This document shows positions 1-64,000 of a DNA stretch of 64,000 bases, one piece after another. Below the pieces are notes generated by a model, which did no database searches, was not told the DNA's origin, and saw only the letters and a list, made by a program, of their open reading frames with translations. Source of the stretch: Bacillota bacterium (GTDB lineage Bacteria > Bacillota > UBA994); the NCBI GenBank assembly GCA_009773495.1, contig WSXW01000001.1:1-64000 (forward strand), read 5' to 3'. Numbering within the stretch: the stretch's first letter is position 1; each line of letters starts with the position of its first letter. The translations under genes were made by a program, and so were the position numbers.

Positions 1-1
1 A

Positions 2-562
2 ATAACACGTGCGTCAGTACGCACTAACTCTCCGCAGCAATTCGGTGTAACAGGACTTTTTCATTCTCTGATGGTGGGGGTCACCCCCATGAGTGTCTTT
101 AGTGTTAATAAGGGACTCCTCTCTGGAACCATAAATGTCCTTACTAGCCCGAATGAGGCTCAGGGAAACGGTACGCTTGAAGAGGTTAAGTTGCGTTATG
201 TGGGAAGATGGTATCCTGTGTATATCGGTGCTGCCGCCTTCGATATTCGTCATGACACGGGAGACAGAAGCCTGTTATTATCGGAAAGCGCGATAATCAA
301 GTATAGTCGTTTCGAGGAACCCTATGAAATGCGTTTAGTTAACGTGTCTAAGGAGAGAGTATCAGTTCTCGGCATTCAGGCCCCCGGGGTCACATATTTG
401 GGCGATCCAGTTGTAGTCGAGCCCGGGAGTACAGTAACCCTGGCTGTTAAAATTGACGCAAATTATGATATGGTACGCCCCTGGATTCTGTGTAGCACAT
501 CCACGGGTGAACACATGATACCCGGTGCCTCGTGCTATAGGATACCAGCCCATCAGAGGTGA
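2..562 (+). CDS. Hypothetical protein, probably the 3' end of a gene entering from the left
   Basis: The frame is open from base 2 to the stop at 560-562, so the gene probably starts outside the window. Internal ATGs exist at 71 and 89. The one at 89 has a G-rich stretch 8 nt upstream, but that stretch also forms a small GGGGG/CCCCC hairpin. The residues read like a beta-rich extracellular or envelope domain: alternating hydrophobics, many Val/Ser/Thr, and a PGSTVTL segment. No membrane segment is visible in this part. I do not recognise the family. A good intrinsic terminator lies 120 nt downstream on the same strand, which supports expression. It faces the bacteriocin-like operon, and no functional link is shown. 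Confidence 0.4.
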   Translation: MTRASVRTNSPQQFGVTGLFHSLMVGVTPMSVFSVNKGLLSGTINVLTSPNEAQGNGTLEEVKLRYVGRWYPVYIGAAAFDIRHDTGDRSLLLSESAIIKYSRFEEPYEMRLVNVSKERVSVLGIQAPGVTYLGDPVVVEPGSTVTLAVKIDANYDMVRPWILCSTSTGEHMIPGASCYRIPAHQR

Positions 563-681
563 CGAAGCAGGCTATTGTTAAAACCCTACGACCCACGAAT
601 CCCATTTCTTTGAGCAGTAGCAGAAAGCCTCCCTCGCGGGCAATGTCATCAACTTAGCAGGAAAAAACTATTAGTCTCGAG

Positions 682-716
682 GCAACCCCTTTCGGTTTAG
701 AAGGGGGTTGCTTTTG
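682..716 (+). terminator. Rho-independent terminator
   Basis: The arms GCAACCCC and GGGGTTGC, extended by further partial pairing, form a hairpin at 682-711. It is followed by TTTT at 712-715. It is oriented to end the plus-strand ORF that stops at 562. Confidence 0.7.
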
Positions 717-869
717 TATAGTGTCCTCGTCCGTTTTTGGGCGAACTAAATTAGGGCATTGGTTGTGCCGGTTATCTCTAATCGGCACAAGGTTGTCTGC
801 TATTGCGCGGATGATGCCTTCAAAAATCTCTCCCTGTTTTTCCCGGATCATTTTGGAGAGCCATACGGA
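717..869 (-). pseudogene. Possible IS4-family transposase C-terminal remnant
   Basis: Reading the minus strand from just after a stop at 870-872 gives a segment with the pattern IADNLVPIRDNRHN, then RPK. This resembles the C-terminal tail of IS4-type DDE transposases, where an IAxxxVPVR motif is followed by basic and proline-rich residues. No catalytic domain, start site or terminal inverted repeats are present. The resemblance is short and recalled from family knowledge, so this is a weak call. Other frames across the same DNA give nothing recognisable. Confidence 0.28.
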
Positions 870-1008
870 TCAGGTCTTCCTTTTGACATTGCCCCGATGG
901 GGTGCTTTGCCTTTGGTCGTACACTGGCATGTGCTTTTTGATTACACCGTAACACTACCCGACGGTAAAGGGTCGATGGAGGCACACCTCAGGGCATCAC
1001 CTGATCAG

Positions 1009-1680
1009 TCAGACGATGCAGCCATCCACCATATTTACTCGTCTCTCACAGTGTTGCGCCAAGTCCAAATTGTGGGTCACCAATAGAAGTGTTCTACCTT
1101 CCTGCACCAACTCCATCAGAAGTCGAAACACCTCATGTCCAGTTTGAGAATCCAAAGAACCAGTCGGTTCGTCAGCCAAAATCACCTGAGGGTCACTCAC
1201 CAAAGCCCTAGCAATAGCCACTCTTTGGCGCTGACCACCGGATAGATTACGAACTTCTTCATGCATCTTGCTATCTAGGTCTACTCTCGACAATGCTTCG
1301 TGTACTCGCTTCCTGCGTTCATTTCGCCCCAGGCGCTCGGGACCATATAACAAGGGTATTTCGGCATTCTCAAGAGCCGTATAATCTTCTATTAGTGCAA
1401 AGTCCTGAACTATGTACCCGAAGAACTTACTTCTTAAGGCAGAGAGCTTGTTGTTAGAGAAGGACTTTGTATTGAGCCCCTGTATGAGCAAGTCCCCAAA
1501 AGTTGGAGACACGATGAGTCCAACCATGTTGAGCAGGGTAGTCTTACCACACCCTGAAGGCCCCGTGATAGCAATACTTTCTCCCTTGTTGATCTCAAGC
1601 GACACACCCCTAACCGCATGGGTTACCTGTTTTCCACTACAATACTCCTTGTGCAAGGATATGCAGTTAACTAATTGCAC
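1009..1680 (-). CDS. ABC transporter ATP-binding protein (MacB/LolD type, bacteriocin-associated)
   Basis: A 223-residue ATPase that would power the two permeases encoded just upstream. The P-loop GPSGCGKTT is at about 40-48, the Q-loop near 92, the signature LSGGQ at 146-150, Walker B VILADEP at 166-172 and the H-loop His at about 203. Size and motifs fit the short ATPases of the MacB/LolD/FtsE group, which includes those of lactococcin-972-type clusters. The start is GTG at 1680, overlapping the permease stop by one base, with AAGGAGTG about 9 nt upstream. It is the last gene of the operon peptide-permease-permease-ATPase. Substrate is inferred from context only; export of, or immunity to, the secreted peptide is the leading idea. 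Confidence 0.85.
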   Translation of the reverse strand: MQLVNCISLHKEYCSGKQVTHAVRGVSLEINKGESIAITGPSGCGKTTLLNMVGLIVSPTFGDLLIQGLNTKSFSNNKLSALRSKFFGYIVQDFALIEDYTALENAEIPLLYGPERLGRNERRKRVHEALSRVDLDSKMHEEVRNLSGGQRQRVAIARALVSDPQVILADEPTGSLDSQTGHEVFRLLMELVQEGRTLLLVTHNLDLAQHCERRVNMVDGCIV

Positions 1681-2792
1681 TAGTCGTCACTCCTTAAGTG
1701 TGAAACTATGTCAGTGTTATACAACCTCACCAATGGGAAACTCGCCAGGAGTATTACGAAGAGCACAAGTGGGGGTACCACTCCGATCAATCTCGGCAGA
1801 GGAATTCTAAACATGAGAAAAAGCAACCACGATACGGCAAGAATTGGCAGACTTACCAGCAAGAGGAGATAGATGACTATTCTGCTACACAAGTGCCACA
1901 TTCTTGCCCCAGAAAGCAGATGAATTGCGTATTCAGTCATGCGGCTGTCCAGGAGTTGGATCGTGTTTGTCACTATGCCTACAACCACATATACCATGGT
2001 GATGCCGAAGAAGACAAGAAGATATAGGACGCCGTAGAAGTTGCCTTGGTAATGCTGTTCGGCGTAGGCACCCAGGTCTATGGGGTTTAAAGCCATCCCA
2101 GTTTCGTTCCGCATACGTGTGACGAATTCAGACATTTCGGTTCCTGTCGGACTTATTAGGCAAGTGTTAGTAACAATCTGAACCCCGTATTCCCAGTCGT
2201 TAAAGAAATAGTCCATCATCGACTCTGCCTCAGTAAGGATGATAAGCGACTTATCCAGGCTCTTTAGACCTCCCGGCATAACATAACTAGCACCCTGCGG
2301 CAATCTGCTGCTGACCGTCAGATCTGTTGTGTTACGACGCCCAAATTCCACAGTACTCCCGACTTGTAGTGCATCAACGTCGTGCCCTATAAGCACCAAG
2401 GGCTTAGAGGACTCTTTGGAATCGTTACGTAGTTGAAAGACCTCAACAAATGCCCCCAGGCCAATAACTATATTTAAATTAGGGTAATCGCGTAGTTTGA
2501 CAGTCTCAACAACTGAGTAGCCTCGCCGGGCCTCGTCAAGCGTGGCTACCAACAATTCCTTAGCACCCTGAGAGATACGCCATTGACGCATCGTTCCAAT
2601 CTGTGGGGAGAAGAAGACTACTTTGTAGTCCGAAACTTGGTTAACGTGCCTGATATATTGTACAGAATCCACAACTTGAATAAGGGATAGGCAGCAGAAA
2701 AATATAGGCACGGTTAGCTGAATGGCAAAAAAAACAAACACGATAGGCTTTCTCCAAATATCTTTAAGCGCAAAAGCCAGCTGTGTCATCAT
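1680..2792 (-). CDS. FtsX/MacB-like permease, second of a pair
   Basis: A 370-residue membrane protein. One membrane segment lies near residues 15-37, then an extracytoplasmic domain of roughly 200 residues, then three C-terminal membrane segments: the layout of FtsX/MacB permeases. The ATG at 2792 is chosen because AAAGGTGGG lies just upstream and the start overlaps the previous gene's stop as TTATGATGA. An in-frame start at 2816 would ignore that site. In lactococcin-972-like loci a single permease of about 650-700 residues, called the putative immunity protein, is common. Here the 370- and 332-residue products could together be its split equivalent. Exact topology and role are inferred. 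Confidence 0.78.
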   Translation of the reverse strand: MMTQLAFALKDIWRKPIVFVFFAIQLTVPIFFCCLSLIQVVDSVQYIRHVNQVSDYKVVFFSPQIGTMRQWRISQGAKELLVATLDEARRGYSVVETVKLRDYPNLNIVIGLGAFVEVFQLRNDSKESSKPLVLIGHDVDALQVGSTVEFGRRNTTDLTVSSRLPQGASYVMPGGLKSLDKSLIILTEAESMMDYFFNDWEYGVQIVTNTCLISPTGTEMSEFVTRMRNETGMALNPIDLGAYAEQHYQGNFYGVLYLLVFFGITMVYVVVGIVTNTIQLLDSRMTEYAIHLLSGARMWHLCSRIVIYLLLLVSLPILAVSWLLFLMFRIPLPRLIGVVPPLVLFVILLASFPLVRLYNTDIVSHLRSDD

Positions 2793-3787
2793 AACTGACC
2801 CACCTTTGCACCCCAAAACCTTTGAGTAAAGAACGCAATAACGATTAACAGAGTACTAGAGGCAATGCCAGTTGCAATTGTAATTGGAATCCACACAAGT
2901 GAGGAGGTAAGGCCGTCAAAAAAACTCCGAAAAATCGAAGCGAACACGGTAACACCAAGCAATGATCCGATACTGACAGCGGGTAATGCTGCCGCCACTA
3001 ATCTGGCCAGCAGGGTCATTTTAGTTGCACCAAACCGGAGATGAATGGAGAAAAATGTTTCATATCGTGATAACAGTACATAGTATGCCAAGAAACAGTT
3101 AAAGTAAATGAAGATTAGTCCTGCTGTTATCGAGACAAAATACGGAGTGCGCAGAGCAGATCCTACGCTCTGTTTGGGGGGAATTACGCTGCATGTGTAT
3201 CCGTTTTTGTTTAGTAGGGCCAGTATTTCCAGAGTGGCGGCCGAGTTGCTGCTAAAGTAATACGTTCCCTGTAGGCTTGTAGTACTTGAAAAACTATATA
3301 CGTAGGACTGTCCTCTAGTATATAGAGCGTGAGCCTTACCATATACGCCCTTGACAGAAACGATTGCACCGTTAACGATGGTAGACCCATGAGTAAGCAT
3401 ACGATGCATGGGGGAGTCAAGTTTGACTAGAACCGAAGCTATCCGTTGGCCAAAGTCACCCACGGCAAAGTAATCGCCAAGAACAAGGGGTTCTAACGCG
3501 TAATAACCCGTGGGGTCATACACCCCAATTCCGTAATCGTTGTCAAGGTAAACAAGAGTTGTATCCGAATTCTTTAACAGGTCTATCATTTCGTTTGAGA
3601 TGCTTTCAATGTCTCCTGAACCTGGACCGGACTTAAGCACCCTGACAACGACAGTCTCCTCCGGTAGCCCAAATGGTACAGTGAGGGCCTGCCCTAACTG
3701 TATAACTATGTAACTAACGAATACCGCCATGGCGCACGCAAAAAATACGTTCATTAGAGCAATTATCCCAGAATGCTTATTTTTCAT
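2789..3787 (-). CDS. FtsX/MacB-like permease, first of a pair
   Basis: A 332-residue membrane protein with the same plan as its downstream neighbour: an N-terminal membrane segment, a large outer domain and three C-terminal membrane segments. The two proteins look like diverged halves of a heterodimeric transporter. An ATG at 3793 lies only 2 nt from the AGGAG sequence, while the ATG at 3787 lies at a normal 8 nt, so 3787 is preferred. Its stop overlaps the next start by 4 nt, indicating translational coupling. It probably works with the ATPase at 1009-1680 in handling the secreted peptide encoded upstream. Confidence 0.75.
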   Translation of the reverse strand: MKNKHSGIIALMNVFFACAMAVFVSYIVIQLGQALTVPFGLPEETVVVRVLKSGPGSGDIESISNEMIDLLKNSDTTLVYLDNDYGIGVYDPTGYYALEPLVLGDYFAVGDFGQRIASVLVKLDSPMHRMLTHGSTIVNGAIVSVKGVYGKAHALYTRGQSYVYSFSSTTSLQGTYYFSSNSAATLEILALLNKNGYTCSVIPPKQSVGSALRTPYFVSITAGLIFIYFNCFLAYYVLLSRYETFFSIHLRFGATKMTLLARLVAAALPAVSIGSLLGVTVFASIFRSFFDGLTSSLVWIPITIATGIASSTLLIVIAFFTQRFWGAKVGQL

Positions 3788-3854
3788 TATCATCGCTCCT
3801 GTATAAATAACGCTACCCGTTACTCCCTAAATCATCCGTAGAAATTTAGGTAGT

Positions 3855-3914
3855 TTAGTACGGCCAAATGCCTGAGCCAAAGGGTACCCAATCAAAGTTG
3901 TAGTTGAACGTGAC
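3855..3914 (-). other. In-frame extension beyond the peptide gene's amber stop
   Basis: Directly after the TAG at 3915-3917 the same frame stays open for 19 sense codons and ends at TAA (3855-3857). The encoded segment is aromatic-rich (FNYNFDW, GIWPY), similar in character to the aromatic C-terminus of lactococcin 972. Either the upstream gene has been cut short by a nonsense mutation or the amber is read through. No recoding element was identified. Confidence 0.45.
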
Positions 3915-4253
3915 CTACGGGGCAAATGGATTAAGGGTGTCCCAGTATCTCATACTCGCACTATAGATCGCGCCATCCTGTGCGTTTTGACCATAGCTAG
4001 TATACGCCCACTGTTCACCACCACCCCAACCGTTGCGATACACAAAAAACCCCCGGGCAGCATGATACCCATTATCCACATATGACGGCTGGCATTGAAT
4101 ATACCCATCGTAGATGGCTATAGAATGATGTGTAGATGTTGCATAATTGGGTCCGCCAGCCATCGCTGATAAGGCAAAAATGCTTGTCGTAGCTAAAAGC
4201 AACGCTGCAATACCTAAGAGCTTCCTGATATTCTTTCCAGTACGGGAGTTCAT
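3915..4253 (-). CDS. Secreted peptide, lactococcin-972-like bacteriocin candidate (possibly truncated)
   Basis: A 112-residue precursor with a clear Sec signal peptide: basic KNIRK, a hydrophobic core to about residue 28, then a cleavable SAMA/GG site. The mature part of about 80 residues is rich in Tyr, Trp, Gly, Asn and His, with a HHS segment near its start and a WAYTSYG...YSASMRYW stretch. The composition and the downstream permease/ATPase genes recall lactococcin 972, but identity is low and this is inference. The start at 4253 is chosen because AGGAAGGTG lies 6 nt upstream. A longer frame to 4382 has no such site and runs into intron debris. The gene ends in TAG, and the frame remains open for 19 more codons. 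Confidence 0.55.
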   Translation of the reverse strand: MNSRTGKNIRKLLGIAALLLATTSIFALSAMAGGPNYATSTHHSIAIYDGYIQCQPSYVDNGYHAARGFFVYRNGWGGGEQWAYTSYGQNAQDGAIYSASMRYWDTLNPFAP

Positions 4254-4302
4254 AAACATCACCTTCCTATCCAATACAAATATAAAGGGTAGCCTATGAT
4301 AA

Positions 4303-4330
4303 TTTTTACAAAAAAGATACGGTAAGTCAA
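4303..4330 (-). promoter_or_regulatory. Candidate SigA-type promoter of the peptide-permease-ATPase operon
   Basis: TTGACT (4325-4330) and TAAAAA (4303-4308) are separated by 16 bp, about 50 bp upstream of the peptide start. The -35 matches consensus at 5 of 6 positions and the -10 at 4 of 6. Confidence 0.45.
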
Positions 4331-4382
4331 CCAGATTCTTTATATACTGAATCCTTAGACGCTCACTCCGACGATACCACAT

Positions 4383-4544
4383 GCTCCGTATCGCTTTGAT
4401 TTGTTTCCATGCTGCTGTCAGCTTACGGTCAAAGATTATTTGTCCATAGATACCGTGCCATTTGAGCTTAAGTGGTTGGTTAACATTTTATCCCTTGCAT
4501 TTCTCATGTTGCTTGGTTCGTTCTTGCCACAGTAACGTATTCAT
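4383..4544 (-). pseudogene. Group II intron reverse transcriptase, N-terminal remnant
   Basis: From the ATG at 4544 the minus strand encodes 18 codons, an in-frame TAA at 4488-4490, then about 35 codons including KWHGIYGQIIFDRKLTAAW and KQIKA. That pattern (W-[HY]-x-x-[IL]-x-x-[KQ]-[IV] ... LxxAWxxxKA) is typical of the N-terminal region of intron-encoded reverse transcriptases, just before the fingers domain. The conserved NKGxxGVDG stretch that should follow is absent, so only debris remains. It sits directly upstream of the bacteriocin-like operon. The call rests on family memory over a short segment. Confidence 0.38.
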
Positions 4545-4572
4545 TACTCTTCGTATCTTTAACATGCGATAT

Positions 4573-4609
4573 GTGCCGCTAGCGCGGCACGATGCGACTG
4601 CCTGTCGCA
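4573..4609. repeat. Two adjacent perfect hairpins
   Basis: GTGCCGC (4573-4579) pairs with GCGGCAC (4584-4590) around a 4-nt loop. TGCGAC (4593-4598) pairs with GTCGCA (4604-4609) around a 5-nt loop. Neither has a U-tract on the minus strand. They lie in non-coding debris; function is unknown. Confidence 0.5.
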
Positions 4610-4656
4610 CAAAAAATAAATCCGTAATCTGGTTTCGGCTACCAAACTACGGGATT
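4610..4656 (-). terminator. Possible weak terminator in decayed region
   Basis: On the minus strand AATCCCGTA pairs with TACGGATT (one bulge), with a partly paired interior, and is followed by ATTTATTTTTT. It could end transcripts arriving from the yifB remnant side. I could not match it to any riboswitch class. Confidence 0.35.
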
Positions 4657-4755
4657 TGCGCTGTTTTGTCAGCTAGGCCTGGTGTTCGATGCCCGTACGC
4701 TGGAGACATAAGTAGTATCCGCACACAAGGCGTGCCGAGTATCCCCCGGGCTTAG

Positions 4756-4869
4756 TCATTGCGCCCCCTGCCTATCTAGCATCCTATAACTCACCGCCTC
4801 GGCAAGATGCGCAGATGATTCTACTAAAGGTTCTTCTATGGGGTAATTCGTTCTTTTCAGTGCCTTTTT
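4756..4869 (-). pseudogene. YifB/ComM (Mg-chelatase-like) C-terminal remnant
   Basis: The frame between a stop at 4870-4872 and TGA at 4756-4758 encodes 38 codons containing SAHLAEAVSYRMLDRQ. This closely fits the C-terminal end of the YifB/ComM AAA+ family, which typically ends with HLAEAIQYRxLDR. In many Firmicutes yifB follows rnhB and yraN, exactly the position found here. The rest of the gene is missing, and a terminator stands between the remnant and the small gene at 4938-5138. A deletion therefore removed most of yifB and probably genes beyond it. Confidence 0.6.
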
Positions 4870-4893
4870 CTACGCAGTAGGCCAGCGATGCCT

Positions 4894-4924
4894 AAAAAAA
4901 CCCTTATCCATCAAGTGGATAAGG
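4894..4924 (-). terminator. Rho-independent terminator of the rplS-to-yraN gene block
   Basis: CCTTATCCA (4902-4910) and TGGATAAGG (4916-4924) form a perfect 9-bp stem with a 5-nt loop. On the minus strand it is followed by a run of seven T (4894-4900). Confidence 0.9.
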
Positions 4925-4937
4925 TTAGGGTAATATG

Positions 4938-5138
4938 TTATAAAATTCGCGGTATGACGGCGAGCACACTAGCAATGAGGACGATACCATCTACCAGAGT
5001 GGGCCGAATCAAAACTCGCACGCCTTGAACCCCAATTATAATGAAGACCGAATACAGAGAGGCTTCTTCTATGTATGACCACCATTGGAATCGGTGTCGA
5101 CGACGCGGAAACCTCGGCCTACAGAAGTAACGATTCAA
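4938..5138 (-). CDS. Small membrane protein, hypothetical
   Basis: A 66-residue product with an Arg-rich, aromatic N-terminus (about 20 residues, RPRFPRRRHRFQWW) and two hydrophobic stretches (about 27-40 and 50-64) that could be membrane segments. The start is TTG at 5138 with GGGGGTGG about 5 nt upstream, in keeping with many TTG starts in this window. It follows yraN closely and precedes the terminator at 4894-4924, so it would be the last gene of that operon. I do not recognise a family. It could be a lineage-specific insertion where yifB used to be. Confidence 0.5.
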   Translation of the reverse strand: MNRYFCRPRFPRRRHRFQWWSYIEEASLYSVFIIIGVQGVRVLIRPTLVDGIVLIASVLAVIPRIL

Positions 5139-5171
5139 ACTGCCACCCCCAATCTCTATGGCAATATATGC

Positions 5172-5534
5172 TTAGGGACCTAGAATGTGTTCAAACAACT
5201 CCAGCTGAGGTGGCTGACCAGGATACTCTAGAATTGTGATAGCGTCAAATTTCATGTCAGAAAAAGCAGGAATTTCTTTTTGCTGAAGATACTCCAGCAC
5301 GGTAATTCTAAACTTACTTAATTTACTCTTAGTAATAGCTTCGGCCGGGTGACCGAGCTCGAGATCTGTGCGGTACTTTACCTCTACAAATGTTAGGACC
5401 CCGTCCTTTATGGCGATGATGTCAATCTCTCCCCTGCGGGTTCGATAATTGGTGCAAACTATGTGATGCCCTGTACTTCTCAGGTAATCACAAGCTAAGA
5501 CCTCGCCTCTCTGGCCCAACGCTTGTTTATTCAT
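5172..5534 (-). CDS. yraN: YraN-family (UPF0102) nuclease-fold protein
   Basis: 120 residues, normal for UPF0102. It carries the restriction-endonuclease-like core: GEIDII at 35-40 and VEVKYR at 50-55, the metal-binding PD-(D/E)xK-type pattern of the family. The molecular function is not established; a role in DNA processing is inferred from the fold. The gene overlaps the 3' end of rnhB by 8 bp, which is the usual rnhB-yraN arrangement and implies co-transcription. The expected next gene, yifB, survives only as a remnant further on. Confidence 0.93.
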   Translation of the reverse strand: MNKQALGQRGEVLACDYLRSTGHHIVCTNYRTRRGEIDIIAIKDGVLTFVEVKYRTDLELGHPAEAITKSKLSKFRITVLEYLQQKEIPAFSDMKFDAITILEYPGQPPQLELFEHILGP

Positions 5535-6303
5535 GGGGATCTTTCATAAAGCCTAAATACGATTGACGGTGAATCGCACAGGGGCCTAAGGAAAAAAGGG
5601 CATCATAGTGTTCGCGACATCCATACCCCTTATGGGAGGCAAACCCATAGCCCGGGTAGGTAACGCCAAGCTCAACCATCAATTGATCCCGATGGACCTT
5701 AGCAATAATGCTACCTGCCGCAATCGACAGGGACTTACTATCGCCTTTGACAATAGCCAACTGTGGGACCGAACATCCGGGCAGTAAGAAAGCGTCTAAC
5801 ATGAGGTAATCTGGCGCTAACTTCTCCACAATCTCTAGCTGACAAGAGTAAATGGCTAACATAATTCCGTGTTGGTCGATATAGGCGCTGTCGCGACTAG
5901 CTATGGCCCAAGCTATGGCCTTATCCTTGATTATATGGGCTAGCTCTTCGCGCCGCTTAGGAGACAGGGCTTTAGAATCGTTTACACCAGGTATACGACT
6001 CCCTTCGGCAAAGATAACGCCTCCTACTGTAACAGGGCCCGCTAACGGGCCTCGCCCTACCTCATCAATACCCACCAAGCGCTTAAACCCTTTACCCCAC
6101 AAGTCTAGCTCTGTCTGCGTAATTGAATTTAACCTTTCTTCTTCTGCTAGGTGGGCCTCACGGCGCCTTTGAACCTTTAACAACACATCTTGGGTCCCCT
6201 TGCGAGGATCTTGCCGCAGGAGAGCTACCTCCTCTGGAGAGAAGCAAAAGTCCTTCGCTGCAGCGAGAGCACGCACCTGTTCTATGCTCATGCTCTTATA
6301 CAT
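5527..6303 (-). CDS. rnhB: Ribonuclease HII
   Basis: A 258-residue type 2 RNase H that removes ribonucleotides from DNA and RNA:DNA hybrids. Catalytic Asp/Glu lie in GIDEVGRGPLAGP (about 78-90), a further Asp in LMLDAF, and the family DSKxLS motif and GYxxHKGYG segment are present. About 75 residues precede the catalytic domain, as in B. subtilis RnhB. The start chosen is ATG 6303, with AAGGA 8 nt upstream and an 8-bp overlap with rbgA's stop. A longer frame to 6357 has no support. It is followed by yraN. Confidence 0.94.
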   Translation of the reverse strand: MYKSMSIEQVRALAAAKDFCFSPEEVALLRQDPRKGTQDVLLKVQRRREAHLAEEERLNSITQTELDLWGKGFKRLVGIDEVGRGPLAGPVTVGGVIFAEGSRIPGVNDSKALSPKRREELAHIIKDKAIAWAIASRDSAYIDQHGIMLAIYSCQLEIVEKLAPDYLMLDAFLLPGCSVPQLAIVKGDSKSLSIAAGSIIAKVHRDQLMVELGVTYPGYGFASHKGYGCREHYDALFSLGPCAIHRQSYLGFMKDPHE

Positions 6304-7153
6304 TGTCAGTATCCTTATCCAAGGTAAATCTTCCGACTTTGCCCGAACGAAACTCACTTAAGAGGGTGTCCGCAGCGCGGTTGAGATCAACTTCTCCACC
6401 AGAAACAAGGCATCCACGACGCTTTCCTAGCTGCGTAAGAAGCTGTTCTCCACTCAGCTCTGGGGTGAACTCCATTTTATAGCGTTCCGTTAGCGCAGCT
6501 GGATACTCTGCTGCGAGAAACATGATAAGTTGTACAGCAAGCTCTAGGGAGTCGAAACCACCCTCACCTATAGCACCCGTCACTGCCAGTTTAAAGGCAA
6601 CATCACCCTTATCCATACGCGGCCATAACAAACCAGGGGTATCTAGTACTTCTATACCCGACTTAAGTGTTATCCATTGCTTAGTACGTGTAAGACCAGG
6701 CGTAGCCCCTGTTTTGGCTGCTGCCCGCCCGCTCAGAGAGTTCATCAGGCTAGATTTCCCCACGTTTGGGATACCTGCTATCATCACGCGTACTGGTCTA
6801 AGTGCTACCCCCTTGGCCTTATCCCGTGGAACTCGCCCTTCTGCTACAGTCTCAACCAACGCCATAAGCTCCTTCGTTCCCCGGTTTTCCCTAGCATTAA
6901 CAGCAACACAAGCAATACCCTCTATAGCAAATGTAGCAGCGAACTTCCTAGTAGCTCTATCATCTGCTAAGTCGGGTTTGGTGAGAGCGATAACAACAGG
7001 CTTGTCACCAACTATCTCAGCTAATAAGGGGTTGGCACTTGCAAAAGGAACGCGGGCATCGCGCAGTTCGATAACGGCGTCCACTAGCTTAATATTGTCT
7101 TCGAGCAAGCGACGCGCTTTGGCCATATGACCAGGAAACCAGTGTATGGACAT
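6296..7153 (-). CDS. rbgA: Ribosome biogenesis GTPase A
   Basis: A 285-residue circularly permuted GTPase needed for late assembly of the 50S subunit (YlqF/RbgA). It opens with the family signature WFPGHMAKA. The permuted G motifs appear in order: TKPD (G4), GIPNVGKSS (G1), a Thr-rich G2 and DTPGLLWP (G3). An ANTAR-like C-terminal region follows. ATG 7153 is chosen because GGAGG lies 5 nt upstream; the in-frame GTG at 7159 overlaps that site. It lies downstream of two lepB genes and upstream of rnhB, the normal Firmicute order. Confidence 0.96.
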   Translation of the reverse strand: MSIHWFPGHMAKARRLLEDNIKLVDAVIELRDARVPFASANPLLAEIVGDKPVVIALTKPDLADDRATRKFAATFAIEGIACVAVNARENRGTKELMALVETVAEGRVPRDKAKGVALRPVRVMIAGIPNVGKSSLMNSLSGRAAAKTGATPGLTRTKQWITLKSGIEVLDTPGLLWPRMDKGDVAFKLAVTGAIGEGGFDSLELAVQLIMFLAAEYPAALTERYKMEFTPELSGEQLLTQLGKRRGCLVSGGEVDLNRAADTLLSEFRSGKVGRFTLDKDTDNV

Positions 7154-7230
7154 GGACACCTCCGTATGTATGCATTGTGAAATGAGAAGTGTGAAGTTAG
7201 GTCAAAGGTAATGAAGGGAATGGTTAGGGG

Positions 7231-7390
7231 ATTGTCGCTTGTCGCTAGTCATCAGTCATTAGGAGACCGATTATCTGTTCTTCTGAAGACTGGGGACTGA
7301 CGACTGAAGCCACTCTCCCACCGTGTACTGTGTACCGTGTTCTATGTACAATACTGAGCACTGAGTGCTATCTGCTATGCGCCATGCGCC
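7231..7390. repeat. Mosaic intergenic repeat locus A
   Basis: The spacer between rbgA and lepB1 is made of word-like repeats shared with other spacers. One is a module of about 60 bp with TTCTTCTGAAG and GACTGAAGCC (about 7252-7310), also at 32181-32240. Others are TGTACTGTGTACCGTGT (from 7324) and GAGCACTGAGTGC followed by GCTATGCGCCATGCGCC up to the lepB1 stop. No gene or clear hairpin is seen. Confidence 0.65.
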
Positions 7391-7906
7391 CTAGCGTGCC
7401 CGCCTCAAGCTCGAAAGTGGCCAATAAACCCCTAAGGCCTTGCCGCGAATTTTGCTGAGCGCAACGGGACCGACAGAGGGGTCTCTGCTATCCAAACTAA
7501 CGTTGCGGTTGTCGCCCATAACGAAGACTGTTCCCTCAGGTACAACATAGGGGCCGAAGTCGACTTGCGTTACGACTGCTAGGTAGGACTCTGTCAAGGT
7601 AACGTCATCAACCATAACTTGACCGTCACGGACTTCAATAGTCTGCCCAGCAAGAGCAATAACTCGCTTAATTGAGGGCGTGGGATCTCGTTCAAACACT
7701 ATTATATCGTGAGGCTCAGGGCTAGAGAAACGATACACTAAACGATTTACAAAAACCCTTTCTCTATTCTCAAGAAAGGGATGCATAGAGATACCGTCGA
7801 CTATTATGGCATCTAGCAAAAAACTGCGCACTATTAAGGCAAAAACTACAGCCCACAAAATAGCTTTACCCCACTCCATGAACTCCTTGCGTACGGTCTC
7901 AGACAA
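7391..7906 (-). CDS. lepB: Type I signal peptidase, copy 1
   Basis: A 171-residue membrane-anchored serine protease that cleaves Sec signal peptides. One N-terminal membrane segment is followed by the catalytic Ser in SMHP and Lys in KRVIA, then the conserved GDNRxxSLDSRDPSVG box. The start is taken as TTG 7906: GAGGTG lies 6 nt upstream, and the resulting N-terminus aligns with that of copy 2 up to EWGKA. A GTG at 7915 overlaps the binding site. The two copies are adjacent paralogues separated by a repeat-filled spacer. This one has several less conserved positions around the active site. Confidence 0.93.
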   Translation of the reverse strand: MSETVRKEFMEWGKAILWAVVFALIVRSFLLDAIIVDGISMHPFLENRERVFVNRLVYRFSSPEPHDIIVFERDPTPSIKRVIALAGQTIEVRDGQVMVDDVTLTESYLAVVTQVDFGPYVVPEGTVFVMGDNRNVSLDSRDPSVGPVALSKIRGKALGVYWPLSSLRRAR

Positions 7907-7964
7907 ACAAATCACCTCATATACGTCACACGCTAATCAATGTAAACAAAAACAACTACCCAAT

Positions 7965-8085
7965 GGGCACTGAGCCTTGAGCCATGAGCAGTGAGTGCGT
8001 GGCTATACCTATTCTATGTGCATTCCACGAGGAGCTAGGAACAAAGAGCCAGGAACGGCCATACGCTATCCGCTATGTGCTCTCT
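7965..8085. repeat. Mosaic intergenic repeat locus B
   Basis: Between the two lepB genes lie an ACTGAGCCTTGAGCCATGAG-type stretch (from about 7969), the word ACGAGGAGCTAGGAAC plus AAAGAGCCAGGAAC (8027-8056), and TACGCTATCCGCTATGTG (about 8062-8079). Each has close relatives at other loci in the window. Confidence 0.65.
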
Positions 8086-8092
8086 GCCCACT

Positions 8093-8620
8093 CTAGTGCG
8101 GAATCAACCCTAATGAAGGTAAGGGCCAGAATATAACCATCGCTTTGCCCTTGATATTAGCGATAGGAACAAAGCCAACAGAGGGATCTCTTGAATCTAA
8201 ACTAAAATTGCGGTTGTCTCCCATGACAAACAGTGCGTCTTCAGGCACCACCTCAGGGCCAAACGCTCCATGAGTCGGTGTCTTAAGATAAGGCTCCTCG
8301 ATAGCTTGCCCATCCACAAAGACCTTACCATTCTTGACCTCTACGGTTTGCCCTGGCACGGCCACAACGCGTTTTATAAAATCTCGATCTGGTTCTTTGG
8401 GATAGCGAAACACAATTACATCTTGTGGCTCAGGACCCTTAAACCGGTAGACAAGTTTATTAACCAGCACGCGCTCTTCGTCATGTAGAGAGGGCTGCAT
8501 AGAGTTGCCATCGACTATATATACCTCAACTAAAAACATCCTAATAACTAAAGCCAGTATGATCGCTAGGGCAAATGCCTTGCCCCATTCAAATAACTCG
8601 CCCTGCCATGTCTTTGCCAT
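8093..8620 (-). CDS. lepB: Type I signal peptidase, copy 2
   Basis: A 175-residue signal peptidase I with one N-terminal membrane segment, catalytic Ser in SMQP, catalytic Lys in FIKRVVA, and the GDNRxFSLDSRDPSVG box. ATG 8620 is used: GAGGGGGAG lies at a normal distance, and the upstream extension to 8650 runs into the rplS terminator. It lies just after rplS, the standard position of lepB in Firmicutes, so it may be the ancestral copy with the 7391-7906 gene as its duplicate. Both keep all catalytic residues, so both are probably active. Confidence 0.95.
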   Translation of the reverse strand: MAKTWQGELFEWGKAFALAIILALVIRMFLVEVYIVDGNSMQPSLHDEERVLVNKLVYRFKGPEPQDVIVFRYPKEPDRDFIKRVVAVPGQTVEVKNGKVFVDGQAIEEPYLKTPTHGAFGPEVVPEDALFVMGDNRNFSLDSRDPSVGFVPIANIKGKAMVIFWPLPSLGLIPH

Positions 8621-8648
8621 GACGCTCCCCCTCTCTGGTGCATAGCAC

Positions 8649-8673
8649 AAAAAGGGACCGGTAGGTCCCTTTT
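8649..8673 (-). terminator. Terminator after rplS
   Basis: AGGGACC (8653-8659) pairs with GGTCCCT (8664-8670) around GGTA, with A- and T-rich flanks allowing action in either direction. It lies between the rplS stop and the start of lepB copy 2. Confidence 0.8.
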
Positions 8674-8675
8674 GC

Positions 8676-9020
8676 CTATCTATGCTCGTCGCGAATACGA
8701 GCTGCCTTCCCGGTTAGACTGCGCAAGTAATATAACTTGGCGCGACGTACACGACCGCGGCGCATAACTTCAATCTTATCGACGCGTGGAGAATGTACGG
8801 GAAAAATCCTTTCTACCCCTACACCATAAGAAACGCGGCGGACTGTAAAGGTCTCGCGAACTCCACCGCCATTGCGAGCAATAACTGTTCCTTCGAAAAC
8901 CTGAATACGTTCCCTAGTGCCCTCAATAACCTTAACGTGCACACGCACAGTGTCGCCTGGTTTGAAGGTAGGAATATCCTGACGCAACTGCATCATTTCA
9001 ACACTTTTGAGCATTTCCAT
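8676..9020 (-). CDS. rplS: 50S ribosomal protein L19
   Basis: 114 residues, full length for bL19, which sits at the 30S-50S interface. It has the conserved [16 protein letters not shown] region, the [12 protein letters not shown] turn and the basic C-terminal half ([14 protein letters not shown]). Start ATG 9020 follows AAGGAGGG at a good distance. It is the last ribosomal gene of the rpsP-khpA-ylqD-rimM-trmD-rplS run and is followed by a terminator. Confidence 0.98.
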
Positions 9021-9022
9021 TG

Positions 9023-9796
9023 TTAACCCTCCTTCCCTGGGTTCTGACTTATCATAGAATCTTTATTGGCACGACGCAAGAGTTCCTCATCAATTTTAGA
9101 AAGCGGTTGAGACAAAAGATCCGACCGTCTCGCTAATGTTCTCTGAAGGGACTGACCACGTCTCCATTTAGCGATCTCTTTATGGTTACCAGACAGTAGG
9201 ATATCTGGCACAGTTACTCCCCGACACTCCCGCGGTCGAGTGTACTGCGGATATTCCAGTAAGTTAGCCGCAAATGACTCGTCGACGCTCGATTCGTAAG
9301 ACCCGAGCACTCCAGGTAATAACCTAGCTACGCTATCTACAACAACCATGGCCGGAAGTTCTCCCCCGGTTAAAACATAATCGCCAATAGATATCTCCTC
9401 ATCAACAACAAGTTGGCTTACTCTTTCATCTACGCCTTCATAGTGGCCGCATACAAAAACTAAGTGTTCGCTTTGAGATAATCTAGCTGCAGTATCCTGT
9501 TTATAGGTACTCCCCGCAGGACTCATGAGAATGACTCGAGTGTTTACTACACCTCGTGCACGAGCACGCGCAATAACAGACTCTACCGCTAGCAGGATTG
9601 GTTCTGGCTTCATAACCATCCCCGCCCCACCACCAAAGGGGTAGTCGTCAACTACACGGTGCTTGCAGTAGGCAAAGTCGCGAATATTGGTTAGGCTTAC
9701 TTCCAAAATCCCACGTGTCACCGCTCGCTTTAGTATGCTCGACGTTGTAATAGGAACAAACATTTCGGGGAACAAGGTCAGGATGTCTACAATCAT
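9023..9796 (-). CDS. trmD: tRNA (guanine-N1)-methyltransferase
   Basis: A 257-residue SPOUT-class enzyme making m1G37 in tRNAs, which prevents frameshifting. Visible family features: the N-terminal [23 protein letters not shown], the AdoMet-binding knot residues in [11 protein letters not shown] and [21 protein letters not shown], and the C-terminal PxYTRP segment. It overlaps the rimM stop by 4 bp and ends 2 bp before rplS, so expression is coupled in the rpsP operon. Confidence 0.98.
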
Positions 9797-10317
9797 ACTT
9801 TGTCGGTCAAACCAGCCGGAAGTTCTACCCTTACTTCACGAGCAACTAAGTCAATGCCCTTGACTACACTCTTGAGTGCAGGAATAAGAATTTGCCCCTT
9901 AGGACCGTCTATAACGTAGACGTCATTGCTACCGGGTTGTAAGACCTCTTTAATTTGCCCCAAACTGTGACCTCTTTCGTCTAGCACCGAGAGACCTACC
10001 AGTTGAAAAATATAGAAACTGCCCTCCGGGAGCGGAAGTAATTCGGATTCTGGCACAGCCAAATCCCCACCGACAAAGGCTTCCGCCAAGTTACGTGAGT
10101 TCACACCTACGAGTATCAACAAATAGGGCCTTCCCGCACCACGCACCGATTCTACCTCTACCAAACGCGTTTCACCGTCGCGCTGCCACACAAAGCGCTT
10201 TCCAGCCATCTCGGTAAAGCGCCCAGGGTGATCTGAAAGTGGCACCAGCTTAAGTTCACCGTTCAGTCCCTGTACTCCTACGATCTTAGCTACGCTTATC
10301 ATCAGCTCATTTTCCAT
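9793..10317 (-). CDS. rimM: Ribosome maturation factor RimM
   Basis: A 174-residue 16S rRNA-processing factor that binds S19 during 30S head assembly. The N-terminal RimM domain begins [26 protein letters not shown] (the GxxGxxGExK pattern), and the C-terminal PRC-barrel contains [17 protein letters not shown] and ends in an IPA/VKGID region. It sits between ylqD and trmD and overlaps trmD by 4 bp, the normal context. Confidence 0.97.
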
Positions 10318-10321
10318 ACTC

Positions 10322-10717
10322 TCACCTAATCTCTACTATACGGTCATCTTTAAGCACAATCTCCACTGCATGCTGCCACGTATCCCCGATGTTTACTTCG
10401 AAAATACTTTTAACAGTACTGTGAACCTGTTCCTGGCCTATCTCTAGTGCGGCAATTGCCTTGAGCTTCTCAAGCAACTCTCTGCGTGCGTCCAGCCTCT
10501 TCTGCTTTTCGGTATCAAGCTGATTCCTGATAGCAGTCGCACGCTGCGAATTGATTTTGTCGATATCGTTCTGCACTTTAATGCTCTGATATTCGATCTG
10601 CTGCAGGTCTCCTTCGACACGCTGCAAGGCGTGCTGAAGGTCGAAAAAAAGCTTCTCCTTGAGCTGTTCGGTGACAATTACCTTAACAGTAATTGGCCGC
10701 ACTACTTTAAGACTCAT
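10322..10717 (-). CDS. ylqD: YlqD family protein
   Basis: A 131-residue protein of the YlqD family found only in this operon context in Firmicutes. The middle (about 25-95) is a strongly charged, predicted coiled coil (QQIEYQSIKVQNDIDKINSQ). The C-terminal 25 residues form a small beta-rich tail (IGDTWQHAVEIVLKDDRIVEIR pattern). Function is not known; placement among ribosome-maturation genes suggests a supporting role in that process. It overlaps khpA by 4 bp. Confidence 0.88.
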   Translation of the reverse strand: MSLKVVRPITVKVIVTEQLKEKLFFDLQHALQRVEGDLQQIEYQSIKVQNDIDKINSQRATAIRNQLDTEKQKRLDARRELLEKLKAIAALEIGQEQVHSTVKSIFEVNIGDTWQHAVEIVLKDDRIVEIR

Positions 10718-10941
10718 GAGACGATTTCTACGAAGACCTTGTCATCCTCGCGGTTGGCTGCTCTGACCACGGTGCGTAAAGCTTTAGCAATGCGTCCTTG
10801 TTTGCCAATCACTTTGCCGATATCCTCAGGAGCTACTTCAATCCTCAGGATTAGTCCTTCATCCCCCTGTACTTCGGTTACCTTAACCTGATCAGGGCTG
10901 TCCACAAGCGACTTGGCGATAAACAACACTAGTTCACGCAT
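10714..10941 (-). CDS. khpA: KH-domain RNA-binding protein KhpA
   Basis: A 75-residue single KH domain (YlqC/KhpA). The RNA-binding GxxG loop is in GKVIGKQGRIAKALRTVV (about 42-59). In other Firmicutes KhpA partners with KhpB (Jag) and binds RNA, affecting cell division and elongation; no khpB is visible here. Start ATG 10941 follows GGGGGGTG. The gene lies between rpsP and ylqD as in B. subtilis. Confidence 0.96.
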   Translation of the reverse strand: MRELVLFIAKSLVDSPDQVKVTEVQGDEGLILRIEVAPEDIGKVIGKQGRIAKALRTVVRAANREDDKVFVEIVS

Positions 10942-10958
10942 GTTACACCCCCCTGAAT

Positions 10959-11219
10959 CTACTTGGTTGTAGGCTTCTCTAGAACGCCAGCGCGGTAGAA
11001 AATGCCCTTAACAGTCTCAGACATCTGTACGCCTGTGCTCAGCCAGTACTCAGCCTTCTCGCGGTTTACCTCAATAATCGCAGGATTGACGGTAGGATTG
11101 TAATACCCGAGTTCTTCTACAAAGCGCCCGTCGCGCGGAGACCTAGTATCAGCTACTACCAAACGGTAGAAAGGAGATTTTTTTTGACCCATTCTCTTGA
11201 GTCGAATTTTTGTTGCCAT
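10959..11219 (-). CDS. rpsP: 30S ribosomal protein S16
   Basis: 86 residues, typical of bS16. Conserved segments: N-terminal [21 protein letters not shown], then [16 protein letters not shown] and the Trp/Gly-containing [16 protein letters not shown] region. GGGGGTG precedes the ATG at 11219. It leads the downstream khpA-ylqD-rimM-trmD-rplS group and follows ffh. Confidence 0.98.
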
Positions 11220-11254
11220 GAAATGTCACCCCCTTTCATTGGTCAAATAAAATT

Positions 11255-12589
11255 CTAGAAAGAAAATTTATTCTTTCCTTTTTTGCCCATCTCAGACAGG
11301 CCCTTCATCATTTTGCGTGCCTGCTCGAATTGCTTAAGTAGTCGATTCACATCTTGTACTGAAGTTCCGCTACCAGCCGCGATGCGCTTACGTCTACTGC
11401 CATCAATAACCTCTGGCTTGCGACGTTCACCGAGAGTCATGGAATAAATTATGGCTTCGATGTGCTTTAGGTCCTTCTCATCGGGCTGAAAGTCCTTGAG
11501 TTGCTTAGATGCAGCGAAGCCCGGTATCATCCCAAGAACCTGATCTAAAGGGCCCATATTCCGTACCTGTTGCAGTTGGTCCAGAAAGTCCTCTAGTGTA
11601 AAACTCTGAGTGCGCATTTTTTTTTCAAGCTCTTCAGCCTTTTTCTTATCATAGGCCTGCTCTGCCTTTTCAATCAACGACAGAACGTCACCCATACCTA
11701 AGATTCGCGACGCCATGCGATCAGGGTGGAAGACCTCAAGTGTATCAAGCTTTTCGCCCATACCCACGAATTTTATCGGTTTACCCGTAACAGCCTTGAT
11801 AGACAAGGCCGCTCCGCCGCGGGTGTCCCCGTCAAGCTTGGTTACAATAACCCCATCAATACCGAGGGTGCTATTAAACGACTCTGCCACATTGACTGCA
11901 TCTTGACCAGTCATAGCGTCTACAACCAAAAGAATTTCGTGTGGCATGACTGCTGCCTTGATATCTTTTAGTTCCTGCATTAGTTTTTCATCTACATGCA
12001 ACCTACCTGCTGTATCGATTATGACTAAATCCCTACCCTGGCGCATGGCCTCTTCTTTACCCTGCTTAGCGATTTGTACAGGATTCTGATTGCCCGAGAT
12101 AGAGAACACTGGAATATCGAGCTGGCGTCCTAGCACCTGCAGCTGTTCAATGGCAGCAGGGCGATATACGTCGCAAGCTACTAGCAAAGGATGCCTCCCT
12201 GATTTGCGCAAGGAGAGAGCGAGCTTCCCAGCCTGAGTAGTTTTACCCGCACCTTGTAAACCTACTAGCATTAACACCGTGGGAGGCTTACTGGCAATAG
12301 CAATTCTACTGGTGCTCCCTCCAAGGAGATTCATTAGCTCTTCATGAACAATTTTTACTATCTGCTGACCAGGTGTTAGACTCTCCAACACGTCAGCCCC
12401 TATAGCTCTTTCTTTTACGGCGTTTACAAAATCGCGGACTACCTTAAGGTTAACATCCGCTTCTAGCAAAGCCATGCGGACTTCGCGCATTGCGTCGGAA
12501 ATATCTTTTTCTGTGAGCTTGCCTTTCCCCCTGAGTTTCTTTAGGGTAGCCTGAAGTTTGTCACCTAATCCGGAAAACACATTGCTCAC
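11255..12589 (-). CDS. ffh: Signal recognition particle protein Ffh
   Basis: A 444-residue SRP54 GTPase that binds 4.5S/scRNA and signal sequences and docks with FtsY. Order: an N-domain four-helix bundle, a G domain with GLQGAGKTT, DTAGRLHVDE and TKLDGDTRGG, then the C-terminal M domain beginning near residue 300 with Met-rich segments (QVRNMGPLDQVLGMIPGF) and the RNA-binding RRKRIAAGSGTSVQDVNRL helix. It follows ylxM by 3 bp with GGGGGTG before the ATG; ftsY lies a little further upstream. Confidence 0.98.
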   Translation of the reverse strand: MSNVFSGLGDKLQATLKKLRGKGKLTEKDISDAMREVRMALLEADVNLKVVRDFVNAVKERAIGADVLESLTPGQQIVKIVHEELMNLLGGSTSRIAIASKPPTVLMLVGLQGAGKTTQAGKLALSLRKSGRHPLLVACDVYRPAAIEQLQVLGRQLDIPVFSISGNQNPVQIAKQGKEEAMRQGRDLVIIDTAGRLHVDEKLMQELKDIKAAVMPHEILLVVDAMTGQDAVNVAESFNSTLGIDGVIVTKLDGDTRGGAALSIKAVTGKPIKFVGMGEKLDTLEVFHPDRMASRILGMGDVLSLIEKAEQAYDKKKAEELEKKMRTQSFTLEDFLDQLQQVRNMGPLDQVLGMIPGFAASKQLKDFQPDEKDLKHIEAIIYSMTLGERRKPEVIDGSRRKRIAAGSGTSVQDVNRLLKQFEQARKMMKGLSEMGKKGKNKFSF

Positions 12590-12592
12590 CCC

Positions 12593-12910
12593 CTACAAAA
12601 TAAGTCTTTCTAACAAGGGTAACACTTCTTCGGTCTTGCCTTGCTGCAGTAGTTCTTTAAGACGCCGCAGTTCTTGTTGTTGTTCTAAAAAACGACCAAC
12701 CAGTCCTAGCTTTTGTTCGTAACCCTCTAAAGCAATGGTTGCCCGGCGTATGCTGTCATGAACAGCTTGGCGACTGATTCTTAGTTCTGGCGCAATCTCG
12801 CCGAGCGAAAAATTTTCTTCATAGTACAAGCGGCACGCATTAAGCTGCCGCTCAGTTAATAGCTGCCCGTAAAAGTCGAGCAAGAGGTTAGCGCGCACAA
12901 ATTGTTCCAT
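12593..12910 (-). CDS. ylxM: YlxM (UPF0122) helix-turn-helix protein
   Basis: A 105-residue sigma-70-region-4-like DNA-binding protein. The helix-turn-helix is in LTERQLNACRLYYEENFSLG, then EIAPELRISRQAVHDSIRRA. YlxM is encoded next to ffh across Firmicutes and is thought to influence SRP function or expression; this is knowledge of the family, not shown here. ATG 12910 is preferred over the GTG at 12919 because GAGGTGAGG lies just upstream of it. Confidence 0.93.
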   Translation of the reverse strand: MEQFVRANLLLDFYGQLLTERQLNACRLYYEENFSLGEIAPELRISRQAVHDSIRRATIALEGYEQKLGLVGRFLEQQQELRRLKELLQQGKTEEVLPLLERLIL

Positions 12911-13072
12911 TAGCCTCACCTCAAGTAAATAACCTTAGTAAGAATAACACTGCCAACGGTGCTTGTCAAGTGCTTGTGCTTGACAGAGATTTAGTGCAGA
13001 GCGCATGGCACAGCCATGAGTTTTGGCGGCAATCCTCCAAGCGACAGGAAACAAGTCACCCGTGGCTGATGC

Positions 13073-13981
13073 CTACTTCTCAAACAATGCTTCTGCAAAT
13101 TCTTGCGGATCGAAGTCACGCAGGTCGCTGATTTTTTCTCCGACGCCAATAATCTTAATGGGGATTTTTTGTTCCTGATTAATAGCGATCACGATGCCGC
13201 CTTTCGCGGTACCGTCGAGCTTCGTCAATACTATCCCGGTTACAGGGACGATTTGCGCAAATTCTTTAGCCTGAACTAAAGCATTCTGCCCTGTAGTAGC
13301 ATCTACAACAAGCAGTACCTCACGCAAGCTGTGCTCCGCCTCACGATCGATTATGCGCCGTATCTTGCCTAGTTCCTGCATCAGGTTGGACTTGTTATGC
13401 AGGCGACCCGCTGTATCTACTAACAGCAAGTCAATTTTCTTAGCTCGGGCTGAATGTACGGCATCGAACACTACCGCCGCTGGGTCAGCACCGTCTGCGT
13501 GGCTTACTAGATATACCCCCGCGCGTTCGGCCCAGATTTCTAACTGTGAAGAAGCTGCCGCCCTAAAGGTGTCGCCTGCGGCTACCATGACCTTAAGGCC
13601 CTGCTCTTTATAACGCTGCGCCAGCTTGCCAATTGTAGTTGTCTTTCCAACCCCGTTAACACCTACCACCAGAAATATGTTGAGGGTACCGGGTTCAAGT
13701 CGCAAAGGTTTCTTTTCGCCCAAGGAGTTAGAAATTATTTCTTTAAGCAATAGCCGCAAACCCTCGCCGTCCAGTATCTTCCGATCTTTGACCAAACGTC
13801 GGAGGTCCCTCAGAAGGTTCGTAGCTGCCGTCACACCCACATCATGCATGATGAGAAGATCTTCGAGTTCCTCGTACATTTCTTCATCTATCTTTCGGCC
13901 TGAGAGCAGTGCGTCAATTTGAGCCATGAACCCTTGCCTTGTTTTTTCTATGCCTGCTTTAAGCTTTTGAAAAAATCCCAA
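13073..13981 (-). CDS. ftsY: SRP receptor FtsY
   Basis: A 302-residue membrane-associated GTPase that receives Ffh-ribosome complexes. A short N-terminal amphipathic start (GFFQKLKAGIEKTRQGF) leads into the N domain, then the G domain with GVNGVGKTTTIGKLA, GDTFRAAA, DTAGRLHNK and TKLDGTAKGG. The start is TTG 13981 with AGGAGGCG 7 nt upstream; longer frames (to 14014) cross into the smc spacer. It is encoded directly after smc, as in B. subtilis. Confidence 0.97.
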   Translation of the reverse strand: MGFFQKLKAGIEKTRQGFMAQIDALLSGRKIDEEMYEELEDLLIMHDVGVTAATNLLRDLRRLVKDRKILDGEGLRLLLKEIISNSLGEKKPLRLEPGTLNIFLVVGVNGVGKTTTIGKLAQRYKEQGLKVMVAAGDTFRAAASSQLEIWAERAGVYLVSHADGADPAAVVFDAVHSARAKKIDLLLVDTAGRLHNKSNLMQELGKIRRIIDREAEHSLREVLLVVDATTGQNALVQAKEFAQIVPVTGIVLTKLDGTAKGGIVIAINQEQKIPIKIIGVGEKISDLRDFDPQEFAEALFEK

Positions 13982-14016
13982 GATTTTTCGCCTCCTATGC
14001 CATGTGACCACCAAGG

Positions 14017-17000
14017 TTATACGTTGGCAATCTCCGAAACCTTAACAGCAAGCACTTTAGACACCCCTTGCTCGGGCATGGTAACACCATACAGCGTATC
14101 TGAGGCCATCATGGTGCCCTTAGTATGTGTAATAAGTAAAAACTGTGTAGTGGCACAGAGCTCTTTTAGCACTGGAATTAGCCGTTCTACATTGGCGTCA
14201 TCTAATGGAGCGTCTATCTCGTCTAAAATGCAGAAGGGCGTGGGCTTTACCTTGAGTACTGCGCACAGCAATGCTATGGCGGCCATGGCCCTTTCGCCAC
14301 CTGAGAGCAAATTTAGGTTCTGCAATCGCTTGCCTGGAGGTTGTACGTCGATCTCGATTCCCGACTCTAACGGGGCTTCGGGGTTAGTGAGAGACAATCG
14401 CGCTACGGCGCCACCAAACAACCTTCCAGCAACATCTGAAAAGGCTTTGCGAACTAGTGAGAAACCACCTAAAAAGCGTTCCCCCATGACCTTGTCTAAC
14501 TCAGCAATAACATCGTTAAGCTCTTGGGCTGCATCACGCAAATCTGTCTGTTCTTTGGACAAGAACTCAACTCTCTCCTGCAACCGCTCATACTCGCTGA
14601 TGGCCGACACTCGTACCGCTCCTAACGCCACAATCTGTGTGTCAAGTCGTGATATCTCCTCTTCTGCTTCACCACGGCTGCTTAGCTTACTGGGTACCTG
14701 TGCCCCTTCACCAAAATTCTGTTCAAGCCTCTGTTGTAAGAACTCCTGCTCGGCCTTAATCCTTTCAACCCGTAGTTCTAGGTTGTGCAGCTTCTGATTA
14801 GTCACATTTGCATCATTTCGCAGGCGCTCTATACGCCCCACAATCTCACGCTGCTCCTGCTGCAATTTAATCCTCTCGGCCTTCTTAACGTCAAGCTGTC
14901 TATAGCCCGTTGCTTCTCTGTCTACTAAGCCTAGAATCTCGCTGTCTAACGCAGCAATGCGCTGTTGGCACTGGGCAATAATCTGTTCTACATTGGCAAG
15001 CTCTCCACATGTCTCTTTGTGGCGCTGCTCAGCTTCAACAAGTTGGCGTCGCCGCTCCGCAACAACACGTTCCTGTGCGTTAATTTCAGAAACTAAACCT
15101 GCTTGCTCTAAATAGAGTTCTGTGCGTTGAGAGTTAGTACGCTCTATCTCCTTACGCCTTTGCACTTCTTTTGCTTCGAGCTCTTGGACCTGTTTTCGTA
15201 GCTTTTCGAGTAACCCTGCCGCCACAAGTAATCTGGGTTCTAAGCTTGTCTGCTCTTGAACTCTCTGATCAATCTCCTGTTGCAAGGATGTAATGGATTG
15301 TTGAGCTATACGCTGCTCGCCCAATAAATATGTTAATCTTCCACTGACCTGCACCAATTGCTGCCGCCTCTCTGTAAGAGACGGGCCTAGGTCATCGATT
15401 TGTTGCTGAAACGTCTTTTCACTCTGCTCTACTTCACGAAGGTGTAGGTATAAACTTTGTAGGCCTTGCTCTGCTGACATCCTGTCTGTAGCGAGAGTCG
15501 CTACCGCGACTTCTGCTTCGTCAACCTCACGACGTCTACTTAACATCCACGCCTGCCTTTCTGGCTTAGAACCACCGGTCACAGAGCCTCCAGGCATACT
15601 TACATCACCGTCAAGGGTCACTATACGCCAGGTAAAGTCCGTGTGTTTCGCCACCCATGAGGCAGTATCCAGTGAATCTACTATGAGAACATTACCTAGT
15701 AGCTGTTGTATCACGGGCACTAAACGATTATCAACCGAGACCAAGTCCACCGCTCTACCTTTGAACCCGGCCCTCTCTCGGAGCTGAGGCTGTACTTCGC
15801 GTAGCGCCCGCGGACGAACAGTTTCTAAAGGATAGAAGGTAGCTCTTCCCTGCCCTCTCTCTTTTAGCTTAGAGATAGCTAGCTTTGCAGTCGCCTCACA
15901 ATCTGTCACCACATCTCCTACGGCAGCTCCGAGAGCCACCTCGATGGCAGTTTCAAATTCCTGTGAGGTCGAGACAAGATTACCTACTACACCAAGCACA
16001 CCGGACAAGTTTAGCCCTAATACAAACCTTGCTCCCCTGCCTAACCCCTCCATTTGGGCCTCGGCGCTCTTTAAGGCACGCAAACGGTTTTGTGCTTGAA
16101 ATAACCCCGCCTGTAACTTGTGTGTCTGTTCACTGAGCTTAGTATGCTGCTCACGAAGCGTAGCAAGACGAAGAGATTCGAACCGTTTCTGTTCCTGCAG
16201 CCTAGCAGCGCTGGTACCTAATTCCTCAAGATGCTGGCTAAAGACAGATTCTTCTGTCTTTAGCTTGTCCAGTGCTTGAACACGCGCTACTTGGTCGCGC
16301 TGCTTTACGCTGATATCTTCGTACAGCGAATTTAATCGTTTCTCCAAGATTAACGACTCAGCCCGAAGGTCATTTAAGCTTCGCTCAGTGGAAAGTAGTA
16401 ACCTAGAAACGCTGTCTTCTTCAGCTTCTCCTTCTGTAGCAATAGCAGTCGGCAGACCTGCTAGGAAAGCCTGTACTTTTTTCAAGTGTTCTGCCCTAAG
16501 GTCGTATTCCGAGGTGAGTTGTCGCAGATTTGCCTCAACGTTTTCGATATCCTGCTGATGCTGAACAATGCGGTTACGGAATCCTTGTGCCTGTAATCTA
16601 AGCTTATCTAGCTCCAAGTTGACATCAGTCAATCGTTCCTGACGCTGCTGGCGTAGCAGTTTGATTTCATAGACGTTCTTTTCAAGGTCCTGGATCTCAG
16701 TTAAGGCTGATGTCTCCGCTAAACTTACCATAGTGCGCTTGTTTTCAGTTATGGTCATAGTATTCTCCTGTTGGATAAGCTCATCGCTGGTTCGCTCAAT
16801 CTGCGTCTTAAGACTAGCGGATTGGCGCTCAGCGAGCCCGACTTCGTAGAGCAAGAGCTCTTTTTCCCATACTCTGCGCTGTTCACCAAGACTCAAATAT
16901 TCGCGCGCTCTGTCTGCCTCCCCACTTAGGGGCGCTAACTGATTTTCGAGCTCAGACGCAATATCTAGCACCCTCCGCAGATTATGCTCGGTTTCATTAA

Positions 17001-17541
17001 GTCGGTTCTCAGTTTCGCGCTTGCGCAACTTGTAGCGTGAAATGCCAGCTGCTTCTTCGAAAATCGCTCTCCGTTCTCTAGGGTCAGCACTGAGAATTTC
17101 CTCAATGCGTCCTTGGCCTACAAAGGAGTATGAGTCCTTACCAATACCGGTATCGAGAAACAACTCCGTAATGTCCTTAAGGCGGCAAAGCTTACGGTTT
17201 ATGTAGTATTCACCATCACCCGACCGATACACTCTGCGCGAAATAACTACCTCGCTAAAATCAATTGGCAGGAGCCCCTGTGTATTGTCAAAGATCAAGG
17301 AGACTTCGGCAAAACCAACACTCTTGCGCTTGGCCGTTCCACTAAAAATAACGTCATCCATTCGCGTGCCACGCAGAATGCGAGCGCTCTGCTCCCCGAG
17401 TACCCATTTTACAGCTTCTGCTAGATTACTCTTGCCAGCACCATTTGGACCGACAACGGCAGTAAGGCCGTCACCCATGTCTACCTCTGTCTTGTCCGCG
17501 AAAGACTTAAATCCATTTATCTCTATCCGTTTAATTCTCAT
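14017..17541 (-). CDS. smc: Chromosome partition protein Smc
   Basis: A 1174-residue SMC ATPase that, with ScpA/ScpB, compacts and segregates the chromosome. The N-terminal head has the Walker A GPNGAGKSN (31-39). Long coiled coils flank a hinge at about 510-640 (Gly-rich, with SGVLGVVGNLV and GGSVTGGS). The C-terminal head contains LSGGERAMAAIALL and the Walker B ILDEIDAPLDDAN. The start is ATG 17541 behind GGAGGGAG; the frame stays open a further 237 bp without support. It is followed by ftsY and separated from rnc by spoVS. Confidence 0.97.
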   Translation of the reverse strand: MRIKRIEINGFKSFADKTEVDMGDGLTAVVGPNGAGKSNLAEAVKWVLGEQSARILRGTRMDDVIFSGTAKRKSVGFAEVSLIFDNTQGLLPIDFSEVVISRRVYRSGDGEYYINRKLCRLKDITELFLDTGIGKDSYSFVGQGRIEEILSADPRERRAIFEEAAGISRYKLRKRETENRLNETEHNLRRVLDIASELENQLAPLSGEADRAREYLSLGEQRRVWEKELLLYEVGLAERQSASLKTQIERTSDELIQQENTMTITENKRTMVSLAETSALTEIQDLEKNVYEIKLLRQQRQERLTDVNLELDKLRLQAQGFRNRIVQHQQDIENVEANLRQLTSEYDLRAEHLKKVQAFLAGLPTAIATEGEAEEDSVSRLLLSTERSLNDLRAESLILEKRLNSLYEDISVKQRDQVARVQALDKLKTEESVFSQHLEELGTSAARLQEQKRFESLRLATLREQHTKLSEQTHKLQAGLFQAQNRLRALKSAEAQMEGLGRGARFVLGLNLSGVLGVVGNLVSTSQEFETAIEVALGAAVGDVVTDCEATAKLAISKLKERGQGRATFYPLETVRPRALREVQPQLRERAGFKGRAVDLVSVDNRLVPVIQQLLGNVLIVDSLDTASWVAKHTDFTWRIVTLDGDVSMPGGSVTGGSKPERQAWMLSRRREVDEAEVAVATLATDRMSAEQGLQSLYLHLREVEQSEKTFQQQIDDLGPSLTERRQQLVQVSGRLTYLLGEQRIAQQSITSLQQEIDQRVQEQTSLEPRLLVAAGLLEKLRKQVQELEAKEVQRRKEIERTNSQRTELYLEQAGLVSEINAQERVVAERRRQLVEAEQRHKETCGELANVEQIIAQCQQRIAALDSEILGLVDREATGYRQLDVKKAERIKLQQEQREIVGRIERLRNDANVTNQKLHNLELRVERIKAEQEFLQQRLEQNFGEGAQVPSKLSSRGEAEEEISRLDTQIVALGAVRVSAISEYERLQERVEFLSKEQTDLRDAAQELNDVIAELDKVMGERFLGGFSLVRKAFSDVAGRLFGGAVARLSLTNPEAPLESGIEIDVQPPGKRLQNLNLLSGGERAMAAIALLCAVLKVKPTPFCILDEIDAPLDDANVERLIPVLKELCATTQFLLITHTKGTMMASDTLYGVTMPEQGVSKVLAVKVSEIANV

Positions 17542-17863
17542 GTTTACTCCCTCCACAACACCTTTTATTGTAGCATCAGGCACGGCCCTTGTCATGAAAG
17601 ATGACAGAGGCTCATCGGTATCGGAGGCGTTCTTTGTCTTGGGCTCTTGCAGAAAACACCTATAATAAAATTCGGGAGTGTATATCATAGCTCTACCCAT
17701 GAATATCGGTGTAATGAAATAACAGGACATCCAAAGTGTAAAATCACGGTGTCTGCAGCAAAGTAGTAAAAAGGGCACGGCAGTGCCGTGCCCCTACACG
17801 AAGTCAGAACCCCACGTGCCCACAACCCACGCTAAAAGGGGCTGTTACTGCAACAGCCCCTTT
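17542..17863. other. 322-bp spacer between spoVS and smc
   Basis: Holds two tandem terminators facing away from spoVS (17768-17793, 17833-17865). An AT-rich stretch with TATTATA-like sequences about 100 bp upstream of smc could hold its promoter, but no convincing -35 was found. No gene is visible. Confidence 0.5.
17768..17793 (-). terminator. Second terminator downstream of spoVS
   Basis: GGGCACGGC (17773-17781) pairs with GCCGTGCCC (17785-17793) around a 3-nt loop. On the minus strand it is followed by TTTTT (17768-17772). Confidence 0.85.
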
Positions 17864-17865
17864 TT
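17833..17865 (-). terminator. Terminator overlapping the spoVS stop
   Basis: GGGGCTGTT (17838-17846) pairs with AACAGCCCC (17852-17860). T-rich flanks on both sides make it potentially bidirectional. Confidence 0.85.
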
Positions 17866-18124
17866 AGCGCGGATGGACGATGAACCGAATAGCCGTCCGC
17901 TCCTCGCCTTCAATGAAAATATCGGCGAAGGCAGGTATGGTAACTAGGTTAACACCGTTGGACGCAACGAACCCACGACAAATAGCGATAGCTTTTACGG
18001 CTTGGTTCACTGCCCCTGCCCCTACAGCCTGAAGCTCTGCTGAACCACGCTCTCGAAGCACTGCTGCTAGAGCACCTGCGACTGATTTGGGATTTGAATT
18101 AGCTGACACCTTTAAAACATCCAA
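17864..18124 (-). CDS. spoVS: Stage V sporulation protein S
   Basis: 86 residues from TTG 18124, the same length as B. subtilis SpoVS, an Alba-like small protein needed for normal engulfed-forespore development and coat assembly. Recognisable segments: DVLKVSANS, VAGALAAVLRERG, GAGAVNQAVKAIAI and IPAFADI...GEERTAIRFIV. The TTG is preferred to the ATG at 18130 because AGGAGG is 7 nt away and the N-terminus then matches the family (M-x-V/I-LKVSA). Unusually it lies between rnc and smc. Two strong terminators follow it. Confidence 0.95.
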   Translation of the reverse strand: MDVLKVSANSNPKSVAGALAAVLRERGSAELQAVGAGAVNQAVKAIAICRGFVASNGVNLVTIPAFADIFIEGEERTAIRFIVHPR

Positions 18125-18194
18125 CTCCATTCCTCCTATTCCTAAGACTCCTGCTAAAAACAGCGTCCGTTAGAATATATGCGGAACAGTGAAA

Positions 18195-18866
18195 TTATTG
18201 TCTTAATTTCTGCAAGGCTATTCTAGCTGCGGCTTGTTCAGAATGCTTTTTGCTTCTGCCTTCACCTATTCCGAGTACCTGACCAGAAACGCTAACTTCA
18301 GTTTTATAGCGTCGATTGTGATCAGGGCCGCTTTCCTCAACCATACTATAGCTGACCGCTTCGGGAGCCATCTCCTGCAGGGCACTCTTAGGATCGGCCT
18401 CCGACCACTCCTCACTGACCTCAGGGATGATGGTCGCATAAAGCCTTTCGAAAAGCTCTCTAGCACTTTCTAATCCCTCTTCCAAATACGCCGCCCCCAG
18501 CAAGGCTTCCACACAGCCCGCCAAAATACTCGGCCGCGTATAGCCACCGCTTCCTGCGGCGCTCTTACCAAGACGCATTACCTGAGGTAGCCCAATGATA
18601 TAGGCCACCCGAACAAGAGTATCCTCGCATACCAAATTAGCCCTAATGCGACTAAGTTGTCCTTCTCGGAAGCCCCGAAACTTAGCGTAAAGTAATTCAC
18701 TAGACAGTATGGATAGGACCGCATCACCGAGAAACTCGAGCCGTTCGTTATCTTGTTCAAGGGGATAGTCGTTAACGTACGATGAATGCGTAAGAGCCAG
18801 CCTGAGCAAATTCTCATTCAGGTTGGCTAGTCCTAAAGACTGTGCAAAGGTTCGAAGTTTCTGCAA
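18195..18866 (-). CDS. rnc: Ribonuclease III
   Basis: A 223-residue double-strand-specific RNase processing rRNA precursors and other RNAs. The endonuclease signature NERLEFLGDAVL (about 40-51) carries the catalytic acidic residues, with the second acidic cluster around EALLGAAYLEEG. The C-terminal double-stranded RNA-binding domain ends with GEGRSKKHSEQAAARIAL. The start is TTG 18866 behind AGGTGTGAG. It is downstream of acpP, as in many bacteria. Confidence 0.97.
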   Translation of the reverse strand: MQKLRTFAQSLGLANLNENLLRLALTHSSYVNDYPLEQDNERLEFLGDAVLSILSSELLYAKFRGFREGQLSRIRANLVCEDTLVRVAYIIGLPQVMRLGKSAAGSGGYTRPSILAGCVEALLGAAYLEEGLESARELFERLYATIIPEVSEEWSEADPKSALQEMAPEAVSYSMVEESGPDHNRRYKTEVSVSGQVLGIGEGRSKKHSEQAAARIALQKLRQ

Positions 18867-18878
18867 CTAATCTCACAC

Positions 18879-19112
18879 CTACTTATGTTTTTGGATATAC
18901 CTAACTGCGTCTTCCACAGCTACTATACTGCCTACTTCATCATCATCAAGGGTGACGTCGAATTCACTCTCTAGAGCCATGGCTATTTCCACTAAATTGA
19001 TGGAGTCTGCGCCGAGATCTGCTTTGAAGCGCGTCCCCATTTCAATGCGATGCTCATCTACCCGTAAAATACGAGCGGTGACACTGCGGACCCTGTTAAT
19101 CACGTCGTCCAT
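18879..19112 (-). CDS. acpP: Acyl carrier protein
   Basis: A 77-residue ACP that carries fatty acyl chains on 4'-phosphopantetheine. The modification Ser is S37 in LGADSINLVEIAMALE; the common motif is DSL, here DSI. It sits between a DegV/FakB gene and rnc rather than after fabD/fabG, which are missing from this cluster. Start ATG 19112 has a modest AAGG sequence upstream. Confidence 0.96.
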   Translation of the reverse strand: MDDVINRVRSVTARILRVDEHRIEMGTRFKADLGADSINLVEIAMALESEFDVTLDDDEVGSIVAVEDAVRYIQKHK

Positions 19113-19176
19113 AAGCCTTACACCGTTCCTCTCATAGAAAAGTATTATGCCTTGACCCGACTAAACACTTGCCAAG

Positions 19177-19185
19177 ATTATACCA
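19177..19185 (-). promoter_or_regulatory. Extended -10 promoter upstream of acpP
   Basis: TGGTATAAT on the minus strand (19177-19185) is a perfect extended -10 about 65 bp before acpP. No good -35 is seen at 16-18 bp. It would drive acpP-rnc. Confidence 0.4.
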
Positions 19186-19213
19186 CATACACAAGACAAC
19201 TATTCTACCGTAC

Positions 19214-20062
19214 TTACTTGGGTACAACTATAACACCTACGGCTCCCGGGCCAACATGCACTCCAATAACCGGACCAATATCGTTAATGATGATCTCCTC
19301 GATCTGGTAAACATCTTTCAACAGAACCTTAATCTCCTCGGCACGCTCTGGACAATTACCATGGACTATAGCGGCAACAACCGCACTGCCATGCGGTACG
19401 AATTCACCCGCAGATTCAATCAGGTTTTTTAGGACTTTGTCCATTTTACCGCGAATCTTGGCGTGGGGGGTAATGATACCGTCTTCGATTCTAAGTACTG
19501 GGTGTAGATTTAATAGCGAGCCTAATAGAGCACTGGCTTTCCCTATGCGACCATTGCGCTGGAGCCACTCTAGGGTTTCTACCGAGAGCATGAGGATTTG
19601 CTGATCACACACATGCTTTGCTGCGGTTACAATCTCGTCGTGGCTCTTACCTGCGTTGCGCGCCTTAGCGGCAGCTATTACTGCTAGCCCTAAGCCTAAA
19701 GATGCTGTCCGACTGTCTACCACTGTAATCTTAGCGTTTTCAAGCATCTGACTAGCTAAGATAGCCGACTGGTGAGTACCAGATAATTTCGATGATATAT
19801 GGATGGATATTATTTCGTCGTAATTCTTGATTACCTCGTTATAGACTGTTAAAAAGTCTCCCGGTGACGGCTGTGAAGTACGAGGATGTACTTTTGCCTT
19901 CGGAAGCATCTCGAAGAAATCCTTACTAGTAATATCTACCCCATCTTTGAAATTATCGTCTCCAAATATGACATTAAGGGGGACTACCTCGATAATATAC
20001 CTTTGCTGCAAAGCTTTCGGGAGGTCTGCTGTGCTGTCTGTCACTATCGCAACTCTAGTCAT
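19214..20062 (-). CDS. DegV family fatty-acid-binding protein (FakB type)
   Basis: A 282-residue DegV protein. Characteristic segments: VAIVTDSTADLP at the N-terminus, the lipid-binding TSQPSPGDF motif, SGTHQSA, and a C-terminal GPGAVGV with the conserved His/Gly. In the characterised pathway FakB presents a fatty acid to the kinase FakA, giving acyl-phosphate used by PlsY and PlsX. A FakA gene is present at 29366-31012, and this gene lies between plsX and acpP, so that role is strongly suggested. ATG 20062 is one base after the plsX stop; longer forms would overlap plsX. Confidence 0.92.
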   Translation of the reverse strand: MTRVAIVTDSTADLPKALQQRYIIEVVPLNVIFGDDNFKDGVDITSKDFFEMLPKAKVHPRTSQPSPGDFLTVYNEVIKNYDEIISIHISSKLSGTHQSAILASQMLENAKITVVDSRTASLGLGLAVIAAAKARNAGKSHDEIVTAAKHVCDQQILMLSVETLEWLQRNGRIGKASALLGSLLNLHPVLRIEDGIITPHAKIRGKMDKVLKNLIESAGEFVPHGSAVVAAIVHGNCPERAEEIKVLLKDVYQIEEIIINDIGPVIGVHVGPGAVGVIVVPK

Positions 20063-20063
20063 A

Positions 20064-21074
20064 CTATTCACCGTGCCTTTCATTTCTAGGCAATGCGGCA
20101 ATTGCCTTGCCAATACTGGCAACTACATCTTGTTCTAGAAACCGCTGCGCTTGAAATAATCCATTCTTGATGGCTGTACGATTGGAAGATCCGTGACATT
20201 TGACAAATATGCCGTTTACACCTAACAAGGGAGCACCGCCGTACTCCGAGTATTCAAAGCTCTGCTTAAACTGTCGAAGAGTTGGCCTTAAGAGCAACGC
20301 CCCTAACTTGCTGCGCGTATCTGCGGTAAAACGCTTTTTCATTAGTTCGAACATTGTTGAGGCCATGCCCTCCATAAATTTGAGTACAACGTTCCCCGTA
20401 AACCCATCACATACGATAACATCGACCTCTCCGTGTAATACCGCACGAGCTTCGATGTTCCCCACAAAGTTAACTCCTGCATTTTTCAGAAGGTAATAGG
20501 CTTCCTTGATTACTTGATTACCCTTACCTGCCTCAGTTCCTACATTTAGCAGGGCAACGCGAGGATTTGGCCGCCCCAACACCTTCTCAGCGTAGATTGA
20601 GCCCATGACGCCGTGCTGCATTAGATGTTCTGGTTTTGCATCCATGTTGGCACCAACATCCAACATTACTACGCCTTTACCATCACGGGTGGGTATAAGG
20701 GGGGCTAAGGCCGGGCGCTCAATTTCCGCTATTCTACCAACCACAAACAATCCTGCAGCCATAAACGCCCCTGTACTTCCTGCTGTAACCAAGGCATCAG
20801 CCTGACCGCCCTTAACGAGATTAGCACCCACTACCAAAGTCGATTGCTTCTTGCGGCGGACTGCCATTACCGGAGCCTCGTCATTTTCAATGAATTCTGT
20901 GGCGTTCACTATCTCGATGACGCTGACGCCACTCTGCTTGAGCAAAGGGGCAAGGATCTTTTCGGGTCCTACTAAGGTGAGTCTCAGCCCTCTCTCTCTA
21001 ACGGCATCTATGGCACCAGCAACTACTTCTTGCGGTCCGAAATCACAACCAAGGGCATCAAGAGCTATTCGCAT
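20064..21074 (-). CDS. plsX: Phosphate acyltransferase PlsX
   Basis: A 336-residue enzyme interconverting acyl-ACP and acyl-phosphate, the first step of phosphatidic acid synthesis. Family features: N-terminal RIALDALGCDFGP, the SAGSTGAFMAA-like TAGSTGAFMAAG, LIPTRDGKGVVMLDVGAN, LLNVGTEAGKGN, and C-terminal VCDGFTGNVVLK and YGGAPLLGVNG. It is followed one base later by a FakB-type gene. An upstream fapR or rpmF-linked operon may exist, but a 316-bp repeat-containing spacer separates it from rpmF. Confidence 0.97.
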   Translation of the reverse strand: MRIALDALGCDFGPQEVVAGAIDAVRERGLRLTLVGPEKILAPLLKQSGVSVIEIVNATEFIENDEAPVMAVRRKKQSTLVVGANLVKGGQADALVTAGSTGAFMAAGLFVVGRIAEIERPALAPLIPTRDGKGVVMLDVGANMDAKPEHLMQHGVMGSIYAEKVLGRPNPRVALLNVGTEAGKGNQVIKEAYYLLKNAGVNFVGNIEARAVLHGEVDVIVCDGFTGNVVLKFMEGMASTMFELMKKRFTADTRSKLGALLLRPTLRQFKQSFEYSEYGGAPLLGVNGIFVKCHGSSNRTAIKNGLFQAQRFLEQDVVASIGKAIAALPRNERHGE

Positions 21075-21358
21075 TTCATCACCTCTATATAATTACTATT
21101 CCTGTCTCAGTATACTTTACACCATTGAATTGGGGAACCACACGAATTTCGTTCCTGGTTCCTAGTTCCTCGTGGGAACGCACACAGAACACGGTACACA
21201 GTACACCGTGGAGACGCACTCGTGCACCACTCTTCTAATGCCTAGCTTTTACAACGAGAAACAAGGAGCGAAGAACGCTCTGCGCCCACATTCACACTGT
21301 GCACAGTTTCTTGCACAATCATTATTCGCCTCAAAGATATAGAATTCCTTTATTACAA
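21075..21358. repeat. Spacer with mosaic repeat locus C
   Basis: Between plsX and rpmF. GTTCCTGGTTCCTAGTTCCT (from 21151) is the reverse complement of the GAAC-rich word at 8027-8056 and 47462-47491. ACACGGTACACAGTACACCG (from 21190) is the reverse complement of the TGTACCGTGT word at 7324 and 32244. A few GAAC-like fragments follow to about 21275. No gene is visible. Confidence 0.6.
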
Positions 21359-21383
21359 CAAAAAAAGCCGGAAACCGGCTTTT
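21359..21383 (-). terminator. Terminator after rpmF
   Basis: GCCGG (21367-21371) pairs with CCGGC (21375-21379), extended by A/T pairs on both sides. It is followed by a T-run on the minus strand. Confidence 0.75.
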
Positions 21384-21390
21384 AGTGCTT

Positions 21391-21573
21391 TTACTTACTC
21401 TCCACATTGAGTACTGCTCTGTTTTTATAAAAACCACATGCAGTACATACACGGTGGGGGAGCTTTGCCTCGTGACACTGAGAGCAAAGCACCATCCCAG
21501 GGGAGGTCAGCTTCCAGTTGGCACGGCGCTTATCGCGACGCGCTTTGGACATTTTTCTCTTAGGTAGTGCCAT
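21391..21573 (-). CDS. rpmF: 50S ribosomal protein L32
   Basis: 60 residues of bL32. The basic N-terminus MALPKRKMSKARRDKRRA is diagnostic. Four cysteines as CSQC and CTAC form the zinc-ribbon version, so no zinc-independent variant here. ATG 21573 follows GGAGGTG. It lies directly after the yceD-like gene, the usual pairing, and a terminator closes the unit. Confidence 0.98.
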   Translation of the reverse strand: MALPKRKMSKARRDKRRANWKLTSPGMVLCSQCHEAKLPHRVCTACGFYKNRAVLNVESK

Positions 21574-22105
21574 CTCTAACACCTCCTTTATCGTTCAACA
21601 AACGGCCCAGCACTGCTAAGCGTGGATCTATATCTCGTTTACTACAGTTGCATGCCTCTACGTTTAGGTTGGCACCGCAAACGGAACACAAACCTAGACA
21701 ATCTGTACGGCAGAATACTCGCATAGGCAAATGTTCTAACAACACTTCCCTACCATACTCTAGCACATTAATACTCTCTCCGTCACCCTCAACAAAAGCA
21801 GATGCTAAGAAATCTTCCGCTCCTTCATCTGAGGCTTTCAGAAACCAAGTATCTTCGAAAGTGACATCCAGCGCAATGGCTGACGGCTGTAGACAACGCC
21901 AACATTGCACGCTCCACTTACCATCAAGCTCTCCGGTAACAGTAATGTTTGTCCCCTCGCGGTGTAGCAACAGCCGAAATGCCGGTGTCACGGCCGGAGT
22001 AAACATGTCACCCTGAAACTCAAGAGGATCCATAGGCAAACTCAGCTTTAGCTCACGATCTTCGATCATTTCGCGCAACTCACGCAAATAGAGTTTCAAG
22101 TTCAT
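21560..22105 (-). CDS. DUF177 / YceD family protein
   Basis: A 181-residue member of the DUF177 (YceD/YlbN) family, encoded before rpmF in most bacteria and linked to 23S rRNA accumulation. The middle has WRCLQP with CW-x-C, and the C-terminus has clustered cysteines (CRTDCLGLCSVCG, then CNC) that could bind zinc. The start is uncertain. ATG 22105 directly abuts GGGGTG, while TTG 22099 would lie at 6 nt, the spacing used by many TTG starts in this window. The frame is open to 22144, overlapping ackA. Confidence 0.88.
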   Translation of the reverse strand: MNLKLYLRELREMIEDRELKLSLPMDPLEFQGDMFTPAVTPAFRLLLHREGTNITVTGELDGKWSVQCWRCLQPSAIALDVTFEDTWFLKASDEGAEDFLASAFVEGDGESINVLEYGREVLLEHLPMRVFCRTDCLGLCSVCGANLNVEACNCSKRDIDPRLAVLGRLLNDKGGVRDGTT

Positions 22106-22140
22106 CACCCCATAGATTATACACAGGGTCTTAGGGGCTG

Positions 22141-23346
22141 TCAATTCCTAGCTTGAGTAACAATCTCCTTGGTATCACGAGCAATTACTAACTCTTCATT
22201 AGTGGGAATTAGCAATACACGCACCTTAGAGTCAGGCATGCTGATATCCACTTCTTTCCCGCGCACACCGTTCCTAGATAGGTCTAACTTCACGCCCATA
22301 TATTCGAGACCTTGACAAATATGCTCACGCGCCTCAGGGGAATTCTCGCCTAATCCCGCTGTAAACACAATGGCGTCTACTCCGCCTAGTGCTGCGGCAT
22401 ACGCTCCTACATACTTTTTAACACGGTAATAATACATGTCTAAGGCTAGTTGAGCATTCTGCTCCCCTGCAGAGGCAGCATCTTCAATTACCCTAAAGTC
22501 ACTGCTGACTTCAGACACACCTAAAACACCGCATTTCTTATTGAGGAAGTTGCTCATTTGTTCCGGAGTCATCTTCTCTTTCTCCATGAGAAAAGGAACA
22601 ATAGCTGGATCGAGATCCCCCGACCGGGTGCCCATGATAAGCCCTTCCAGAGGGGTAAAGCCCATGCTGGTATCAACTGAGTGGCCACCATTCACTGCTG
22701 CCACGGAAGCACCATTGCCTAGATGGCAGGTAATAACCTTGACCTCATTTATCGGCTTCTTCAGCATATCCGCAGCTCTTTCAGAGACATACCGGTGTGA
22801 AGTACCGTGAAAACCGTAGCGGCGAATGCCATACTTTTCGTAGAGTGCGAGAGGCAGAGCATAGAGATATGCAGATTTAGGCATGGTCTGGTGAAAAGCT
22901 GTATCGAAAACGCCCACGTGCTGAACGTGTGGCATCAGCTTTGCGCAAACCTCAATGCCCATTATGTTTGGCGGGTTATGCAACGGCGCTAGTTCGACGC
23001 ATTCACGTAGAGCCGCCATTACATCATCAGTAATAAGAACGGAGCTAGCGTATTTCTCGCCAGCATGTACCACGCGGTGACCGACAGCGCCAATCTCGTC
23101 CATGCTTTTAACGATACCGTACTCGGTGTGGGTGAGAGCATCAATGACTAAACCAATAGCAATCTCATGGTTCGGAATCTCTGCCTCAATTAATTTGTTG
23201 ACCGCTTCACCGCTCTTGTGCTTAAGAAAACTACCCGGTAAGCCGATTTTCTCAACTAGACCCTTCGCTAGGACTTGCTCATCAGTCATGTCAAAAACTT
23301 GATACTTTAGAGATGAGCTACCGCAATTAATGACCAAAACTTTCAT
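22141..23346 (-). CDS. ackA: Acetate kinase
   Basis: A 401-residue enzyme making ATP from acetyl-phosphate, or the reverse. Signature regions: [13 protein letters not shown] at the N-terminus, the substrate Arg in [36 protein letters not shown] and [11 protein letters not shown]...[11 protein letters not shown]. All catalytic motifs are intact. It is transcribed divergently from tmcAL from a good promoter (23389-23417). No pta gene is adjacent. Confidence 0.98.
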
Positions 23347-23388
23347 GATTCCTAACCTCCTTATTGGCTTTTACACAAACTCTTCACT

Positions 23389-23417
23389 ATTATAGTACTA
23401 ATGGACTCGCAGTCCAA
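23389..23417 (-). promoter_or_regulatory. ackA promoter with inverted repeat over the -35
   Basis: TTGGAC (23412-23417), a 17-bp spacer and TATAAT (23389-23394) on the minus strand. A perfect inverted repeat TGGACT-CGC-AGTCCA (23402-23416) covers the -35 and spacer and could be an operator. Confidence 0.7.
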
Positions 23418-23441
23418 TACTTTTAGCGAAGGAGGCGCCAT

Positions 23442-24638
23442 ATGCGCGTTTTAGGTTTGGTGGTTGAGTATAACCCCTTCCACTCTGGTCACCTTTATCA
23501 TTTGGAGGAATCCCGTAGAGTATGTCAACCAGACCTAACTATAGCTGTGATGAGCGGGAACTTCACCCAACGCGGAGACGCCGCAATCTTTGACAAGTGG
23601 GCACGCGCGGAAATGGCTGTGCGATGTGGTGTGGATGTCGTATTCGAACTACCAGTAGCGTGGGCAGTACGCAGCGCCAGAGATTTTGCCCTAGGTGGGG
23701 TATGGCACCTAGACCGGGCCGGAGCTACACACTTGTGCTTCGGAAGCGAAAGCGGAAGCTTTCAAGAGCTCTCACAGGCGGCCGCCGTGCTACAAGAAGA
23801 GTCTAAGGAGTTCCAGCAGGCTTTACGTGCTGAACTTAGTACAGGAGTTAACTATCCGCGAGCTAGATACCAGGCTCTGCGTAAGCTAGGCTATGAAAAG
23901 TCTGCAATACTGCACGAGCCTAACAACATTTTGGGCGTAGCATATCTGCTTGCTCTAAAAAAGATCAAATCCAACCTCATTCCCATCACTATCAGGCGTC
24001 AGGGCGCACATTACCATGACCATGACTTAGACACCCCGCTAGCTTCTGCTACTGCAATCAGACAAGCTATTCTTGGTAATACACCCCTCGATCGCTTACC
24101 TGTACCAATGGCAACTAAGGAGATCATCTCCCGCGAACTCGCTCTCGGCAGAGGACCTCATGGGATTGAGAATCTAAACCTTTTGATTAAGTACGCCATA
24201 CGGAATCAGGGAGCCGATAGTCTCGCCAAGCTCCTAGACATGGAAGCTGGCTTAGCCTTTAGATTCAAGCGATGCGAAGAGAGTGCGGCTATGGTACAAG
24301 AGTTCATTTCTTGCGTGAAAACGAAACGATATACCTGGACTAGAATACAACGAATACTGTGTTACGCACTTCTGGGTATCACCACCGAGGTGACTGCTGC
24401 TATCCATGCAGAGGGGCCCCAATACTTACGACTCCTAGCCCTAAAAAAAGAAGCTTCGCCTTTACTTAAGCGTTTAGCGACTAGTATACCCATCGTGACG
24501 CGCCCTAGTGAACTCAAGGGAAATAGAAGCCTAAGCCTAGATGTACATGCCACGAATATTTACGCGCTAGGTTTTCCTAATATAATACGCGTCCGAGCAC
24601 AACAGGATCTAACGCGTCCTCCGGTTATCATTGAATAG
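23442..24638 (+). CDS. tmcAL: tRNA(Met) cytidine acetate ligase TmcAL
   Basis: A 398-residue nucleotidyltransferase-fold enzyme (formerly YlbM) that forms ac4C34 in elongator tRNA-Met using ATP and acetate. The N-terminus GLVVEYNPFHSGHLYHL carries the HxGH nucleotide-binding motif (His14-His17), followed by MSGNFTQRGDAAIFDKWARAEMA and the ELP...RSARDFA segment. GGAGGCGCC precedes the ATG. It is divergent from ackA and followed by ylbJ. Confidence 0.95.
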   Translation: MRVLGLVVEYNPFHSGHLYHLEESRRVCQPDLTIAVMSGNFTQRGDAAIFDKWARAEMAVRCGVDVVFELPVAWAVRSARDFALGGVWHLDRAGATHLCFGSESGSFQELSQAAAVLQEESKEFQQALRAELSTGVNYPRARYQALRKLGYEKSAILHEPNNILGVAYLLALKKIKSNLIPITIRRQGAHYHDHDLDTPLASATAIRQAILGNTPLDRLPVPMATKEIISRELALGRGPHGIENLNLLIKYAIRNQGADSLAKLLDMEAGLAFRFKRCEESAAMVQEFISCVKTKRYTWTRIQRILCYALLGITTEVTAAIHAEGPQYLRLLALKKEASPLLKRLATSIPIVTRPSELKGNRSLSLDVHATNIYALGFPNIIRVRAQQDLTRPPVIIE

Positions 24639-24661
24639 CGGGCTACACTTCGCCATATAGT
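24633..24661 (+). promoter_or_regulatory. SigE-type promoter of ylbJ
   Basis: GAATAGC (24633-24639), a 14-bp spacer and CATATAGT (24654-24661) fit the SigE pattern KMATATT-N14-CATACAHT: 5 of 7 and 7 of 8 positions. The -35 overlaps the tmcAL stop. ylbJ belongs to the SigE regulon in B. subtilis. Confidence 0.6.
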
Positions 24662-24710
24662 TTATAGAACGCGTGAGAATCGATTTGACGGTGTAAGGGA
24701 GCGTGGCGAA

Positions 24711-26018
24711 GTGAATAGAATAGTCACCACAGCTGGCGGTCTGCTAGCTATTGTTCTACTCTTGTACTCCTCGCGAAAGCTTAGAGAACAATCACGTTTA
24801 CGACGTTATGGTGGAACATATCTAATGGCGGGGTTTGCGGTGGCCCTAACCATAAGCATGGTTATCTACCCGGAGGACGCATATTTCTCGGCCTTAGGCG
24901 GCCTGAAAATTTGGTGGGAAGTAGTATTTCCAGCATTGTTACCTTTTTTTGTAATTTCAGAAATTTTGATGGGATTGGGCGTGGTCGCAGCCATGGGAAT
25001 CATGCTGGAGCCATTAATGCGCCCCCTGTTCAACGTGCCAGGTGTGGGTTCATTTGTCATGGCCATGGGACTAGCCTCCGGTTACCCTATAGGAGCTATA
25101 CTTACTTCGAAACTAAGGCGTCAAAATCAATGTACTCAAGTCGAAGCGGAGAGACTATTGTCCTTCACTAATACTGCGGATCCTCTCTTCATGTTTGGCG
25201 CCGTTGCTGTTGGCATGTTTGCTGATGCCCGACTAGGCACAACCATAGCCCTTGCTCATTACCTCTCCAGTATTACGGTAGGTCTGTGCATGCGCTTTTA
25301 TGGTCGTAAACAGCGTACGACCCCAGACACTCGTGGCCGAGGCAACATCGTCGTACATGCAGCCAAGGAGTTACACCGGGCTAAGACCAAAGATGGACGC
25401 CCATTCGGTCAACTGCTTGGGGATGCCGTGCGTAATTCGCTCAACAGCCTGTTGGCCATTGGCGGATTTATCATTCTCTTTTCAGTGATAATTCGAGTGT
25501 TCACTATTATCGGCATAGTTGACGTTTTGGCTAGCGGTATCGCTGGGTTGCTTTCTGCAGTCGGAATCTCAGCAGCTCTGTCTCACAGTGTGATCAGTGG
25601 GATATTCGAAATAACCATAGGTACGCAAGTCTGCGCCCAAGCAACCGCTCCACTAGTACAGCAAGTCGCCATGGCGGGCGCGATAATCGCTTGGAGTGGT
25701 TTTTCAGTTCATGCGCAAGTGGCCAGTATTATTAACGATACTGATATACGCATGGGACCTTACATTGTAGCCAGACTTGGTCACGCGGCTCTAGCCTTTA
25801 TCTACACACTCCTGCTTTGGAATACCTTCGAAGTGTTCGGCGTGTCGGTACCCGTATTCCTATCTGCCGCGCCTGACTCAGGTGTCCAGTTTTTTATCAA
25901 CCGCATGTCCTATATGGGAATGCGTGCCTTTAGTTTCTTGGGTATCGCAATGTTACTCTCTGCCCTAGTGGCGGGATTGCGCGGCATAAAACTTAGTGCT
26001 TGGCGTGTAAAAGCTTAA
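24711..26018 (+). CDS. ylbJ: Sporulation integral membrane protein YlbJ
   Basis: A 435-residue membrane protein with about eight hydrophobic segments and paired re-entrant nucleoside-transporter-like gate regions. Segments seen: [31 protein letters not shown] with the [27 protein letters not shown] loop, and [12 protein letters not shown]. In B. subtilis it is SigE-controlled and needed for resistant spores. The start is GTG 24711 behind AAGGGAG. Its 3' end overlaps that of convergent coaD by 26 bp. Confidence 0.95.
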
Positions 26019-26484
26019 CTTGAACCTCTGCGACTACTAGTGGCGGTACCAGTTTGTCAATCGGACCGCCTAGTCGAGCCACTTCTTTTACCAGCGATGA
26101 TGAAAGATAAGAATAACGATTACTGGTCATCATAAATAGTGTTTCTACCTCACTATCAAGAGTGCGGTTCATAAGAGCCATTTGAAATTCATATTCAAAA
26201 TCGGAAATGGCCCGCAGCCCCTTAATTACCACTTGCGCATTGCATGCTCGTACATAGGAAACTAAGAGCCCCTCAAAGTGATCAACTTTAACATTAGATA
26301 GATGAGAAGTCACCTGAGTCAAAAGTTTCATGCGCTCATCTATTGAAAACATGGGGCTCTTACTGGCATTGCGCACCACTGCCACTATCACCTGGTCGAA
26401 TGTGCGCGCTGATCTCTCTATCACATCAATGTGCCCGTTAGTTACGGGATCAAAACTACCCGGGTAAACTGCTGTTATCAACAT
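25993..26484 (-). CDS. coaD: Phosphopantetheine adenylyltransferase
   Basis: 163 residues, the penultimate step of coenzyme A synthesis. The N-terminal [19 protein letters not shown] holds the T/HxGH motif, [19 protein letters not shown] contributes substrate binding, and [17 protein letters not shown] is the C-terminal ISSTxVKE-like motif (here LSSSLVKE). ATG 26484 follows GGAGGGGG. It pairs with rsmD upstream, the usual rsmD-coaD order, and overlaps ylbJ tail-to-tail. Confidence 0.97.
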
Positions 26485-26497
26485 GATTCCCCCTCCT

Positions 26498-27049
26498 CTA
26501 CTCGCCCCTCAGATAATAAGACATCATCGTTTGTCCATAATATCTTACTTTAGCCCTCCTTATGTCTCCCGCTCTATCTGTGACCTCTTCCTTAGAGAAA
26601 TGTTCAATAATCATCGCCCCCGTGGGATGCAATAACCCATACTTAGCCACTAACTCCAGAGCCAATTGTGCATAGCCTCTGCTATATGGAGGATCGGCGA
26701 AAATAACATCATAAGTCGATCCTGCAAGTCTCGGTAACTCTCGCTCGAAACTCCCCACGATCACAGCTAGCTGATCACGTTGTATACCTAAGCCATCCCG
26801 ATTTCGGGCAATCAGTGCCGCCACCTTGGGCGATTGCTCTATCGCCGTAACAAGTTTTGCTCCACGCGATAACGCCTCGATGCCCACCGCTCCTGTCCCT
26901 GCAAAAATATCAAGAATAGAAGATTCAGGTATAAGCATGGCTATACTCGAAAACACCGCCCCTCGGGCTTTATCCGAGGTCGGACGAATCGGCAGATTGT
27001 CGTCCATAAGAATCTGCCTACCACCATAGATGCCCGAGATAATCCTCAT
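26498..27049 (-). CDS. rsmD: 16S rRNA (guanine966-N2)-methyltransferase
   Basis: A 183-residue Rossmann-fold methyltransferase modifying 16S rRNA. Visible: the N-terminal [27 protein letters not shown], the AdoMet motif [18 protein letters not shown], and the catalytic DPPYSRGY motif of N2-guanine methyltransferases. ATG 27049 follows GAGGTGAT. A 28-codon ORF with a good binding site ends 15 bp upstream. Confidence 0.96.
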
Positions 27050-27064
27050 AATATCACCTCATCG

Positions 27065-27151
27065 CTATTCTACAATAAAATTCTCTTTTACCCATGCATA
27101 AACTCCAACAAATTCGTCCATAATAGTCTTGGATACAAACATTTTCCCCAT
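27065..27151 (-). CDS. Possible 28-residue small protein upstream of rsmD
   Basis: ATG 27151 is preceded by GGAGGAAG at 5 nt, a stronger binding site than many annotated genes here. It encodes MGKMFVSKTIMDEFVGVYAW followed by eight residues ending in E. It ends 15 bp before the rsmD start region and could be a leader peptide or an independent microprotein. No family recognised. The ribosome binding site and position are observed; function is unknown. Confidence 0.35.
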   Translation of the reverse strand: MGKMFVSKTIMDEFVGVYAWVKENFIVE

Positions 27152-27181
27152 AAGCTCTTCCTCCGGTTTCTCCTCTCCCAA

Positions 27182-27211
27182 ACCGACAACATGTTTGTCG
27201 GTCTTTTTTTT
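27182..27211 (+). terminator. Plus-strand terminator without an obvious gene
   Basis: ACCGACAA (27182-27189) and TTGTCGGT (27195-27202) with a 5-nt loop, followed by a run of eight T. It faces away from ylbJ/tmcAL. The only plus-strand transcription reaching it would be readthrough from ylbJ, antisense to coaD-rsmD. Confidence 0.75.
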
Positions 27212-27233
27212 GCCTTGGGCTTGCCGCTTTAGG

Positions 27234-27390
27234 TTAATCACTAATCACTAGGAAGTGTCAGTGCAAACAAAAATTAAAAAATAAAAATCAAATAAATATG
27301 GGATTGCGCGGCTAGGCACTGAGTACCAGTGTACGCTCTGGGGTCACGGTCTAGTATGAACTATGAGCCCAGTGCTATGCGCTATGCGTG
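27234..27390. repeat. Mosaic intergenic repeat locus D
   Basis: TTAATCACTAATCACTAGGA (27234-27253) recurs near 47347 (ACTAATCACTAGAG). GGCACTGAGTACCAGTG (from 27315) and AGTGCTATGCGCTATGCG (27371-27388) recur at loci A and B. Confidence 0.65.
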
Positions 27391-27403
27391 GCTACATAAC
27401 ACA

Positions 27404-27431
27404 AATAAAGAGAGCGGACAAAAGTCCGCTC
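27404..27431 (-). terminator. Terminator of the SASP gene
   Basis: GAGCGGAC (27412-27419) and GTCCGCTC (27424-27431) form an 8-bp stem with a 4-nt loop. On the minus strand it is followed by a T-rich TCTTTATTT. Confidence 0.7.
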
Positions 27432-27450
27432 CTTCGAAAGTTCTAAATTA

Positions 27451-27684
27451 CTATCGAGTGGTACCGCCGCCGCGACCAGCGAGAGAACGTTCAGCCATTT
27501 CGATCATTTTGCGAACCATATGGCCACCGATCGCACCGGTGTCGCGAGTTGTCATAGTACCCCAGTAACCGTCGTTAGGGGTTTGGATACCCAACTCGGA
27601 GGCTACTTCGTACTTAAACTGCTCCATTGCATTTTTTGCCTGCGGAACTACGATTTGATTGCTCGTGTCACTACCTCTTGCCAT
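27451..27684 (-). CDS. Alpha/beta-type small acid-soluble spore protein
   Basis: 77 residues. SASPs coat spore DNA and protect it from UV and heat. The germination-protease site region KYEVASELGI (about 24-33) and the conserved second block GAIGGHMVRKMIEMAERSLAG are clear. A SigG-type promoter lies upstream at 27749-27778, as expected for a forespore gene, and a terminator follows. AAGGAGGTG precedes the ATG. Confidence 0.97.
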   Translation of the reverse strand: MARGSDTSNQIVVPQAKNAMEQFKYEVASELGIQTPNDGYWGTMTTRDTGAIGGHMVRKMIEMAERSLAGRGGGTTR

Positions 27685-27748
27685 TTAGATTCACCTCCTT
27701 CGGTTATTTCAGGGCGCTGCGTATTGGTGTTACGTGCCCTGCTGAATG

Positions 27749-27778
27749 TAGTATGCGTCAATAGGGCGAAGCTATGCC
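27749..27778 (-). promoter_or_regulatory. SigG-type promoter of the SASP gene
   Basis: CATACTA (27749-27755), exactly the SigG -10 consensus, lies 17 bp from GGCATA (27773-27778), which matches the GMATA -35 core. It is about 65 bp upstream of the SASP start. Confidence 0.8.
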
Positions 27779-27827
27779 TAGCATTACTTTCCTCAAATAC
27801 CGAAGTTGGGTACAAACTGCGCTTTGT

Positions 27828-28697
27828 TTAGGCGTCTTTTTTTTCTCCAAGAATTCTTTTTTCAATCTGTCGTGCCGTCTTTGTATTGGCTAGCCCACCT
27901 AGTGCCGTTTCTTTGAGATGTACCGGTAAAAGACGCCCTACCTCGGCTATTGCCGTTATTACTTCGTCAGGTGGTATCTTACTACGTACGCCGGATAACG
28001 CCAACTGAGCGCTTAGCAGGGCAATAGCCGCACCTCCAGCGTTTCTCTTAACACAGGGGACTTCTACCAAACCCGCCACGGGATCACAAGCAAGGCCAGT
28101 TAAGTTCTTAAGGGCTAAAGCTGCTGCATGTGTCACGGCTTCGATACTGCCACCGTAAACGAACACCGCAGCACCCGCTGCCATAGCCGCAGCGGAACCG
28201 CACTCAGCCTGACAGCCACCCTCCGCTCCGGCCAGAGTAGCACGCTCACTGATGATCAGTCCAATTGCTCCAGCCACGATTAGAGCGTCAACGAGAATGG
28301 TGTCTGTGAGGCTTAGGGCTTCGCCAATGGCCAACAGGACTCCCGGCAACACTCCGCTAGACCCAGCAGTCGGGGCGGCCACTATACGGCCCATATCGGC
28401 ATTTACCTCTGCTGTGGCTAAGGCAAATGACACAGCCTTTGTTCCAATGTTACCCATTAATCTAAACTGGCTGACTAAAACTCGGCTGGCATCACCGCCA
28501 CTAAGCCCAGTGGGAGAGCTGTTTTTCTTAGCTATACCGATAACAACGGCCTCGCGCATAACTTGCAGAGATGTGAGTAACCGTGCCCTTATTTGGTCAG
28601 CAGTCAGAGTAGTTTTGCTCTGAAACTTGAGGATTTCGTTAACCATGGTAGTACCGTTGCCCTGAGATAGCTGCTGTAGAATGTCAAAAGTAAGCAT
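27828..28697 (-). CDS. sdaAA: L-serine dehydratase, alpha subunit
   Basis: A 289-residue [4Fe-4S] enzyme subunit that deaminates serine to pyruvate. Iron-sulfur ligands are in GGCQAECGSAAAMAAG, LACDPVAG and VPCVKRNAGGA. GRIVAAPTAGSSGVLPGVL forms part of the active site. It follows sdaAB by 8 bp; the two subunits form the anaerobic-type heterodimer. A later TLAGAEGGC segment is also typical of the family. Confidence 0.97.
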   Translation of the reverse strand: MLTFDILQQLSQGNGTTMVNEILKFQSKTTLTADQIRARLLTSLQVMREAVVIGIAKKNSSPTGLSGGDASRVLVSQFRLMGNIGTKAVSFALATAEVNADMGRIVAAPTAGSSGVLPGVLLAIGEALSLTDTILVDALIVAGAIGLIISERATLAGAEGGCQAECGSAAAMAAGAAVFVYGGSIEAVTHAAALALKNLTGLACDPVAGLVEVPCVKRNAGGAAIALLSAQLALSGVRSKIPPDEVITAIAEVGRLLPVHLKETALGGLANTKTARQIEKRILGEKKDA

Positions 28698-28705
28698 GCT
28701 TCACC

Positions 28706-29362
28706 TCACGGTATAATCTGAGTAATCTTGCTAACACCAGCTACAGCCTTTAATCTCAAGAGCATAGAAGGCGAAATAGGAGAATCAATTTCTATAGTCA
28801 TAACTACAGATGCTCCCTTAGATTGCCGAGAAACGTTCATGTTCCCTATATTCACGCTATCCTCTGCAATCAATGCGGTAAGCTTAGTTATTACACCGGG
28901 CTGATCTAAGGAATGAATCACAAGTATTGTACTCTCTCCATCGATGTGTACGGCGAATCTATCAATCTCGGTAACTATTACTCGGCCACCGCCGACCGAA
29001 ATACCAACCATCTCTAACTGCTCACGCTCACCCCTCAGACGTAAGCGTACAGTATTGGGGTGGCTTACTGTCTCTTCTGGTAGGGTGACTAGGTCAAACG
29101 TAAACTCATCCTTAGCGAGCTTGTCTGCCTCGCGAATGCGTGTATCATCAGGATCAAAACCTAGAAGTCCGCCCAAAACGGCCAAATGAGTCCCATGGCC
29201 TACATAGGTACGGGCAAAGGAACCATAAAGCAAAATTTCTGCGGACACAACCCTCTCCTGTAGAATTCTTAGTGCCAACTTTCCTAACCTAGCCGCACCT
29301 GCTGTATGAGAAGAAGACGGCCCGATCATAATTGGGCCGATAATATCTAGAATGTTTGTCAT
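28706..29362 (-). CDS. sdaAB: L-serine dehydratase, beta subunit
   Basis: 218 residues: an N-terminal catalytic-partner domain with DIIGPIMIGPSSSHTAGAARLG and the GHGTHLAVLGGLLGFDPDD region, and a C-terminal ACT domain (about 145-218, with HSLDQPGVITKLTALIAEDSVNIGNMN) that senses serine. It is encoded directly after fakA and before sdaAA. Confidence 0.97.
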   Translation of the reverse strand: MTNILDIIGPIMIGPSSSHTAGAARLGKLALRILQERVVSAEILLYGSFARTYVGHGTHLAVLGGLLGFDPDDTRIREADKLAKDEFTFDLVTLPEETVSHPNTVRLRLRGEREQLEMVGISVGGGRVIVTEIDRFAVHIDGESTILVIHSLDQPGVITKLTALIAEDSVNIGNMNVSRQSKGASVVMTIEIDSPISPSMLLRLKAVAGVSKITQIIP

Positions 29363-29365
29363 TGC

Positions 29366-31012
29366 TTACTCCACAGCGAAAATATAGTAATAGAATGGTT
29401 GACCGCCACTACAGAAATCTAGCTGACAGTTAGGGAAGCACTCTGTAATTATGTCTGCCAAAACGCGTGCCTCTTTCTCTGAAATATCAGCCCCATAGAA
29501 GAGAGAGATTATTCCGTCATCATCGGTGACCATGTTCTCAAGCAATTGGAGTGCCACTTCACTAATATTCCGGCCTACTATGTCAATGCCCGTATCATTC
29601 AGGCCAATAATGTCTCCCTCTCTTATTTCCCCCACATCGCTGCTGTATGACTTGACGGCATAGGTCACTTGGCCAGTTTTAACACCGCTCATGCGACGCT
29701 GCATCGCTTTACTCACACGCTCTAGATCTATTGACTCGGACTCATAGGATAACATGGCAGCTAAACCCTGCGGCACCGTGCGACTGCCCACTACCTCAAC
29801 ATTTTTGGATGTGATTTCCTTAACTTGTTCAGCAGCCATAATAATGTTCTTGTTGTTAGGCAGTATAACCGCGGCTTCGCACGCTAGGCTATTAACAGCA
29901 GCCGCCAAATCTTCAGTACTCGGATTCATGGTTTGCCCGCCTTCAACAATGACGTCAACGCCGAGACTACGAAAGACATCGCCTAGCCCCGGCCCGGCGG
30001 CTACTGCAACAACACCAATACTCTTTCCTTCACCTGGGCGAGGTGTATCCATATACTCTTCAGCCCAATGAGTGTGTTGATGTTGTTCTTTCATGTTTTC
30101 AATCTTAACACCACTAAGTTCACCGTGTTGAATCGCCATCTCCAGTACTGCACCAGGTCGGTTAGTATGAACGTGTACCTTAATCACATCGCCATCTCCA
30201 ACGACTAACAGGGAATCGTAATGGCCCTTTTCTTCTAAACTTTGACGCAACACATGGTCCTCTACCCTAGGTTTCAAAATAAGAAGCTCGGTACAGTATT
30301 GAAACTCAATAGTCTCTACATCAAAAACTTTGCGTACTGGCGTAACTACCTTTTGTACAGGTGCAACAAGTGTCTGCCTAGGAGCAGAAATCGCTTTTCC
30401 CTCTACTGCAAGCAGAAATCCCCTGTAAATATGAATGAGACCCTGACCACCCGCATCGACAACACCTGCGCGCTTCAACACTGGCAACATCTCAGGGGTT
30501 TTGGCCAACGTCCTTTCGGCCTGCTCAATAGTAGCTATCAGTAGTTTCGCGATGTCTGCCTCAGAGCGTGCCTTATTCTGCGCAGCTTTGGCAGCCTCAC
30601 GCGATACCGTCAAAATCGTTCCTTCTACAGGACGACCGACTGCCTTATAGGCAATCTCAACTCCAGACATAAGCGCTAGAGCGAAGTCTACACTAGTCAT
30701 AATATCTTTGCGCTCAGCGGCTCTAGCGAAGCCACGGAATAACTGCGATAAAATAACCCCTGAATTACCTCTGGCCCCCATAAGAGACCCCGTGGCTACT
30801 GCTTGGGCGACCTGCGCGCAGGTTGTAAGGTCACCTTTGTCAAGCGCCTTTACAACTGCTTGAAGAGTTAAGTTCATATTAGTTCCCGTGTCGCCATCGG
30901 GAACTGGGAAGACGTTAAGCGCATCTACTGCTTCCTTGTTCAATTCTAAGCTACGAGCTCCAGCGATGAACATGCGTCGCAGAAGGGATGCGTCTATGTG
31001 TTTAGTTGCCAA
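29366..31012 (-). CDS. fakA: Fatty acid kinase catalytic subunit FakA (DAK2/YloV family)
   Basis: 548 residues. The N-terminal DhaL-type kinase domain (1-200) has the metal-binding NVFPVPDGDTGTNM and SLMGARGNSGVILSQLFRGFA. A middle domain (about 245-330) and a C-terminal DegV-like domain (about 330-548, with ILPNNKNIIMAAEQV) follow. It phosphorylates fatty acids bound to FakB; a FakB-type DegV gene is at 19214-20062. The start is TTG 31012 with AGGAGG 10 nt upstream. It follows yloU by 14 bp. Confidence 0.94.
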   Translation of the reverse strand: MATKHIDASLLRRMFIAGARSLELNKEAVDALNVFPVPDGDTGTNMNLTLQAVVKALDKGDLTTCAQVAQAVATGSLMGARGNSGVILSQLFRGFARAAERKDIMTSVDFALALMSGVEIAYKAVGRPVEGTILTVSREAAKAAQNKARSEADIAKLLIATIEQAERTLAKTPEMLPVLKRAGVVDAGGQGLIHIYRGFLLAVEGKAISAPRQTLVAPVQKVVTPVRKVFDVETIEFQYCTELLILKPRVEDHVLRQSLEEKGHYDSLLVVGDGDVIKVHVHTNRPGAVLEMAIQHGELSGVKIENMKEQHQHTHWAEEYMDTPRPGEGKSIGVVAVAAGPGLGDVFRSLGVDVIVEGGQTMNPSTEDLAAAVNSLACEAAVILPNNKNIIMAAEQVKEITSKNVEVVGSRTVPQGLAAMLSYESESIDLERVSKAMQRRMSGVKTGQVTYAVKSYSSDVGEIREGDIIGLNDTGIDIVGRNISEVALQLLENMVTDDDGIISLFYGADISEKEARVLADIITECFPNCQLDFCSGGQPFYYYIFAVE

Positions 31013-31026
31013 ATGACTTCAGCCTC

Positions 31027-31392
31027 CTATTTCCCTTCGTTAACACGCACTCCTTGAACATTAATGTTAACATGTTCAACTGGCAACCCGACGTGACTCT
31101 CGACCACATATTTTACCTTCTCCATAATGTTTTGAGCAACCTCGGAAATCTTGGTACCATAACCAACAATTATGTAAAGGTCGACGATAATACTGCCATC
31201 GCAAACTTGGACCTCCACACCTCGTGACAAGTTCTCTTTGCCGAGAAGTTCAATGAATCCATCCCGTATGCGACTCCGAGAAGTCATGCCGACGAGGCCG
31301 TAGCATTCAAGTGCAGCAACACCTGCTACGGTTGAGATAGCCTCATCCGAAATTATAATCTTACCAAATTCAGTAGAAATGGTTTGGCTCAC
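31027..31392 (-). CDS. yloU: Asp23/YloU family protein
   Basis: A 121-residue Asp23/Gls24-family protein. It has the typical GKIIISDEAISTVAGVAALECYGLVGM start and the GVEVQVCDGSIIVDLYIIVGYG core. Family members associate with the membrane or envelope and with alkaline or fatty-acid stress; the precise role is unsettled. It is encoded with fakA, as in B. subtilis (yloU-yloV). The start is GTG 31392 behind AAGGAGG. Confidence 0.95.
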   Translation of the reverse strand: MSQTISTEFGKIIISDEAISTVAGVAALECYGLVGMTSRSRIRDGFIELLGKENLSRGVEVQVCDGSIIVDLYIIVGYGTKISEVAQNIMEKVKYVVESHVGLPVEHVNINVQGVRVNEGK

Positions 31393-31537
31393 GCGGCTTC
31401 CTCCTTTTTCCCCAGTGTATAGTTTTTTATTATTCGCCTTTCAGTTTAATATTCCTGCACGGCAGGCTATTTAGTCAGCTTGCCAGCCTCTCTAATGATA
31501 TGGTAGAATTACTTGCGTGAAAAGGAGGTGCAGCCAA

Positions 31538-31738
31538 ATGCATAAGTGTGAAGTCTGCGGGAAGACTCGTTCTTCTGGCAGTAAACTAAATTACAAAGGT
31601 TCTCAGTTAACAAAGCGTACCAAGCGCACTCGTTTACCTAACATTCAGAAGGTACGTGCAATCGTAAATGATACTCCAACACGTCTTGATGTTTGCACCA
31701 CTTGCTTAAAGTCCAACAGAGTAACCCGAGCAATATAA
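31538..31738 (+). CDS. rpmB: 50S ribosomal protein L28
   Basis: 66 residues of bL28. It carries CEVCGKT at the N-terminus and CTTCLKS at the C-terminus, a four-cysteine zinc-binding version. RLPNIQKVRAI is the family core. ATG 31538 follows AAGGAGGTG. It is divergent from yloU and convergent with spoVM, matching the B. subtilis neighbourhood. Confidence 0.97.
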   Translation: MHKCEVCGKTRSSGSKLNYKGSQLTKRTKRTRLPNIQKVRAIVNDTPTRLDVCTTCLKSNRVTRAI

Positions 31739-31746
31739 GGCATTCG

Positions 31747-31777
31747 AAAGAGCAGCACTTTGCATGTGCTGCTCTTT
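31747..31777. terminator. Bidirectional terminator between rpmB and spoVM
   Basis: AAAGAGCAGCAC (31747-31758) and GTGCTGCTCTTT (31766-31777) form a perfect 12-bp stem around a 7-nt loop, between the two convergent stops. Confidence 0.85.
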
Positions 31778-31784
31778 CTTACTC

Positions 31785-31859
31785 TTATCCCTTGTGCCCG
31801 GCAAACAAACGAAGTAATCTGGCAAACCATTTCGGCGGTTTTAATACAACAAAACGCAC
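31785..31859 (-). CDS. spoVM: Stage V sporulation protein M
   Basis: A 24-residue amphipathic peptide starting MRFVVLKPPKWFARLLRLF. B. subtilis SpoVM begins MKFYTIKLPKFLGGIV, so the M-[KR]-F-x-x-[IL]-K-x-P-K pattern is shared, including the helix-breaking Pro. SpoVM recognises the convex forespore surface and anchors SpoIVA and the coat. The start is GTG 31859 with AGGAGG 8 nt upstream. An ATG at 31864 in another frame gives an unrelated Cys-containing product. The gene is next to rpmB as in B. subtilis, which strongly supports the call. Confidence 0.85.
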   Translation of the reverse strand: MRFVVLKPPKWFARLLRLFAGHKG

Positions 31860-31871
31860 CCATTACGCCTC

Positions 31872-32036
31872 CTAATCTTCGGAATAAAGATGCCAACCAG
31901 CATAAATAAACAAAATCCCCAGTATAAACAACCAAAACCATCCCGGCATGACCCTTGCCACCACCAGCAACCCAGCCAGCGCTATAAAAACCCCACTGGT
32001 TTTGCGAATGCACGCATTTACATGCAGCAACAGCAT
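31872..32036 (-). CDS. 54-residue two-span membrane protein upstream of spoVM
   Basis: ATG 32036 has GGGGGG 7 nt upstream. The product has two hydrophobic spans: about 14-29 (SGVFIALAGLLVVARV) and about 32-48 (GWFWLFILGILFIYAGW). Its stop lies only 12 bp before the spoVM start, so the two are probably co-transcribed. A CATATACT element at 32068-32075 resembles a SigE -10 (7 of 8), though the -35 is weak. Family not recognised. A forespore-envelope or mother-cell membrane role is a guess from its position. Confidence 0.6.
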   Translation of the reverse strand: MLLLHVNACIRKTSGVFIALAGLLVVARVMPGWFWLFILGILFIYAGWHLYSED

Positions 32037-32119
32037 CCCCTCGCCCCCCTCTATGTAACTATGTAGCAGTATATGCGTAAGGCGTGGAATGGGTGAACAT
32101 GAACGCTGAGCACGAAGGT

Positions 32120-32300
32120 CGTTCTTCGTTCTTTGTTTCTTGTTCCTCGTTGAAGAGGCCTTGGAAGAGCGGTCTTTTTAGTCTTCAGAGAACAGACATC
32201 AGGAGATCCATTCTTCTGAAGCCTGACTACTAAAGCCAGTATCCACAGTGTATTGTGTACCGTGTACGATTCAACTAGAAACTTAGAACGAGGAACCAGG
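32120..32300. repeat. Mosaic intergenic repeat locus E
   Basis: Between rpe and the 54-residue gene. It contains GTTCTTCGTTCTTTG and TTCTTGTTCCTCG (inverted GAAC words, 32120-32150), a module at 32181-32240 sharing TTCTTCTGAAG and the ACTAAAGCC/ACTGAAGCC end with locus A, CACAGTGTATTGTGTACCGTG (about 32244-32264), and a direct GAACGAGGAACCAGGA word (about 32287-32302). Confidence 0.65.
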
Positions 32301-32309
32301 ATCGACGAA

Positions 32310-32337
32310 ACCGAGGGCGCCATAGGGCCCCCTCGGT
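32310..32337 (-). terminator. Terminator of the rlmN-to-rpe gene run
   Basis: ACCGAGGG (32310-32317) and CCCTCGGT (32330-32337) flank a GC-rich loop. On the minus strand it is followed by TTTCGTC, a weak U-tract. Confidence 0.6.
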
Positions 32338-32338
32338 C

Positions 32339-32986
32339 TTATAGACTTTTGAGTTCTGCGGCAAAAGCATGGCGACTAGTGCTATTGAAAAATGCAGCAC
32401 CGACTACTAGGTGATTAGCCCCGTGTTCTACACACTGCCTGCCTGTCGAGATGTCGATGCCCCCGTCAACTTGGATTTCCAGGGTAGGGTTAAGACTAGC
32501 GGCAAAGGACCGTAATTCAGAAATTTTGTTTAGTGTACTTGCAATAAATTTCTGACCTCCAAACCCGGGATTCACGGTCATAATCAGCACAGTGTCCAGA
32601 TCAGGCAAAATATCCTTGAGAGTAGATACTGGAGTCGCAGGATTGAGCGAAACTCCAACTCGAACATTTAGCTCTTTAATCCGATGGACCACTCGGTGCA
32701 GATGACGCGTGGCTTCCTGGTGCACTGTAATCAGCTCAGGACCAGTTGCCACGAAATCGGCTAGTTGCCGTTCAGGTTCTTCGATCATTAAGTGGCAATC
32801 AAATCTTAGCTGTCCATATCGACGAATAGCATTTGCCATAGCCACACCGTACGAAATATTGGGGACAAACCTGCCATCCATAATATCAACATGAACATTC
32901 AACAGACCGGCGCCTATTACGCTATCTAACTCTTCACCTAAGCGCAGGATATCCGCTGCCAAAATAGAAGGCGAGACTCTTATCAT
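32339..32986 (-). CDS. rpe: Ribulose-phosphate 3-epimerase
   Basis: A 215-residue TIM-barrel enzyme of the pentose phosphate pathway. It shows SPSILAADILRLGEEL, the metal-binding VDIMDGRFVPNIS and HLMIEEP, the phosphate-loop MTVNPGFGGQKFI, and the catalytic VDGGID. Its ATG overlaps the rsgA stop by 4 bp. In B. subtilis thiN would come next; here it is absent and spoVM follows after a repeat-rich spacer. Confidence 0.97.
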   Translation of the reverse strand: MIRVSPSILAADILRLGEELDSVIGAGLLNVHVDIMDGRFVPNISYGVAMANAIRRYGQLRFDCHLMIEEPERQLADFVATGPELITVHQEATRHLHRVVHRIKELNVRVGVSLNPATPVSTLKDILPDLDTVLIMTVNPGFGGQKFIASTLNKISELRSFAASLNPTLEIQVDGGIDISTGRQCVEHGANHLVVGAAFFNSTSRHAFAAELKSL

Positions 32987-33864
32987 TTGTATTGACCCCT
33001 CTCCGCCTGCTTTACTTCCTCGAACATGGTTAGATAACTATTATAACGCTCAATAGCTATCTGGCCATCGTGCACCAATGTCTTTACTGCACAGCCTGGT
33101 TCGTTATGATGCTTACAATCGTAAGCAAACCTGCACCTCGCGCGCGCCGCCCTCATCTCTGGAAACAGAGCGCTAATGTCTTGGGACGAAACAGATGACG
33201 GTAATTCTAGCCTACTAAAGCCGGGCGTATCGGCAACGAAAGCGTTGTATTCTGGAACGTAAATCAGTTCTACGTGGCGCGTCGTATGCCTGCCGTGCTG
33301 GGTCTTAGAACTCACTTCGCCTAATCTGACCGCGAGTTCTGGCATCAGGCGATCAATAAGGCTTGATTTTCCGACACCAGATTGACCCGCTAGGACCGAA
33401 GTTTGATTGGCGAGCTCCGCAAAAAGGGGCTCTAAGTCCTCCCCAAATTTTACTGAAACAGCGACTACACGGTAACCTGCAGGCTCATATATGGCGGGAA
33501 TATCAGGGCGCTCAGATAGGTCATTCTTATTAAAACATATTACGGCACGCAAATTAAGCTGCTCAGCTGACACCAAAACACGATCAACCAAACTTAGGTT
33601 GGGCGAAGGGGAGACGAGTGAAGCCATGACAACTACCTGAGTAATATTGGCAACTGTAGGTCGCTCTAACAGGTTGGTGCGAGGCAAGATCTTATCTACC
33701 ACACCTTCCTCATCGCTTAGCTGCACAACTTCAACAAAATCCCCTACCCATGGTTGTTCCGCCCCGGCTCTAAGCTTGCCTCGAGCTCTACAACGCAATA
33801 CAGAGTCTTCTGTCTTTACAAAGTAAAAGCCCGCTAATAACTTGATGATGCGCCCTACCAACAA
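32983..33864 (-). CDS. rsgA: Small ribosomal subunit biogenesis GTPase RsgA
   Basis: A 293-residue circularly permuted GTPase (CpgA/YloQ) acting late in 30S assembly. It has an N-terminal OB-fold, then FNKNDL (G4), GQSGVGKSSLIDRL (G1), TTRHVEL (G2) and DTPGFSRLEL (G3). The C-terminal zinc site is FAYDCKHHNEPGCAVK. The start is TTG 33864 behind GGAGG, one base after prkC's stop. Neighbouring PrkC is known to phosphorylate this protein in B. subtilis. Confidence 0.97.
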   Translation of the reverse strand: MLVGRIIKLLAGFYFVKTEDSVLRCRARGKLRAGAEQPWVGDFVEVVQLSDEEGVVDKILPRTNLLERPTVANITQVVVMASLVSPSPNLSLVDRVLVSAEQLNLRAVICFNKNDLSERPDIPAIYEPAGYRVVAVSVKFGEDLEPLFAELANQTSVLAGQSGVGKSSLIDRLMPELAVRLGEVSSKTQHGRHTTRHVELIYVPEYNAFVADTPGFSRLELPSSVSSQDISALFPEMRAARARCRFAYDCKHHNEPGCAVKTLVHDGQIAIERYNSYLTMFEEVKQAERGQYK

Positions 33865-35763
33865 TTAGTTTCCTCCCCGACCAATAGTCTCATCGCGGTC
33901 AACGCGACCATCAATTTTCACAATTAAGCGATACGGTTCTATACCCGAAACCTGTTCATTAACATCCTCTTCTCCCGGAGCAACAACCCTGTTGACCACA
34001 ACACGCCTACCCTCACGGTCTTCTACACTTATTTCCAAATGAGCGTTAGCTGGTAATTTGGACCGTGGTATGTGGACTGTCACTGGGAGTAGTGTGCCAC
34101 GGCTTATGACAATAGCTATAGCCTCCCCTGGACGTAAACGCTCACCTGCCTGTGGCGACTGTCCTATAATTGTGCCATAAGGTGCGGGATTGTAGTCTCG
34201 AGATATTGCACCTACTGTTAACCCGAGCGCGTTAAGCGTTTCGACCACTTCAATTTCACTAAGGCCAACTAATGGCGGAGAACTCAGCTCTACGATAACA
34301 GGACCAGTGCTCACAACCACATCTATCTGCTGATCACGCTCAGCCCGGAAGCCTACCCGTGGGTTTTGCTCTATAATCTGTTCGACTGGCACCGTTTCAC
34401 TCGAACGGGTAGACTGTTGACCGAGGACGAACCCGGCTTCCAATAGCGTAATCTGTGCCTGTAATAGAGTCATCCCGACAATGTCTGGGACTTCAAGCAG
34501 CTCGGGGCCCCGGCTAGGAACAATTTGTATCACACGACCACTCCTAACGACCCGTCCGCCTTCAGGCTGCTGCCTTATCACCTCATTAGCTGGTACTGCC
34601 GAGTTCCATTCCCCATCCATAATCGTGTAGGACAAGTTCGCTGCCCGTAGTAGCACCTCAGCCTCTTGCAAGGAATGACCCACCACATTAGGGACTTCTA
34701 CCTCCGGGCGTGGCCAAAACACATAAAACAGCACCATTACAGTGGTCAGCATCACCATCAACATCGCTGCTGAGACGATAGTTAACCAAGGGGTCTTCTT
34801 TTTACTCTTGGTTGCCATGTCGTTCCTCCTCGTAGTCGATGCCGCATTCATCCCAGGAACATAAGTATTATCCAATTCTGGGAGAGATTCCGCTTGTTCT
34901 TTAGTTCTACGCTTCGACATCTTCCTCTCCGTTTGGTTCTCCATACTACCGGCAATATCTGCTAAAGCATTGAGCATCCCGTCTGCAGAGCTGAATCGTG
35001 CACCTTGCTCCTTACTCATCGCCTTTAAAACTATCTCTTCTAAGCGAGGATCTATATCCTTGTTCAGCTCGCGCGGGGGTCGCGGTGATTCCTGTAAATG
35101 TTTAAGCCCAATGGAAAAAACGTTATCCCCGGTGAAGGGTACCTGACCCGTGATCATCTCATATAACACAACGCCTAAGGAATATATGTCTGACCGTTCA
35201 TTAGTAAAGCCTCCTCGAGCTTGCTCAGGCGATAAATAGTGGACCGAGCCCATCAGAGAGCCACTTTGGGTAAGTGTCGACGAAGTGGTAGCTCGAGCAA
35301 TACCAAAGTCGGCTACTTTTGCCTGTCCATCCCGGGTTAACAGAATATTATGAGGCTTAATGTCGCGATGAATTACTCCGTGCCGATGTGCATGACGTAG
35401 CCCCTCAGCAATTTGCATGGCAACATCGAGAGCCTGGGACGTGTCCAAAGGACCTTTGTCCATAATATGGTGTTTTAGGGTTTTACCTTCAACGTATTCC
35501 ATCACAATATAGTAAATATCCCCGTCCTGGCCGACATCATATATGCCGACGATGTGAGGGTTTGAAAGGCTTGCTGCGGCTTGTGCTTCGCGACGAAATT
35601 TGGCCACAAAGTCCTCATCGCTTGTCAGTTGTGTGTTAAGGACCTTTACGGCTACAGTTCGATTCAGCAGGGAATCACGTCCCTTGTATACAAAGGCCGT
35701 GCCACCTCCGCCCAAACGTTCACCTAGTGCATAACGGCCACCGAGTACTCTCCCCACCATCAC
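33865..35763 (-). CDS. prkC: Serine/threonine protein kinase with PASTA repeats (PrkC)
   Basis: A 632-residue membrane kinase that senses muropeptides or cell wall fragments. The cytoplasmic kinase domain (about 10-270) has GGGGTAFVYKG, the VAVK lysine, HRDIKPHNILL, DFGIA and SPEQARG. A linker leads to one membrane span (about 325-350), then three PASTA repeats (from PNVVGHSLQEAEVLL, PDIVGMTLLQAQITL and PLVGLSEIEVVETLN) and a C-terminal tail domain. The start is GTG 35763, overlapping prpC's stop; ATG 35760 is equally possible. Confidence 0.97.
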   Translation of the reverse strand: MMVGRVLGGRYALGERLGGGGTAFVYKGRDSLLNRTVAVKVLNTQLTSDEDFVAKFRREAQAAASLSNPHIVGIYDVGQDGDIYYIVMEYVEGKTLKHHIMDKGPLDTSQALDVAMQIAEGLRHAHRHGVIHRDIKPHNILLTRDGQAKVADFGIARATTSSTLTQSGSLMGSVHYLSPEQARGGFTNERSDIYSLGVVLYEMITGQVPFTGDNVFSIGLKHLQESPRPPRELNKDIDPRLEEIVLKAMSKEQGARFSSADGMLNALADIAGSMENQTERKMSKRRTKEQAESLPELDNTYVPGMNAASTTRRNDMATKSKKKTPWLTIVSAAMLMVMLTTVMVLFYVFWPRPEVEVPNVVGHSLQEAEVLLRAANLSYTIMDGEWNSAVPANEVIRQQPEGGRVVRSGRVIQIVPSRGPELLEVPDIVGMTLLQAQITLLEAGFVLGQQSTRSSETVPVEQIIEQNPRVGFRAERDQQIDVVVSTGPVIVELSSPPLVGLSEIEVVETLNALGLTVGAISRDYNPAPYGTIIGQSPQAGERLRPGEAIAIVISRGTLLPVTVHIPRSKLPANAHLEISVEDREGRRVVVNRVVAPGEEDVNEQVSGIEPYRLIVKIDGRVDRDETIGRGGN

Positions 35764-36506
35764 TCAGCACCTCCTTCCCGACACACCAGAACGATAGTAA
35801 CATTATCTGGAGCCCCACGGTCAAGGGCCATGTCCATTAGCTGTTTTACTGCCTGTGCTCTATCTCTGGCTCCTGCCAAAACACTCTCTATTTCTCCATC
35901 AGACACTAGCCTCGTCAATCCATCGGTACAAAACAGAACGCAACAACTATCAATTAAATTGATCATCGCGTAGTCAACTTCTGTTTCCGCCTCAATGCCT
36001 AGTGCTTTGGTCAACATATGACGCTGCGGGTGCTTCTCCGCGTCGTCTAGGGTAAGTCCCCCTTGGCGGACTAGTTCCTCCACTAGAGAGTGATCCCGTG
36101 TGAATCTAGCAAACCCATGCCTTGAATACCCATAGGCACGACTGTCGCCCACGTGGCCAAGAAAAAGATTATCCCCATAGATAAGGGCAGCTGTCAATGT
36201 AGTTCCCATCCCAGCACATTCCTCGCGCGATAGAGATTCATGGTACACTTTTTGGTTGGCATCCCTAAATCCCTGTGCAAGAGCCTCCGGTAAGCCCATT
36301 TCTGTTGCACTGCTTCCAACACCTTGAGCAAGTTGTGTCACGGCAATGCGACTAGCCACATCTCCAGAGCGATGCCCACCCATACCGTCAGCAACACCAC
36401 ACAAGAGGATGTTCTCCCCATACAAGGAGATGGTTTTATTTACCCAGCTGTCCTGGTTTACTGCCCTTACTTTACCCTTGTTACTGTCTACTTGAACCAC
36501 CCACAC
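35760..36506 (-). CDS. prpC: PP2C-type protein phosphatase PrpC
   Basis: A 248-residue metal-dependent Ser/Thr phosphatase opposing PrkC. Motifs in order: NQDSW, GVADGMGGHRSGDVASR, GMGTTLTAALI, GHVGDSRAYGY, TRDHS, and the C-terminal FCTDGLTRLVSD and GAPDNVTIVLV. The start is GTG 36506 with GGGGTGAT upstream. Located between rlmN and prkC as in other Firmicutes. Confidence 0.96.
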   Translation of the reverse strand: MWVVQVDSNKGKVRAVNQDSWVNKTISLYGENILLCGVADGMGGHRSGDVASRIAVTQLAQGVGSSATEMGLPEALAQGFRDANQKVYHESLSREECAGMGTTLTAALIYGDNLFLGHVGDSRAYGYSRHGFARFTRDHSLVEELVRQGGLTLDDAEKHPQRHMLTKALGIEAETEVDYAMINLIDSCCVLFCTDGLTRLVSDGEIESVLAGARDRAQAVKQLMDMALDRGAPDNVTIVLVCREGGAE

Positions 36507-36518
36507 AGTATCACCCCA

Positions 36519-37556
36519 CTAGCGTTTATCCGTGAGACTTCTCCTCAACTGACCGCACGAGCCGCTTATTCCGACTCCTATCTCTCTTCTGATTGTAGCG
36601 TTTATACCGGCCGCCACAAGGACTGCCTGGAAGCGTCTAACTCTCGGCAAAGTGGGTCTTTCCCACGGCATGCCTTCCACGGGGTTCACTGGAATAAGAT
36701 TAACGTGGAAGTCACCGCCTCTTATCTTGGTGGCAAGTTCTGTAGCATTTTTCTCGGAATCATTCACGCCTTTAATCAGCGTATACTCAATGGTAACACG
36801 TCGGCCGGACCTCTGCTGGTATAAATGCATAGCAGCCAGAACCTGGTTAAAAGCATAGCGCTTACTAACGGGCATTAGCTGCTCACGAATTGTGTCATTG
36901 GGGGCATGCAAACTAACACTTAGGGTCACAGGCAATCCCTCTAAGGCCAGCCTCTCGATTTGGGGGACCAGCCCACAAGTCGAGACAGTAATACGGCGAG
37001 GGCTGATGCCGAAGTGAGGCGAAGCGACTGTGCGCAGGAAGCCGATGGTTGCTTCATAATTATCTAATGGTTCGCCCATCCCCATCATTACTATATGAGT
37101 AACTTTCTGATCTCTCTCACTTAGTAAGTTGTTTGCCAGTATAAGCTGTGCTGTCATCTCGTGTGAAGAGAGATTGCGTTTGTATCCACCTTGACCAGAT
37201 GCACAGAAACCACAAGCCATTTTACACCCTACTTGTGAAGACACGCAGAGGGTCACTCCATGATGATAAAACATAATTACGGCTTCTACCAATTGTAAAT
37301 CGGCCAATTCAACCACAAACTTGACGGCCGAGGGAGAGCTCTGTTGGTCTCTAAGCGACGAAGCTACTAGTGGGATTTTTGTTTCTACCAGTTGCTCCCG
37401 TAATGATAACGGGAGGTTAGTCATCTGATTGTAATCTAAAACAGCCCGACTGAATAGCCATTCCTCAATCTGTTTTACCCTAAACTGGGGCTGACAAAGT
37501 GCTTTGATAAAATTTGCACGCTCTTCGGAAGACATACTTAAGAAATCTACTGCCAT
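36519..37556 (-). CDS. rlmN: Dual-specificity RNA methyltransferase RlmN
   Basis: A 345-residue radical-SAM enzyme making m2A2503 in 23S rRNA and m2A37 in some tRNAs. The CxxxCxxC cluster is in CKMACGFCASG. GMGEPLDNY and STCGLVPQI are AdoMet-contacting segments. The two methyl-carrier cysteines are in VSSQVGC and in the C-terminal SGSCGQL region. Preceded by rsmB, followed by prpC. Confidence 0.97.
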   Translation of the reverse strand: MAVDFLSMSSEERANFIKALCQPQFRVKQIEEWLFSRAVLDYNQMTNLPLSLREQLVETKIPLVASSLRDQQSSPSAVKFVVELADLQLVEAVIMFYHHGVTLCVSSQVGCKMACGFCASGQGGYKRNLSSHEMTAQLILANNLLSERDQKVTHIVMMGMGEPLDNYEATIGFLRTVASPHFGISPRRITVSTCGLVPQIERLALEGLPVTLSVSLHAPNDTIREQLMPVSKRYAFNQVLAAMHLYQQRSGRRVTIEYTLIKGVNDSEKNATELATKIRGGDFHVNLIPVNPVEGMPWERPTLPRVRRFQAVLVAAGINATIRREIGVGISGSCGQLRRSLTDKR

Positions 37557-37573
37557 TCTTCAACGCTCCTATT

Positions 37574-38902
37574 CTATTTCCCTGCTCGGATAAATGATGC
37601 AATATAGAATCCATCTAGGCCATCGCGGTGGGGTAAAAAAAGAAAACCCACACCATCCTTACGCTGGCGTGTTCCCACTAGGCGCGGAGGCTCTGCTAAA
37701 ACATAATCTGACCGATTGCTAAGAAGCGCTCTAACGACATCGGTGGTTTCTTCGGGCTCAGTGGTGCAGACGCTGTATACGAGAGTTCCGCCTGGTTTCA
37801 CTAGGTCAGCCGCCTTCACAAGTAACTCTCGTTGCAGCTCTGCAAGCTCTTTAATACTAGCTTCAGAGCGATGTAATCTAATATCAGGTTTGTGTTTTAT
37901 TACACCAAAACCCGAGCAGGGGGCGTCTAATAAAACGCGGTCAGCTTGCTGTATCGTATTTTGTGCCTCTTGGGCTGAAGCAGCGACCGTTTTGATCGAT
38001 GTTAACCGCAAGCGCTGTGCATTCTGACGAACAAGCCCTAGTCTCTGGGGATTAATGTCAAAAGCATATACGACACCTGTGTTCTGCATCAGTTCCGCGA
38101 TGTGAGTGGTTTTCCCACCTGGGGCTGCGCACAGGTCTACAACTGTCTCACCTGGTTGAGGGTCCAAGAAATGCGCACAAAGGGCGGATGCCTCCCCTTG
38201 CACTATATATAACCCCTGCTGAAAAGCGTCGCCTTCAAAGGATGGCGCCTTAGAAAGGTAGAGCACCTCTGGCACGTAAAGCCCTGGCTCAACGTATATC
38301 CCTAGTTCACTAAATGTTGTTGCCAAAGACTTTACTTCTGTTCGCAGAGTGTTTACACGAATAGTAAACCTAGGTGGTTCATTGTTTGCTTGGAGAATCT
38401 GTTCTGTTTCCTCACTGCCGAACTGCTGCAAATATCGCCCCACTAAAAATTGGGGATGTGCATAGCGTACGGATAGGTAATGGATCAAATCCATGTCCTT
38501 ATCAGGCCAGTTAATATCGGTACTTGCCGCTACTTTTCTCAGGACAGCGTTAACAAGACCGATGGTTCCGCGGTGTCCAAACTTATGAGCTAGCTTAACG
38601 GATTCGTCCACGGCTGCGCGGGGGGGGATCCTGTCTAGGAATAACAGTTGAAAAGCACCCACCCTTAAGATGTTTCGCACTGGTACCGGCATTGTATCGA
38701 GCGGTTTTTTGAGGCATTGATTAAGTACGTAATCAAGCGTAATTTGGTGACTCAAGGTACCATACACAAGCTGAATAAGCAGTGCCCTATCAACACCGCT
38801 CACACCCTGTTCGTTATCCTTTGGAAAGGCTAAATTTGCGTAGGCTTTATTTGAATCAACGGACATAAGTACCCGTAAGGCCTGCAATCGTGGATTATCC
38901 AA
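37574..38902 (-). CDS. rsmB: 16S rRNA (cytosine967-C5)-methyltransferase RsmB
   Basis: 442 residues. The N-terminal NusB-like RNA-binding domain (about 1-140) is followed by a Rossmann methyltransferase domain with VDLCAAPGGKTTHIAELM, the catalytic DAPCSGFGV, and SVCTTEPEET with the second cysteine. The start is TTG 38902 behind AGGAGG, 5 nt away. It lies in the def-fmt-yugP-rsmB-rlmN run. Confidence 0.97.
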   Translation of the reverse strand: MDNPRLQALRVLMSVDSNKAYANLAFPKDNEQGVSGVDRALLIQLVYGTLSHQITLDYVLNQCLKKPLDTMPVPVRNILRVGAFQLLFLDRIPPRAAVDESVKLAHKFGHRGTIGLVNAVLRKVAASTDINWPDKDMDLIHYLSVRYAHPQFLVGRYLQQFGSEETEQILQANNEPPRFTIRVNTLRTEVKSLATTFSELGIYVEPGLYVPEVLYLSKAPSFEGDAFQQGLYIVQGEASALCAHFLDPQPGETVVDLCAAPGGKTTHIAELMQNTGVVYAFDINPQRLGLVRQNAQRLRLTSIKTVAASAQEAQNTIQQADRVLLDAPCSGFGVIKHKPDIRLHRSEASIKELAELQRELLVKAADLVKPGGTLVYSVCTTEPEETTDVVRALLSNRSDYVLAEPPRLVGTRQRKDGVGFLFLPHRDGLDGFYIASFIRAGK

Positions 38903-38904
38903 CC

Positions 38905-39588
38905 CTACCTCCTACGACTGCCACGCAACAATACTAGGCGCAAAAAGTGAGCCAACGACACAGCGGTTGCAGCCAAGTATGTGTAGCCTGCCGCCCGAAG
39001 CATATCCCGTACTGGGCCCTCTTCTTCGCGTGTGACATAACCTCCTGTATGCAGTAGAGCCACAGCACGCTGGCTAGCATTAAACTCAACCGGTAGGGTT
39101 ACTATCTGAAACAAGACCGCACCTGCAAAGAGAAAAATACCTACATCCATAAACAGGGGATTATTAAAAAAGAGGCCGGCGAAGAAAAGTGGGAACGCCA
39201 GATTTGACCCGAATGAGGCCACGGGCAGAATTGAACTGCGCAGTGCCAGCGGGAAGTATTGCTCATGGTGTTGCAGGGCGTGTCCGGTCTCATGGGCAGC
39301 AATTCCCAGTGCAGCCACTGATGAGCCGTTAAATACTTCAGACGACAAACGGACCTTCCTAGCACGAGGGTCGTAATGGTCAGAGAGAACCCCCTGGATA
39401 GGTTCAACCTCAACGCCATCTAATCCACCGCGGCGTAAAATATCCTTGGCTACGTCGGCGCCTGTCCTACCAGACAACACCCGCATCATACTATACTTTT
39501 GGTAGGCACTCCGTATTTTAATCTGCGCAAAGGATGCAAATAACATTGCCACTAATATTAGGGCAAAGCCTGGACCACCAAATAACAT
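38905..39588 (-). CDS. Zinc metallopeptidase, YugP type
   Basis: A 227-residue membrane metallopeptidase. The HExxH zinc site is in AAHETGHALQHHE. An N-terminal membrane segment precedes it and two to three follow. The DHYDPRARKVRLSSEVF segment is typical of the family, which is placed with fmt/rsmB in many Clostridia. Substrates are unknown. Two base pairs separate it from rsmB. Confidence 0.93.
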   Translation of the reverse strand: MLFGGPGFALILVAMLFASFAQIKIRSAYQKYSMMRVLSGRTGADVAKDILRRGGLDGVEVEPIQGVLSDHYDPRARKVRLSSEVFNGSSVAALGIAAHETGHALQHHEQYFPLALRSSILPVASFGSNLAFPLFFAGLFFNNPLFMDVGIFLFAGAVLFQIVTLPVEFNASQRAVALLHTGGYVTREEEGPVRDMLRAAGYTYLAATAVSLAHFLRLVLLRGSRRR

Positions 39589-39609
39589 ACTAACGCCTCC
39601 TTCTCCGTG

Positions 39610-40554
39610 TTAGGTAGCTAAGAACAGTCTTGCTCCTAACTCTTTATTATTATAACCTCTTAGGAAATCAGCCGCGCTCATAATTTTTTTGCCTGCGGGC
39701 TGAACCGCCTGAATTTCTAAACAGGTATCACCGCAGCCTACAAACACTTTCTCGGCTCTCGCCTCAACTAGACCAGGTGCGAGTCTAAGCTGTTCTTCAC
39801 TCAAGCGAGATTGCAGGATTCGCAAGTAGCTACCACTTACTGTAGTAAAGGCACCTGGCCACGGGTTGAATCCTCTTATTTTGTTATGGATAGCGAGAGC
39901 ACTCTTGTTGAAGTCCAATCTTCCGTTTTCTTTGGTTACGTTACGAGCGTAACTAGCATCAGTGTCGTTCTGCTCTCTACGTTGTGACTCACCTAGGTCT
40001 TCAAAACTAAGCACCTTGATTATTAGCTCTGCCCCAAGCTCTGCGAGCTCAGTAAATATCTCGCCGCAAGTTTGGTTTATAAGTATGGGGATTCGCTCCT
40101 GAAGAATCATATCTCCGGTATCTAATCCCCGCGCCATTTGCATTATGGTAATTCCTGTCTCTGTCTCTCCGTTTACTATAGCCCAATGAATAGGTGCCCC
40201 GCCCCGATACTTCGGCAAAAGTGAGGCGTGAATGTTTATGCACCCGTAACTAGGCAAGCTCAAGACCCCCTGCGGAAGCAATTGAGCGTAAGCCGCGACC
40301 ACGATAACTTCAGGGTTAAGAGCTATTAACTCCTTTAACACCTCGAACCTTCGCAGGCTTTGAGGTTGGTAAACCGGTAAGCCTAACTTAAGCGCTACCT
40401 CCTTAAGCGGCGGAGGCGTCAAACCTCTGCCGCGACCTGCAGGGCTGTCAGGCTTAGTATACACTGCTAGGATCGTATGCCCCGCACTATGAATTGCCTT
40501 AAGAGATGGAACAGCAAAGTCCGGAGTGCCCATAAACACAATCCGTCTACTCAT
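39610..40554 (-). CDS. fmt: Methionyl-tRNA formyltransferase
   Basis: 314 residues, formylating initiator Met-tRNA. Family motifs: FMGTPDFAVPSL, TKPDSPAGRGRGLTPPPLK, the formyl-transfer ASLLPKYRGGAPIHWAI with its conserved Asn/His, and MxxGLDTGD. The C-terminal tRNA-binding OB-like domain is at about 205-314. The ATG overlaps the def stop by 8 bp. Confidence 0.97.
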   Translation of the reverse strand: MSRRIVFMGTPDFAVPSLKAIHSAGHTILAVYTKPDSPAGRGRGLTPPPLKEVALKLGLPVYQPQSLRRFEVLKELIALNPEVIVVAAYAQLLPQGVLSLPSYGCINIHASLLPKYRGGAPIHWAIVNGETETGITIMQMARGLDTGDMILQERIPILINQTCGEIFTELAELGAELIIKVLSFEDLGESQRREQNDTDASYARNVTKENGRLDFNKSALAIHNKIRGFNPWPGAFTTVSGSYLRILQSRLSEEQLRLAPGLVEARAEKVFVGCGDTCLEIQAVQPAGKKIMSAADFLRGYNNKELGARLFLAT

Positions 40555-41020
40555 CGGCTAGCTCTTCTTCCGGTAGATAACGAATAACTTTGTCTACAAA
40601 CAGTACTCCTTGCAAGTGATCGAGCTCATGCTGCAGTACTCGGGCCAAAAACTCTGTGGCTTCTATCTCTAGGAGTTCGCCCTTCAAATCTTGAGCATGC
40701 ACCCGGATCTGCGAATAACGCTCGACTTCGCCATAGACCCCTGGAACACTCAGACACCCTTCGACACCAACTTCGTGACCCTCTGCCAGAACTATCTTGG
40801 GGTTAATCAGAGCGTATCGCTCCCCATCCCCGGCATCGAGCACTATAATGCTCTTGGGGATAGCAATTTGGGGTGCTGCCAACCCTACCCCGTTGTAGTG
40901 ATACATTGTCTCAAACATATCTTCTACCAAACGGGCCAGGGTCTCATCAAATCTCTTTACAGTAGCCGTATGCTCCCTTAAAACAGGGTCACCCTTCTCT
41001 CGCACAATACGAATAGCCAT
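40547..41020 (-). CDS. def: Peptide deformylase
   Basis: A 157-residue metalloenzyme removing N-formyl groups. All three motifs are present: GVGLAAPQIA, EGCLSVPG (metal Cys) and QHELDHLQG (metal His and catalytic Glu). ATG 41020 is chosen with GGGGTGGTG upstream; the GTG at 41032 lies inside that site. Operon priA-def-fmt. Confidence 0.97.
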   Translation of the reverse strand: MAIRIVREKGDPVLREHTATVKRFDETLARLVEDMFETMYHYNGVGLAAPQIAIPKSIIVLDAGDGERYALINPKIVLAEGHEVGVEGCLSVPGVYGEVERYSQIRVHAQDLKGELLEIEATEFLARVLQHELDHLQGVLFVDKVIRYLPEEELADE

Positions 41021-41038
41021 TCTTTGCACCACCCCGTT

Positions 41039-43024
41039 CTAGTCTATGACCACAAACCAATTAACAACGTTACTACAGCACTCGTCTATCTCCTGCTTTA
41101 ATCCGGTTAAAAGCTTTTGCAGCATGCGTCTGCTCTCTCCCTTAAGAATTAGTTGATAACGATAGATTCTCTTCACCCGCTCAGGGCTTGCAGCTATTGG
41201 CCCTAGCAGTACTATGCCTGTCTGCGACCCAAACAGCATCGCCACGCTTCGAGCGGTAGTCTGGACTTTAGCTTGGTCTACGCCCCGAAAATGTAGTGTT
41301 ACCAAACCACCAAACGGCGGATAATCCAACTTCCTTCTCAACCTAGATTCTAGCTTATAGAAAGCCTCGTAGCTTTGCTCGGCGGCTAAACGAAGACAAT
41401 AATGATCTGGATTAAAGGTTTGAACATACACCTTACCCTTTAGTTTACCACGTCCGGATCTTCCGGCTACCTGCATCAATAAATGAAAGCTCTCTTCCAC
41501 TGCCCTGAAGTCCGGAAAAAACAACCCGCTGTCGGCATCAATCACACCTACAACCGTTACATTAGGAAAGTCTAGTCCCTTAGCTATCATACGAGTACCC
41601 AGCATTATTTGCGTGTTGGCCGAACCAAACTCAGATAATAGCTGTTGGTGCGCACCTTTGCGACTTGTAGTATCAGCGTCTACTCGTGTAATGGAATACT
41701 GTGGGAATAGCTCTATGAGCTCCTCTTCAAGTCTTTCTGTGCCAGCGCCACGATTACGCAGGCTAAGGCTGCCACACCGTCTACACTCGCGATGTACCCG
41801 TTCAGTATAACCGCAATAGTGACACTTAAGTAATCCCGGACCAGAATGAAAATGCAAGCTCACATCGCAGTGCGGACATAACGGAATATGTCCGCAATCT
41901 TGGCAGAGAGAGAATTGAGCGTAACCCCTGCGGTTAAATAATAATAGGCCCTGCTCGCCTGCCGCAAGCCTTTCCTCTAGGGCGCAGAACAGTGGCAATG
42001 AAATCAGTTTTTTATGTCCGGCCCTAAGTTGCTCCCTCATGTCAACCAACTCAACCTCGGGCAGACTACTCCCTTGAGGTCGCAATGTCATGGACAGGAG
42101 ATTAGTCTTACCTCGTGCTGCGGAAGAGTAGACATCTAGAGAGGGGGTGGCGCTTCCTAAAACAACCACTCCTCCTTGTTGATTAACTCTTAATTGGGCT
42201 ACAACACGAGTGTGGAAGTTAACGCCTCCCTCATGTCGATAGCTAGTTTCGTGTTCCTCATCAACAATTATTACACCGATATCACTCACTGGTGCAAAAA
42301 TGGCCGAACGAGCACCAACAACAATGCGAATATCGCCGACCTGTATCCTTTTCCATGTCCGCGCCCTTAAGCCTGGGGATAAGCCACTATGTAGCACGCC
42401 TAGTCTATCTCCAAACCGGCTAGAGAGTATGGATACGATTTGAGGAGTAAGAGAAATCTCTGGTACGAGGTAGATAGCTTGTTTGCCCATTCTTAGTGCG
42501 TGCTCAATAGCCAATAAGTATACTTCTGTCTTACCGCTGCCAGTTACACCGTGTAGGAGGTATGGTGTACTTTCGCCATTGGTCATCGCTGTGGTTATTT
42601 TTGTGGCGGCGTACAGCTGCTCGGGAGTAAACTCCGTAGGCTTGGTACGGTTCAATACTTCCGACGTCTGCTCTAGGGCATCAACTTTAGCTCTCTTTAG
42701 GCCCGCTGTCTCCTTTAGCCCTAGAGGCACAGGTAGCATTAATTCTAGAGCTGCCCCGTAAGAACAAAGATAGAATTCTGCTATGGTGTCGGCAAGCGAC
42801 AAGAGATTGGCGTCTAACCATACATGCCCTCCATAGAGAGGGCCTATTATATCCTTAATCTCCTGATCAGTTCTATCAGTATCATCTAGATTTTCTACGA
42901 CTATTGCAGCCACTTGACGGTTGCCTAGAGGCACTCGAACAAGACTGCCGACCTTTGCTTGGCCCCGATATGTGAGACGTCTGTCATGCAAGGCGTGCAC
43001 ATTAACCACAACTTCACAGTACAT
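41039..43024 (-). CDS. priA: Primosomal protein N' (PriA helicase), compact form
   Basis: 661 residues. Domains: the N-terminal 3'-DNA-end-binding domain (about 1-105), helicase motifs GVTGSGKTEVYL, VDEEH and GSATPSLD, a zinc region (CQDCGHIPLCPHC and CHYCGYTERVHRECRRCG), and helicase domain 2 with GTRMIAKGLDFPNV and QVAGRSGRG. Only about 35 residues separate the N-terminal domain from the helicase, so the winged-helix domain of longer homologues (about 730-800 residues) appears to be missing. The binding site before ATG 43024 is poor. Confidence 0.95.
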   Translation of the reverse strand: MYCEVVVNVHALHDRRLTYRGQAKVGSLVRVPLGNRQVAAIVVENLDDTDRTDQEIKDIIGPLYGGHVWLDANLLSLADTIAEFYLCSYGAALELMLPVPLGLKETAGLKRAKVDALEQTSEVLNRTKPTEFTPEQLYAATKITTAMTNGESTPYLLHGVTGSGKTEVYLLAIEHALRMGKQAIYLVPEISLTPQIVSILSSRFGDRLGVLHSGLSPGLRARTWKRIQVGDIRIVVGARSAIFAPVSDIGVIIVDEEHETSYRHEGGVNFHTRVVAQLRVNQQGGVVVLGSATPSLDVYSSAARGKTNLLSMTLRPQGSSLPEVELVDMREQLRAGHKKLISLPLFCALEERLAAGEQGLLLFNRRGYAQFSLCQDCGHIPLCPHCDVSLHFHSGPGLLKCHYCGYTERVHRECRRCGSLSLRNRGAGTERLEEELIELFPQYSITRVDADTTSRKGAHQQLLSEFGSANTQIMLGTRMIAKGLDFPNVTVVGVIDADSGLFFPDFRAVEESFHLLMQVAGRSGRGKLKGKVYVQTFNPDHYCLRLAAEQSYEAFYKLESRLRRKLDYPPFGGLVTLHFRGVDQAKVQTTARSVAMLFGSQTGIVLLGPIAASPERVKRIYRYQLILKGESRRMLQKLLTGLKQEIDECCSNVVNWFVVID

Positions 43025-43035
43025 TGGCTTATTAG

Positions 43036-43064
43036 AAAAAGTAGCATGACATTGCCATGCTACT
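43036..43064 (-). terminator. Terminator over the rpoZ stop
   Basis: AGTAGCATG (43040-43048) and CATGCTACT (43056-43064) form a perfect 9-bp stem. TTTTT follows on the minus strand (43036-43040). It lies only 12 bp before priA, so partial readthrough or a downstream promoter is needed for priA. Confidence 0.75.
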
Positions 43065-43257
43065 TTACACCCTGTTTAAGTCTCTGGTAAGTAATAATCC
43101 CCTGCTCAATCTCCTCTAGCGCTACCGTTACTGGTTTAGCGGACATTGGCTTAGTTTGCTGCATGAGCTCGCGCGCGCGCTTAGCAGAAGCAATTACCAA
43201 AGTATACTTGCTATCTACCTTGCGCAGGAGCTTATCAACGGAAGGGTAAATCATCAT
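43060..43257 (-). CDS. rpoZ: RNA polymerase omega subunit
   Basis: 65 residues. Family segments: [15 protein letters not shown] and the [15 protein letters not shown] helix. Omega helps assemble RNA polymerase and binds beta'. AGGAGG lies 9 nt before ATG 43257. It follows remA and precedes priA; gmk, often between yicC/remA and rpoZ, is absent. Confidence 0.93.
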
Positions 43258-43278
43258 GGTTAAAAACCTCCTACTCTG

Positions 43279-43557
43279 CTACTCTTCAACTTCCTCGTCG
43301 GAGTCATCGCGGGTATCTCTTGCTGTCAGTCTATGCGCTACAGTCTCTGGTTGAATTGCAGAGAGAATAATGTGGTCACTGTCAGTGATAATCACAGCAC
43401 GTGTTCGCCGACCATATGTGGCATCAACTAGCATACCACGATCTCGCGCCTCTTGGATAATGCGTTTTATAGGAGCAGACTCTGGACTAACGATGGCAAC
43501 CATGCGATTGGCAGATACTATGTTGCCAAAACCAATATTAATAAGCCTGATGTCCAT
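43279..43557 (-). CDS. remA: RemA family regulator (DUF370)
   Basis: A 92-residue RemA/YlzA protein, a DNA-binding regulator of biofilm matrix genes in B. subtilis. Conserved: [28 protein letters not shown] and the [20 protein letters not shown] core. The C-terminal acidic tail (DSDEEVEE) is longer than usual. It sits between yicC and rpoZ, the standard position. Confidence 0.95.
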
Positions 43558-43583
43558 ACTAACCTCCCAAGGTGGCGAAACAA

Positions 43584-44465
43584 CTACTCGATGTTCTGCA
43601 CCTGTTCTCTTATTTTCTCCAACTCACTCTTTATTTCTACAACCATATGGCTAATTCCTACGTCTGCAGACTTGCTGCCTATAGTATTTACCTCACGATT
43701 CATTTCCTGCACATAAAAGTCCATCTTCCGGCCTATGGCCTCGCATACTCCTAAGAATTGTGCAAAACTATGGGTATGAGTCCGTAACCGCACAAGCTCC
43801 TCTGTGATACTGCTGCGCTCGGCAAACAAAACAACTTCTTGCTCAAGTCTAGCAAGCTCTACAGTTACACTAGATAATATACGAGCCACATTGTCTTGAA
43901 GTCTTTGGCGGTAGGCTTCAACACTAAGACCCGCTCTACTTTCTATGCCGTCTACAAGTTTTTCGATAATGGTCAAGCGCCTGCTCAAATCATGAGCCAA
44001 TTTAGTTCCTTCCAGCTCACGTGAAGCTAGCAAAGATGCGACTGCATTCTTAACTATCCCCTTAACCTGCTCCGTAACATCTTGTTCATCTATGATAACT
44101 TCAGGTTCAATCTGTACGCCCGGCAGGGCTAGTAAGTGTTCTAAGCGTATTTCGAAAGAGACACCTGCATCTGCAGCCAGACTTTGGAGCTTACTCACAT
44201 ACGACTGGACCTCGCTGTGATTAAAGATAACTCCACCATTCTTAAAAGCACCCGATTGCAGCCGGATGCTAACTTCAATTCGGCCACGACTGATCCTATC
44301 CCGAATCCAACCTTTAATATCCTCTTCTAGAGTTGATAGGTCCCGCGGTAATCTCAAGGAGATATCTAAGTAGCGGTGATTAACCGACTTCATCTCAACA
44401 GTAAGGGAGCCTAAGGCTGTTTCCCCGCTTACCCGGCCAAATCCGGTCATACTGCGAATACTCAA
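43584..44465 (-). CDS. yicC: YicC family endoribonuclease
   Basis: A 293-residue YicC/YloC protein, an RNase family implicated in small-RNA turnover. N-terminal [11 protein letters not shown] and [18 protein letters not shown] are diagnostic, and the C-terminal [42 protein letters not shown] region is typical. The start is TTG 44465 with AGGAGG 7 nt upstream. The frame is open into the 3' end of the neighbouring ATPase gene, but that part is not family-like. Confidence 0.95.
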
Positions 44466-44548
44466 ATGTTTGCCTCCTCTATGTACAAGCAGTCCCATTC
44501 CATAACCTAAAGATAGTATACATGCTTTGAGCGGATAATCAAGAGAGA

Positions 44549-47218
44549 CTAACGCCGAACCCTGTACAGGACTGCTCGGCGCATGCCAATAATTATAGAT
44601 GGTAGGCCAGAAGCAAGCACAATTATAACCCACTGGCGTAGATCTAATGGTACATTCCCAAATAGCCCTTGTAGGAAGGGGACGTAGATAGATACAAGCA
44701 CCAAAACCAGAGATAAGCCTACTGAAGCTAATAATAAAGGATTTGTTAGAATACCCTTCTCTGCAACTCCCATTACTTCAGAACGACAATCAAAAACGTG
44801 AAACAACTGACACAATACCAATGTACCAAACGCCATTGTTTGTGCACGCGCCAAGTCACCATGCATTTGTAGACTTGCCCCAAAGACTAGAGCCGTGCTA
44901 ATACCAATAAGCACACCTCTTGAGATGATTTTTCGTGCCAAACCACGACTGAATATCCCCTCATTCCGCAGTCGCGGTGGACGCAACATAATCTGTGCAT
45001 CTGGTATATCTACACCCAGCGCCATGGCAGGAAGACCATCTGTTACTAGGTTTACCCACAGTATCTGCATGGGTCGAAGTGGCAGCGGTAACGCAATAGA
45101 CATGGCAATAAATACGGAAAGAAGCTCCCCGACATTGCATGCTAATAAGTATCGTATAAATTTGCGGATATTGTCGTAGATCCCTCGCCCTTCCCGTACA
45201 GCCTCAACTACTGTGGCGAAATTATCATCCTGTAGCACTAACGATGACGCCTCGCGCGCCACTTCTGTACCACACTGCCCCATGCTGACTCCTATGTCGG
45301 CCTCTTTCAGAGCGGGAGCATCGTTAATACCGTCACCCGTCATTGCTACAACGTGACCCTGATGTCGCAGAGCGCGAACTATGCGCAGCTTATGTTCGGG
45401 GGAGACACGTGCATATATATTTACCTCTGCCACAACGTCCCTCAGCTTAGGCTCTGAAAGATTAGCTATTTCACTACCTAGAACCACTCGACCATCTCTT
45501 CCAGTCATTCCAATTTCCTTAGCTATTGCTAAGGCAGTCAAGGCATGATCACCGGTAATCATGATAACACGTATTCCTGCTAGTTGACACAGACTTAGTG
45601 CATCCTTAGCCTCAGGACGTGGCGGGTCTTGCATCGCGATTAACCCCACAAAAGTCAAGTCCTGCTCCACCAAATCGGCTTTTTCTATCTCTGCATCTCC
45701 GTTATACTCTCGATAAGCAAGGCCAAGAACTCGCAGGCCGCGAGACGCATAGTGCTCATTCTGGCCAGTAATAACATCAAGCCTCTCTCTACTCAGGCGC
45801 TTTCTCTTGCCACTGCTGAGCTCGTATGAGCACTTAGTAAGCAATGTGTCGGGCGCTCCTTTAGTAAAGAGCCACCGTTTGCCGAGGCGATCTTCTATTA
45901 CAACGCTCATTGTTTTGCGTGCAGAATCAAAGGGCACTTCTCCTAGACGTCTATCAGTTAACTCAAGTTGAGCCTTCCTTGCCGCAACAATTAATGCCCC
46001 TTCTGTAGGGTCTCCTATTACCGAGATGAACTTACCTGTGGTAAGCTTGCTATTGTTGCAGACTGCACCGATTCGTAGGGCCAACTTAAGTGCGGAGTCA
46101 TCTTTTTGTGATAGGGAATTTTCAATTGGTCTAAACTCACCGCGCAGATTGAGTCCGTCGCCAGTCACCACGAACCCATGCCCTGCCACATAGATTTCTC
46201 GCACAGTCATTTGGTTGCACGTAAGTGTCCCAGTCTTGTCTGAACAAATAACAGTAGCACTACCAAGAGTTTCTACCGCAGGAAGTCTACGCACTAAGGC
46301 ATTAACCTTGGAGATGCGTTGTACCCCTAAGGCAAGTACTATGGTAACTATCGCTGGTAAGCCTTCAGGAATGGCAGCTACGGCTAGACTTACACCTGCC
46401 AGGAGCATATGGTGGACTGGTTCGCCACGCATGATACCTAAGGCAACAACCCCAGAACACACTAGAAGGCATGCCGCCACAATATATTTCCCTAATTGAG
46501 ACAGTCGATTTTGTAAGGGGGTAGGTTCTTGCTCCGTCTGTAGCAACTCCGCTATGCGTCCGACCTCTGTCTCCATGCCAGTGGCTACCACTACCCCGCT
46601 AGCGTTGCCCTTGGTGACCATGGTGCCAAAATACACCATAGGTCTTCGTTCCGGCAATGGGGCTTGCTCAGCTACTTCTTTGACAGATTTCTTTACGGGA
46701 AGAGACTCTCCCGTTAAGGCAGCCTCTTCTACTTCAAAAGCAGACGTATGCCCAAGCCGCATGTCGGCAGGAATTCGATCCCCTGCGGTTAGTAGAACAA
46801 TATCACCCGGGACAAGATATTCCGCCTTAAGTATCTGCTCTTGTCCACCCCTCCGCACTGTTACCACCGGGGCAGCTAACTCTTTGAGTGCGGCCATAGC
46901 TTTTTCCGCTCTGATTTCTTGTATTAGCCCTAAACAAGCATTTAGCAGTACAATGGCAATAATTGTTGCTGCGTCCGCATACTCGCCTAATAGCCCCGAG
47001 ACCAGAGTTGCTCCAAGTAGGATTAAGGTCATCAGGTCCTTAAACTGCGCAAGGAAAATTCTAATAGCTGAGGGTCGCCTCTTTTCTGCTAGGCGGTTAT
47101 GGCCATAAATCTCTAGCCTATCCTCTGCCTCACGAGGAGTTAACCCTGGCGTGGATGAACGAAACAGCTGTAAGACATCGGTGTAACTCATGGAGTGGTA
47201 ATCGTATTTTCGGGACAT
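44549..47218 (-). CDS. P-type Ca2+ transporting ATPase (YloB/PMCA-SERCA type)
   Basis: An 889-residue P2-type ATPase with ten predicted membrane spans. Motifs: the cation N-terminal domain, TGESLPVKK in the actuator domain, the M4 motif PEGLP, the phosphorylation site CSDKTGTLT, KGAPD in the nucleotide domain and the hinge TGDGINDAPALKEADIG. Residues NxxTD in M6 (VNLVTDGLPA) match calcium pumps. It lies next to yicC as in B. subtilis yloB-yloC. ATG 47218 follows GGAGGTGG. Confidence 0.95.
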   Translation of the reverse strand: MSRKYDYHSMSYTDVLQLFRSSTPGLTPREAEDRLEIYGHNRLAEKRRPSAIRIFLAQFKDLMTLILLGATLVSGLLGEYADAATIIAIVLLNACLGLIQEIRAEKAMAALKELAAPVVTVRRGGQEQILKAEYLVPGDIVLLTAGDRIPADMRLGHTSAFEVEEAALTGESLPVKKSVKEVAEQAPLPERRPMVYFGTMVTKGNASGVVVATGMETEVGRIAELLQTEQEPTPLQNRLSQLGKYIVAACLLVCSGVVALGIMRGEPVHHMLLAGVSLAVAAIPEGLPAIVTIVLALGVQRISKVNALVRRLPAVETLGSATVICSDKTGTLTCNQMTVREIYVAGHGFVVTGDGLNLRGEFRPIENSLSQKDDSALKLALRIGAVCNNSKLTTGKFISVIGDPTEGALIVAARKAQLELTDRRLGEVPFDSARKTMSVVIEDRLGKRWLFTKGAPDTLLTKCSYELSSGKRKRLSRERLDVITGQNEHYASRGLRVLGLAYREYNGDAEIEKADLVEQDLTFVGLIAMQDPPRPEAKDALSLCQLAGIRVIMITGDHALTALAIAKEIGMTGRDGRVVLGSEIANLSEPKLRDVVAEVNIYARVSPEHKLRIVRALRHQGHVVAMTGDGINDAPALKEADIGVSMGQCGTEVAREASSLVLQDDNFATVVEAVREGRGIYDNIRKFIRYLLACNVGELLSVFIAMSIALPLPLRPMQILWVNLVTDGLPAMALGVDIPDAQIMLRPPRLRNEGIFSRGLARKIISRGVLIGISTALVFGASLQMHGDLARAQTMAFGTLVLCQLFHVFDCRSEVMGVAEKGILTNPLLLASVGLSLVLVLVSIYVPFLQGLFGNVPLDLRQWVIIVLASGLPSIIIGMRRAVLYRVRR

Positions 47219-47515
47219 AAAACCACCTCCTTACCTCTTAAACTCTATTCCTGTTGAGATTAGAAAATGAGCACGATATAGTAGGGGACAGGGAATGGAT
47301 CATAAATCATGAACCATGACAGGGTACGAATCACTACCCGCAAATACTAATCACTAGAGATTAAGCGCTTTCCGCAGTCCGCTTGCCGCTTTCTTAAGAG
47401 CGGATAGCTGAGAGCGGAGAACGCCCCCCCCCATTGCGCTATGTGCCATGTGAATGTCTCTACGAGGAACTAAGAACAAAGAACCAGGAACAAACCAACG
47501 AAAGGCGGCGTTAAA
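47219..47515. repeat. Spacer with mosaic repeat locus F
   Basis: Between the divergent ATPase and rqcH genes. Words include TACTAATCACTAGAGATTAA (47345-47364), the CCGC-rich TCCGCAGTCCGCTTGCCGC (from 47371), TTGCGCTATGTGCCATGTGA (47434-47453) and ACGAGGAACTAAGAAC plus AAAGAACCAGGAAC (47462-47491). Each has relatives at other loci. No gene was seen, and no convincing promoter for either neighbour. Confidence 0.65.
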
Positions 47516-49249
47516 ATGAGCCTTGACGGATTTGTGCTAAATGCCCACTGTTTAGAGCTAAATGCAACATACAGAGGAGCTAAACTCGAAAAAGTGCATC
47601 AGCCAACGGCTAATACACTAACTCTACAACTCAGCTCTGCTGGTAAGCGCCATCGACTTGTTGCTTCTGTTGACCCACAGCTGCCACGTCTAGTAGTCTC
47701 TAGCGAGCAACTTGATAACCCACATACCCCACCTTTCTTCTGCTTGTTGTTACGCAAGCACATTGAAGGATCGCGTCTAGAGCGCATCTCCATGCCCGGA
47801 TTTGAGCGAGTCATATTCCTAGACTTCGCTAGTCGCGATGAACTTGGTAACCCTGCCACATTCCGTTTGTGCGTAGAGCTTACTGGTCGACACAGCAACA
47901 TCATTCTTACCCGCGATAACGCGGTCATCGTTGATGCTATTAAGCGCATTAGCCTCAACACCTCAACTACGCGTCCATTGCTACCAGGACTAAAATACGA
48001 ACTACCTCCAACACAAGATAAACAAGACCCACGTAGTATAGGTGCTAAAGATATCATGGAGAGACTTTCTCTCAAGGCTGTCCCTAGCATCCTCTCCGAT
48101 ACAGTCCAGGGGCTCTCCCAACTCCTAGCGCGCGAAATTGCACACAGACATGACCTAATCGGATTACCCTCAACTGAAGTGACGCTAAAGCAGGCAACTG
48201 CTATGGTGAACGAAATAGGCCACCTAGCCTCACGCGCTACTACAGAGTCTATACACTCAGGTTACATCTATAGGGGAGATAAAGTGCTCTTTCACGTCTT
48301 CCCCCTAACTCACCTCAATATTGACCCCTTACAAGTAGAGGGGATAAACGCAACTATAGCCCTAGCCCTTGGAACCGCTACAGCAACGCAGTCTACTGAG
48401 GTGCTACGCCAAAGACTGCGGAAAACAATACACACTCATACGGAGAAAAACGTGAGAAAAACTGCAGCGCTAAACGAAGATATTAGGCTGTCACAGCAAC
48501 GCGATGAATTTAAACGCTATGGCGAATTGCTATATGCTAATATTGGAACATGTAAGATTACAGGTGCATTCGCTGAGGTTACTGATTTTTATAGCGAATC
48601 CCTAGAACGTGTACACATACCCATTGACCCCAAGCTTGGCCACACCGACAATGCCAAAGCCTACTTCAAACGCTACAACCGCGCCCTTAACACTGAGAAA
48701 CATGGCCTAGAACGACTGAAGGACACCTCCGCCCAGCAGGAGTACCTTCTTACTTTAGAGACCAGTATAGAGCACGCCGAGGAGCTCAGCACCCTACGCG
48801 AAATTGAGGCGGAAATGAGGGAGCAAGGCCTGATGCCAAAAGCTCCCGTAGTTGCGTATAAAAAACGCGTAGCTCCAGCCTCAACGGGACCACGTCGCTT
48901 TGTATCACCTGATGGGCTTAGTATAGAGGTGGGGCGCAACAACCTACAGAATGAGCAGCTAGTAAAACAAGCTAGTCCCAGTGACGTGTGGCTACATGTG
49001 CAAAAGGCTCCGGGGAGCCACGTTTTGATCCACGCACAGGGGGACGTCCCTGAAAGCACCCTCCTCTTCGCTGCAAATCTTGCCGCTTACTACAGCAGCC
49101 AACGCTCATCGGCACTCGTACCCGTGGATTATACAGAGCGAAAACACGTAAAGCGCCCTAACGGTGCAAAGCCCGGCTTTGTTATCTACGAAAATCAGCA
49201 GACAATTTATGTAAGGAACCCAAAGGAACCAGAGGCGAAACAGGAATAG
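47516..49249 (+). CDS. rqcH: Ribosome quality control protein RqcH (NFACT family)
   Basis: 577 residues. RqcH (YloA/FbpA) binds stalled 50S subunits and adds C-terminal Ala tails. N-terminal NFACT-N (SLDGFVLNAHCLELN, then FFCLLLRKHIEGSRLERISMPG, with the conserved Asp/Arg pair), a central coiled coil (about 300-420), and the C-terminal NFACT-R domain with SDVWLHVQKAPGSHVLI and VDYTERKHVKRPNGAKPG. ATG 47516 follows AAAGGCGGCG directly after repeat locus F. Followed by a shared terminator. Confidence 0.96.
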   Translation: MSLDGFVLNAHCLELNATYRGAKLEKVHQPTANTLTLQLSSAGKRHRLVASVDPQLPRLVVSSEQLDNPHTPPFFCLLLRKHIEGSRLERISMPGFERVIFLDFASRDELGNPATFRLCVELTGRHSNIILTRDNAVIVDAIKRISLNTSTTRPLLPGLKYELPPTQDKQDPRSIGAKDIMERLSLKAVPSILSDTVQGLSQLLAREIAHRHDLIGLPSTEVTLKQATAMVNEIGHLASRATTESIHSGYIYRGDKVLFHVFPLTHLNIDPLQVEGINATIALALGTATATQSTEVLRQRLRKTIHTHTEKNVRKTAALNEDIRLSQQRDEFKRYGELLYANIGTCKITGAFAEVTDFYSESLERVHIPIDPKLGHTDNAKAYFKRYNRALNTEKHGLERLKDTSAQQEYLLTLETSIEHAEELSTLREIEAEMREQGLMPKAPVVAYKKRVAPASTGPRRFVSPDGLSIEVGRNNLQNEQLVKQASPSDVWLHVQKAPGSHVLIHAQGDVPESTLLFAANLAAYYSSQRSSALVPVDYTERKHVKRPNGAKPGFVIYENQQTIYVRNPKEPEAKQE

Positions 49250-49394
49250 CTTTGCCACCAGCCCCAGCCGCTAGCCAAGGCGCAGGGGTTAAACTGTGTT
49301 CATGTTCGTCTCACTGGGAGAGGAGCCGAGATTAATATGCTCCATGTGTTACCCGACAGCATTATTGCATAATGCGATAAGGTGCCATGGCAAC

Positions 49395-49430
49395 AAAAAG
49401 CCGGTGCTGCCTCAACAGCACCGGCTTTTT
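49395..49430. terminator. Bidirectional terminator between rqcH and uraA
   Basis: A 15-bp perfect stem, AAAAAGCCGGTGCTG (49395-49409) with CAGCACCGGCTTTTT (49416-49430). It serves rqcH on the plus strand and uraA on the minus strand. The 145 bp between rqcH and it hold only a GCATTAT/ATAATGC hairpin near 49365. Confidence 0.9.
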
Positions 49431-49432
49431 GT

Positions 49433-50734
49433 TTAATCATCGTAACGTGGTGCCTCTTTGTATTTAAGCGCGGGTAGCTCGTGACTATCTTTATGCGGTG
49501 TCTTTTCAGGTAGCAAAACGTTTAAGAGGAGGCCAACTATTGCACCTAGACCCATACCTTGCAAACCAGCAAACTTTAGACCACTGATACCGAGGATAAT
49601 AATCGTACTAGCAATTACGAGGTTGCGAGTGTCACTAAGATCAACCCTCTTCTCAACGAGGGTACGGATACCCACGGAAGCGATCATACCGAACAGCAGA
49701 ACTACAACGCCTCCCATAACAGGAGCTGGAATAGTACCTATTGCCGCACCGACCTTAGGAATAACGCTGAATACGAGCACAAATACCGCGGCTACCTTAA
49801 CGACGATGGGGTTGAAGACCTTGGTGATCGCGAGCACACCGACGTTTTCGCCGTAAGTCGTATTTGGGGGTCCACCAAACAGGGCGGCCATGGAGGTGGC
49901 GAGACCATCACCGAGGATAGTGCGGTGAAGGCCCGGTTCGGTAAGGAAATCGCGGCCGGTAGTACGGCTGATGGTTAAAATATCACCGAGATGCTCAATA
50001 ACGGTTACTGCTGCAACCGGTGCCACTATCAGAACAGCACCTAATGCCCAATTGCTGGGGTTCAACACCGTGGCACTAGGCTCTGTGAACAGAAGCATAA
50101 GGTAGTCAGGGAAAGCAGGCATCCAAGAGGCGGCCTTTAGATCAGCAAAATTGAAAAGTTCTGCTCTACCCGTGAAATGGAGGGCTAGTGAAAAGAGGTA
50201 ACCGCCTGTTATACCCATAAGAATGGGGATAATCTTAAACAGCCCTTTGCCATAGTAGCTTACTAGGATGGTTACGCCAAGAGTAACCATCGCTACGGTG
50301 ATGTTGACGTTAGACATATCGCTGGCCACACTTGCTAGGCCTAGACCTATGGTCATAATGACCGGGCCGACAACTATTGGTGGGAAGTATTTCTCAACGA
50401 AACCAATGCCCACGGATTTTATTATTGCGCTAATAGCAACATATACAAGACCAGCGACAAAACACCCGAATAATGCTCCATTCACGCCATAAGACGCTGT
50501 GGCAATCTGAATCGGCACTATAAATGCAAAGGAAGAGCCCAAGTAAGCAGGAACCATGCCCTTAGTAATTATCAGAAACAACAAGGTGCCCACCGCTGAG
50601 GTGAACAGGGCTGTACGCGGGTCTAATCCTGTGAGGACTGGCACTAGAATGGTTGCCCCAAACATGGCGAATACGTGTTGAAGCCCCAGTGGTATTAGTT
50701 TTGACCATGGAATTGGATCGTAACTTTTACTCAT
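49433..50734 (-). CDS. uraA: Uracil permease (NCS2 family)
   Basis: A 433-residue uracil:proton symporter with about 14 membrane spans. Segments: LGLQHVFAMFGATILVPVLTG, the substrate-site VIEHLGDI in span 8, and GGPPNTTYGENVGVLAITKV in span 10. It is the second gene of the pyrR-uraA unit, under PyrR-dependent attenuation. ATG 50734 follows AAAGGGG. Confidence 0.96.
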   Translation of the reverse strand: MSKSYDPIPWSKLIPLGLQHVFAMFGATILVPVLTGLDPRTALFTSAVGTLLFLIITKGMVPAYLGSSFAFIVPIQIATASYGVNGALFGCFVAGLVYVAISAIIKSVGIGFVEKYFPPIVVGPVIMTIGLGLASVASDMSNVNITVAMVTLGVTILVSYYGKGLFKIIPILMGITGGYLFSLALHFTGRAELFNFADLKAASWMPAFPDYLMLLFTEPSATVLNPSNWALGAVLIVAPVAAVTVIEHLGDILTISRTTGRDFLTEPGLHRTILGDGLATSMAALFGGPPNTTYGENVGVLAITKVFNPIVVKVAAVFVLVFSVIPKVGAAIGTIPAPVMGGVVVLLFGMIASVGIRTLVEKRVDLSDTRNLVIASTIIILGISGLKFAGLQGMGLGAIVGLLLNVLLPEKTPHKDSHELPALKYKEAPRYDD

Positions 50735-50766
50735 CTATATACCCCTTTCCGTATCTCAGTACGCTA

Positions 50767-51327
<561 letters not shown>

Positions 51328-51394
51328 TCATAAACCACAATAGCAACTGATTTGAGCTTTGACATAAGTGTTAAAGTAGCCTAAAATCGCTTAA

Positions 51395-51421
51395 AGCCTT
51401 CCTGCTGACGGCAGGAAGGCT
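51395..51421 (-). terminator. pyrR leader attenuator hairpin
   Basis: AGCCTTCCTGC (51395-51405) and GCAGGAAGGCT (51411-51421) make a perfect 11-bp stem downstream of the PyrR site. The U-tract is weak (TTTAAGCGATTTTA). Confidence 0.75.
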
Positions 51422-51439
51422 AAAAAATTAGCTCTTTCA

Positions 51440-51480
51440 ACCACCTTGTCAGCCTCGCAGGACCGTTGTTAAAGGTGCCT
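51440..51480 (-). promoter_or_regulatory. PyrR-binding loop in the pyrR leader
   Basis: The minus-strand leader has GGTCCTGCGAGGCTGACAAGG, matching the PyrR loop consensus ARUCCNGNGAGGYU at nearly every position. It is flanked by CTTTAAC and GGTTGAAAG arms that can pair. Binding of PyrR-UMP here would favour the attenuator at 51395-51421. Confidence 0.85.
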
Positions 51481-51485
51481 CACTA

Positions 51486-51514
51486 AATGTACCCCTAGTA
51501 AATTAACTTGTCAA
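51486..51514 (-). promoter_or_regulatory. pyrR-uraA promoter
   Basis: TTGACA (51509-51514), a 17-bp spacer and TACATT (51486-51491) on the minus strand. The -35 overlaps the rluD stop codon. Confidence 0.8.
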
Positions 51515-52425
51515 CGCTTTTTACGAAGCTTGTCCAGCAACTCTAAAAAAACCTGAGGAACTTTGCTCTCAAAAGTCATACGTTCACCCGATGACGGGTG
51601 CAAAAACCCAAGTTTACGTGCATGTAACATTTGCCCAGGTAAGGCAAAGGGAGATTTCTGTGGCCCGTATACGGCGTCTCCGACCACGGGGTGACCTATG
51701 GATGCCATGTGCACACGAATCTGGTGCGTACGCCCCGTCTCGAGCTGCAGGCACACGACCGTATACCCGATTAGCCGCTCCTCGACCGTATAGTGAGTTA
51801 TGGCGAGCCTGCCATCCTTTACTATTGCCATTTCTTTACGGCGCTGCGGATGCCTTGCGATTGGTGCATCCACCGTGCCCGTATCAGTTTTCAGTGCGCC
51901 ATGTACAAGGGCGACGTATTCACGTTTCATGGTGCGGGTAGAGAGCTGCTGCTGTAAGGCCACGTGACTCTTATCATTCTTTGCCACGACTAATAGTCCC
52001 GTAGTATCTTTATCGAGTCTATGAACGATACCAGGGCGCTGCTCACCACCTATGCCAGAGAGGTCATCAACGTGGTAGAGGAGGGCGTTAACTAGCGTCC
52101 CAGTGTAGTTGCCGGCTGCGGGATGCACAACCATGCCCTGTGACTTATCAATAACGATTAAGTCGCCATCCTCGTACACAATGCACAGCGGGATATCTTC
52201 GGGTTGTGCTACCGACGGCACCGCTGCAGGTAGTGTGACCACCATAGCTTGATTGAGCTTAACCTTATAGTTGCTGCGTTCCTTACGTCCCTCGATAGTT
52301 ACATTGCCCTCTTCTATCAGGCGTTGGATGGCACTGCGGGTAAACTCCGAAAAAACCAAAGCTAAAGCGACGTCTAAACGCTTTCCAGCTTCCTCTGGTG
52401 CGACCACATGATGAAGTTTTCTCAC
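51511..52425 (-). CDS. rluD: Pseudouridine synthase, RluD family
   Basis: A 304-residue large-subunit rRNA pseudouridine synthase. The N-terminal S4 domain (about 15-75) leads into the catalytic domain with HRLDKDTTGLLVVAK (catalytic Asp), the RxYxALVHG segment and LETGRTHQIRVHMASIGHPVVGD. The start is GTG 52425, overlapping lspA's TGA as GTGA. Position after lspA matches B. subtilis ylyB. Confidence 0.96.
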   Translation of the reverse strand: MRKLHHVVAPEEAGKRLDVALALVFSEFTRSAIQRLIEEGNVTIEGRKERSNYKVKLNQAMVVTLPAAVPSVAQPEDIPLCIVYEDGDLIVIDKSQGMVVHPAAGNYTGTLVNALLYHVDDLSGIGGEQRPGIVHRLDKDTTGLLVVAKNDKSHVALQQQLSTRTMKREYVALVHGALKTDTGTVDAPIARHPQRRKEMAIVKDGRLAITHYTVEERLIGYTVVCLQLETGRTHQIRVHMASIGHPVVGDAVYGPQKSPFALPGQMLHARKLGFLHPSSGERMTFESKVPQVFLELLDKLRKKR

Positions 52426-52862
52426 TTGCCGTCCGCCCTCATGACGCAAAAGGCAAGCAATATAGATCCTACCACGATTGCCGAATCCGCCACATTGAAG
52501 ACCGGCCAGACTTTGAAGTCAAAGAAATCAACCACGTACCCTAACCACACGCGGTCAATGGCATTGCCAAGTGCTCCCCCTAAGACCAACCCGCTCGCTA
52601 CCAAAGCTAGCATACCTAGTTGCCTAAGCTCGCTTCTGAAAACAAAGAAGGCTACGGTGATTAAGACAAAAGCTACAATAAAAAGCACGCGCTGTTCAGC
52701 GAAGAGACCAAAGGCTGCGCCAACATTGCGCACATGGGTGAAATAGAATACTCCAGGGATAACGGGGCGAGAGCTTAGGTAGGGCAGCAGTTGCACTACT
52801 GCATATTTAGTTAGCTGGTCTAGAACGACTACTAGACCAGCTATCACTAGAGCCAAATTCAT
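52422..52862 (-). CDS. lspA: Lipoprotein signal peptidase
   Basis: A 146-residue, four-span membrane aspartic protease that cleaves prolipoprotein signal peptides. Family motifs: LDQLTKYAV, TxVRNVGAAFGLF, GGALGNAIDRVWLGYVVDF and FNVADSAIVVG, the last two carrying the catalytic Asp residues. It follows yteA and overlaps rluD. Confidence 0.97.
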   Translation of the reverse strand: MNLALVIAGLVVVLDQLTKYAVVQLLPYLSSRPVIPGVFYFTHVRNVGAAFGLFAEQRVLFIVAFVLITVAFFVFRSELRQLGMLALVASGLVLGGALGNAIDRVWLGYVVDFFDFKVWPVFNVADSAIVVGSILLAFCVMRADGK

Positions 52863-52882
52863 ACAAATAACCGCCTAACATT

Positions 52883-53542
52883 CTATTTATCTTTGGGAAA
52901 GGTCTTATCCCCTATCACATACTTGCGCTTGCTGCGGTTGAATGAGACGGGAATCTTATCCTCTGGCCACACGTGACCAATCATCTCGTCGCTATGGTGG
53001 AAAGCATCCTTAAACGTACGTGCACCTGGGACATCACCAACAGCGTTTGACGTACCGTACTTATCGACGTCCTGCCAAGCGTCCTCACCATCATAGGCGG
53101 TGCTATCAGGCTGGTCTTCAAATATTCCGGTAAAGATGTCATGCACCTCTTCTTCTACAGGACGGTGAGCCACGATATTAGCTACCTTAGCACTGCAATG
53201 TGAGCATAGCGTGGCCTGAGGCAGCACCTGAAGCCGCGCCTTTTCTATATAGTCACTGCATTTTGCGCAGCGGCCATAGGTGCCCTGCTCTATCCTAGCT
53301 AGGGCGGCTTCAATATCTTCTAGGATGCGCTTACTATTCTCGCGCAGAGCAAGATCTTTACTTCTTTCAAACGTCTCGGCGCCTATGTCTGCCGGATGAT
53401 TATCGTACGTCGAAAATTCTGAAATCGAGTCGCTTAGAGATTCCTTCAGTCCATATTCCCACATATTCTCAATCATTCGCTCTTCATCTTTCTTCTTGTC
53501 CAACAGAAGCTGTCGAAACCGCGTTAAATCCTCTTTGTTCAT
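52883..53542 (-). CDS. DksA/TraR-type zinc finger protein, YteA family
   Basis: 219 residues. An N-terminal helical region (RFRQLLLDKKKDEERM) precedes a DNHPADIGAETFERSKDLALREN block and the zinc finger CAKCSDYIEKARL...CSHC. A C-terminal segment with FEDQPDSTAYDGEDAWQDVDKYGTSN is characteristic of the YteA group. DksA-like proteins act on RNA polymerase; for YteA the role is unproven, though sporulation-linked expression is reported in B. subtilis. Encoded before lspA. Confidence 0.92.
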   Translation of the reverse strand: MNKEDLTRFRQLLLDKKKDEERMIENMWEYGLKESLSDSISEFSTYDNHPADIGAETFERSKDLALRENSKRILEDIEAALARIEQGTYGRCAKCSDYIEKARLQVLPQATLCSHCSAKVANIVAHRPVEEEVHDIFTGIFEDQPDSTAYDGEDAWQDVDKYGTSNAVGDVPGARTFKDAFHHSDEMIGHVWPEDKIPVSFNRSKRKYVIGDKTFPKDK

Positions 53543-53554
53543 AACAGGCCCCCC

Positions 53555-53845
53555 TTACCTTCCCAGTTGATTCTGTACTATACGCACAATTTCAGCGATG
53601 AAGTCACCGATGAGGGGGAGGTTAAGGATAGCGATTTGGCTCAAGAGATAGAGTAGGGCAGCTACCAGCAGGCTACCGCCAATGGCAATTCCCGCGCCAC
53701 GCGCTAATCCTGCCAAAAAGTTAACCCAGAGCAAGCGCAAGGGATTATTAAGAAGCCCTATGTACTCTGCTAGTTTCATGCGTTCCATAGATGCTGCCAA
53801 ATTCGCTACCTTGTCTTCCAAAGAGCGTATGAGATGATCTTTCAT
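53555..53845 (-). CDS. DUF5665 membrane protein
   Basis: 96 residues. The first 45 are amphipathic helix (KVANLAASMERMKLAEYIGLLNNPLRLLWVN), followed by a Gly-rich membrane segment (AGIAIGGSLLVAALLYLLSQ) and a C-terminal amphipathic helix. This arrangement fits DUF5665, a short family common in Clostridia near lspA/yteA. Function unknown. Confidence 0.85.
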   Translation of the reverse strand: MKDHLIRSLEDKVANLAASMERMKLAEYIGLLNNPLRLLWVNFLAGLARGAGIAIGGSLLVAALLYLLSQIAILNLPLIGDFIAEIVRIVQNQLGR

Positions 53846-53913
53846 ACATTAACCCCCCATATAGTACAAACTTTGGGTTAGGGTTAATTTGCCCTGCAAG
53901 GAGGTAAAAAATA

Positions 53914-54615
53914 TCATCTGCTCAACGCAAATTGGACTGCTCTGCGAGCAAGGATTTCTGTCGGGTCTACTACAACTACGGTCTGCGCTAAATCGACTAA
54001 TAGAGGAAGTTCTGTACATCCTGCTATAACGCAAGTTGCACCTTGGGCATGCAGAGAATTTAGGACTTTCGCATAACGATTCTTATTTGCTTGGTCAACG
54101 AAGCCAGCTTTAACGCCCTGCGGCCCAAAAATAATGTCCATCACTTCGTCATGTAAATCTGCATCAGGCAGCAATGGAACCAGTCCTGCCTGTTTGAGTG
54201 CATTCTGATATAATCCAATCCTCAGCGTGGCTGTTGTTCCCGTAACTGCAATGATTGAGCCAGGTGAGTATTTTTGCTTGAGCTCTATTGCCGTAAGCTC
54301 AATCATGTTTAAGTAGGTAATTGTAGGTGCTAAAGCAACTAGCTGAGGCAAAAAATAATGGGCTGTATTACATGGAATAGCAATGCACTGGGCTTTACCC
54401 GCGATCAATTTCTCGACTCCCGCCTGCAGATGTGGCAAAGGATCCTCCCCACCTCCCAGAATAGCCACCGTGCGATCAGGGATAGTAGGGTCCGACCAAA
54501 TCAGCACCGGCAAATGCTCTTGGTCCTTAGTTGCAGGGGTATTATTAATTATCTTCTGGTATAGATCTATTGTAGCTTGCGGGCCCATACCGCCGAGTAT
54601 TCCTATCACTTTCAT
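53914..54615 (-). CDS. Aspartate/glutamate racemase family protein
   Basis: A 233-residue cofactor-independent racemase. N-terminal GILGGMGPQATIDLYQKI and the two catalytic cysteines in PCNTAHYF and IAGCTELP are present, with SDPTIPDR contributing substrate binding. The family converts L-Asp to D-Asp, but some members act on other amino acids. It is inserted between DUF5665 and divIVA, an unusual spot. An 18-bp palindrome precedes it. Confidence 0.92.
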   Translation of the reverse strand: MKVIGILGGMGPQATIDLYQKIINNTPATKDQEHLPVLIWSDPTIPDRTVAILGGGEDPLPHLQAGVEKLIAGKAQCIAIPCNTAHYFLPQLVALAPTITYLNMIELTAIELKQKYSPGSIIAVTGTTATLRIGLYQNALKQAGLVPLLPDADLHDEVMDIIFGPQGVKAGFVDQANKNRYAKVLNSLHAQGATCVIAGCTELPLLVDLAQTVVVVDPTEILARRAVQFALSR

Positions 54616-54629
54616 AAGAAACCTCCCTT

Positions 54630-54667
54630 AGTGTGAATCCCCGCCCCTTGGGGCGGGGATTCACACT
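54630..54667. repeat. Perfect 38-bp palindrome between divIVA and the racemase gene
   Basis: Left arm AGTGTGAATCCCCGCCCC (54630-54647) and an exact complementary right arm (54650-54667), separated by TT. It overlaps the divIVA stop. Neither side has a T-run, so it is either a U-tract-less terminator, an RNA-processing site or a mobile-element footprint. Confidence 0.8.
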
Positions 54668-55127
54668 ACTGTGTCAGTTTATCCCAATCACTAGAACCGA
54701 TCATTTCCAATTGCGCCTGCAACAAAGCCCTAAGTCGGCCGCGGAAAATCTCAGCCTGCTTTTGTACTTCTTGATATTCACCAGCCATCTTACGGGACTT
54801 ACCAATAGCTTCTTCTACTGCTCTTTCCGCCCGAACTTCTGCTTCCTTCAAGATGAGTTGCCCTTCTTTACGTGCAGAATTTTTAACGTCCTCTGCCGTC
54901 TCCTGAGCGACTACTAAGGCGCCGTGTAAAGTCTTCTCTAATTTGTAATAGTGAGCTAGCTTATCCTCTAAACTGGTAACCTGATCACGATAAGACGCTA
55001 GGTCTCTAAGTGCTGACTCATAATCTTTGGTAACTTGGTCCAGGAAATCATCCACTTCCTCCGTGCTATAGCCCCGCATAACCTTCTTAAACTCTCTCCT
55101 ATTTATGTCCTGCGGTGTTAATGGCAT
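54666..55127 (-). CDS. divIVA: Cell division protein DivIVA
   Basis: A 153-residue polar scaffold. The N-terminal membrane-binding domain has PLTPQDINRREFKKVMRGYSTEEVDDFLDQVTKDYE, followed by a long coiled coil to the C-terminus. ATG 55127 is chosen: GGAGGGG lies 6 nt upstream, and residues then start with MPLTP as in homologues. In the ylm cluster order sepF-yggT-divIVA. Confidence 0.95.
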   Translation of the reverse strand: MPLTPQDINRREFKKVMRGYSTEEVDDFLDQVTKDYESALRDLASYRDQVTSLEDKLAHYYKLEKTLHGALVVAQETAEDVKNSARKEGQLILKEAEVRAERAVEEAIGKSRKMAGEYQEVQKQAEIFRGRLRALLQAQLEMIGSSDWDKLTQ

Positions 55128-55145
55128 AAACATCCCCTCCATTTT

Positions 55146-55400
55146 CTACAAAATGTAAAAGAGCAACCTTCTAATAATATCGAGCATTAGCAGTAAGACT
55201 AGGGGTGCAATATCAAGAGACATCCCACCCACAGTGATTAGTCCGAACGCATTGCGTATGGGAGCCAAGAGTGGCTCTGTTAACGAGTAGATGAACTGCA
55301 CGGGAGCACTGTTGGGGCTTACCGGCATAAACGAGACAATAATACGAAACAACAACAGCCAGTAGAGAATGGTGTGTACCAGCGAAAAAATCTGTTGCAT
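55146..55400 (-). CDS. yggT: YggT family membrane protein
   Basis: An 84-residue, two-span membrane protein (YlmG). Typical segments: LLFRIIVSFMPVSPNS and LTEPLLAPIRNAFG. Always near sepF and divIVA in Firmicutes; linked to cell division or osmotic tolerance, though the mechanism is unknown. Confidence 0.94.
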   Translation of the reverse strand: MQQIFSLVHTILYWLLLFRIIVSFMPVSPNSAPVQFIYSLTEPLLAPIRNAFGLITVGGMSLDIAPLVLLLMLDIIRRLLFYIL

Positions 55401-55401
55401 A

Positions 55402-55860
55402 CTATTCCCCCTTTTTTACGGCGAGGCGCTTACCCGTAGGGTCTTCTTCGGAAATCTCTCCTGTAACATTATCAATTTGGACGGTACTTGGCGCTGAGAG
55501 AAAAATGCATTCGCTAATCTTTTGCATGCGTCCCCCCGAACCGTATGTCGCCCCAGACATAAAGTCAAGTACCCGTTGCCGGCCCTTAGCATCACAGACA
55601 TCAAGGTTCAAGATAATCGGCCTGCGGGCTTTGACATGCTCCACCATGGTGGGAACATCCTCAAAACTGCGCGGCTGAACAACTACTACCTTCATCTGCT
55701 GCCGTTGCCTGATATCTACAATCTGCTGCGGGCGTTTAGTGTTAGAGAAGCCGACTGCGTTCTCCTCAACTTGGTCTTCGCGCTCTTCATTTTCGTTATC
55801 ATCATTACTATCAAATCCAAAAAAGTCTAACATCTTCCTCCATAAGCCTGTTTCCGACAT
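55402..55860 (-). CDS. sepF: Cell division protein SepF
   Basis: 152 residues. An N-terminal amphipathic membrane-targeting segment (WRKMLDFFGF), an acidic linker, then the FtsZ-binding domain with QMKVVVVQPRSFEDVP and the conserved DFMSGATYG. SepF links FtsZ filaments to the membrane; ftsZ itself is at the right edge of the window. Confidence 0.96.
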   Translation of the reverse strand: MSETGLWRKMLDFFGFDSNDDNENEEREDQVEENAVGFSNTKRPQQIVDIRQRQQMKVVVVQPRSFEDVPTMVEHVKARRPIILNLDVCDAKGRQRVLDFMSGATYGSGGRMQKISECIFLSAPSTVQIDNVTGEISEEDPTGKRLAVKKGE

Positions 55861-55879
55861 ATTCTAGCCCCCTTACTAG

Positions 55880-56530
55880 CTAATTCTTATTGCTAAATAT
55901 TGCCGATCCTATTCTTACCATATTTGATCCTTCATCTAAGGCTATCTCATAGTCACCACTCATGCCCATAGAAAGATGATCCATTTTGACGCCAGGTACA
56001 GAAAAGGCTGCGAGCTCATCGTATAACCGGCGAACCGACCGAAATGTTTCGCGGGCAGAACCACTACCACTAGCAGGCGCCATGGTCATCAATCCAGAGA
56101 CACGCACATGAGAGTATGCTGAAATATCTGCTACGAATTGAGGGACCATACTAGGCGCGAGTCCCTGCTTAGTTTGTTCACCACTGGCGTTCACTTGTAC
56201 CAAGCACTTGAAGACTTGGCCAATACTCTTCCCCACACGATCGAGCTCCACTGCTAGGCGTACACTGTCAAGTGAGTGGATAAAAGCAAACCTCCCCGCG
56301 ATCTTTTTCACCTTGTTGGTTTGCAGCCTACCTATGAAGTGCCAGCTGATAGGAAGGTTTATTGCGTCCATCTTTGGCAGTGCGTCTTGAACTTTGTTCT
56401 CACCGAAGTGGCGTAAGCCCTGCTCATACGCTGACACAACTTCCGAAGCCCCAACGGTCTTACTGACTGCAACCAAGGTCACGTTAGGGTATTTTTCAAG
56501 TAGAGCCAAGATACTCTCTAGATGAATCAC
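55880..56530 (-). CDS. yggS: PLP homeostasis protein YggS
   Basis: A 216-residue alanine-racemase-fold protein binding pyridoxal phosphate via the Lys in VAVSKTVGASEV (about 20-31). Other features: HFGENKVQ, WHFIGRLQTNKVK and C-terminal LSMGMSGDYEIALDEGSNMVRIGSAIF. The start is GTG 56530, overlapping the adaptor gene stop. Confidence 0.97.
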   Translation of the reverse strand: MIHLESILALLEKYPNVTLVAVSKTVGASEVVSAYEQGLRHFGENKVQDALPKMDAINLPISWHFIGRLQTNKVKKIAGRFAFIHSLDSVRLAVELDRVGKSIGQVFKCLVQVNASGEQTKQGLAPSMVPQFVADISAYSHVRVSGLMTMAPASGSGSARETFRSVRRLYDELAAFSVPGVKMDHLSMGMSGDYEIALDEGSNMVRIGSAIFSNKN

Positions 56531-57768
56531 TTAGAGGCCTCCTTTTGCGCAACGAGCTTCGGGTTAGTGACTACTGTCTCCCCTATGTTGAGACCTGCCA
56601 CAATTACTGACTTGCTCAGAGTCTGCCTCAACAATACCTCCTTGAAGATATGCGCGCCGTCATCTGTGGGGATATATACGTATGTCTTATCGTCTTTTTC
56701 CCAGATAGCGGACTTTGGAATAGACACTAGCAAGTCTCCCTTAGCACGAAGTGAGATTTCCACAAGCCGTTCATCCAGCATAGTTGCTGGCGGTATTGTC
56801 ATCTGGAGGGCGACTATATGTACACCTTCTTCAGCGGTTGGAATGTTAGCCGCAATGTCCGCAGCTAGGACCTCTCCGGAGAACACAACCTCGACAGCAC
56901 CTTTCAGGTCGCCTAAGGACTTAGTCTCCAGCAACAGTGTGATGTGACCATCATTGATGACTGTTGCTACAGCTTGTCCAGCATCAACCCTGTCGCCATT
57001 GCTGACATTTCTTTCTATCCCCTTTATCTTCCGTAGCATCGTTACGGTCACATCAGTCAGTTCAACAACATTGAGCTTGCTCTCCAAATCGTCTGTCCTA
57101 TAACTCACAACTCCGTTTAACGGAGCGGTAATCGAAGTTATTGCCATGCTTCGCTGGCTGAGAAGCTCCTGACGCTTTGCTTCATATTGTTCCTGCGACC
57201 GGGCAACTAAATCATACTCTTGCTGGATCTTATCTGCAGTTCTATGAGCGCTCTCCAAATCCTCAAAGGTCTGCTTAGCGCCATCTACTTGCTTCTGATT
57301 AAGGAGCGACGCGTAGCGCAAAGTTACCTGCCTAACTGTGATTAAAGCACTTGATAGCTGATCCTTTTTAACTTGGACCGCATCATCGGTCTGACTAGAC
57401 TTACCTAAAATTCTAGCAGCCTCGTCTGCGAGTTGTTTATCAATAGAACTCAACAGCGACTGGTCGACCAACTCAAAGATGGGTTGACCAGCTTGAACCT
57501 TGGTCTGGTCTTCTACTAGTATGTTAATAATGCCACCTTTCGGAGCGGCAATAACCAACTCGTCTCTCACAACCACTGCTTTACCTTGATACAAGGATTG
57601 GTCAACTGCTTGGACTGTGGCGTATTTTACTCGGGGTGCCAAAGCAATATGATAAGTCCACTGACCAAATCTTAATATACCATATACTAGCAAGAAGAAA
57701 ATCGCGAGTAAGAGAAGCCGCCGCAGTGGCTTAAAGCGGAACTTTTTCCGCCGCCGTGCTTGTTGCAT
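56527..57768 (-). CDS. HlyD-like membrane-fusion adaptor protein
   Basis: 413 residues. A basic N-terminus (ARRRKKFRFKPLRR) and one membrane span (about 20-40) are followed by a lipoyl/barrel-sandwich half, a coiled-coil hairpin (about 110-210), and the second lipoyl half with ITAPLNGVVSYRTDD. HlyD-type proteins bridge transporters to the exterior, but no transporter is adjacent. In many Clostridia a similar gene lies in the ylm cluster, where its role is not known. ATG 57768 follows GGGAG. Confidence 0.85.
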   Translation of the reverse strand: MQQARRRKKFRFKPLRRLLLLAIFFLLVYGILRFGQWTYHIALAPRVKYATVQAVDQSLYQGKAVVVRDELVIAAPKGGIINILVEDQTKVQAGQPIFELVDQSLLSSIDKQLADEAARILGKSSQTDDAVQVKKDQLSSALITVRQVTLRYASLLNQKQVDGAKQTFEDLESAHRTADKIQQEYDLVARSQEQYEAKRQELLSQRSMAITSITAPLNGVVSYRTDDLESKLNVVELTDVTVTMLRKIKGIERNVSNGDRVDAGQAVATVINDGHITLLLETKSLGDLKGAVEVVFSGEVLAADIAANIPTAEEGVHIVALQMTIPPATMLDERLVEISLRAKGDLLVSIPKSAIWEKDDKTYVYIPTDDGAHIFKEVLLRQTLSKSVIVAGLNIGETVVTNPKLVAQKEASK

Positions 57769-57834
57769 TGCACTCACTCCCTTAGAGGCGGATGCGCCTC
57801 CTTAGTTATTTCTGCCTTTATGACGGTTTCTCCT

Positions 57835-58620
57835 TCAATTGACGTACAAAAGTTCAATAGTAGCCAGCATCCTGCCCGCCTTGCCCACCTGCCGTCGGTG
57901 AGAATAGTACTCGCAACCACATATACTACACCCACCAACACGCTCGATACTAGTTGGCTTAACCCCTAACCTAGTTAAACGTAACGTATTGTAGATACGC
58001 AAATCGACCATAAACTTCCCTGAGGCAGCCTCATACCTGTAATCGCGCTCCAAGCCATCATCTAGCGCCTTAACTACCTTCTCGTCTACCTCATAACAGC
58101 ATCCCGAAGCAGATGGCCCCATAGCTACTAACACTTCGGGCGCTTGAGAATCCCACATCTCAGACATGCCTCGTAGGGCATTGTCCACAATTCCTGCCGC
58201 AGAACCAAGCCATCCTGCATGGCAGGCAGCTGCAACATGATGCTTGGGATCATAGAACAAGATAGCTACGCAGTCAGCAGTAAATATGTTTAGTGACAAT
58301 TCGGGCACTGCGGTAATCAGGCCATCACAATTAGGAATACCGCTTTCAAAAGATGCCATCCCACTTCCACCCTGTAAGTTGGTTACACCAATAACCCTAT
58401 TGCCATGAACTTGTTGACAGAATACCCCCGCGGTAGGATCGCTTCCTAGTCTCGCAAAATATTCATAGCGATTAAGTGAGACACGCTGAGGAATGTCACC
58501 GCAAGAATAAGATAAGTTTAGCCCCTTTAGGTCGCCCTGGCTCACACCTCCTTCCCGAGTTGAAAAACCGTGTCTAAGAGGAAAGCCAGAGAACAGTTGG
58601 GCTTTCAGGATTGTCGGCAT
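57835..58620 (-). CDS. pgeF: Purine nucleoside phosphorylase / laccase-domain protein
   Basis: 261 residues of the PgeF/YfiH/YlmD family, whose members act on purine nucleosides and remove misincorporated amino acids from peptidoglycan precursors. Metal-binding residues: FCQQVHGNRV, FTADCVAILFYDP, AACHAGWLGSAAG and YYSHRR. It overlaps the NrdD-like gene by 47 bp, yet ATG 58620 has GAGGAG upstream at an acceptable distance. Confidence 0.95.
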   Translation of the reverse strand: MPTILKAQLFSGFPLRHGFSTREGGVSQGDLKGLNLSYSCGDIPQRVSLNRYEYFARLGSDPTAGVFCQQVHGNRVIGVTNLQGGSGMASFESGIPNCDGLITAVPELSLNIFTADCVAILFYDPKHHVAAACHAGWLGSAAGIVDNALRGMSEMWDSQAPEVLVAMGPSASGCCYEVDEKVVKALDDGLERDYRYEAASGKFMVDLRIYNTLRLTRLGVKPTSIERVGGCSICGCEYYSHRRQVGKAGRMLATIELLYVN

Positions 58621-59902
58621 TACGCATACACTCCTCTAATCGTGATCCATTGTAAATTACTGTACGACGCGACTCCGTGCCACAAGCGGGACATGGACCT
58701 GAGGCAGCTACAGGTAACGCGCACGCGGCACACCGTGTATCGTCTACGCTAAAACGCAGGAATGATACGCCAACTTGCTGTGCCTCTGCCAGTTGATGAT
58801 ACAACTCTTCCTTACTACGATGGGTTCCAGCCTTGGCCAGATAACAATGTCCGCCCGGAAGCATATGCTGCAAACTCGCAGCCAGCACAGGAGACATCAA
58901 GCCAGAGGCTGGACCTGGTGTTGAGTACGTAAATCGTACATCGTCTGCCGTTGCTGATAGTAAGAAGTTGCGGCCATACTCCTCACGTAGACGTAACACC
59001 CTTTTAGAAACCAGTGCCAAACAGTCGAAAACACTACTATTAGAAGACAGGCCTACCAAATTTATAATTAGGGGAAGGGTACGTTGTAAAGACTCAGACT
59101 GCACCACTTCGAGGCGATGTGCCAGTAATCGTGCCGCCACACCCAACGCCTGTAGCAAGCTATCTTCACCATAGGACTCTAAGAGTGGAACGTTAAGCGA
59201 AACCCGGCCTGGTACTACTTGGCCCCGGCAGCCAAGATATAAATCACCATGCTGAGGCTCGACGCGCAAGCCATGGGAGTTATAGGTAACAAGATTCATC
59301 CACTGGCTGTTTAATGCGGAGTCCATTAGACTAAAGGCTATGCCTTTGCGGTCTCTCGCCAAATCCAGTGCAAGCATCAGGAGGTCATAATTTGTATCCG
59401 ACGGTGCAAAACTCGTTCCTTTTCGAACTCTAAAGACCACCTGAGGTTCAAGGTACGTGTGTCCAGAAGCCAAGATATTGAGAACTATGCGTGTCAAGCG
59501 TCGCCCTGCTTCTGTTGTATCGTCTCCTAGATTTACTGTAACCTCGTGGCGTGGTGTTTGACAAAATAACTCAAAGAGCCGACTAAGTATACGCGCTGAC
59601 TTGTCCTCATGTGGCCAAAACCGCGAAATCAAGAAGCCAAGATCGGTGTCGAAGTGGGGTAGACATAATGCCGCGGAGCGAAACGAATCCCGCTTGATAT
59701 CATGTGCTAGGCTAAGCATTAATTCTGCCCCATCTTGACACCCTACGTCTCGGTAATCCGGTAATGCAAGATCGGGACCGAAGTAGTGCTCTAGCGAATG
59801 AACAAAGACCCCACCTTGCTTCATCGCCTCGCGGCCTTCAGAGGGCACAATTTCTTCTAGGACCTTTTGTCTCAAGTAGTTGCATGACCACAGCCGAGCC
59901 AC
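58574..59902 (-). CDS. NrdD-like protein lacking the glycyl-radical glycine
   Basis: 442 residues resembling the catalytic core of anaerobic ribonucleotide reductase. The barrel segment EPQVVFRVRKG (152-162) plus SDTNYDLLMLAL matches NrdD's PxxVFKxxKG...GDPNYDLF. The thiyl-radical Cys region appears as YLGCRGQV (Cys225). The C-terminal zinc ribbon is kept (CAAC 391-394, CPAC 404-407). In NrdD this is followed by RRVCGYLGS with the radical Gly; here the aligned stretch is RRTVIYNGS, so Gly is replaced by Ile416. The protein lacks an ATP-cone and is shorter than typical NrdD (about 600-700). GTG 59902 starts in the nrdR stop. A structural or regulatory role is inferred. Confidence 0.72.
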   Translation of the reverse strand: MARLWSCNYLRQKVLEEIVPSEGREAMKQGGVFVHSLEHYFGPDLALPDYRDVGCQDGAELMLSLAHDIKRDSFRSAALCLPHFDTDLGFLISRFWPHEDKSARILSRLFELFCQTPRHEVTVNLGDDTTEAGRRLTRIVLNILASGHTYLEPQVVFRVRKGTSFAPSDTNYDLLMLALDLARDRKGIAFSLMDSALNSQWMNLVTYNSHGLRVEPQHGDLYLGCRGQVVPGRVSLNVPLLESYGEDSLLQALGVAARLLAHRLEVVQSESLQRTLPLIINLVGLSSNSSVFDCLALVSKRVLRLREEYGRNFLLSATADDVRFTYSTPGPASGLMSPVLAASLQHMLPGGHCYLAKAGTHRSKEELYHQLAEAQQVGVSFLRFSVDDTRCAACALPVAASGPCPACGTESRRTVIYNGSRLEECMRNADNPESPTVLWLSS

Positions 59903-60360
59903 TACTCTCGAACCCTTAGCAGCTTCTCTAACTCACCTAGAAAATTGTGAATATCGGTGAACTGTCGATAGACCGAGGCAAAGCGCACATACGCCACTTC
60001 GTCGATGTGCTGCAATCGGTCCATTACTAGCTCGCCTATGCGATGCGAGGGAACCTCATTAAAACCCTCATGCTGTAGCTTATTCTCAATCTCAATCACA
60101 GCGTCTTCCAACACCACCAAAGGTACAGGTCGTTTTTCACAGGCCCGGAGTAGCCCGGCCAGAATTTTGCTGCGGCTAAACATTTCGCGCTTGCCATCTT
60201 TCTTAATAACCACAAGCGGTTGTTCTTCTGGTCTTTCGTAGGTAGTAAATCTCCGCATGCAATTTGGACACTCCCTGCGCCTGCGGATGGCCGCTTCCTC
60301 ATCGGTTGGCCTACTATCAATCACCCTGCTATCTAATTGACTACAATATGGACATCTCAC
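59902..60360 (-). CDS. nrdR: Transcriptional repressor NrdR
   Basis: A 152-residue repressor of ribonucleotide reductase genes. The N-terminal zinc ribbon (CPYCSQLDSRVIDSR ... CPNCMRRF) binds NrdR boxes, and the ATP-cone (about 49-139) senses dATP/ATP. The start is GTG 60360 behind GGGGTGG. It overlaps the NrdD-like gene by one base, so the two are co-expressed. No NrdR-box pair was found immediately upstream by eye. Confidence 0.97.
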   Translation of the reverse strand: MRCPYCSQLDSRVIDSRPTDEEAAIRRRRECPNCMRRFTTYERPEEQPLVVIKKDGKREMFSRSKILAGLLRACEKRPVPLVVLEDAVIEIENKLQHEGFNEVPSHRIGELVMDRLQHIDEVAYVRFASVYRQFTDIHNFLGELEKLLRVRE

Positions 60361-60420
60361 AAAACCACCCCAACACTTAGATTACTATATCTTATATGTT
60401 ACTACATATTGGGGATTGGG

Positions 60421-60448
60421 AAAAGAAAAGGCGCGCATTTAGGCGCGC
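60421..60448 (-). terminator. Terminator after ylmC
   Basis: GCGCGC (60431-60436) and GCGCGC (60443-60448) with a 6-nt loop. On the minus strand it is followed by CTTTTCTTTT. Confidence 0.7.
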
Positions 60449-60714
60449 TACATCTCATCCTCTAAGTATGGAGTTTCAAGGGTATGCACATCTACTAAAA
60501 TGACGTCTTCTCCTATTTTAACGATTTTATCCCAAAGTATATATACATCAGTGTCTCGCCCGAATATTCCCAGAAATTTACCTTGGCCAGGAACAACTAT
60601 AGCACGTACCCTTCCAGATTCAAGATCAACATCTAAGTCTCCAATAAACCCTAGTCTACGCCCGTCAATAACATTAATGACCTCTCGTGCACGCAGGTCA
60701 GAAATTCTTAGCAA
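60448..60714 (-). CDS. ylmC: YlmC/YmxH family PRC-barrel protein
   Basis: An 88-residue single PRC-barrel. N-terminal MLRISDLRAREVINVIDGRRLGFIGDLDVD is the family signature (compare M-x-L-S-x-L-x-x-K-E-[IV]-V-x-x-x-x-G-x-[RK]-L-G). TTG 60714 is used: AGGGGGTG lies 6 nt upstream, while the GTG at 60723 overlaps it. The family is sporulation-associated in spore formers and is encoded between sigG and nrdR here. Confidence 0.92.
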   Translation of the reverse strand: MLRISDLRAREVINVIDGRRLGFIGDLDVDLESGRVRAIVVPGQGKFLGIFGRDTDVYILWDKIVKIGEDVILVDVHTLETPYLEDEM

Positions 60715-60774
60715 ATGAAACACCCCCTACTTCCCTGATTAAGTATATGAGGGAAGGCGCAAGGTGTTTCCGGA

Positions 60775-61311
60775 TTATGACCAAATTCGCCTTAAAAGCG
60801 TTCGCATCCAGTTTACAATTGCAAATTCATACCTAGTTTGCTGCCCCTTACCAACCACACCGTCCACATAGCATAGAGGTGGGTACATAACGCACCACCA
60901 ATTTTTGCCTTGACCGTTCCCAATATGAATGTTGAGAGCTGTGTACTTACCAGCAGGTAGAACTGATTGCCCGTATACCCGCGTCGGAAAAACGAAAACG
61001 CCCCATTGCATCTGCACTACGTGGGTAGACCCTAGGTCACGCAAACAATTGTCGGCCACTGCCTTGATCTCCTCTAAGTGACTCTCGATGATGCTTAATG
61101 CCTGAGCACTACTAGTAGCATCATTCACTAATGGACACACAAATTCTAGTATAGCGTCGCGCACTCTGAGCTTTAGCTGCTGTTCACTCTCAGTATCATG
61201 GTGAGCCAGCACATGGATTCGTATAATTTCGCTTTGAGCTACCTCTGCCGCGACTGCCGGGTAGGAGAGGCTGAGGATGCATACCAAGACTACTGCTAAG
61301 CACTGCTTCAC
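60775..61311 (-). CDS. spoIIR: Stage II sporulation protein R
   Basis: A 178-residue secreted signalling protein from the forespore that activates SpoIIGA. It has a signal peptide (residues 1-22, LAVVLVCILSLSYPAVAA), then IIRIHVLAHHDTESEQQLKLRVRDAIL and the C-terminal GKNWWCVMYPPLCYVD that define the family. The start is GTG 61311, overlapping sigG's TGA, with GGGGAG upstream. It is normally SigF-dependent; here it is coupled to sigG, which has a SigF-type promoter. Confidence 0.96.
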   Translation of the reverse strand: MKQCLAVVLVCILSLSYPAVAAEVAQSEIIRIHVLAHHDTESEQQLKLRVRDAILEFVCPLVNDATSSAQALSIIESHLEEIKAVADNCLRDLGSTHVVQMQWGVFVFPTRVYGQSVLPAGKYTALNIHIGNGQGKNWWCVMYPPLCYVDGVVGKGQQTRYEFAIVNWMRTLLRRIWS

Positions 61312-62099
61312 GGTCGTTCTCCCCTATCGGCTATCAACTTTTTCATATGAGACAGAGCTGCCTTTTCTAGGCGTGATACCTGCGCCTGCGATATGCCAAT
61401 CTCGTCAGCCACTTCCATCTGCGTTTTACCTGAAAAGAATCTTAAATGGAGAATATGACGCTCTCTATCAGTCAGGCGATGCATGGCTTCTTTAATGGCG
61501 ATCCCCTCTACCCAATAAGCATCGTGGTCCTTCTCGCTTTTTATTTGATCCATGATGTAGATAGGGTCGCCGCCTTCTTGGTAGATTGGATCAAACAAAG
61601 ACACAGGCTCTTGTATCGCGTCGAGGGCGAAAACTACTTCTTCCCGCGGGAGATCTAACTCTGCAGCAATTTCAGTGATAGTTGGTTCTCGAGAATTCTT
61701 ATTAACTAAGGCATCACGAACCTGTAGAGCCTTGTAAGCAATATCGCGCAACGATCGACTTACACGAATCGGATTATTATCCCTCAGGTAGCGACGAATC
61801 TCTCCAATGACCATCGGTACGGCATACGTCGAAAACTTCACGTTCTGACTTAGATCGAAGTTGTCAATGGCTTTCATCAGCCCAATACAACCCACTTGGA
61901 ACAAGTCATCCACAAACTCACCGCGGTTGTTAAAACGCTGTATTACACTGAGTACTAAGCGTAAATTTCCCATGATTAATTTTTCGCGCGCTGGTTCATC
62001 CCCGGCTTGCATAGCAACGAACAGTTCTCGCATCTTGGCATTAGTTAGAACTTGTAACTTAGCAGTGTTTACTCCGCAGATCTCTACTCGATTCAACAA
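61308..62099 (-). CDS. sigG: RNA polymerase sigma-G factor
   Basis: A 263-residue late forespore sigma factor. The N-terminus NRVEICGVNTAKLQVL is specific for SigG. Region 2 has LFQVGCIGLMKAIDNFDLSQNVKFSTYAVPMVIGEIRRYLRDN; region 4 ends with the TQMEVADEIGISQAQVSRLEK helix-turn-helix. The start is TTG 62099 or 62096 behind GGGGGAG. A SigF-type promoter is at 62131-62160. Confidence 0.98.
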   Translation of the reverse strand: MLNRVEICGVNTAKLQVLTNAKMRELFVAMQAGDEPAREKLIMGNLRLVLSVIQRFNNRGEFVDDLFQVGCIGLMKAIDNFDLSQNVKFSTYAVPMVIGEIRRYLRDNNPIRVSRSLRDIAYKALQVRDALVNKNSREPTITEIAAELDLPREEVVFALDAIQEPVSLFDPIYQEGGDPIYIMDQIKSEKDHDAYWVEGIAIKEAMHRLTDRERHILHLRFFSGKTQMEVADEIGISQAQVSRLEKAALSHMKKLIADRGERP

Positions 62100-62130
62100 T
62101 CTCTCCCCCTTCGCTAATGTTACGTATAGA

Positions 62131-62160
62131 ATTATGACCCAGCTAATAGGGGGTTTATAC
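62131..62160 (-). promoter_or_regulatory. SigF-type promoter of sigG
   Basis: GTATA (62156-62160), a 16-bp spacer and GGTCATAAT (62131-62139), an exact fit to the SigF pattern GYATA-N16-GGNNANAMT. Confidence 0.8.
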
Positions 62161-62165
62161 TGATG

Positions 62166-62197
62166 AAAAAAAAGAAGATGGACTACTCCATCTTCTT
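62166..62197 (-). terminator. Terminator between sigE and sigG
   Basis: AAGAAGATGGA (62172-62182) and TCCATCTTCTT (62187-62197) form an 11-bp stem over the sigE stop. A T-run of eight follows on the minus strand. It separates early (sigE) from later (sigG) expression. Confidence 0.9.
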
Positions 62198-62917
62198 AAA
62201 TTCTCTCCTTAATCTTCCAATTATACGTTTCTCGAGCCGCGATATATAGGACTGTGATATGCCCAGCATATCAGCAACTTCTTTTTGAGTCCTCTCACGT
62301 CCATCTCGTAACCCAAACCTCAATTGCACAATCTGCCTCTCTCGGCCATTAAGCTTTCCTAGAGCCACCTTCAGCAAGTTCCGATCAACCTCGGCCTCTA
62401 ATTCTCTATGGACTTCACTACCGTCAACTGGGATCACGTCTGATAGCAGTAGCTCATTGCCGTCCCAATCAACGTTAAGCGGTTCGTCTAAAGACACTTC
62501 GACCTTTATTTTCTGGTTACGACGCAGATACATGAGAATTTCATTCTCAATACAACGTGAGGCGTATGTGGCTAGCTTGATGTTGCGTTCAGGGTTGAAG
62601 GTATTAACAGCCTTAATTAATCCTATGGAACCAATGGACACGAGGTCTTCTATCAGCAGACCAGTATTCTCAAACTTGCGAGCAATATAGACGACTAAAC
62701 GGAGGTTCCTCTCAATCAGAACAGTCTTAACAGACAGATCACCCTGCCTCAACCTGTCAAGCAAAAAGTGCTCTTCTTCCTCACTGAGAGGAGGTGGGAG
62801 TGCTTCTGAACTCCCAACAAAATAGATGGGGTTTACCCCCCCCTCAACCCCGGCGATCCGAAGAAGCCTAATGACGAACAATCGCCACCGTAGACGCCAT
62901 AATACTAAATACTTCAA
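62183..62917 (-). CDS. sigE: RNA polymerase sigma-E factor (pro-sigma-E)
   Basis: A 244-residue mother-cell sigma factor made as a precursor. The membrane-associated pro-sequence (1-~27) is followed by [15 protein letters not shown], where SpoIIGA cleaves. Region 2 has [43 protein letters not shown] and region 4 the [22 protein letters not shown] helix-turn-helix. The start is TTG 62917 behind GGGGAGG. In the spoIIGA-sigE operon. Confidence 0.98.
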
Positions 62918-62930
62918 TGTAATGCCTCCC

Positions 62931-63815
62931 CTACATACTATCTACTGGCCAGACCGTGTACGGCAGCAAAGCTGTTTTACCCACGAGTTTGGCTTCCCCT
63001 GGGGCAAATCCGATTACAGCATCTACTTTATGCCAAATTCCAGAAGCCCATAACTCACAAATTTCGGGGCGAATACCTATCATTAACCCTCTACCTGAGA
63101 CGGTGTTAAATGGTATTAAACTAATGCGCTCCATAAAGGCGTGAGGTAGCAGATCCAGCCCGTCTGTTAGACCTGCATACCAAGCCTGGATGGAAGTACA
63201 TAGCTCGGGTGGTAGCCTTTCTCGCACTGTCCAAAAGTCCACTACTACTACGGGCCTATAGGTAAGTAGTTCATGCAAGACATTTCCAGTATCGAGAATA
63301 GCTTCTTGCTCGATAAGCCGCCCCCCTACCCCGAAGCGAAAGAGCGTTGAATCGCGTGAACTACGAAAATACTTGCTAATTACAACCCAAAGGCTTCGCA
63401 CTGGGAAAGTCAAGACAAATGGGCCGCCGATTACTAAGTACCAACCGATGCGGGGTAATGCTTCACCAGTTTTTGCTGTGCCAGAAAGTGCTAAGGCATA
63501 AGTAACACCTGCTACTAATGTCGACAGTAGAGCAAAAACCGTAGTGAGTTTTACTAGGGATGTAAGCCGATCAGGCACAAAACACAACTGAACCATTGCG
63601 ATAGCCACCACTGTCTTGAAAAGTATTTCCCTAGTTAGCGTTACAGGGGTTATAAGCCAGAGGAAAGAGCAAAGGCTGCCCAGCGCTGCAGTCAGACTGA
63701 TGGTCATACTCTTTGTAGGGCGGCGCATGACTACCCCAGTGGCCCATAGCAGCCACCAATTCATACCCCAGTTTAAGAAGAATAACAAGTCAAGATAAAT
63801 GGTAATAGAAAACAC
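62931..63815 (-). CDS. spoIIGA: Sporulation sigma-E factor processing peptidase SpoIIGA
   Basis: A 294-residue membrane aspartic protease. Five to six membrane spans (about 1-150) are followed by the cytoplasmic protease domain with [25 protein letters not shown] (catalytic DTGN). The start is uncertain: GTG 63815 lies inside the GGGGGTG that would be the binding site, while ATT 63806 lies 6 nt from it and gives an N-terminus ([16 protein letters not shown]) matching the family. Confidence 0.94.
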
Positions 63816-63851
63816 CCCCGCTCGTAAAAATTATACCGAGCCGGGGGTGTT
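63811..63851 (-). terminator. Terminator hairpin after ftsZ
   Basis: AACACCCCCGCTCG (63811-63824) pairs with CGAGCCGGGGGTGTT (63837-63851) with one bulge. On the minus strand it is followed by TTTTC. The spoIIGA -10 element lies in the loop. Confidence 0.7.
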
Positions 63852-63863
63852 GAAAATTGTCAC
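63830..63863 (-). promoter_or_regulatory. spoIIG-type promoter with 22-bp spacer
   Basis: GTGACA (63858-63863) and a perfect TATAAT (63830-63835) are separated by 22 bp, as in the Spo0A-activated spoIIG promoter of B. subtilis. ATTGTCACA on the plus strand overlapping the -35 matches the 0A box TTTGTCRAA at 7 of 9 positions. The -10 sits in the loop of the ftsZ terminator hairpin. Confidence 0.65.
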
Positions 63864-63878
63864 AATAGGGTAACAAAT

Positions 63879-64000
63879 TTATTTGTCTAGTAGCCGCTTC
63901 TTGCGCATAAACGTTGGGATGTCCAAATGGTCATCATCAAACGGGGAAATAGTAATCCCGTCAAAAAGATTATCCCGAGATTTCCGCCCATCAAACCCTG
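63879..64000 (-). CDS. ftsZ: Cell division protein FtsZ, C-terminal end (partial)
   Basis: The minus-strand frame entering from the right edge ends at TAA (63879-63881). The 39 complete codons end with DDDHLDIPTFMRKKRLLDK. The conserved C-terminal peptide D-[IL]-P-x-F-[LM]-R-[KN], the contact for FtsA/SepF/EzrA, identifies it as FtsZ. The preceding linker is charged and variable as usual. Only this tail is in the window. SepF, its partner, is encoded at 55402-55860. The spoIIG promoter and ftsZ terminator lie directly downstream. Confidence 0.9.
   Translation of the reverse strand, partial: GFDGRKSRDNLFDGITISPFDDDHLDIPTFMRKKRLLDK

What the first reader, a model, noticed from the sequence alone, without database searches (positions are those of the whole stretch)
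1009..4253. Lactococcin-972-like bacteriocin operon with a split permease
Seen: a secreted aromatic-rich peptide, two FtsX-like permeases overlapping as TTATGATGA and a short ABC ATPase in one operon with its own candidate promoter. Known: lactococcin-972-type loci pair a small Sec-exported peptide with a large (about 650-700 residue) multi-span protein and a short ABC ATPase. Inference: this is a divergent member in which the large permease is two genes.
Basis: partly seen in the sequence, partly recalled or inferred. Interest (0 to 1): 0.62.

Follow-up and report, generated by a model that had tools for sequence, protein, structure and literature searches.

The report
Secreted peptide with paired-permease ABC transporter
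A small exported protein sits in one operon with two related membrane permeases and an ATPase, an arrangement that most likely makes a cell-wall-active bacteriocin plus its self-protection pump; it works like the lactococcin-972 type but is a separate, unnamed family, and in this genome the peptide gene is cut short by a stop codon.

Summary
The set recurs in the same order in other Bacillota: intact in five loci, with a peptide cut by the contig end in a sixth, so it is a real conserved operon. Two points change the picture. (1) Relatives show that the peptide should continue for about 20 residues; here an in-frame TAG removes the most conserved C-terminal strand, whose code is still readable downstream. 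Several other loci keep the transporter but have lost or broken the peptide. (2) By sequence it is not a lactococcin-972 member: the peptide matches neither the family profile nor real Lcn972 peptides, and the ATPase falls outside the Lcn972 clade and below that family's cut-off. Remote comparison does place permease 1 nearest the N-half and permease 2 near the C-half of the large Lcn972 permease, unlike other MacB/FtsX permeases of this genome. Because relatives also have two genes, this is better called unfused than split. Best reading: an Lcn972-like bacteriocin/immunity locus of a new family, with the toxin gene probably dead here. Activity is untested.

The parts
3915..4253 (-). Secreted peptide ORF, 112 aa as read: signal segment about residues 12-30, mature part from about residue 33 (GGPNYATS...). 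Truncated relative to its homologues.
   Evidence: homologues at 52-73% over the mature part in G002, G004, G218, UBA5286 and 42% in UBA5496
3915..3917 (-). In-frame TAG at codon 113, absent from all homologues
   Evidence: (profile match 1-133 with '1 TAG' inside)
3858..3914 (-). Still homologous C-terminal tail, VTFNYNFDWVPFGSGIWPY, followed by TAA; out of translation unless the TAG is read through
   Evidence: the profile contained this tail itself; the profile did not
2789..3793 (-). Permease 1, FtsX/MacB-type, 334 aa
   Evidence: its family profile matches MacB 5gko (E 0.0018); UBA5286 homologue passes the Pfam FtsX cut-off
1680..2792 (-). Permease 2, FtsX/MacB-type, 370 aa
   Evidence: homologous to permease 1, P 2e-6; sub-threshold Pfam FtsX
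1009..1680 (-). ABC ATPase, 223 aa, MacB/LolD-type
4302..4330 (-). Candidate promoter (TTGACT-17-AAAAAT); not above chance
4622..4652 (-). Terminator-like hairpin that would separate the operon from the upstream rnhB-yraN unit

Best explanation
A bacteriocin/self-immunity locus of a family of its own. Inferred mechanism: the peptide is exported by Sec, cleaved, and folds outside the cell into a small beta-sandwich that binds a surface target, most likely a lipid II-cycle intermediate as Lcn972 does. Permease 1 and permease 2 form a MacB/LolCDE-like heterodimer on a dimer of the ATPase; ATP hydrolysis moves their extracellular domains to pull the peptide off its target, which protects the producer. 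Shown here: the conserved operon, signal segment, MacB/FtsX relationship of permease 1 and its homology to permease 2, purifying selection, and loci where the transporter persists after the peptide is lost. Inferred: antibacterial activity, target and protective role. In this genome the peptide is probably inactive, because the stop codon removes the last strand and the FNYxFxW motif, so the cell would be an immune non-producer.
For: Same four genes in the same order in G002:C3, G004, G218, UBA5286 and UBA5496 (in UBA5496 permease 2 and ATPase are fused), and in G006 with the peptide cut by the contig end. In 399 genomes of the phylum the peptide profile finds 8 genomes clearly, and all 8 also match the permease 2 profile. 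Transporter without intact peptide: window (TAG), G002:C29 (none), G265 (none), G352 (none, permease 1 broken), G069 (only a C-terminal remnant before permease 1), and peptide/permease debris in G023. In pneumococcus the Lcn972-like scb locus shows the same: 27.5% of genomes keep only scbBC (PMC11796350). Both here and in Lcn972 loci the peptide is more conserved than the permeases. Six strands predicted. No Omp85 hit in this genome, so it looks monoderm and an outward-acting pump is sensible. Lcn972 orf2-orf3 are described as immunity genes (PMC4055356); BceAB-type transporters appear to act by target protection (PMC7038271).
Against: No sequence or significant fold link from the peptide to any bacteriocin. 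No activity data. The same genetics would fit a peptide that is an accessory of the transporter. The stop codon rests on one MAG consensus. Loss of the peptide is counted on few, related, draft genomes.
Confidence: 0.58

Rival explanations
1. The peptide is an accessory or sensor subunit of a MacB/Bce-type detoxification pump (as proposed for YsaD in Lactococcus, or YxeA-type proteins), which defends against foreign cell-wall peptides; nothing is a bacteriocin.
For: YsaD is a secreted peptide in an operon with a Bce-like transporter and seems to modulate signalling while being dispensable for resistance (PMC7438565). Strong conservation and purifying selection of the peptide suit a subunit. 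Several loci lack the peptide yet keep an intact transporter, as for a dispensable accessory.
Against: No two-component system was seen beside the loci inspected. The peptide is the first gene of the operon, as in Lcn972 loci, and is repeatedly broken while the transporter is kept, which suits a costly toxin better. BceB has ten spans; here there are two permeases of about four spans.
Confidence: 0.22
2. The transporter exports the peptide or another product (for instance a lipid or lipopeptide); the peptide is a structural or adhesive surface protein.
For: LolD is the best NCBIfam model for the ATPase (211 bits against a cut-off of 307.75); MacB relatives export peptides; TIGR03608 is named 'putative bacteriocin export'.
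Against: The peptide has its own signal segment, so it needs no dedicated exporter; streptococcin B is secreted without ComAB or BlpAB (PMC11796350). No MacA-like adaptor gene in the operon. No Omp85 hit, so no sign of an outer membrane for Lol-type sorting.
Confidence: 0.12
3. A true but very diverged lactococcin-972 family member, as the reader proposed (a special case of the best explanation; the two overlap).
For: Gene order, permease halves collinear by remote similarity, predicted beta structure, C-terminal FNYxFxW resembling the Lcn972 end FYYNFW by eye.
Against: All profile tests negative; ATPase outside the Lcn972 clade; 2LGN (Lcn972) not among the 50 best structural matches listed.
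Confidence: 0.25
4. The TAG is read through or is an assembly error, so the window's peptide is full length and active.
For: The 19 codons after the TAG are still well conserved; the amino acid at that position varies in homologues (A, R, P, K).
Against: No pyrrolysyl-tRNA synthetase over the cut-off in this genome; permease 2 in the same operon ends with TAG. Recent mutation explains the conserved tail as well.
Confidence: 0.2

Closest known systems
Lactococcin 972 operon (lcn972-orf2-orf3, pBL1; TIGR01653/TIGR01654/TIGR03608) and relatives (streptococcin B, mediterrocin)
   Same: Order peptide - permease - short ABC ATPase; Sec-type signal; mature part of about 65-100 aa of beta type; permease made of two homologous FtsX-like halves; peptide more conserved than permease; loci that keep only the transporter
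   Different: Peptide, permeases and ATPase all fail the family models; two permease genes instead of one; no YxeA gene (present in the staphylococcal and Macrococcus loci, absent from pBL1)
MacB/LolCDE/FtsEX (type VII) ABC transporters
   Same: FtsX-like permease with one span, extracellular domain and three spans; permease 1 profile matches MacB 5gko; ATPase nearest LolD/L_ocin_972_ABC/MacB models; two different permeases with one ATPase, as in LolCDE
   Different: No adaptor protein and no outer membrane marker; a secreted peptide gene leads the operon
BceAB-type resistance modules with a secreted peptide (YsaDCB)
   Same: Secreted small peptide beside an FtsX-type transporter; protection against cell-wall-active peptides including Lcn972
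   Different: Two short permeases instead of one ten-span permease; no two-component system nearby
Pneumococcal Pep27-Vex123 (from memory, not tested)
   Same: Peptide with two FtsX-type permeases and one ABC ATPase
   Different: Pep27 is a 27-residue peptide; gene order differs; beside a two-component system

Membership tests
Lactococcin 972 family | Peptide matches TIGR01653 / PF09683 | tested here: not met
   No hit up to E 10 for the window peptide and four intact homologues; TIGR01653 absent from 300 genomes of the phylum while it rings in Lactococcus
Lactococcin 972 family | Mature peptide profile similar to real Lcn972 peptides | tested here: not met
   hhalign gives only a signal-peptide match; mature against mature scores within the shuffled controls
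Lactococcin 972 family | Beta-sandwich fold like 2LGN | tested here: inconclusive
   AlphaFold2 model with six strands, pLDDT about 83 in the mature part, a second model without signal peptide only 55; no significant Foldseek match
Lactococcin 972 family | Large permease of TIGR01654 / DUF1430 | tested here: not met
   no hit; only remote profile similarity, N-half to permease 1 (P 6.5e-5) and C-half to permease 2 (P 2.9e-4), with own-genome MacB/FtsX controls at P 0.18-0.77
Lactococcin 972 family | ATPase of TIGR03608 | tested here: not met
   201 bits against a cut-off of 254.85, second to LolD; separate clade in the tree
Lactococcin 972 family | Gene order peptide - permease - ATPase, Sec signal | tested here: met
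Lactococcin 972 family | Kills by binding lipid II, with transporter-mediated immunity | not testable with these tools
   needs assays
MacB/FtsX-type (type VII) ABC transporter | FtsX-like permease domain plus MacB/LolD-type ATPase | tested here: met
   Pfam FtsX 28.1 bits (cut-off 25.5) for the UBA5286 permease 1 homologue; MacB 5gko E 0.0018; ATPase; permease 2 itself only sub-threshold but homologous to permease 1
BceAB-type module | Ten-span permease with adjacent two-component system | tested here: not met
   Two permeases with about four spans each and no two-component genes in the loci read

The most novel reading that the evidence does not exclude
A separate, undescribed family of Sec-exported beta-sandwich bacteriocins of deep-branching Bacillota, each with a heterodimeric MacB-type immunity pump encoded as two genes, and part of a wider theme in which unrelated secreted peptides (for example those in L054 and L055) are paired with two-permease pumps; the Lcn972 permease of Bacilli would be the fused version of this pump.
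Probability: 0.4. Interest if true: 0.55.

Novelty: new variant of a known kind. Interest (0 to 1): 0.42.

Why it matters
[quoted passage not shown] A family in which the permease is two genes, with natural loci that have lost the peptide, gives a clean system to test whether such pumps protect the producer and which half recognises the peptide. It also extends this kind of antagonism to uncultured Bacillota (one relative is in a MAG named CROMO, which from memory is a serpentinite observatory).

Tried and rejected
Pyrrolysine reading of the TAG: no PylS over the cut-off, rejected. Genome-wide contig scan with permease 1 alone found nothing; the permease 2 alignment found five loci. Plasmid and viral collections hold no relatives. 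PDB sequence search with the peptide profile: only a chance ribosomal hit. Foldseek with both peptide models: nothing significant; the model without signal peptide is poor and was not relied on. Rfam: group II intron pieces next to the loci in G002:C29 and G004, none in the window. G143 peptide hit (E 4e-4, inside a 392-aa frame) judged chance.

Full report
Observation. The peptide (start 4253) has a hydrophobic signal segment; both permeases have one N-terminal and three C-terminal hydrophobic segments; the ATPase is ordinary and complete. Overlaps of 4 and 1 bases between permease 1, permease 2 and ATPase indicate one operon. The promoter claim is no better than chance.

The operon is real. 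Searches of related genomes and the loci taken from them give the same order, peptide - permease 1 - permease 2 - ATPase, in G002:C3 (L018), G004 (L020; JAGXSS010000096, Peptococcaceae MAG), G218 (L047), UBA5286 (L026/L049) and UBA5496 (L027/L051, permease 2 fused to the ATPase), and in G006 (L021) with the peptide cut by the contig end. Pairwise identities of the mature peptide (35-73%) exceed those of the permeases (16-56%), and dN/dS is well below 1 for all genes. The same trend is seen in the Lcn972 loci fetched from plasmids.

The peptide is cut short. In the intact homologues the protein runs on through a stretch like VTFNYxFxWVPxG. In the window a TAG stands at codon 113 and the next 19 codons still read VTFNYNFDWVPFGSGIWPY. 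A profile built without the window aligns straight through the TAG. In the AlphaFold2 model of the G002 homologue this stretch is the last of six strands. The genome has no PylS over the cut-off, and TAG ends permease 2 in the same operon, so normal termination is expected. The simplest reading is a recent nonsense mutation, or a consensus error of the draft genome.

Transporter without toxin. G002:C29 (L019), G265 (L048) and G352 (L050) have no peptide next to the transporter; G069 (L022) keeps a short C-terminal remnant just before permease 1 (E 0.007 in a search of 230,081 residues); G023 (L023) holds a fusion of peptide and permease debris. A pneumococcal Lcn972-like locus behaves alike, with 27.5% of genomes holding only scbBC (PMC11796350). 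I take this as the main, indirect, evidence for toxin and immunity roles. A dispensable accessory peptide such as YsaD (PMC7438565) would give a similar pattern, which is why the confidence is moderate.

Comparison with lactococcin 972. Real loci were fetched from plasmids: pBL1 and others, order peptide - permease - [YxeA] - ATPase. The peptide family shows no similarity to them by curated profile or by profile-profile comparison. The Lcn972 permease consists of two homologous halves (P 7e-5), as permease 1 and permease 2 are homologous (P 2e-6). The N-half matches permease 1 best (P 6.5e-5); the C-half matches permease 2 (P 2.9e-4) about as well as the two-gene family of L052/L053 (P 2.5e-4); five MacB/FtsX permeases of this genome give P 0.18-0.77. 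The controls are single sequences, hence weaker profiles, so this is suggestive only. The nearest relatives of the permeases are those of L052/L053 (P 2e-11 and 2e-21). The ATPase tree puts the window family in its own clade (100/99), joined by L052/L053 (98/95) and not by Lcn972 ATPases. The two-permease state is thus the rule outside the Bacilli loci, and 'unfused' describes it better than 'split'. The direction of the change was not tested by a tree of permeases.

Mechanism. Sec export and folding of the peptide outside; a heterodimeric MacB-fold pump that works by moving extracellular domains (mechanotransmission is my term from general knowledge of MacB; the review PMC5985334, start of abstract, describes a unique mechanism) and frees the target, as proposed for BceAB (PMC7038271). 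Every step after the gene anatomy is inferred.

Verdict. A genuine, conserved and, in the libraries searched, unnamed peptide/transporter family that works like a lactococcin-972 locus but does not meet its definition, with the peptide probably inactivated in this genome.

Noticed in passing
L054 5488-9025 (+ tandem copy 1088-4035) and L055 1492-4802: A second operon type: secreted peptide (HYSRAQL...VADSGRVW...SPW...YYGN), two MacB/FtsX permeases (about 325 and 430 aa) and an ATPase nearest TIGR03608 (222 bits, below cut-off). Peptides match no family. In G069 the transporter part is duplicated, and only one copy has a peptide in front.
   Followed up: partly
L051 3384-5327 / L027 2503-4446: In UBA5496 permease 2 is fused to the ATPase (647 aa).
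   Followed up: partly
L052 3721-6683, L053 3907-6869: Two-permease plus ATPase operons without a visible peptide gene, nearest kin of the window's permeases; partial similarity to ADOP duplicated permeases.
   Followed up: partly
L059 4385-6356: In a Streptococcus salivarius Lcn972 locus the permease is annotated as two overlapping ORFs (253 and 417 aa); could be a frameshift or a natural two-gene form.
   Followed up: no
L019 770-1053, L020 1-117: Group II intron pieces flank two of the relatives' loci; several loci also lie at contig ends, as if next to repeats.
   Followed up: partly
window 7391-7915 and 8093-8650: Two neighbouring type I signal peptidase genes with about 74% DNA identity over a short stretch.
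   Followed up: no
window 71-562: ORF at the contig start, plus strand, no family match.
   Followed up: no

Follow-up and report, generated by a model that had tools for sequence, protein, structure and literature searches.

The window, that is, the whole stretch of 64,000 nucleotides that was analysed (contig WSXW01000001.1 of the Bacillota bacterium assembly GCA_009773495.1), carries on its minus strand the gene nrdR, followed by an open reading frame of 442 codons and by pgeF. The features of this locus, in window coordinates, are as follows.

59902..60360, minus strand: nrdR (TIGR00244, 202.3 bits, cut-off 124.65; Pfam ATP-cone and Zn_ribbon_NrdR)
58574..59902, minus strand: NrdD-derived, probably non-catalytic protein of 442 aa, GTG start
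59183..59542, minus strand: residues 121-240, NrdD-like barrel stretch, matching true NrdDs at ≤42% identity
59225..59290, minus strand: residues 205-226, equivalent of the finger loop, in which the column of the thiyl Cys is predicted to be His210, followed by Gly211
59273-59275, minus strand: His210, column of the thiyl Cys
59228-59230, minus strand: Cys225, not homologous to the thiyl Cys
58682..58732, minus strand: zinc-ribbon Cys391, 394, 404 and 407, kept in the 6 aligned f1/f2 proteins (lineages defined below)
58655-58657, minus strand: Ile416
58643..58648, minus strand: Gly419-Ser420, with Ser420 at the expected position of the radical Gly by register
57835..58620, minus strand: pgeF, the next gene (TIGR00726, 158.3 bits)

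As the original prediction had it, the 442-aa frame starts within the stop codon of nrdR, its first base being the last base of that codon (a 1-nt overlap). The first ATG of pgeF still falls within the 442-aa gene, 47 nt from its 3' end. The supply of DNA precursors is under the control of ribonucleotide reductase (RNR), of which NrdD is an oxygen-sensitive form; the ATP-cone is a nucleotide sensor in both NrdD and NrdR.

The product had been described as an NrdD-like protein with a CxxC...CxxC zinc ribbon and no ATP-cone, and the profile searches bear this out. PF13597 (NRDD) scored 35.4 bits on the protein, above the gathering cut-off of 26.2, and 18.2 bits, which is too low, in a search of the whole genome; an orthologue (in genome G001) missed the gathering score with 23.5. 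TIGR02487 gave 35.6 bits, far under its cut-off of 326.35. By hhalign, the profile of the window's lineage matched that of 33 true NrdDs with 99.7% probability, which establishes the homology. The ribbon is present, and a domain scan of the window protein found no cone. A structure prediction made from two sequences gave no usable fold (mean pLDDT 41.4, pTM 0.33).

Searched within the sampled phylum, the family has 26 readable members across three lineages, here called f1 (that of the window), f2 and f55. A contig search with the window protein as single query found no relatives. Orthologues at 39-42% identity lie directly behind nrdR in two other f1 genomes, and a third f1 relative is a C-terminal fragment at a contig edge; because of these, the arrangement of the gene with nrdR is, judging by the sequences compared, more than chance. 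Full-length homologues were found in 19 of the 23 f55 genomes; three further f55 matches (G448, G449 and G451) are partial and were excluded from the residue counts, and the only match in G441 lies within a frame of 1059 aa and was counted as a true NrdD. The zinc ribbon is absent from f55, and the cone is absent from f1, where the barrel is also shortened. Since no domain except the barrel remnant is common to all members, a single shared mechanism is less certain. In f2 and f55 the ATP-cone is intact and is the best-conserved region (0.89 and 0.79, respectively, compared with 0.66 in true NrdDs).

Purifying selection, which the original prediction had named as a check, acts on this family. 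Six f55 pairs gave dN/dS values of 0.085-0.117, about 0.1 where it is measurable, and in six f1/f2 pairs pN was 0.22-0.44 against a pS of 0.77-0.84; synonymous sites in f1 are saturated, and the window's own branch is measured through such pairs, not finely.

The catalytic residues are lost throughout the family. With the cone-bearing relatives as a bridge, the YMGCRTRV of true NrdDs aligns with TYNSHGLRV, so that the thiyl column would be His210, replaced by Gln in one full-length orthologue and by Tyr in the other. Cys225, previously taken for the thiyl site within a GCR motif, stands opposite the (S)AGRGN stretch of true NrdDs and is Thr in both orthologues. In one hhalign comparison, with 33 MGCR-type NrdDs, Cys225 was matched to the MGCR Cys, which required two gaps of some 15 residues; the comparison with 42 true NrdDs gave no such pairing. 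In the alignments, the thiyl Cys is kept in none of the 26 family members and in 27 of 27 true NrdDs, and the Arg that follows the thiyl position is Gly in all 26. Neither the HxHD Asp nor the reductive Cys remains in any of 25 members, against 10/10 each in aligned true NrdDs; the NxN flap is found in 0/22 (10/10 in true NrdDs), its region being missing in f1, and the Glu of the specificity site in 1/25 (10/10). These counts depend on the alignments, and that of f1 is weak in the N-terminal part, which holds HxHD, the reductive Cys and NxN; the f2 member G311 was read in one alignment, as two pieces flanking a run of N. Because the NrdD of T. maritima, without a pre-positioned Cys and with Ile at the loop tip, was reported to be active in an excerpt of PMC4493059, the missing thiyl Cys alone is not proof of inactivity.

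The radical site varies within the family. NrdDs of the MGCR type have their radical Gly at +13 from the last zinc Cys, and in the window protein this register falls on Ser420, with Gly419 one residue off; Ile416, which had been proposed as the radical position, is at +9. The Ser420 register comes from counting and from the f1-f2 hhalign comparison, and one MAFFT alignment has a gap there. The same position is Val in the f1 genome G002 and Gly in G001, where it is the last residue of the protein. Gly-Tyr is kept in 3/3 f2 proteins, with Gly-His in G311, and the glycyl-radical domain is absent from f55. The observation behind the original prediction thus stood in its reading frame, NrdD kinship, zinc ribbon and missing cone, and fell in its calls of Cys225 and Ile416.

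The place behind nrdR appears to be that of an ancestral reductase gene. Among the matches listed, nrdR is followed immediately by the gene of a true NrdD in 53 of the 56 genomes compared, and in the other three NrdR and NrdD are on different contigs. This comparison drew on 57 listed NrdR matches, chosen by eye, whose genome was also in the NrdD list (E ≤ 1e-20 against the family profile), and 56 of them were matched. The survey of the nrdR neighbourhood proposed with the prediction therefore gave f1 orthologues behind nrdR and, in relatives, a true nrdD in the same slot. Where the slot holds a true nrdD, nrdG separates it from pgeF; an NrdG-like frame was recognised by motif at 7/8 true-NrdD loci (the eighth by eye), and by the same motif at none of 27 family loci in 25 genomes and nowhere within the window. 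The separate nrdD and activase that the prediction had suggested looking for are present at another locus of this genome, which encodes a complete NrdD (TIGR02487, 558.7 bits against a cut-off of 326.35) and, adjoining it, the activase NrdG2 (193.6 bits, cut-off 131.15). Matches to NRDD of about 500 aa near true nrdD in relatives were considered as family members and rejected, that of G001 being a YjjI glycine radical enzyme; that of G005 was set aside by eye, and those of G002 and G003 by their similar length and score.

Along the lines of the original prediction, the protein could instead be a dedicated partner of NrdR, a co-repressor or co-sensor that binds it and adjusts how strongly the true nrdD is repressed, which we consider unlikely. 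The overlap with nrdR recurs in the window and in 6/6 f1/f2 relatives read, all 7 of the 23 f55 draft genomes in which NrdR was found have nrdR directly upstream of the homologue, pairs resembling NrdR boxes precede the true nrdD in 9/9 tested genomes of the window's class, and NrdR is described as operating through pairs of cones in an excerpt of PMC12176259. However, the window protein has no cone, and NrdR was not found in 16/23 f55 genomes (6/11 of the better ones; those without a match are 62-97% complete, so that an assembly gap is possible), whereas the f55 homologue is mostly full-length and under selection. Because the f55 protein thus mostly persists without a detected nrdR, an obligate co-repressor role is weakened. 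No box pair was seen in any of the 16 f55 nrdD promoters scored, five of them with nrdR. Of the 18 stretches available, G449 was too short and no start was recognised in G450; for G457 and G459 a motif was used to place the start, with no start codon there. Upstream of nrdR or of the slot (17 tested), the p value of a pair was 0.01 in G001, 0.07 in the window and >0.1 in the others. The scan used a box consensus and a spacing of 31-32 bp which we take to be those of NrdR, and its shuffles preserve base pairs in blocks of two only. Since this slot is occupied by a true nrdD in 53 of the 56 genomes compared, the coupling with nrdR may be explained by ancestry, and the adjacency was dropped as evidence for joint function. 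As the relatives in two other lineages carry the ATP-cone, the family could plausibly sense nucleotides; for the cone-less window member this is less plausible.

That the protein has been repurposed as an enzyme of other chemistry, possibly one whose radical is carried by Ser420 in place of a Gly, is quite improbable. Enzymes with Ala, Ser or Thr radicals are reported in the glycyl-radical superfamily (PMC11528403), and the Ser at the radical position, the Gly-Tyr of f2 and the reportedly active T. maritima NrdD would fit with such a role. As described in excerpts of PMC11528403, however, the non-glycyl enzymes retain the catalytic Cys and a nearby activase, and here the Cys is lost in 26/26 members and an NrdG-like frame was not found nearby; moreover, the radical position varies between Ser, Val and Gly in f1 and is missing in f55, and HxHD and NxN are lost. 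Decay of a gene carried along by its overlap with nrdR and its position before pgeF, the alternative held open by the original prediction, is very improbable, for in spite of fast evolution (39-42% identity to the orthologues), the lost cone and shortened barrel of f1 and the absence of the gene from g3, a genus of the window's family, the frames are open in the 3 full-length f1 members, in 3/4 f2 (the fourth broken by a run of N) and in 19 f55 members, all four zinc Cys are retained in the 6 aligned f1/f2 proteins, and pN is well under pS, with a dN/dS of about 0.1 in f55.

The best explanation, which we regard as somewhat probable, is that of a retired nrdD whose product has been preserved without catalytic activity, presumably for regulation. 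The ancestor would have been a true nrdD behind nrdR, within an nrdR-nrdD-nrdG cluster. With dNTPs provided by a second NrdD and the activase of that enzyme, the copy next to nrdR would have lost the activase gene, the thiyl Cys, the reductive Cys, the triphosphate-binding Asp, the substrate flap and the specificity-site residues, and would have been retained for a regulatory job. In the cone-bearing lineages the protein may sense ATP/dATP through its cone and join the NrdD of the cell (or NrdR, in genomes that have it) in mixed oligomers; the cone-less lineage of the window may act through its barrel piece and zinc ribbon, for example through contacts with NrdD, the activase or NrdR. More tentatively, this could be a pseudo-RNR family in which the ancestral cone is the part best kept and mixed oligomers with NrdD (or NrdR) set dNTP synthesis, the window's lineage being a cone-less derivative that acts through the zinc ribbon. 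Counted against the retired-nrdD explanation were the fast-evolving and cone-less window member, the Gly-Tyr kept in f2 and genus g3 without the gene. The dead, repurposed NrdD homologue of the original interpretation thus survived, with the catalytic residues lost family-wide and a complete NrdD and activase elsewhere in the genome, while decay and both residue assignments did not.

With class III NrdD of the ATP-cone (MGCR) type, the family shares descent, the barrel stretch and the place behind nrdR, as well as the zinc ribbon (f1, f2) and the ATP-cone (f2, f55); unlike it, the family lacks the thiyl and reductive Cys, the HxHD Asp, the NxN flap and the specificity-site residues, has no nrdG beside its genes, and has a glycyl-radical domain that f55 lacks and f1 carries in altered form. 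The aminoacyl radical enzymes with Ala, Ser or Thr for Gly (PMC11528403) would resemble the window protein in having a non-Gly residue at the radical position, by register Ser420 in the latter, but differ in their catalytic Cys and activase. NrdR, the ATP-cone repressor of RNR genes encoded by the adjacent gene, has the cone in common with f2 and f55; f1 and f2 also have a zinc ribbon, whose homology to that of NrdR is putative, and the DNA-binding domain type of NrdR was not found in the scanned window, f2 and f55 members. A precedent for an RNR large subunit retained without catalysis is given by cytomegalovirus UL45 and M45, reported as inactive homologues of the class I large subunit (PMC5469499); these are viral and act on host signalling, whereas the present family is bacterial, of class III and in the nrdR-nrdD slot. 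No description of such a dead-NrdD family was found among the papers that searches of open-access PubMed Central listed.

Several genes of the family exceed the Pfam NRDD cut-off and could be miscounted as reductases in annotation. If the pseudo-RNR reading is true, a retired enzyme would have come to serve its successor as an allosteric subunit. The family would let the action of the cone between different proteins be tested and, if the cone of a dead NrdD is a sensor, it would be a natural case in which sensing has been split from catalysis.

The 442-residue protein is encoded directly behind nrdR, in a row of genes that runs as follows.

Gene order at the nrdR locus of the window
sigE-like gene, reverse strand, recognised by eye
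sigG, reverse strand, model match
spoIIR-like ORF, reverse strand, recognised by eye
ylmC/ymxH, reverse strand, between the spoIIR-like ORF and nrdR in the listed order
59902–60360, reverse strand, nrdR
58574–59902, reverse strand, 442-residue gene
pgeF, reverse strand
HlyD-type gene, reverse strand, after pgeF in the listed order
yggS, reverse strand
ORF next after yggS, sepF-like by eye, matched by no NCBIfam model

As originally noted, the open reading frame starts in the stop codon of nrdR, the first base of its GTG being the last base of that stop, and the overlap was 4 nt in all six relatives read from the same family, f1 (G001 and G002), and its sister family, f2 (G025, G070, G354, and G311). 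The annotated first ATG of pgeF is 47 nt within the 3' end of the 442-residue gene (window 58574–58620), and the real pgeF start may be farther downstream.

In a sample of 398 genomes of the phylum, 56 had comparable NrdR and NrdD coordinates (NrdR rows picked by eye), and NrdD was directly downstream of NrdR on the same strand in 53 of these, among the matches listed. Eight loci of true NrdDs, which carry the catalytic residues of class III ribonucleotide reductase (RNR), were fetched; seven contained nrdR, and nrdG directly followed nrdD in six of the seven (one gene intervenes in L136), with pgeF next in four (L131, L133, L134, and L135). A script detected an ORF with NrdG-like motifs in 7/8 of these loci, that of L134 having escaped the pattern and been recognised by eye, but in none of the 27 loci (25 genomes) of the catalytically dead homologues, nor in the window. 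The one nrdG scanned from this position scored 117 bits against TIGR02491, slightly below the cut-off of 126.1. The window gene thus occupies an ancestral nrdD slot that has lost its nrdG.

A separate, complete NrdD, which the note suggested looking for, does exist in this genome: it is a 706-residue protein with an ATP-cone, encoded on a separate contig and adjoining an NrdG2-type activase. Partly on the evidence of its relatives, its NrdD branch, marked by the motifs MCCR...RVVGF, is not that of the slot type, marked by MGCR...RITGY. Of the 26 genomes searched for the other RNR large-subunit domain, PF02867, 23 had it, including the window's genome, where a large subunit of this type lies in a 1029-aa open frame (G000:C1:83917-85662), so that NrdD is not its sole reductase. 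In G001 (L085:274-2490, scanned) and G005 (L087:10587-12819, by eye), a glycine radical enzyme of the YjjI family is encoded some 10 kb away from the true nrdD, adjoined in both by a radical-SAM ORF that is activase-like by eye. Some NrdDs lie in open frames of ~1120–1250 aa that the profile matched in two separate pieces, an intein-like pattern (families f13, f69, and f125, e.g. G136:C77, G213:C108, and G466:C59; also G064:C110).

Within f1, G001 and G002 carry orthologues with 39–42% identity immediately after nrdR, the G002 translation being identical to one in a Peptococcaceae bacterium CROMO_A_245 record (L033), and G003 has a C-terminal fragment at a contig edge. The f1 profile had no match in one genus of the family, g3 (G004–G007). 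There, the HlyD-type gene comes next after nrdR in G005, G006, and G007, and in G004 it follows the 3'-end piece of an nrdR broken across two contig ends; thus, both the dead nrdD and pgeF are absent from this place (L089, L090, and L091).

Longer homologues (602–610 aa) occupy the same place in the f2 genomes G025, G070, and G354, with an N-terminal ATP-cone scoring 81.5–82.6 bits (cut-off 25.8); that of G311 is broken by a run of N. A profile of the three f2 proteins could be aligned across 589 columns to 33 true NrdDs (E 1.2e-85); f1 proteins thus look like truncated descendants from which the cone and portions of the barrel have been lost. Searching the 398 genomes with a profile gave only seven strongly scoring members, all from the window's class, below which came a continuous run of matches, mostly true NrdDs.

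NrdD-like genes without the canonical motifs were also observed, in the same neighbourhood, in G064 and G260, which belong to another class (family f55). A profile of eight sequences found full-length homologues (612–641 aa) in 19 of the 23 f55 genomes, pieces in G448 and G449, a fragment of the C-terminal part in G451, and nothing in G441. The ATP-cone is kept (Pfam in G064 and G260; KRDG motif in 19/19), and CxxC is absent from the last 120 residues of all 19. Most members have a Cys three residues ahead of the lost thiyl position (CYF...; L142–L160), where true NrdDs have Ser or Ala. NrdR was detected in 7 of the 23 genomes (six above the cut-off), in every case directly upstream of the homologue. 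G064 and G260 additionally have a true-type NrdD elsewhere, that of G064 as two matches within a 1122-aa frame, and many other f55 genomes gave an additional match over the first 160–260 profile positions.

The thiyl Cys was present in none of the 26 readable dead-family members vs all 27 true NrdDs; its column holds H, Q, or Y in f1, S in all four f2 proteins, and N in 13 of the 19 f55 proteins (S, G, D, or T in the others). The Arg that follows is Gly in 26/26. Other sites, with roles as described in passages of PMC11226230, were judged by aligning the members with ten true NrdDs, all of which have every one of these sites. None of 25 members had the HxHD Asp or the reductive Cys; also missing were the NxN flap in all 22 members having that region, the specificity-site Glu (located by motif) in 24/25, and the loop-2 Arg in all 21 with a residue at that column. 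At the radical Gly site, f2 has Gly-Tyr in 3/3 and Gly-His in G311; f55 proteins stop short of it in the alignment and have nothing there; and f1 has Ser, Val, or Gly, although individual f1 columns close to the N-terminus or beyond the zinc ribbon are less certain because the alignment is weak there.

Among the f55 and f2 proteins, the ATP-cone is conserved best, with mean pairwise identities of 0.79 and 0.89, respectively (nine true NrdDs: 0.66); residues 231–345 fall to 0.43 and 0.47, vs 0.69 in true NrdDs. Between the window protein and its two orthologues, residues 376–416, including the zinc ribbon, are best conserved (0.63 and 0.59; other stretches 0.28–0.50, the tail lower still); between G001 and G002 they are not top (0.63 vs 0.66 for residues 121–193). 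Six f55 pairs gave dN/dS of 0.085–0.117, lower in the cone than in the remainder of the protein in five. In six f1 and f2 pairs, pN was 0.22–0.44 and pS 0.77–0.84, with synonymous sites saturated.

In a tree of 40 proteins, f1, f2, and f55 grouped together against the true NrdDs (support 93/85, not starred), and constraining f55 with the true NrdDs of its own class was rejected (p 0.032, uncorrected); the tests did not settle the order among the three. The shared Arg-to-Gly change supports a single origin, which is likely, although long branches and convergence once catalysis was lost could produce the same picture.

In the window's class, nine of nine true nrdD promoters tested, including that of the window's genome, have two NrdR-box-like sites 31–32 bp apart (shuffle-based pair p ≤ 0.003), vs a significant pair in 0 of 16 scored f55 promoters (L180–L197), five with nrdR. 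A functioning NrdR–nrdD circuit is therefore probable in the window's genome, but such a circuit seems not to be a requirement for the dead family. In two of the f55 pairs used for dN/dS, G456–G460 and G443–G444, NrdR was found in neither genome. A role as NrdR co-repressor is rather unlikely.

Pseudoenzymes and inactive RNR homologues are already known. Among the matches listed from open-access literature on NrdR neighbourhoods, NrdD-like proteins, and inactive RNR or glycyl-radical paralogues, as far as their excerpts extend, there was no such family, nor any conserved inactive RNR homologue described from the nrdR–nrdD slot of bacteria.

According to excerpts of the respective papers, the cones of one class III RNR dimerise and move with dATP (PMC12662201), and pairs of cones and pairs of zinc ribbons make up NrdR tetramers (PMC12176259); a catalytically dead NrdD that still bears its cone could therefore associate with either NrdD or NrdR. 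In the window's cone-less form, contact surfaces would be limited to the zinc ribbon and what is left of the barrel, and, as the NrdD zinc domain is conjectured in a passage of PMC4493059 to meet the activase, the latter is one candidate partner. The most likely reading of the protein is that of a retired NrdD, retained for binding rather than chemistry.
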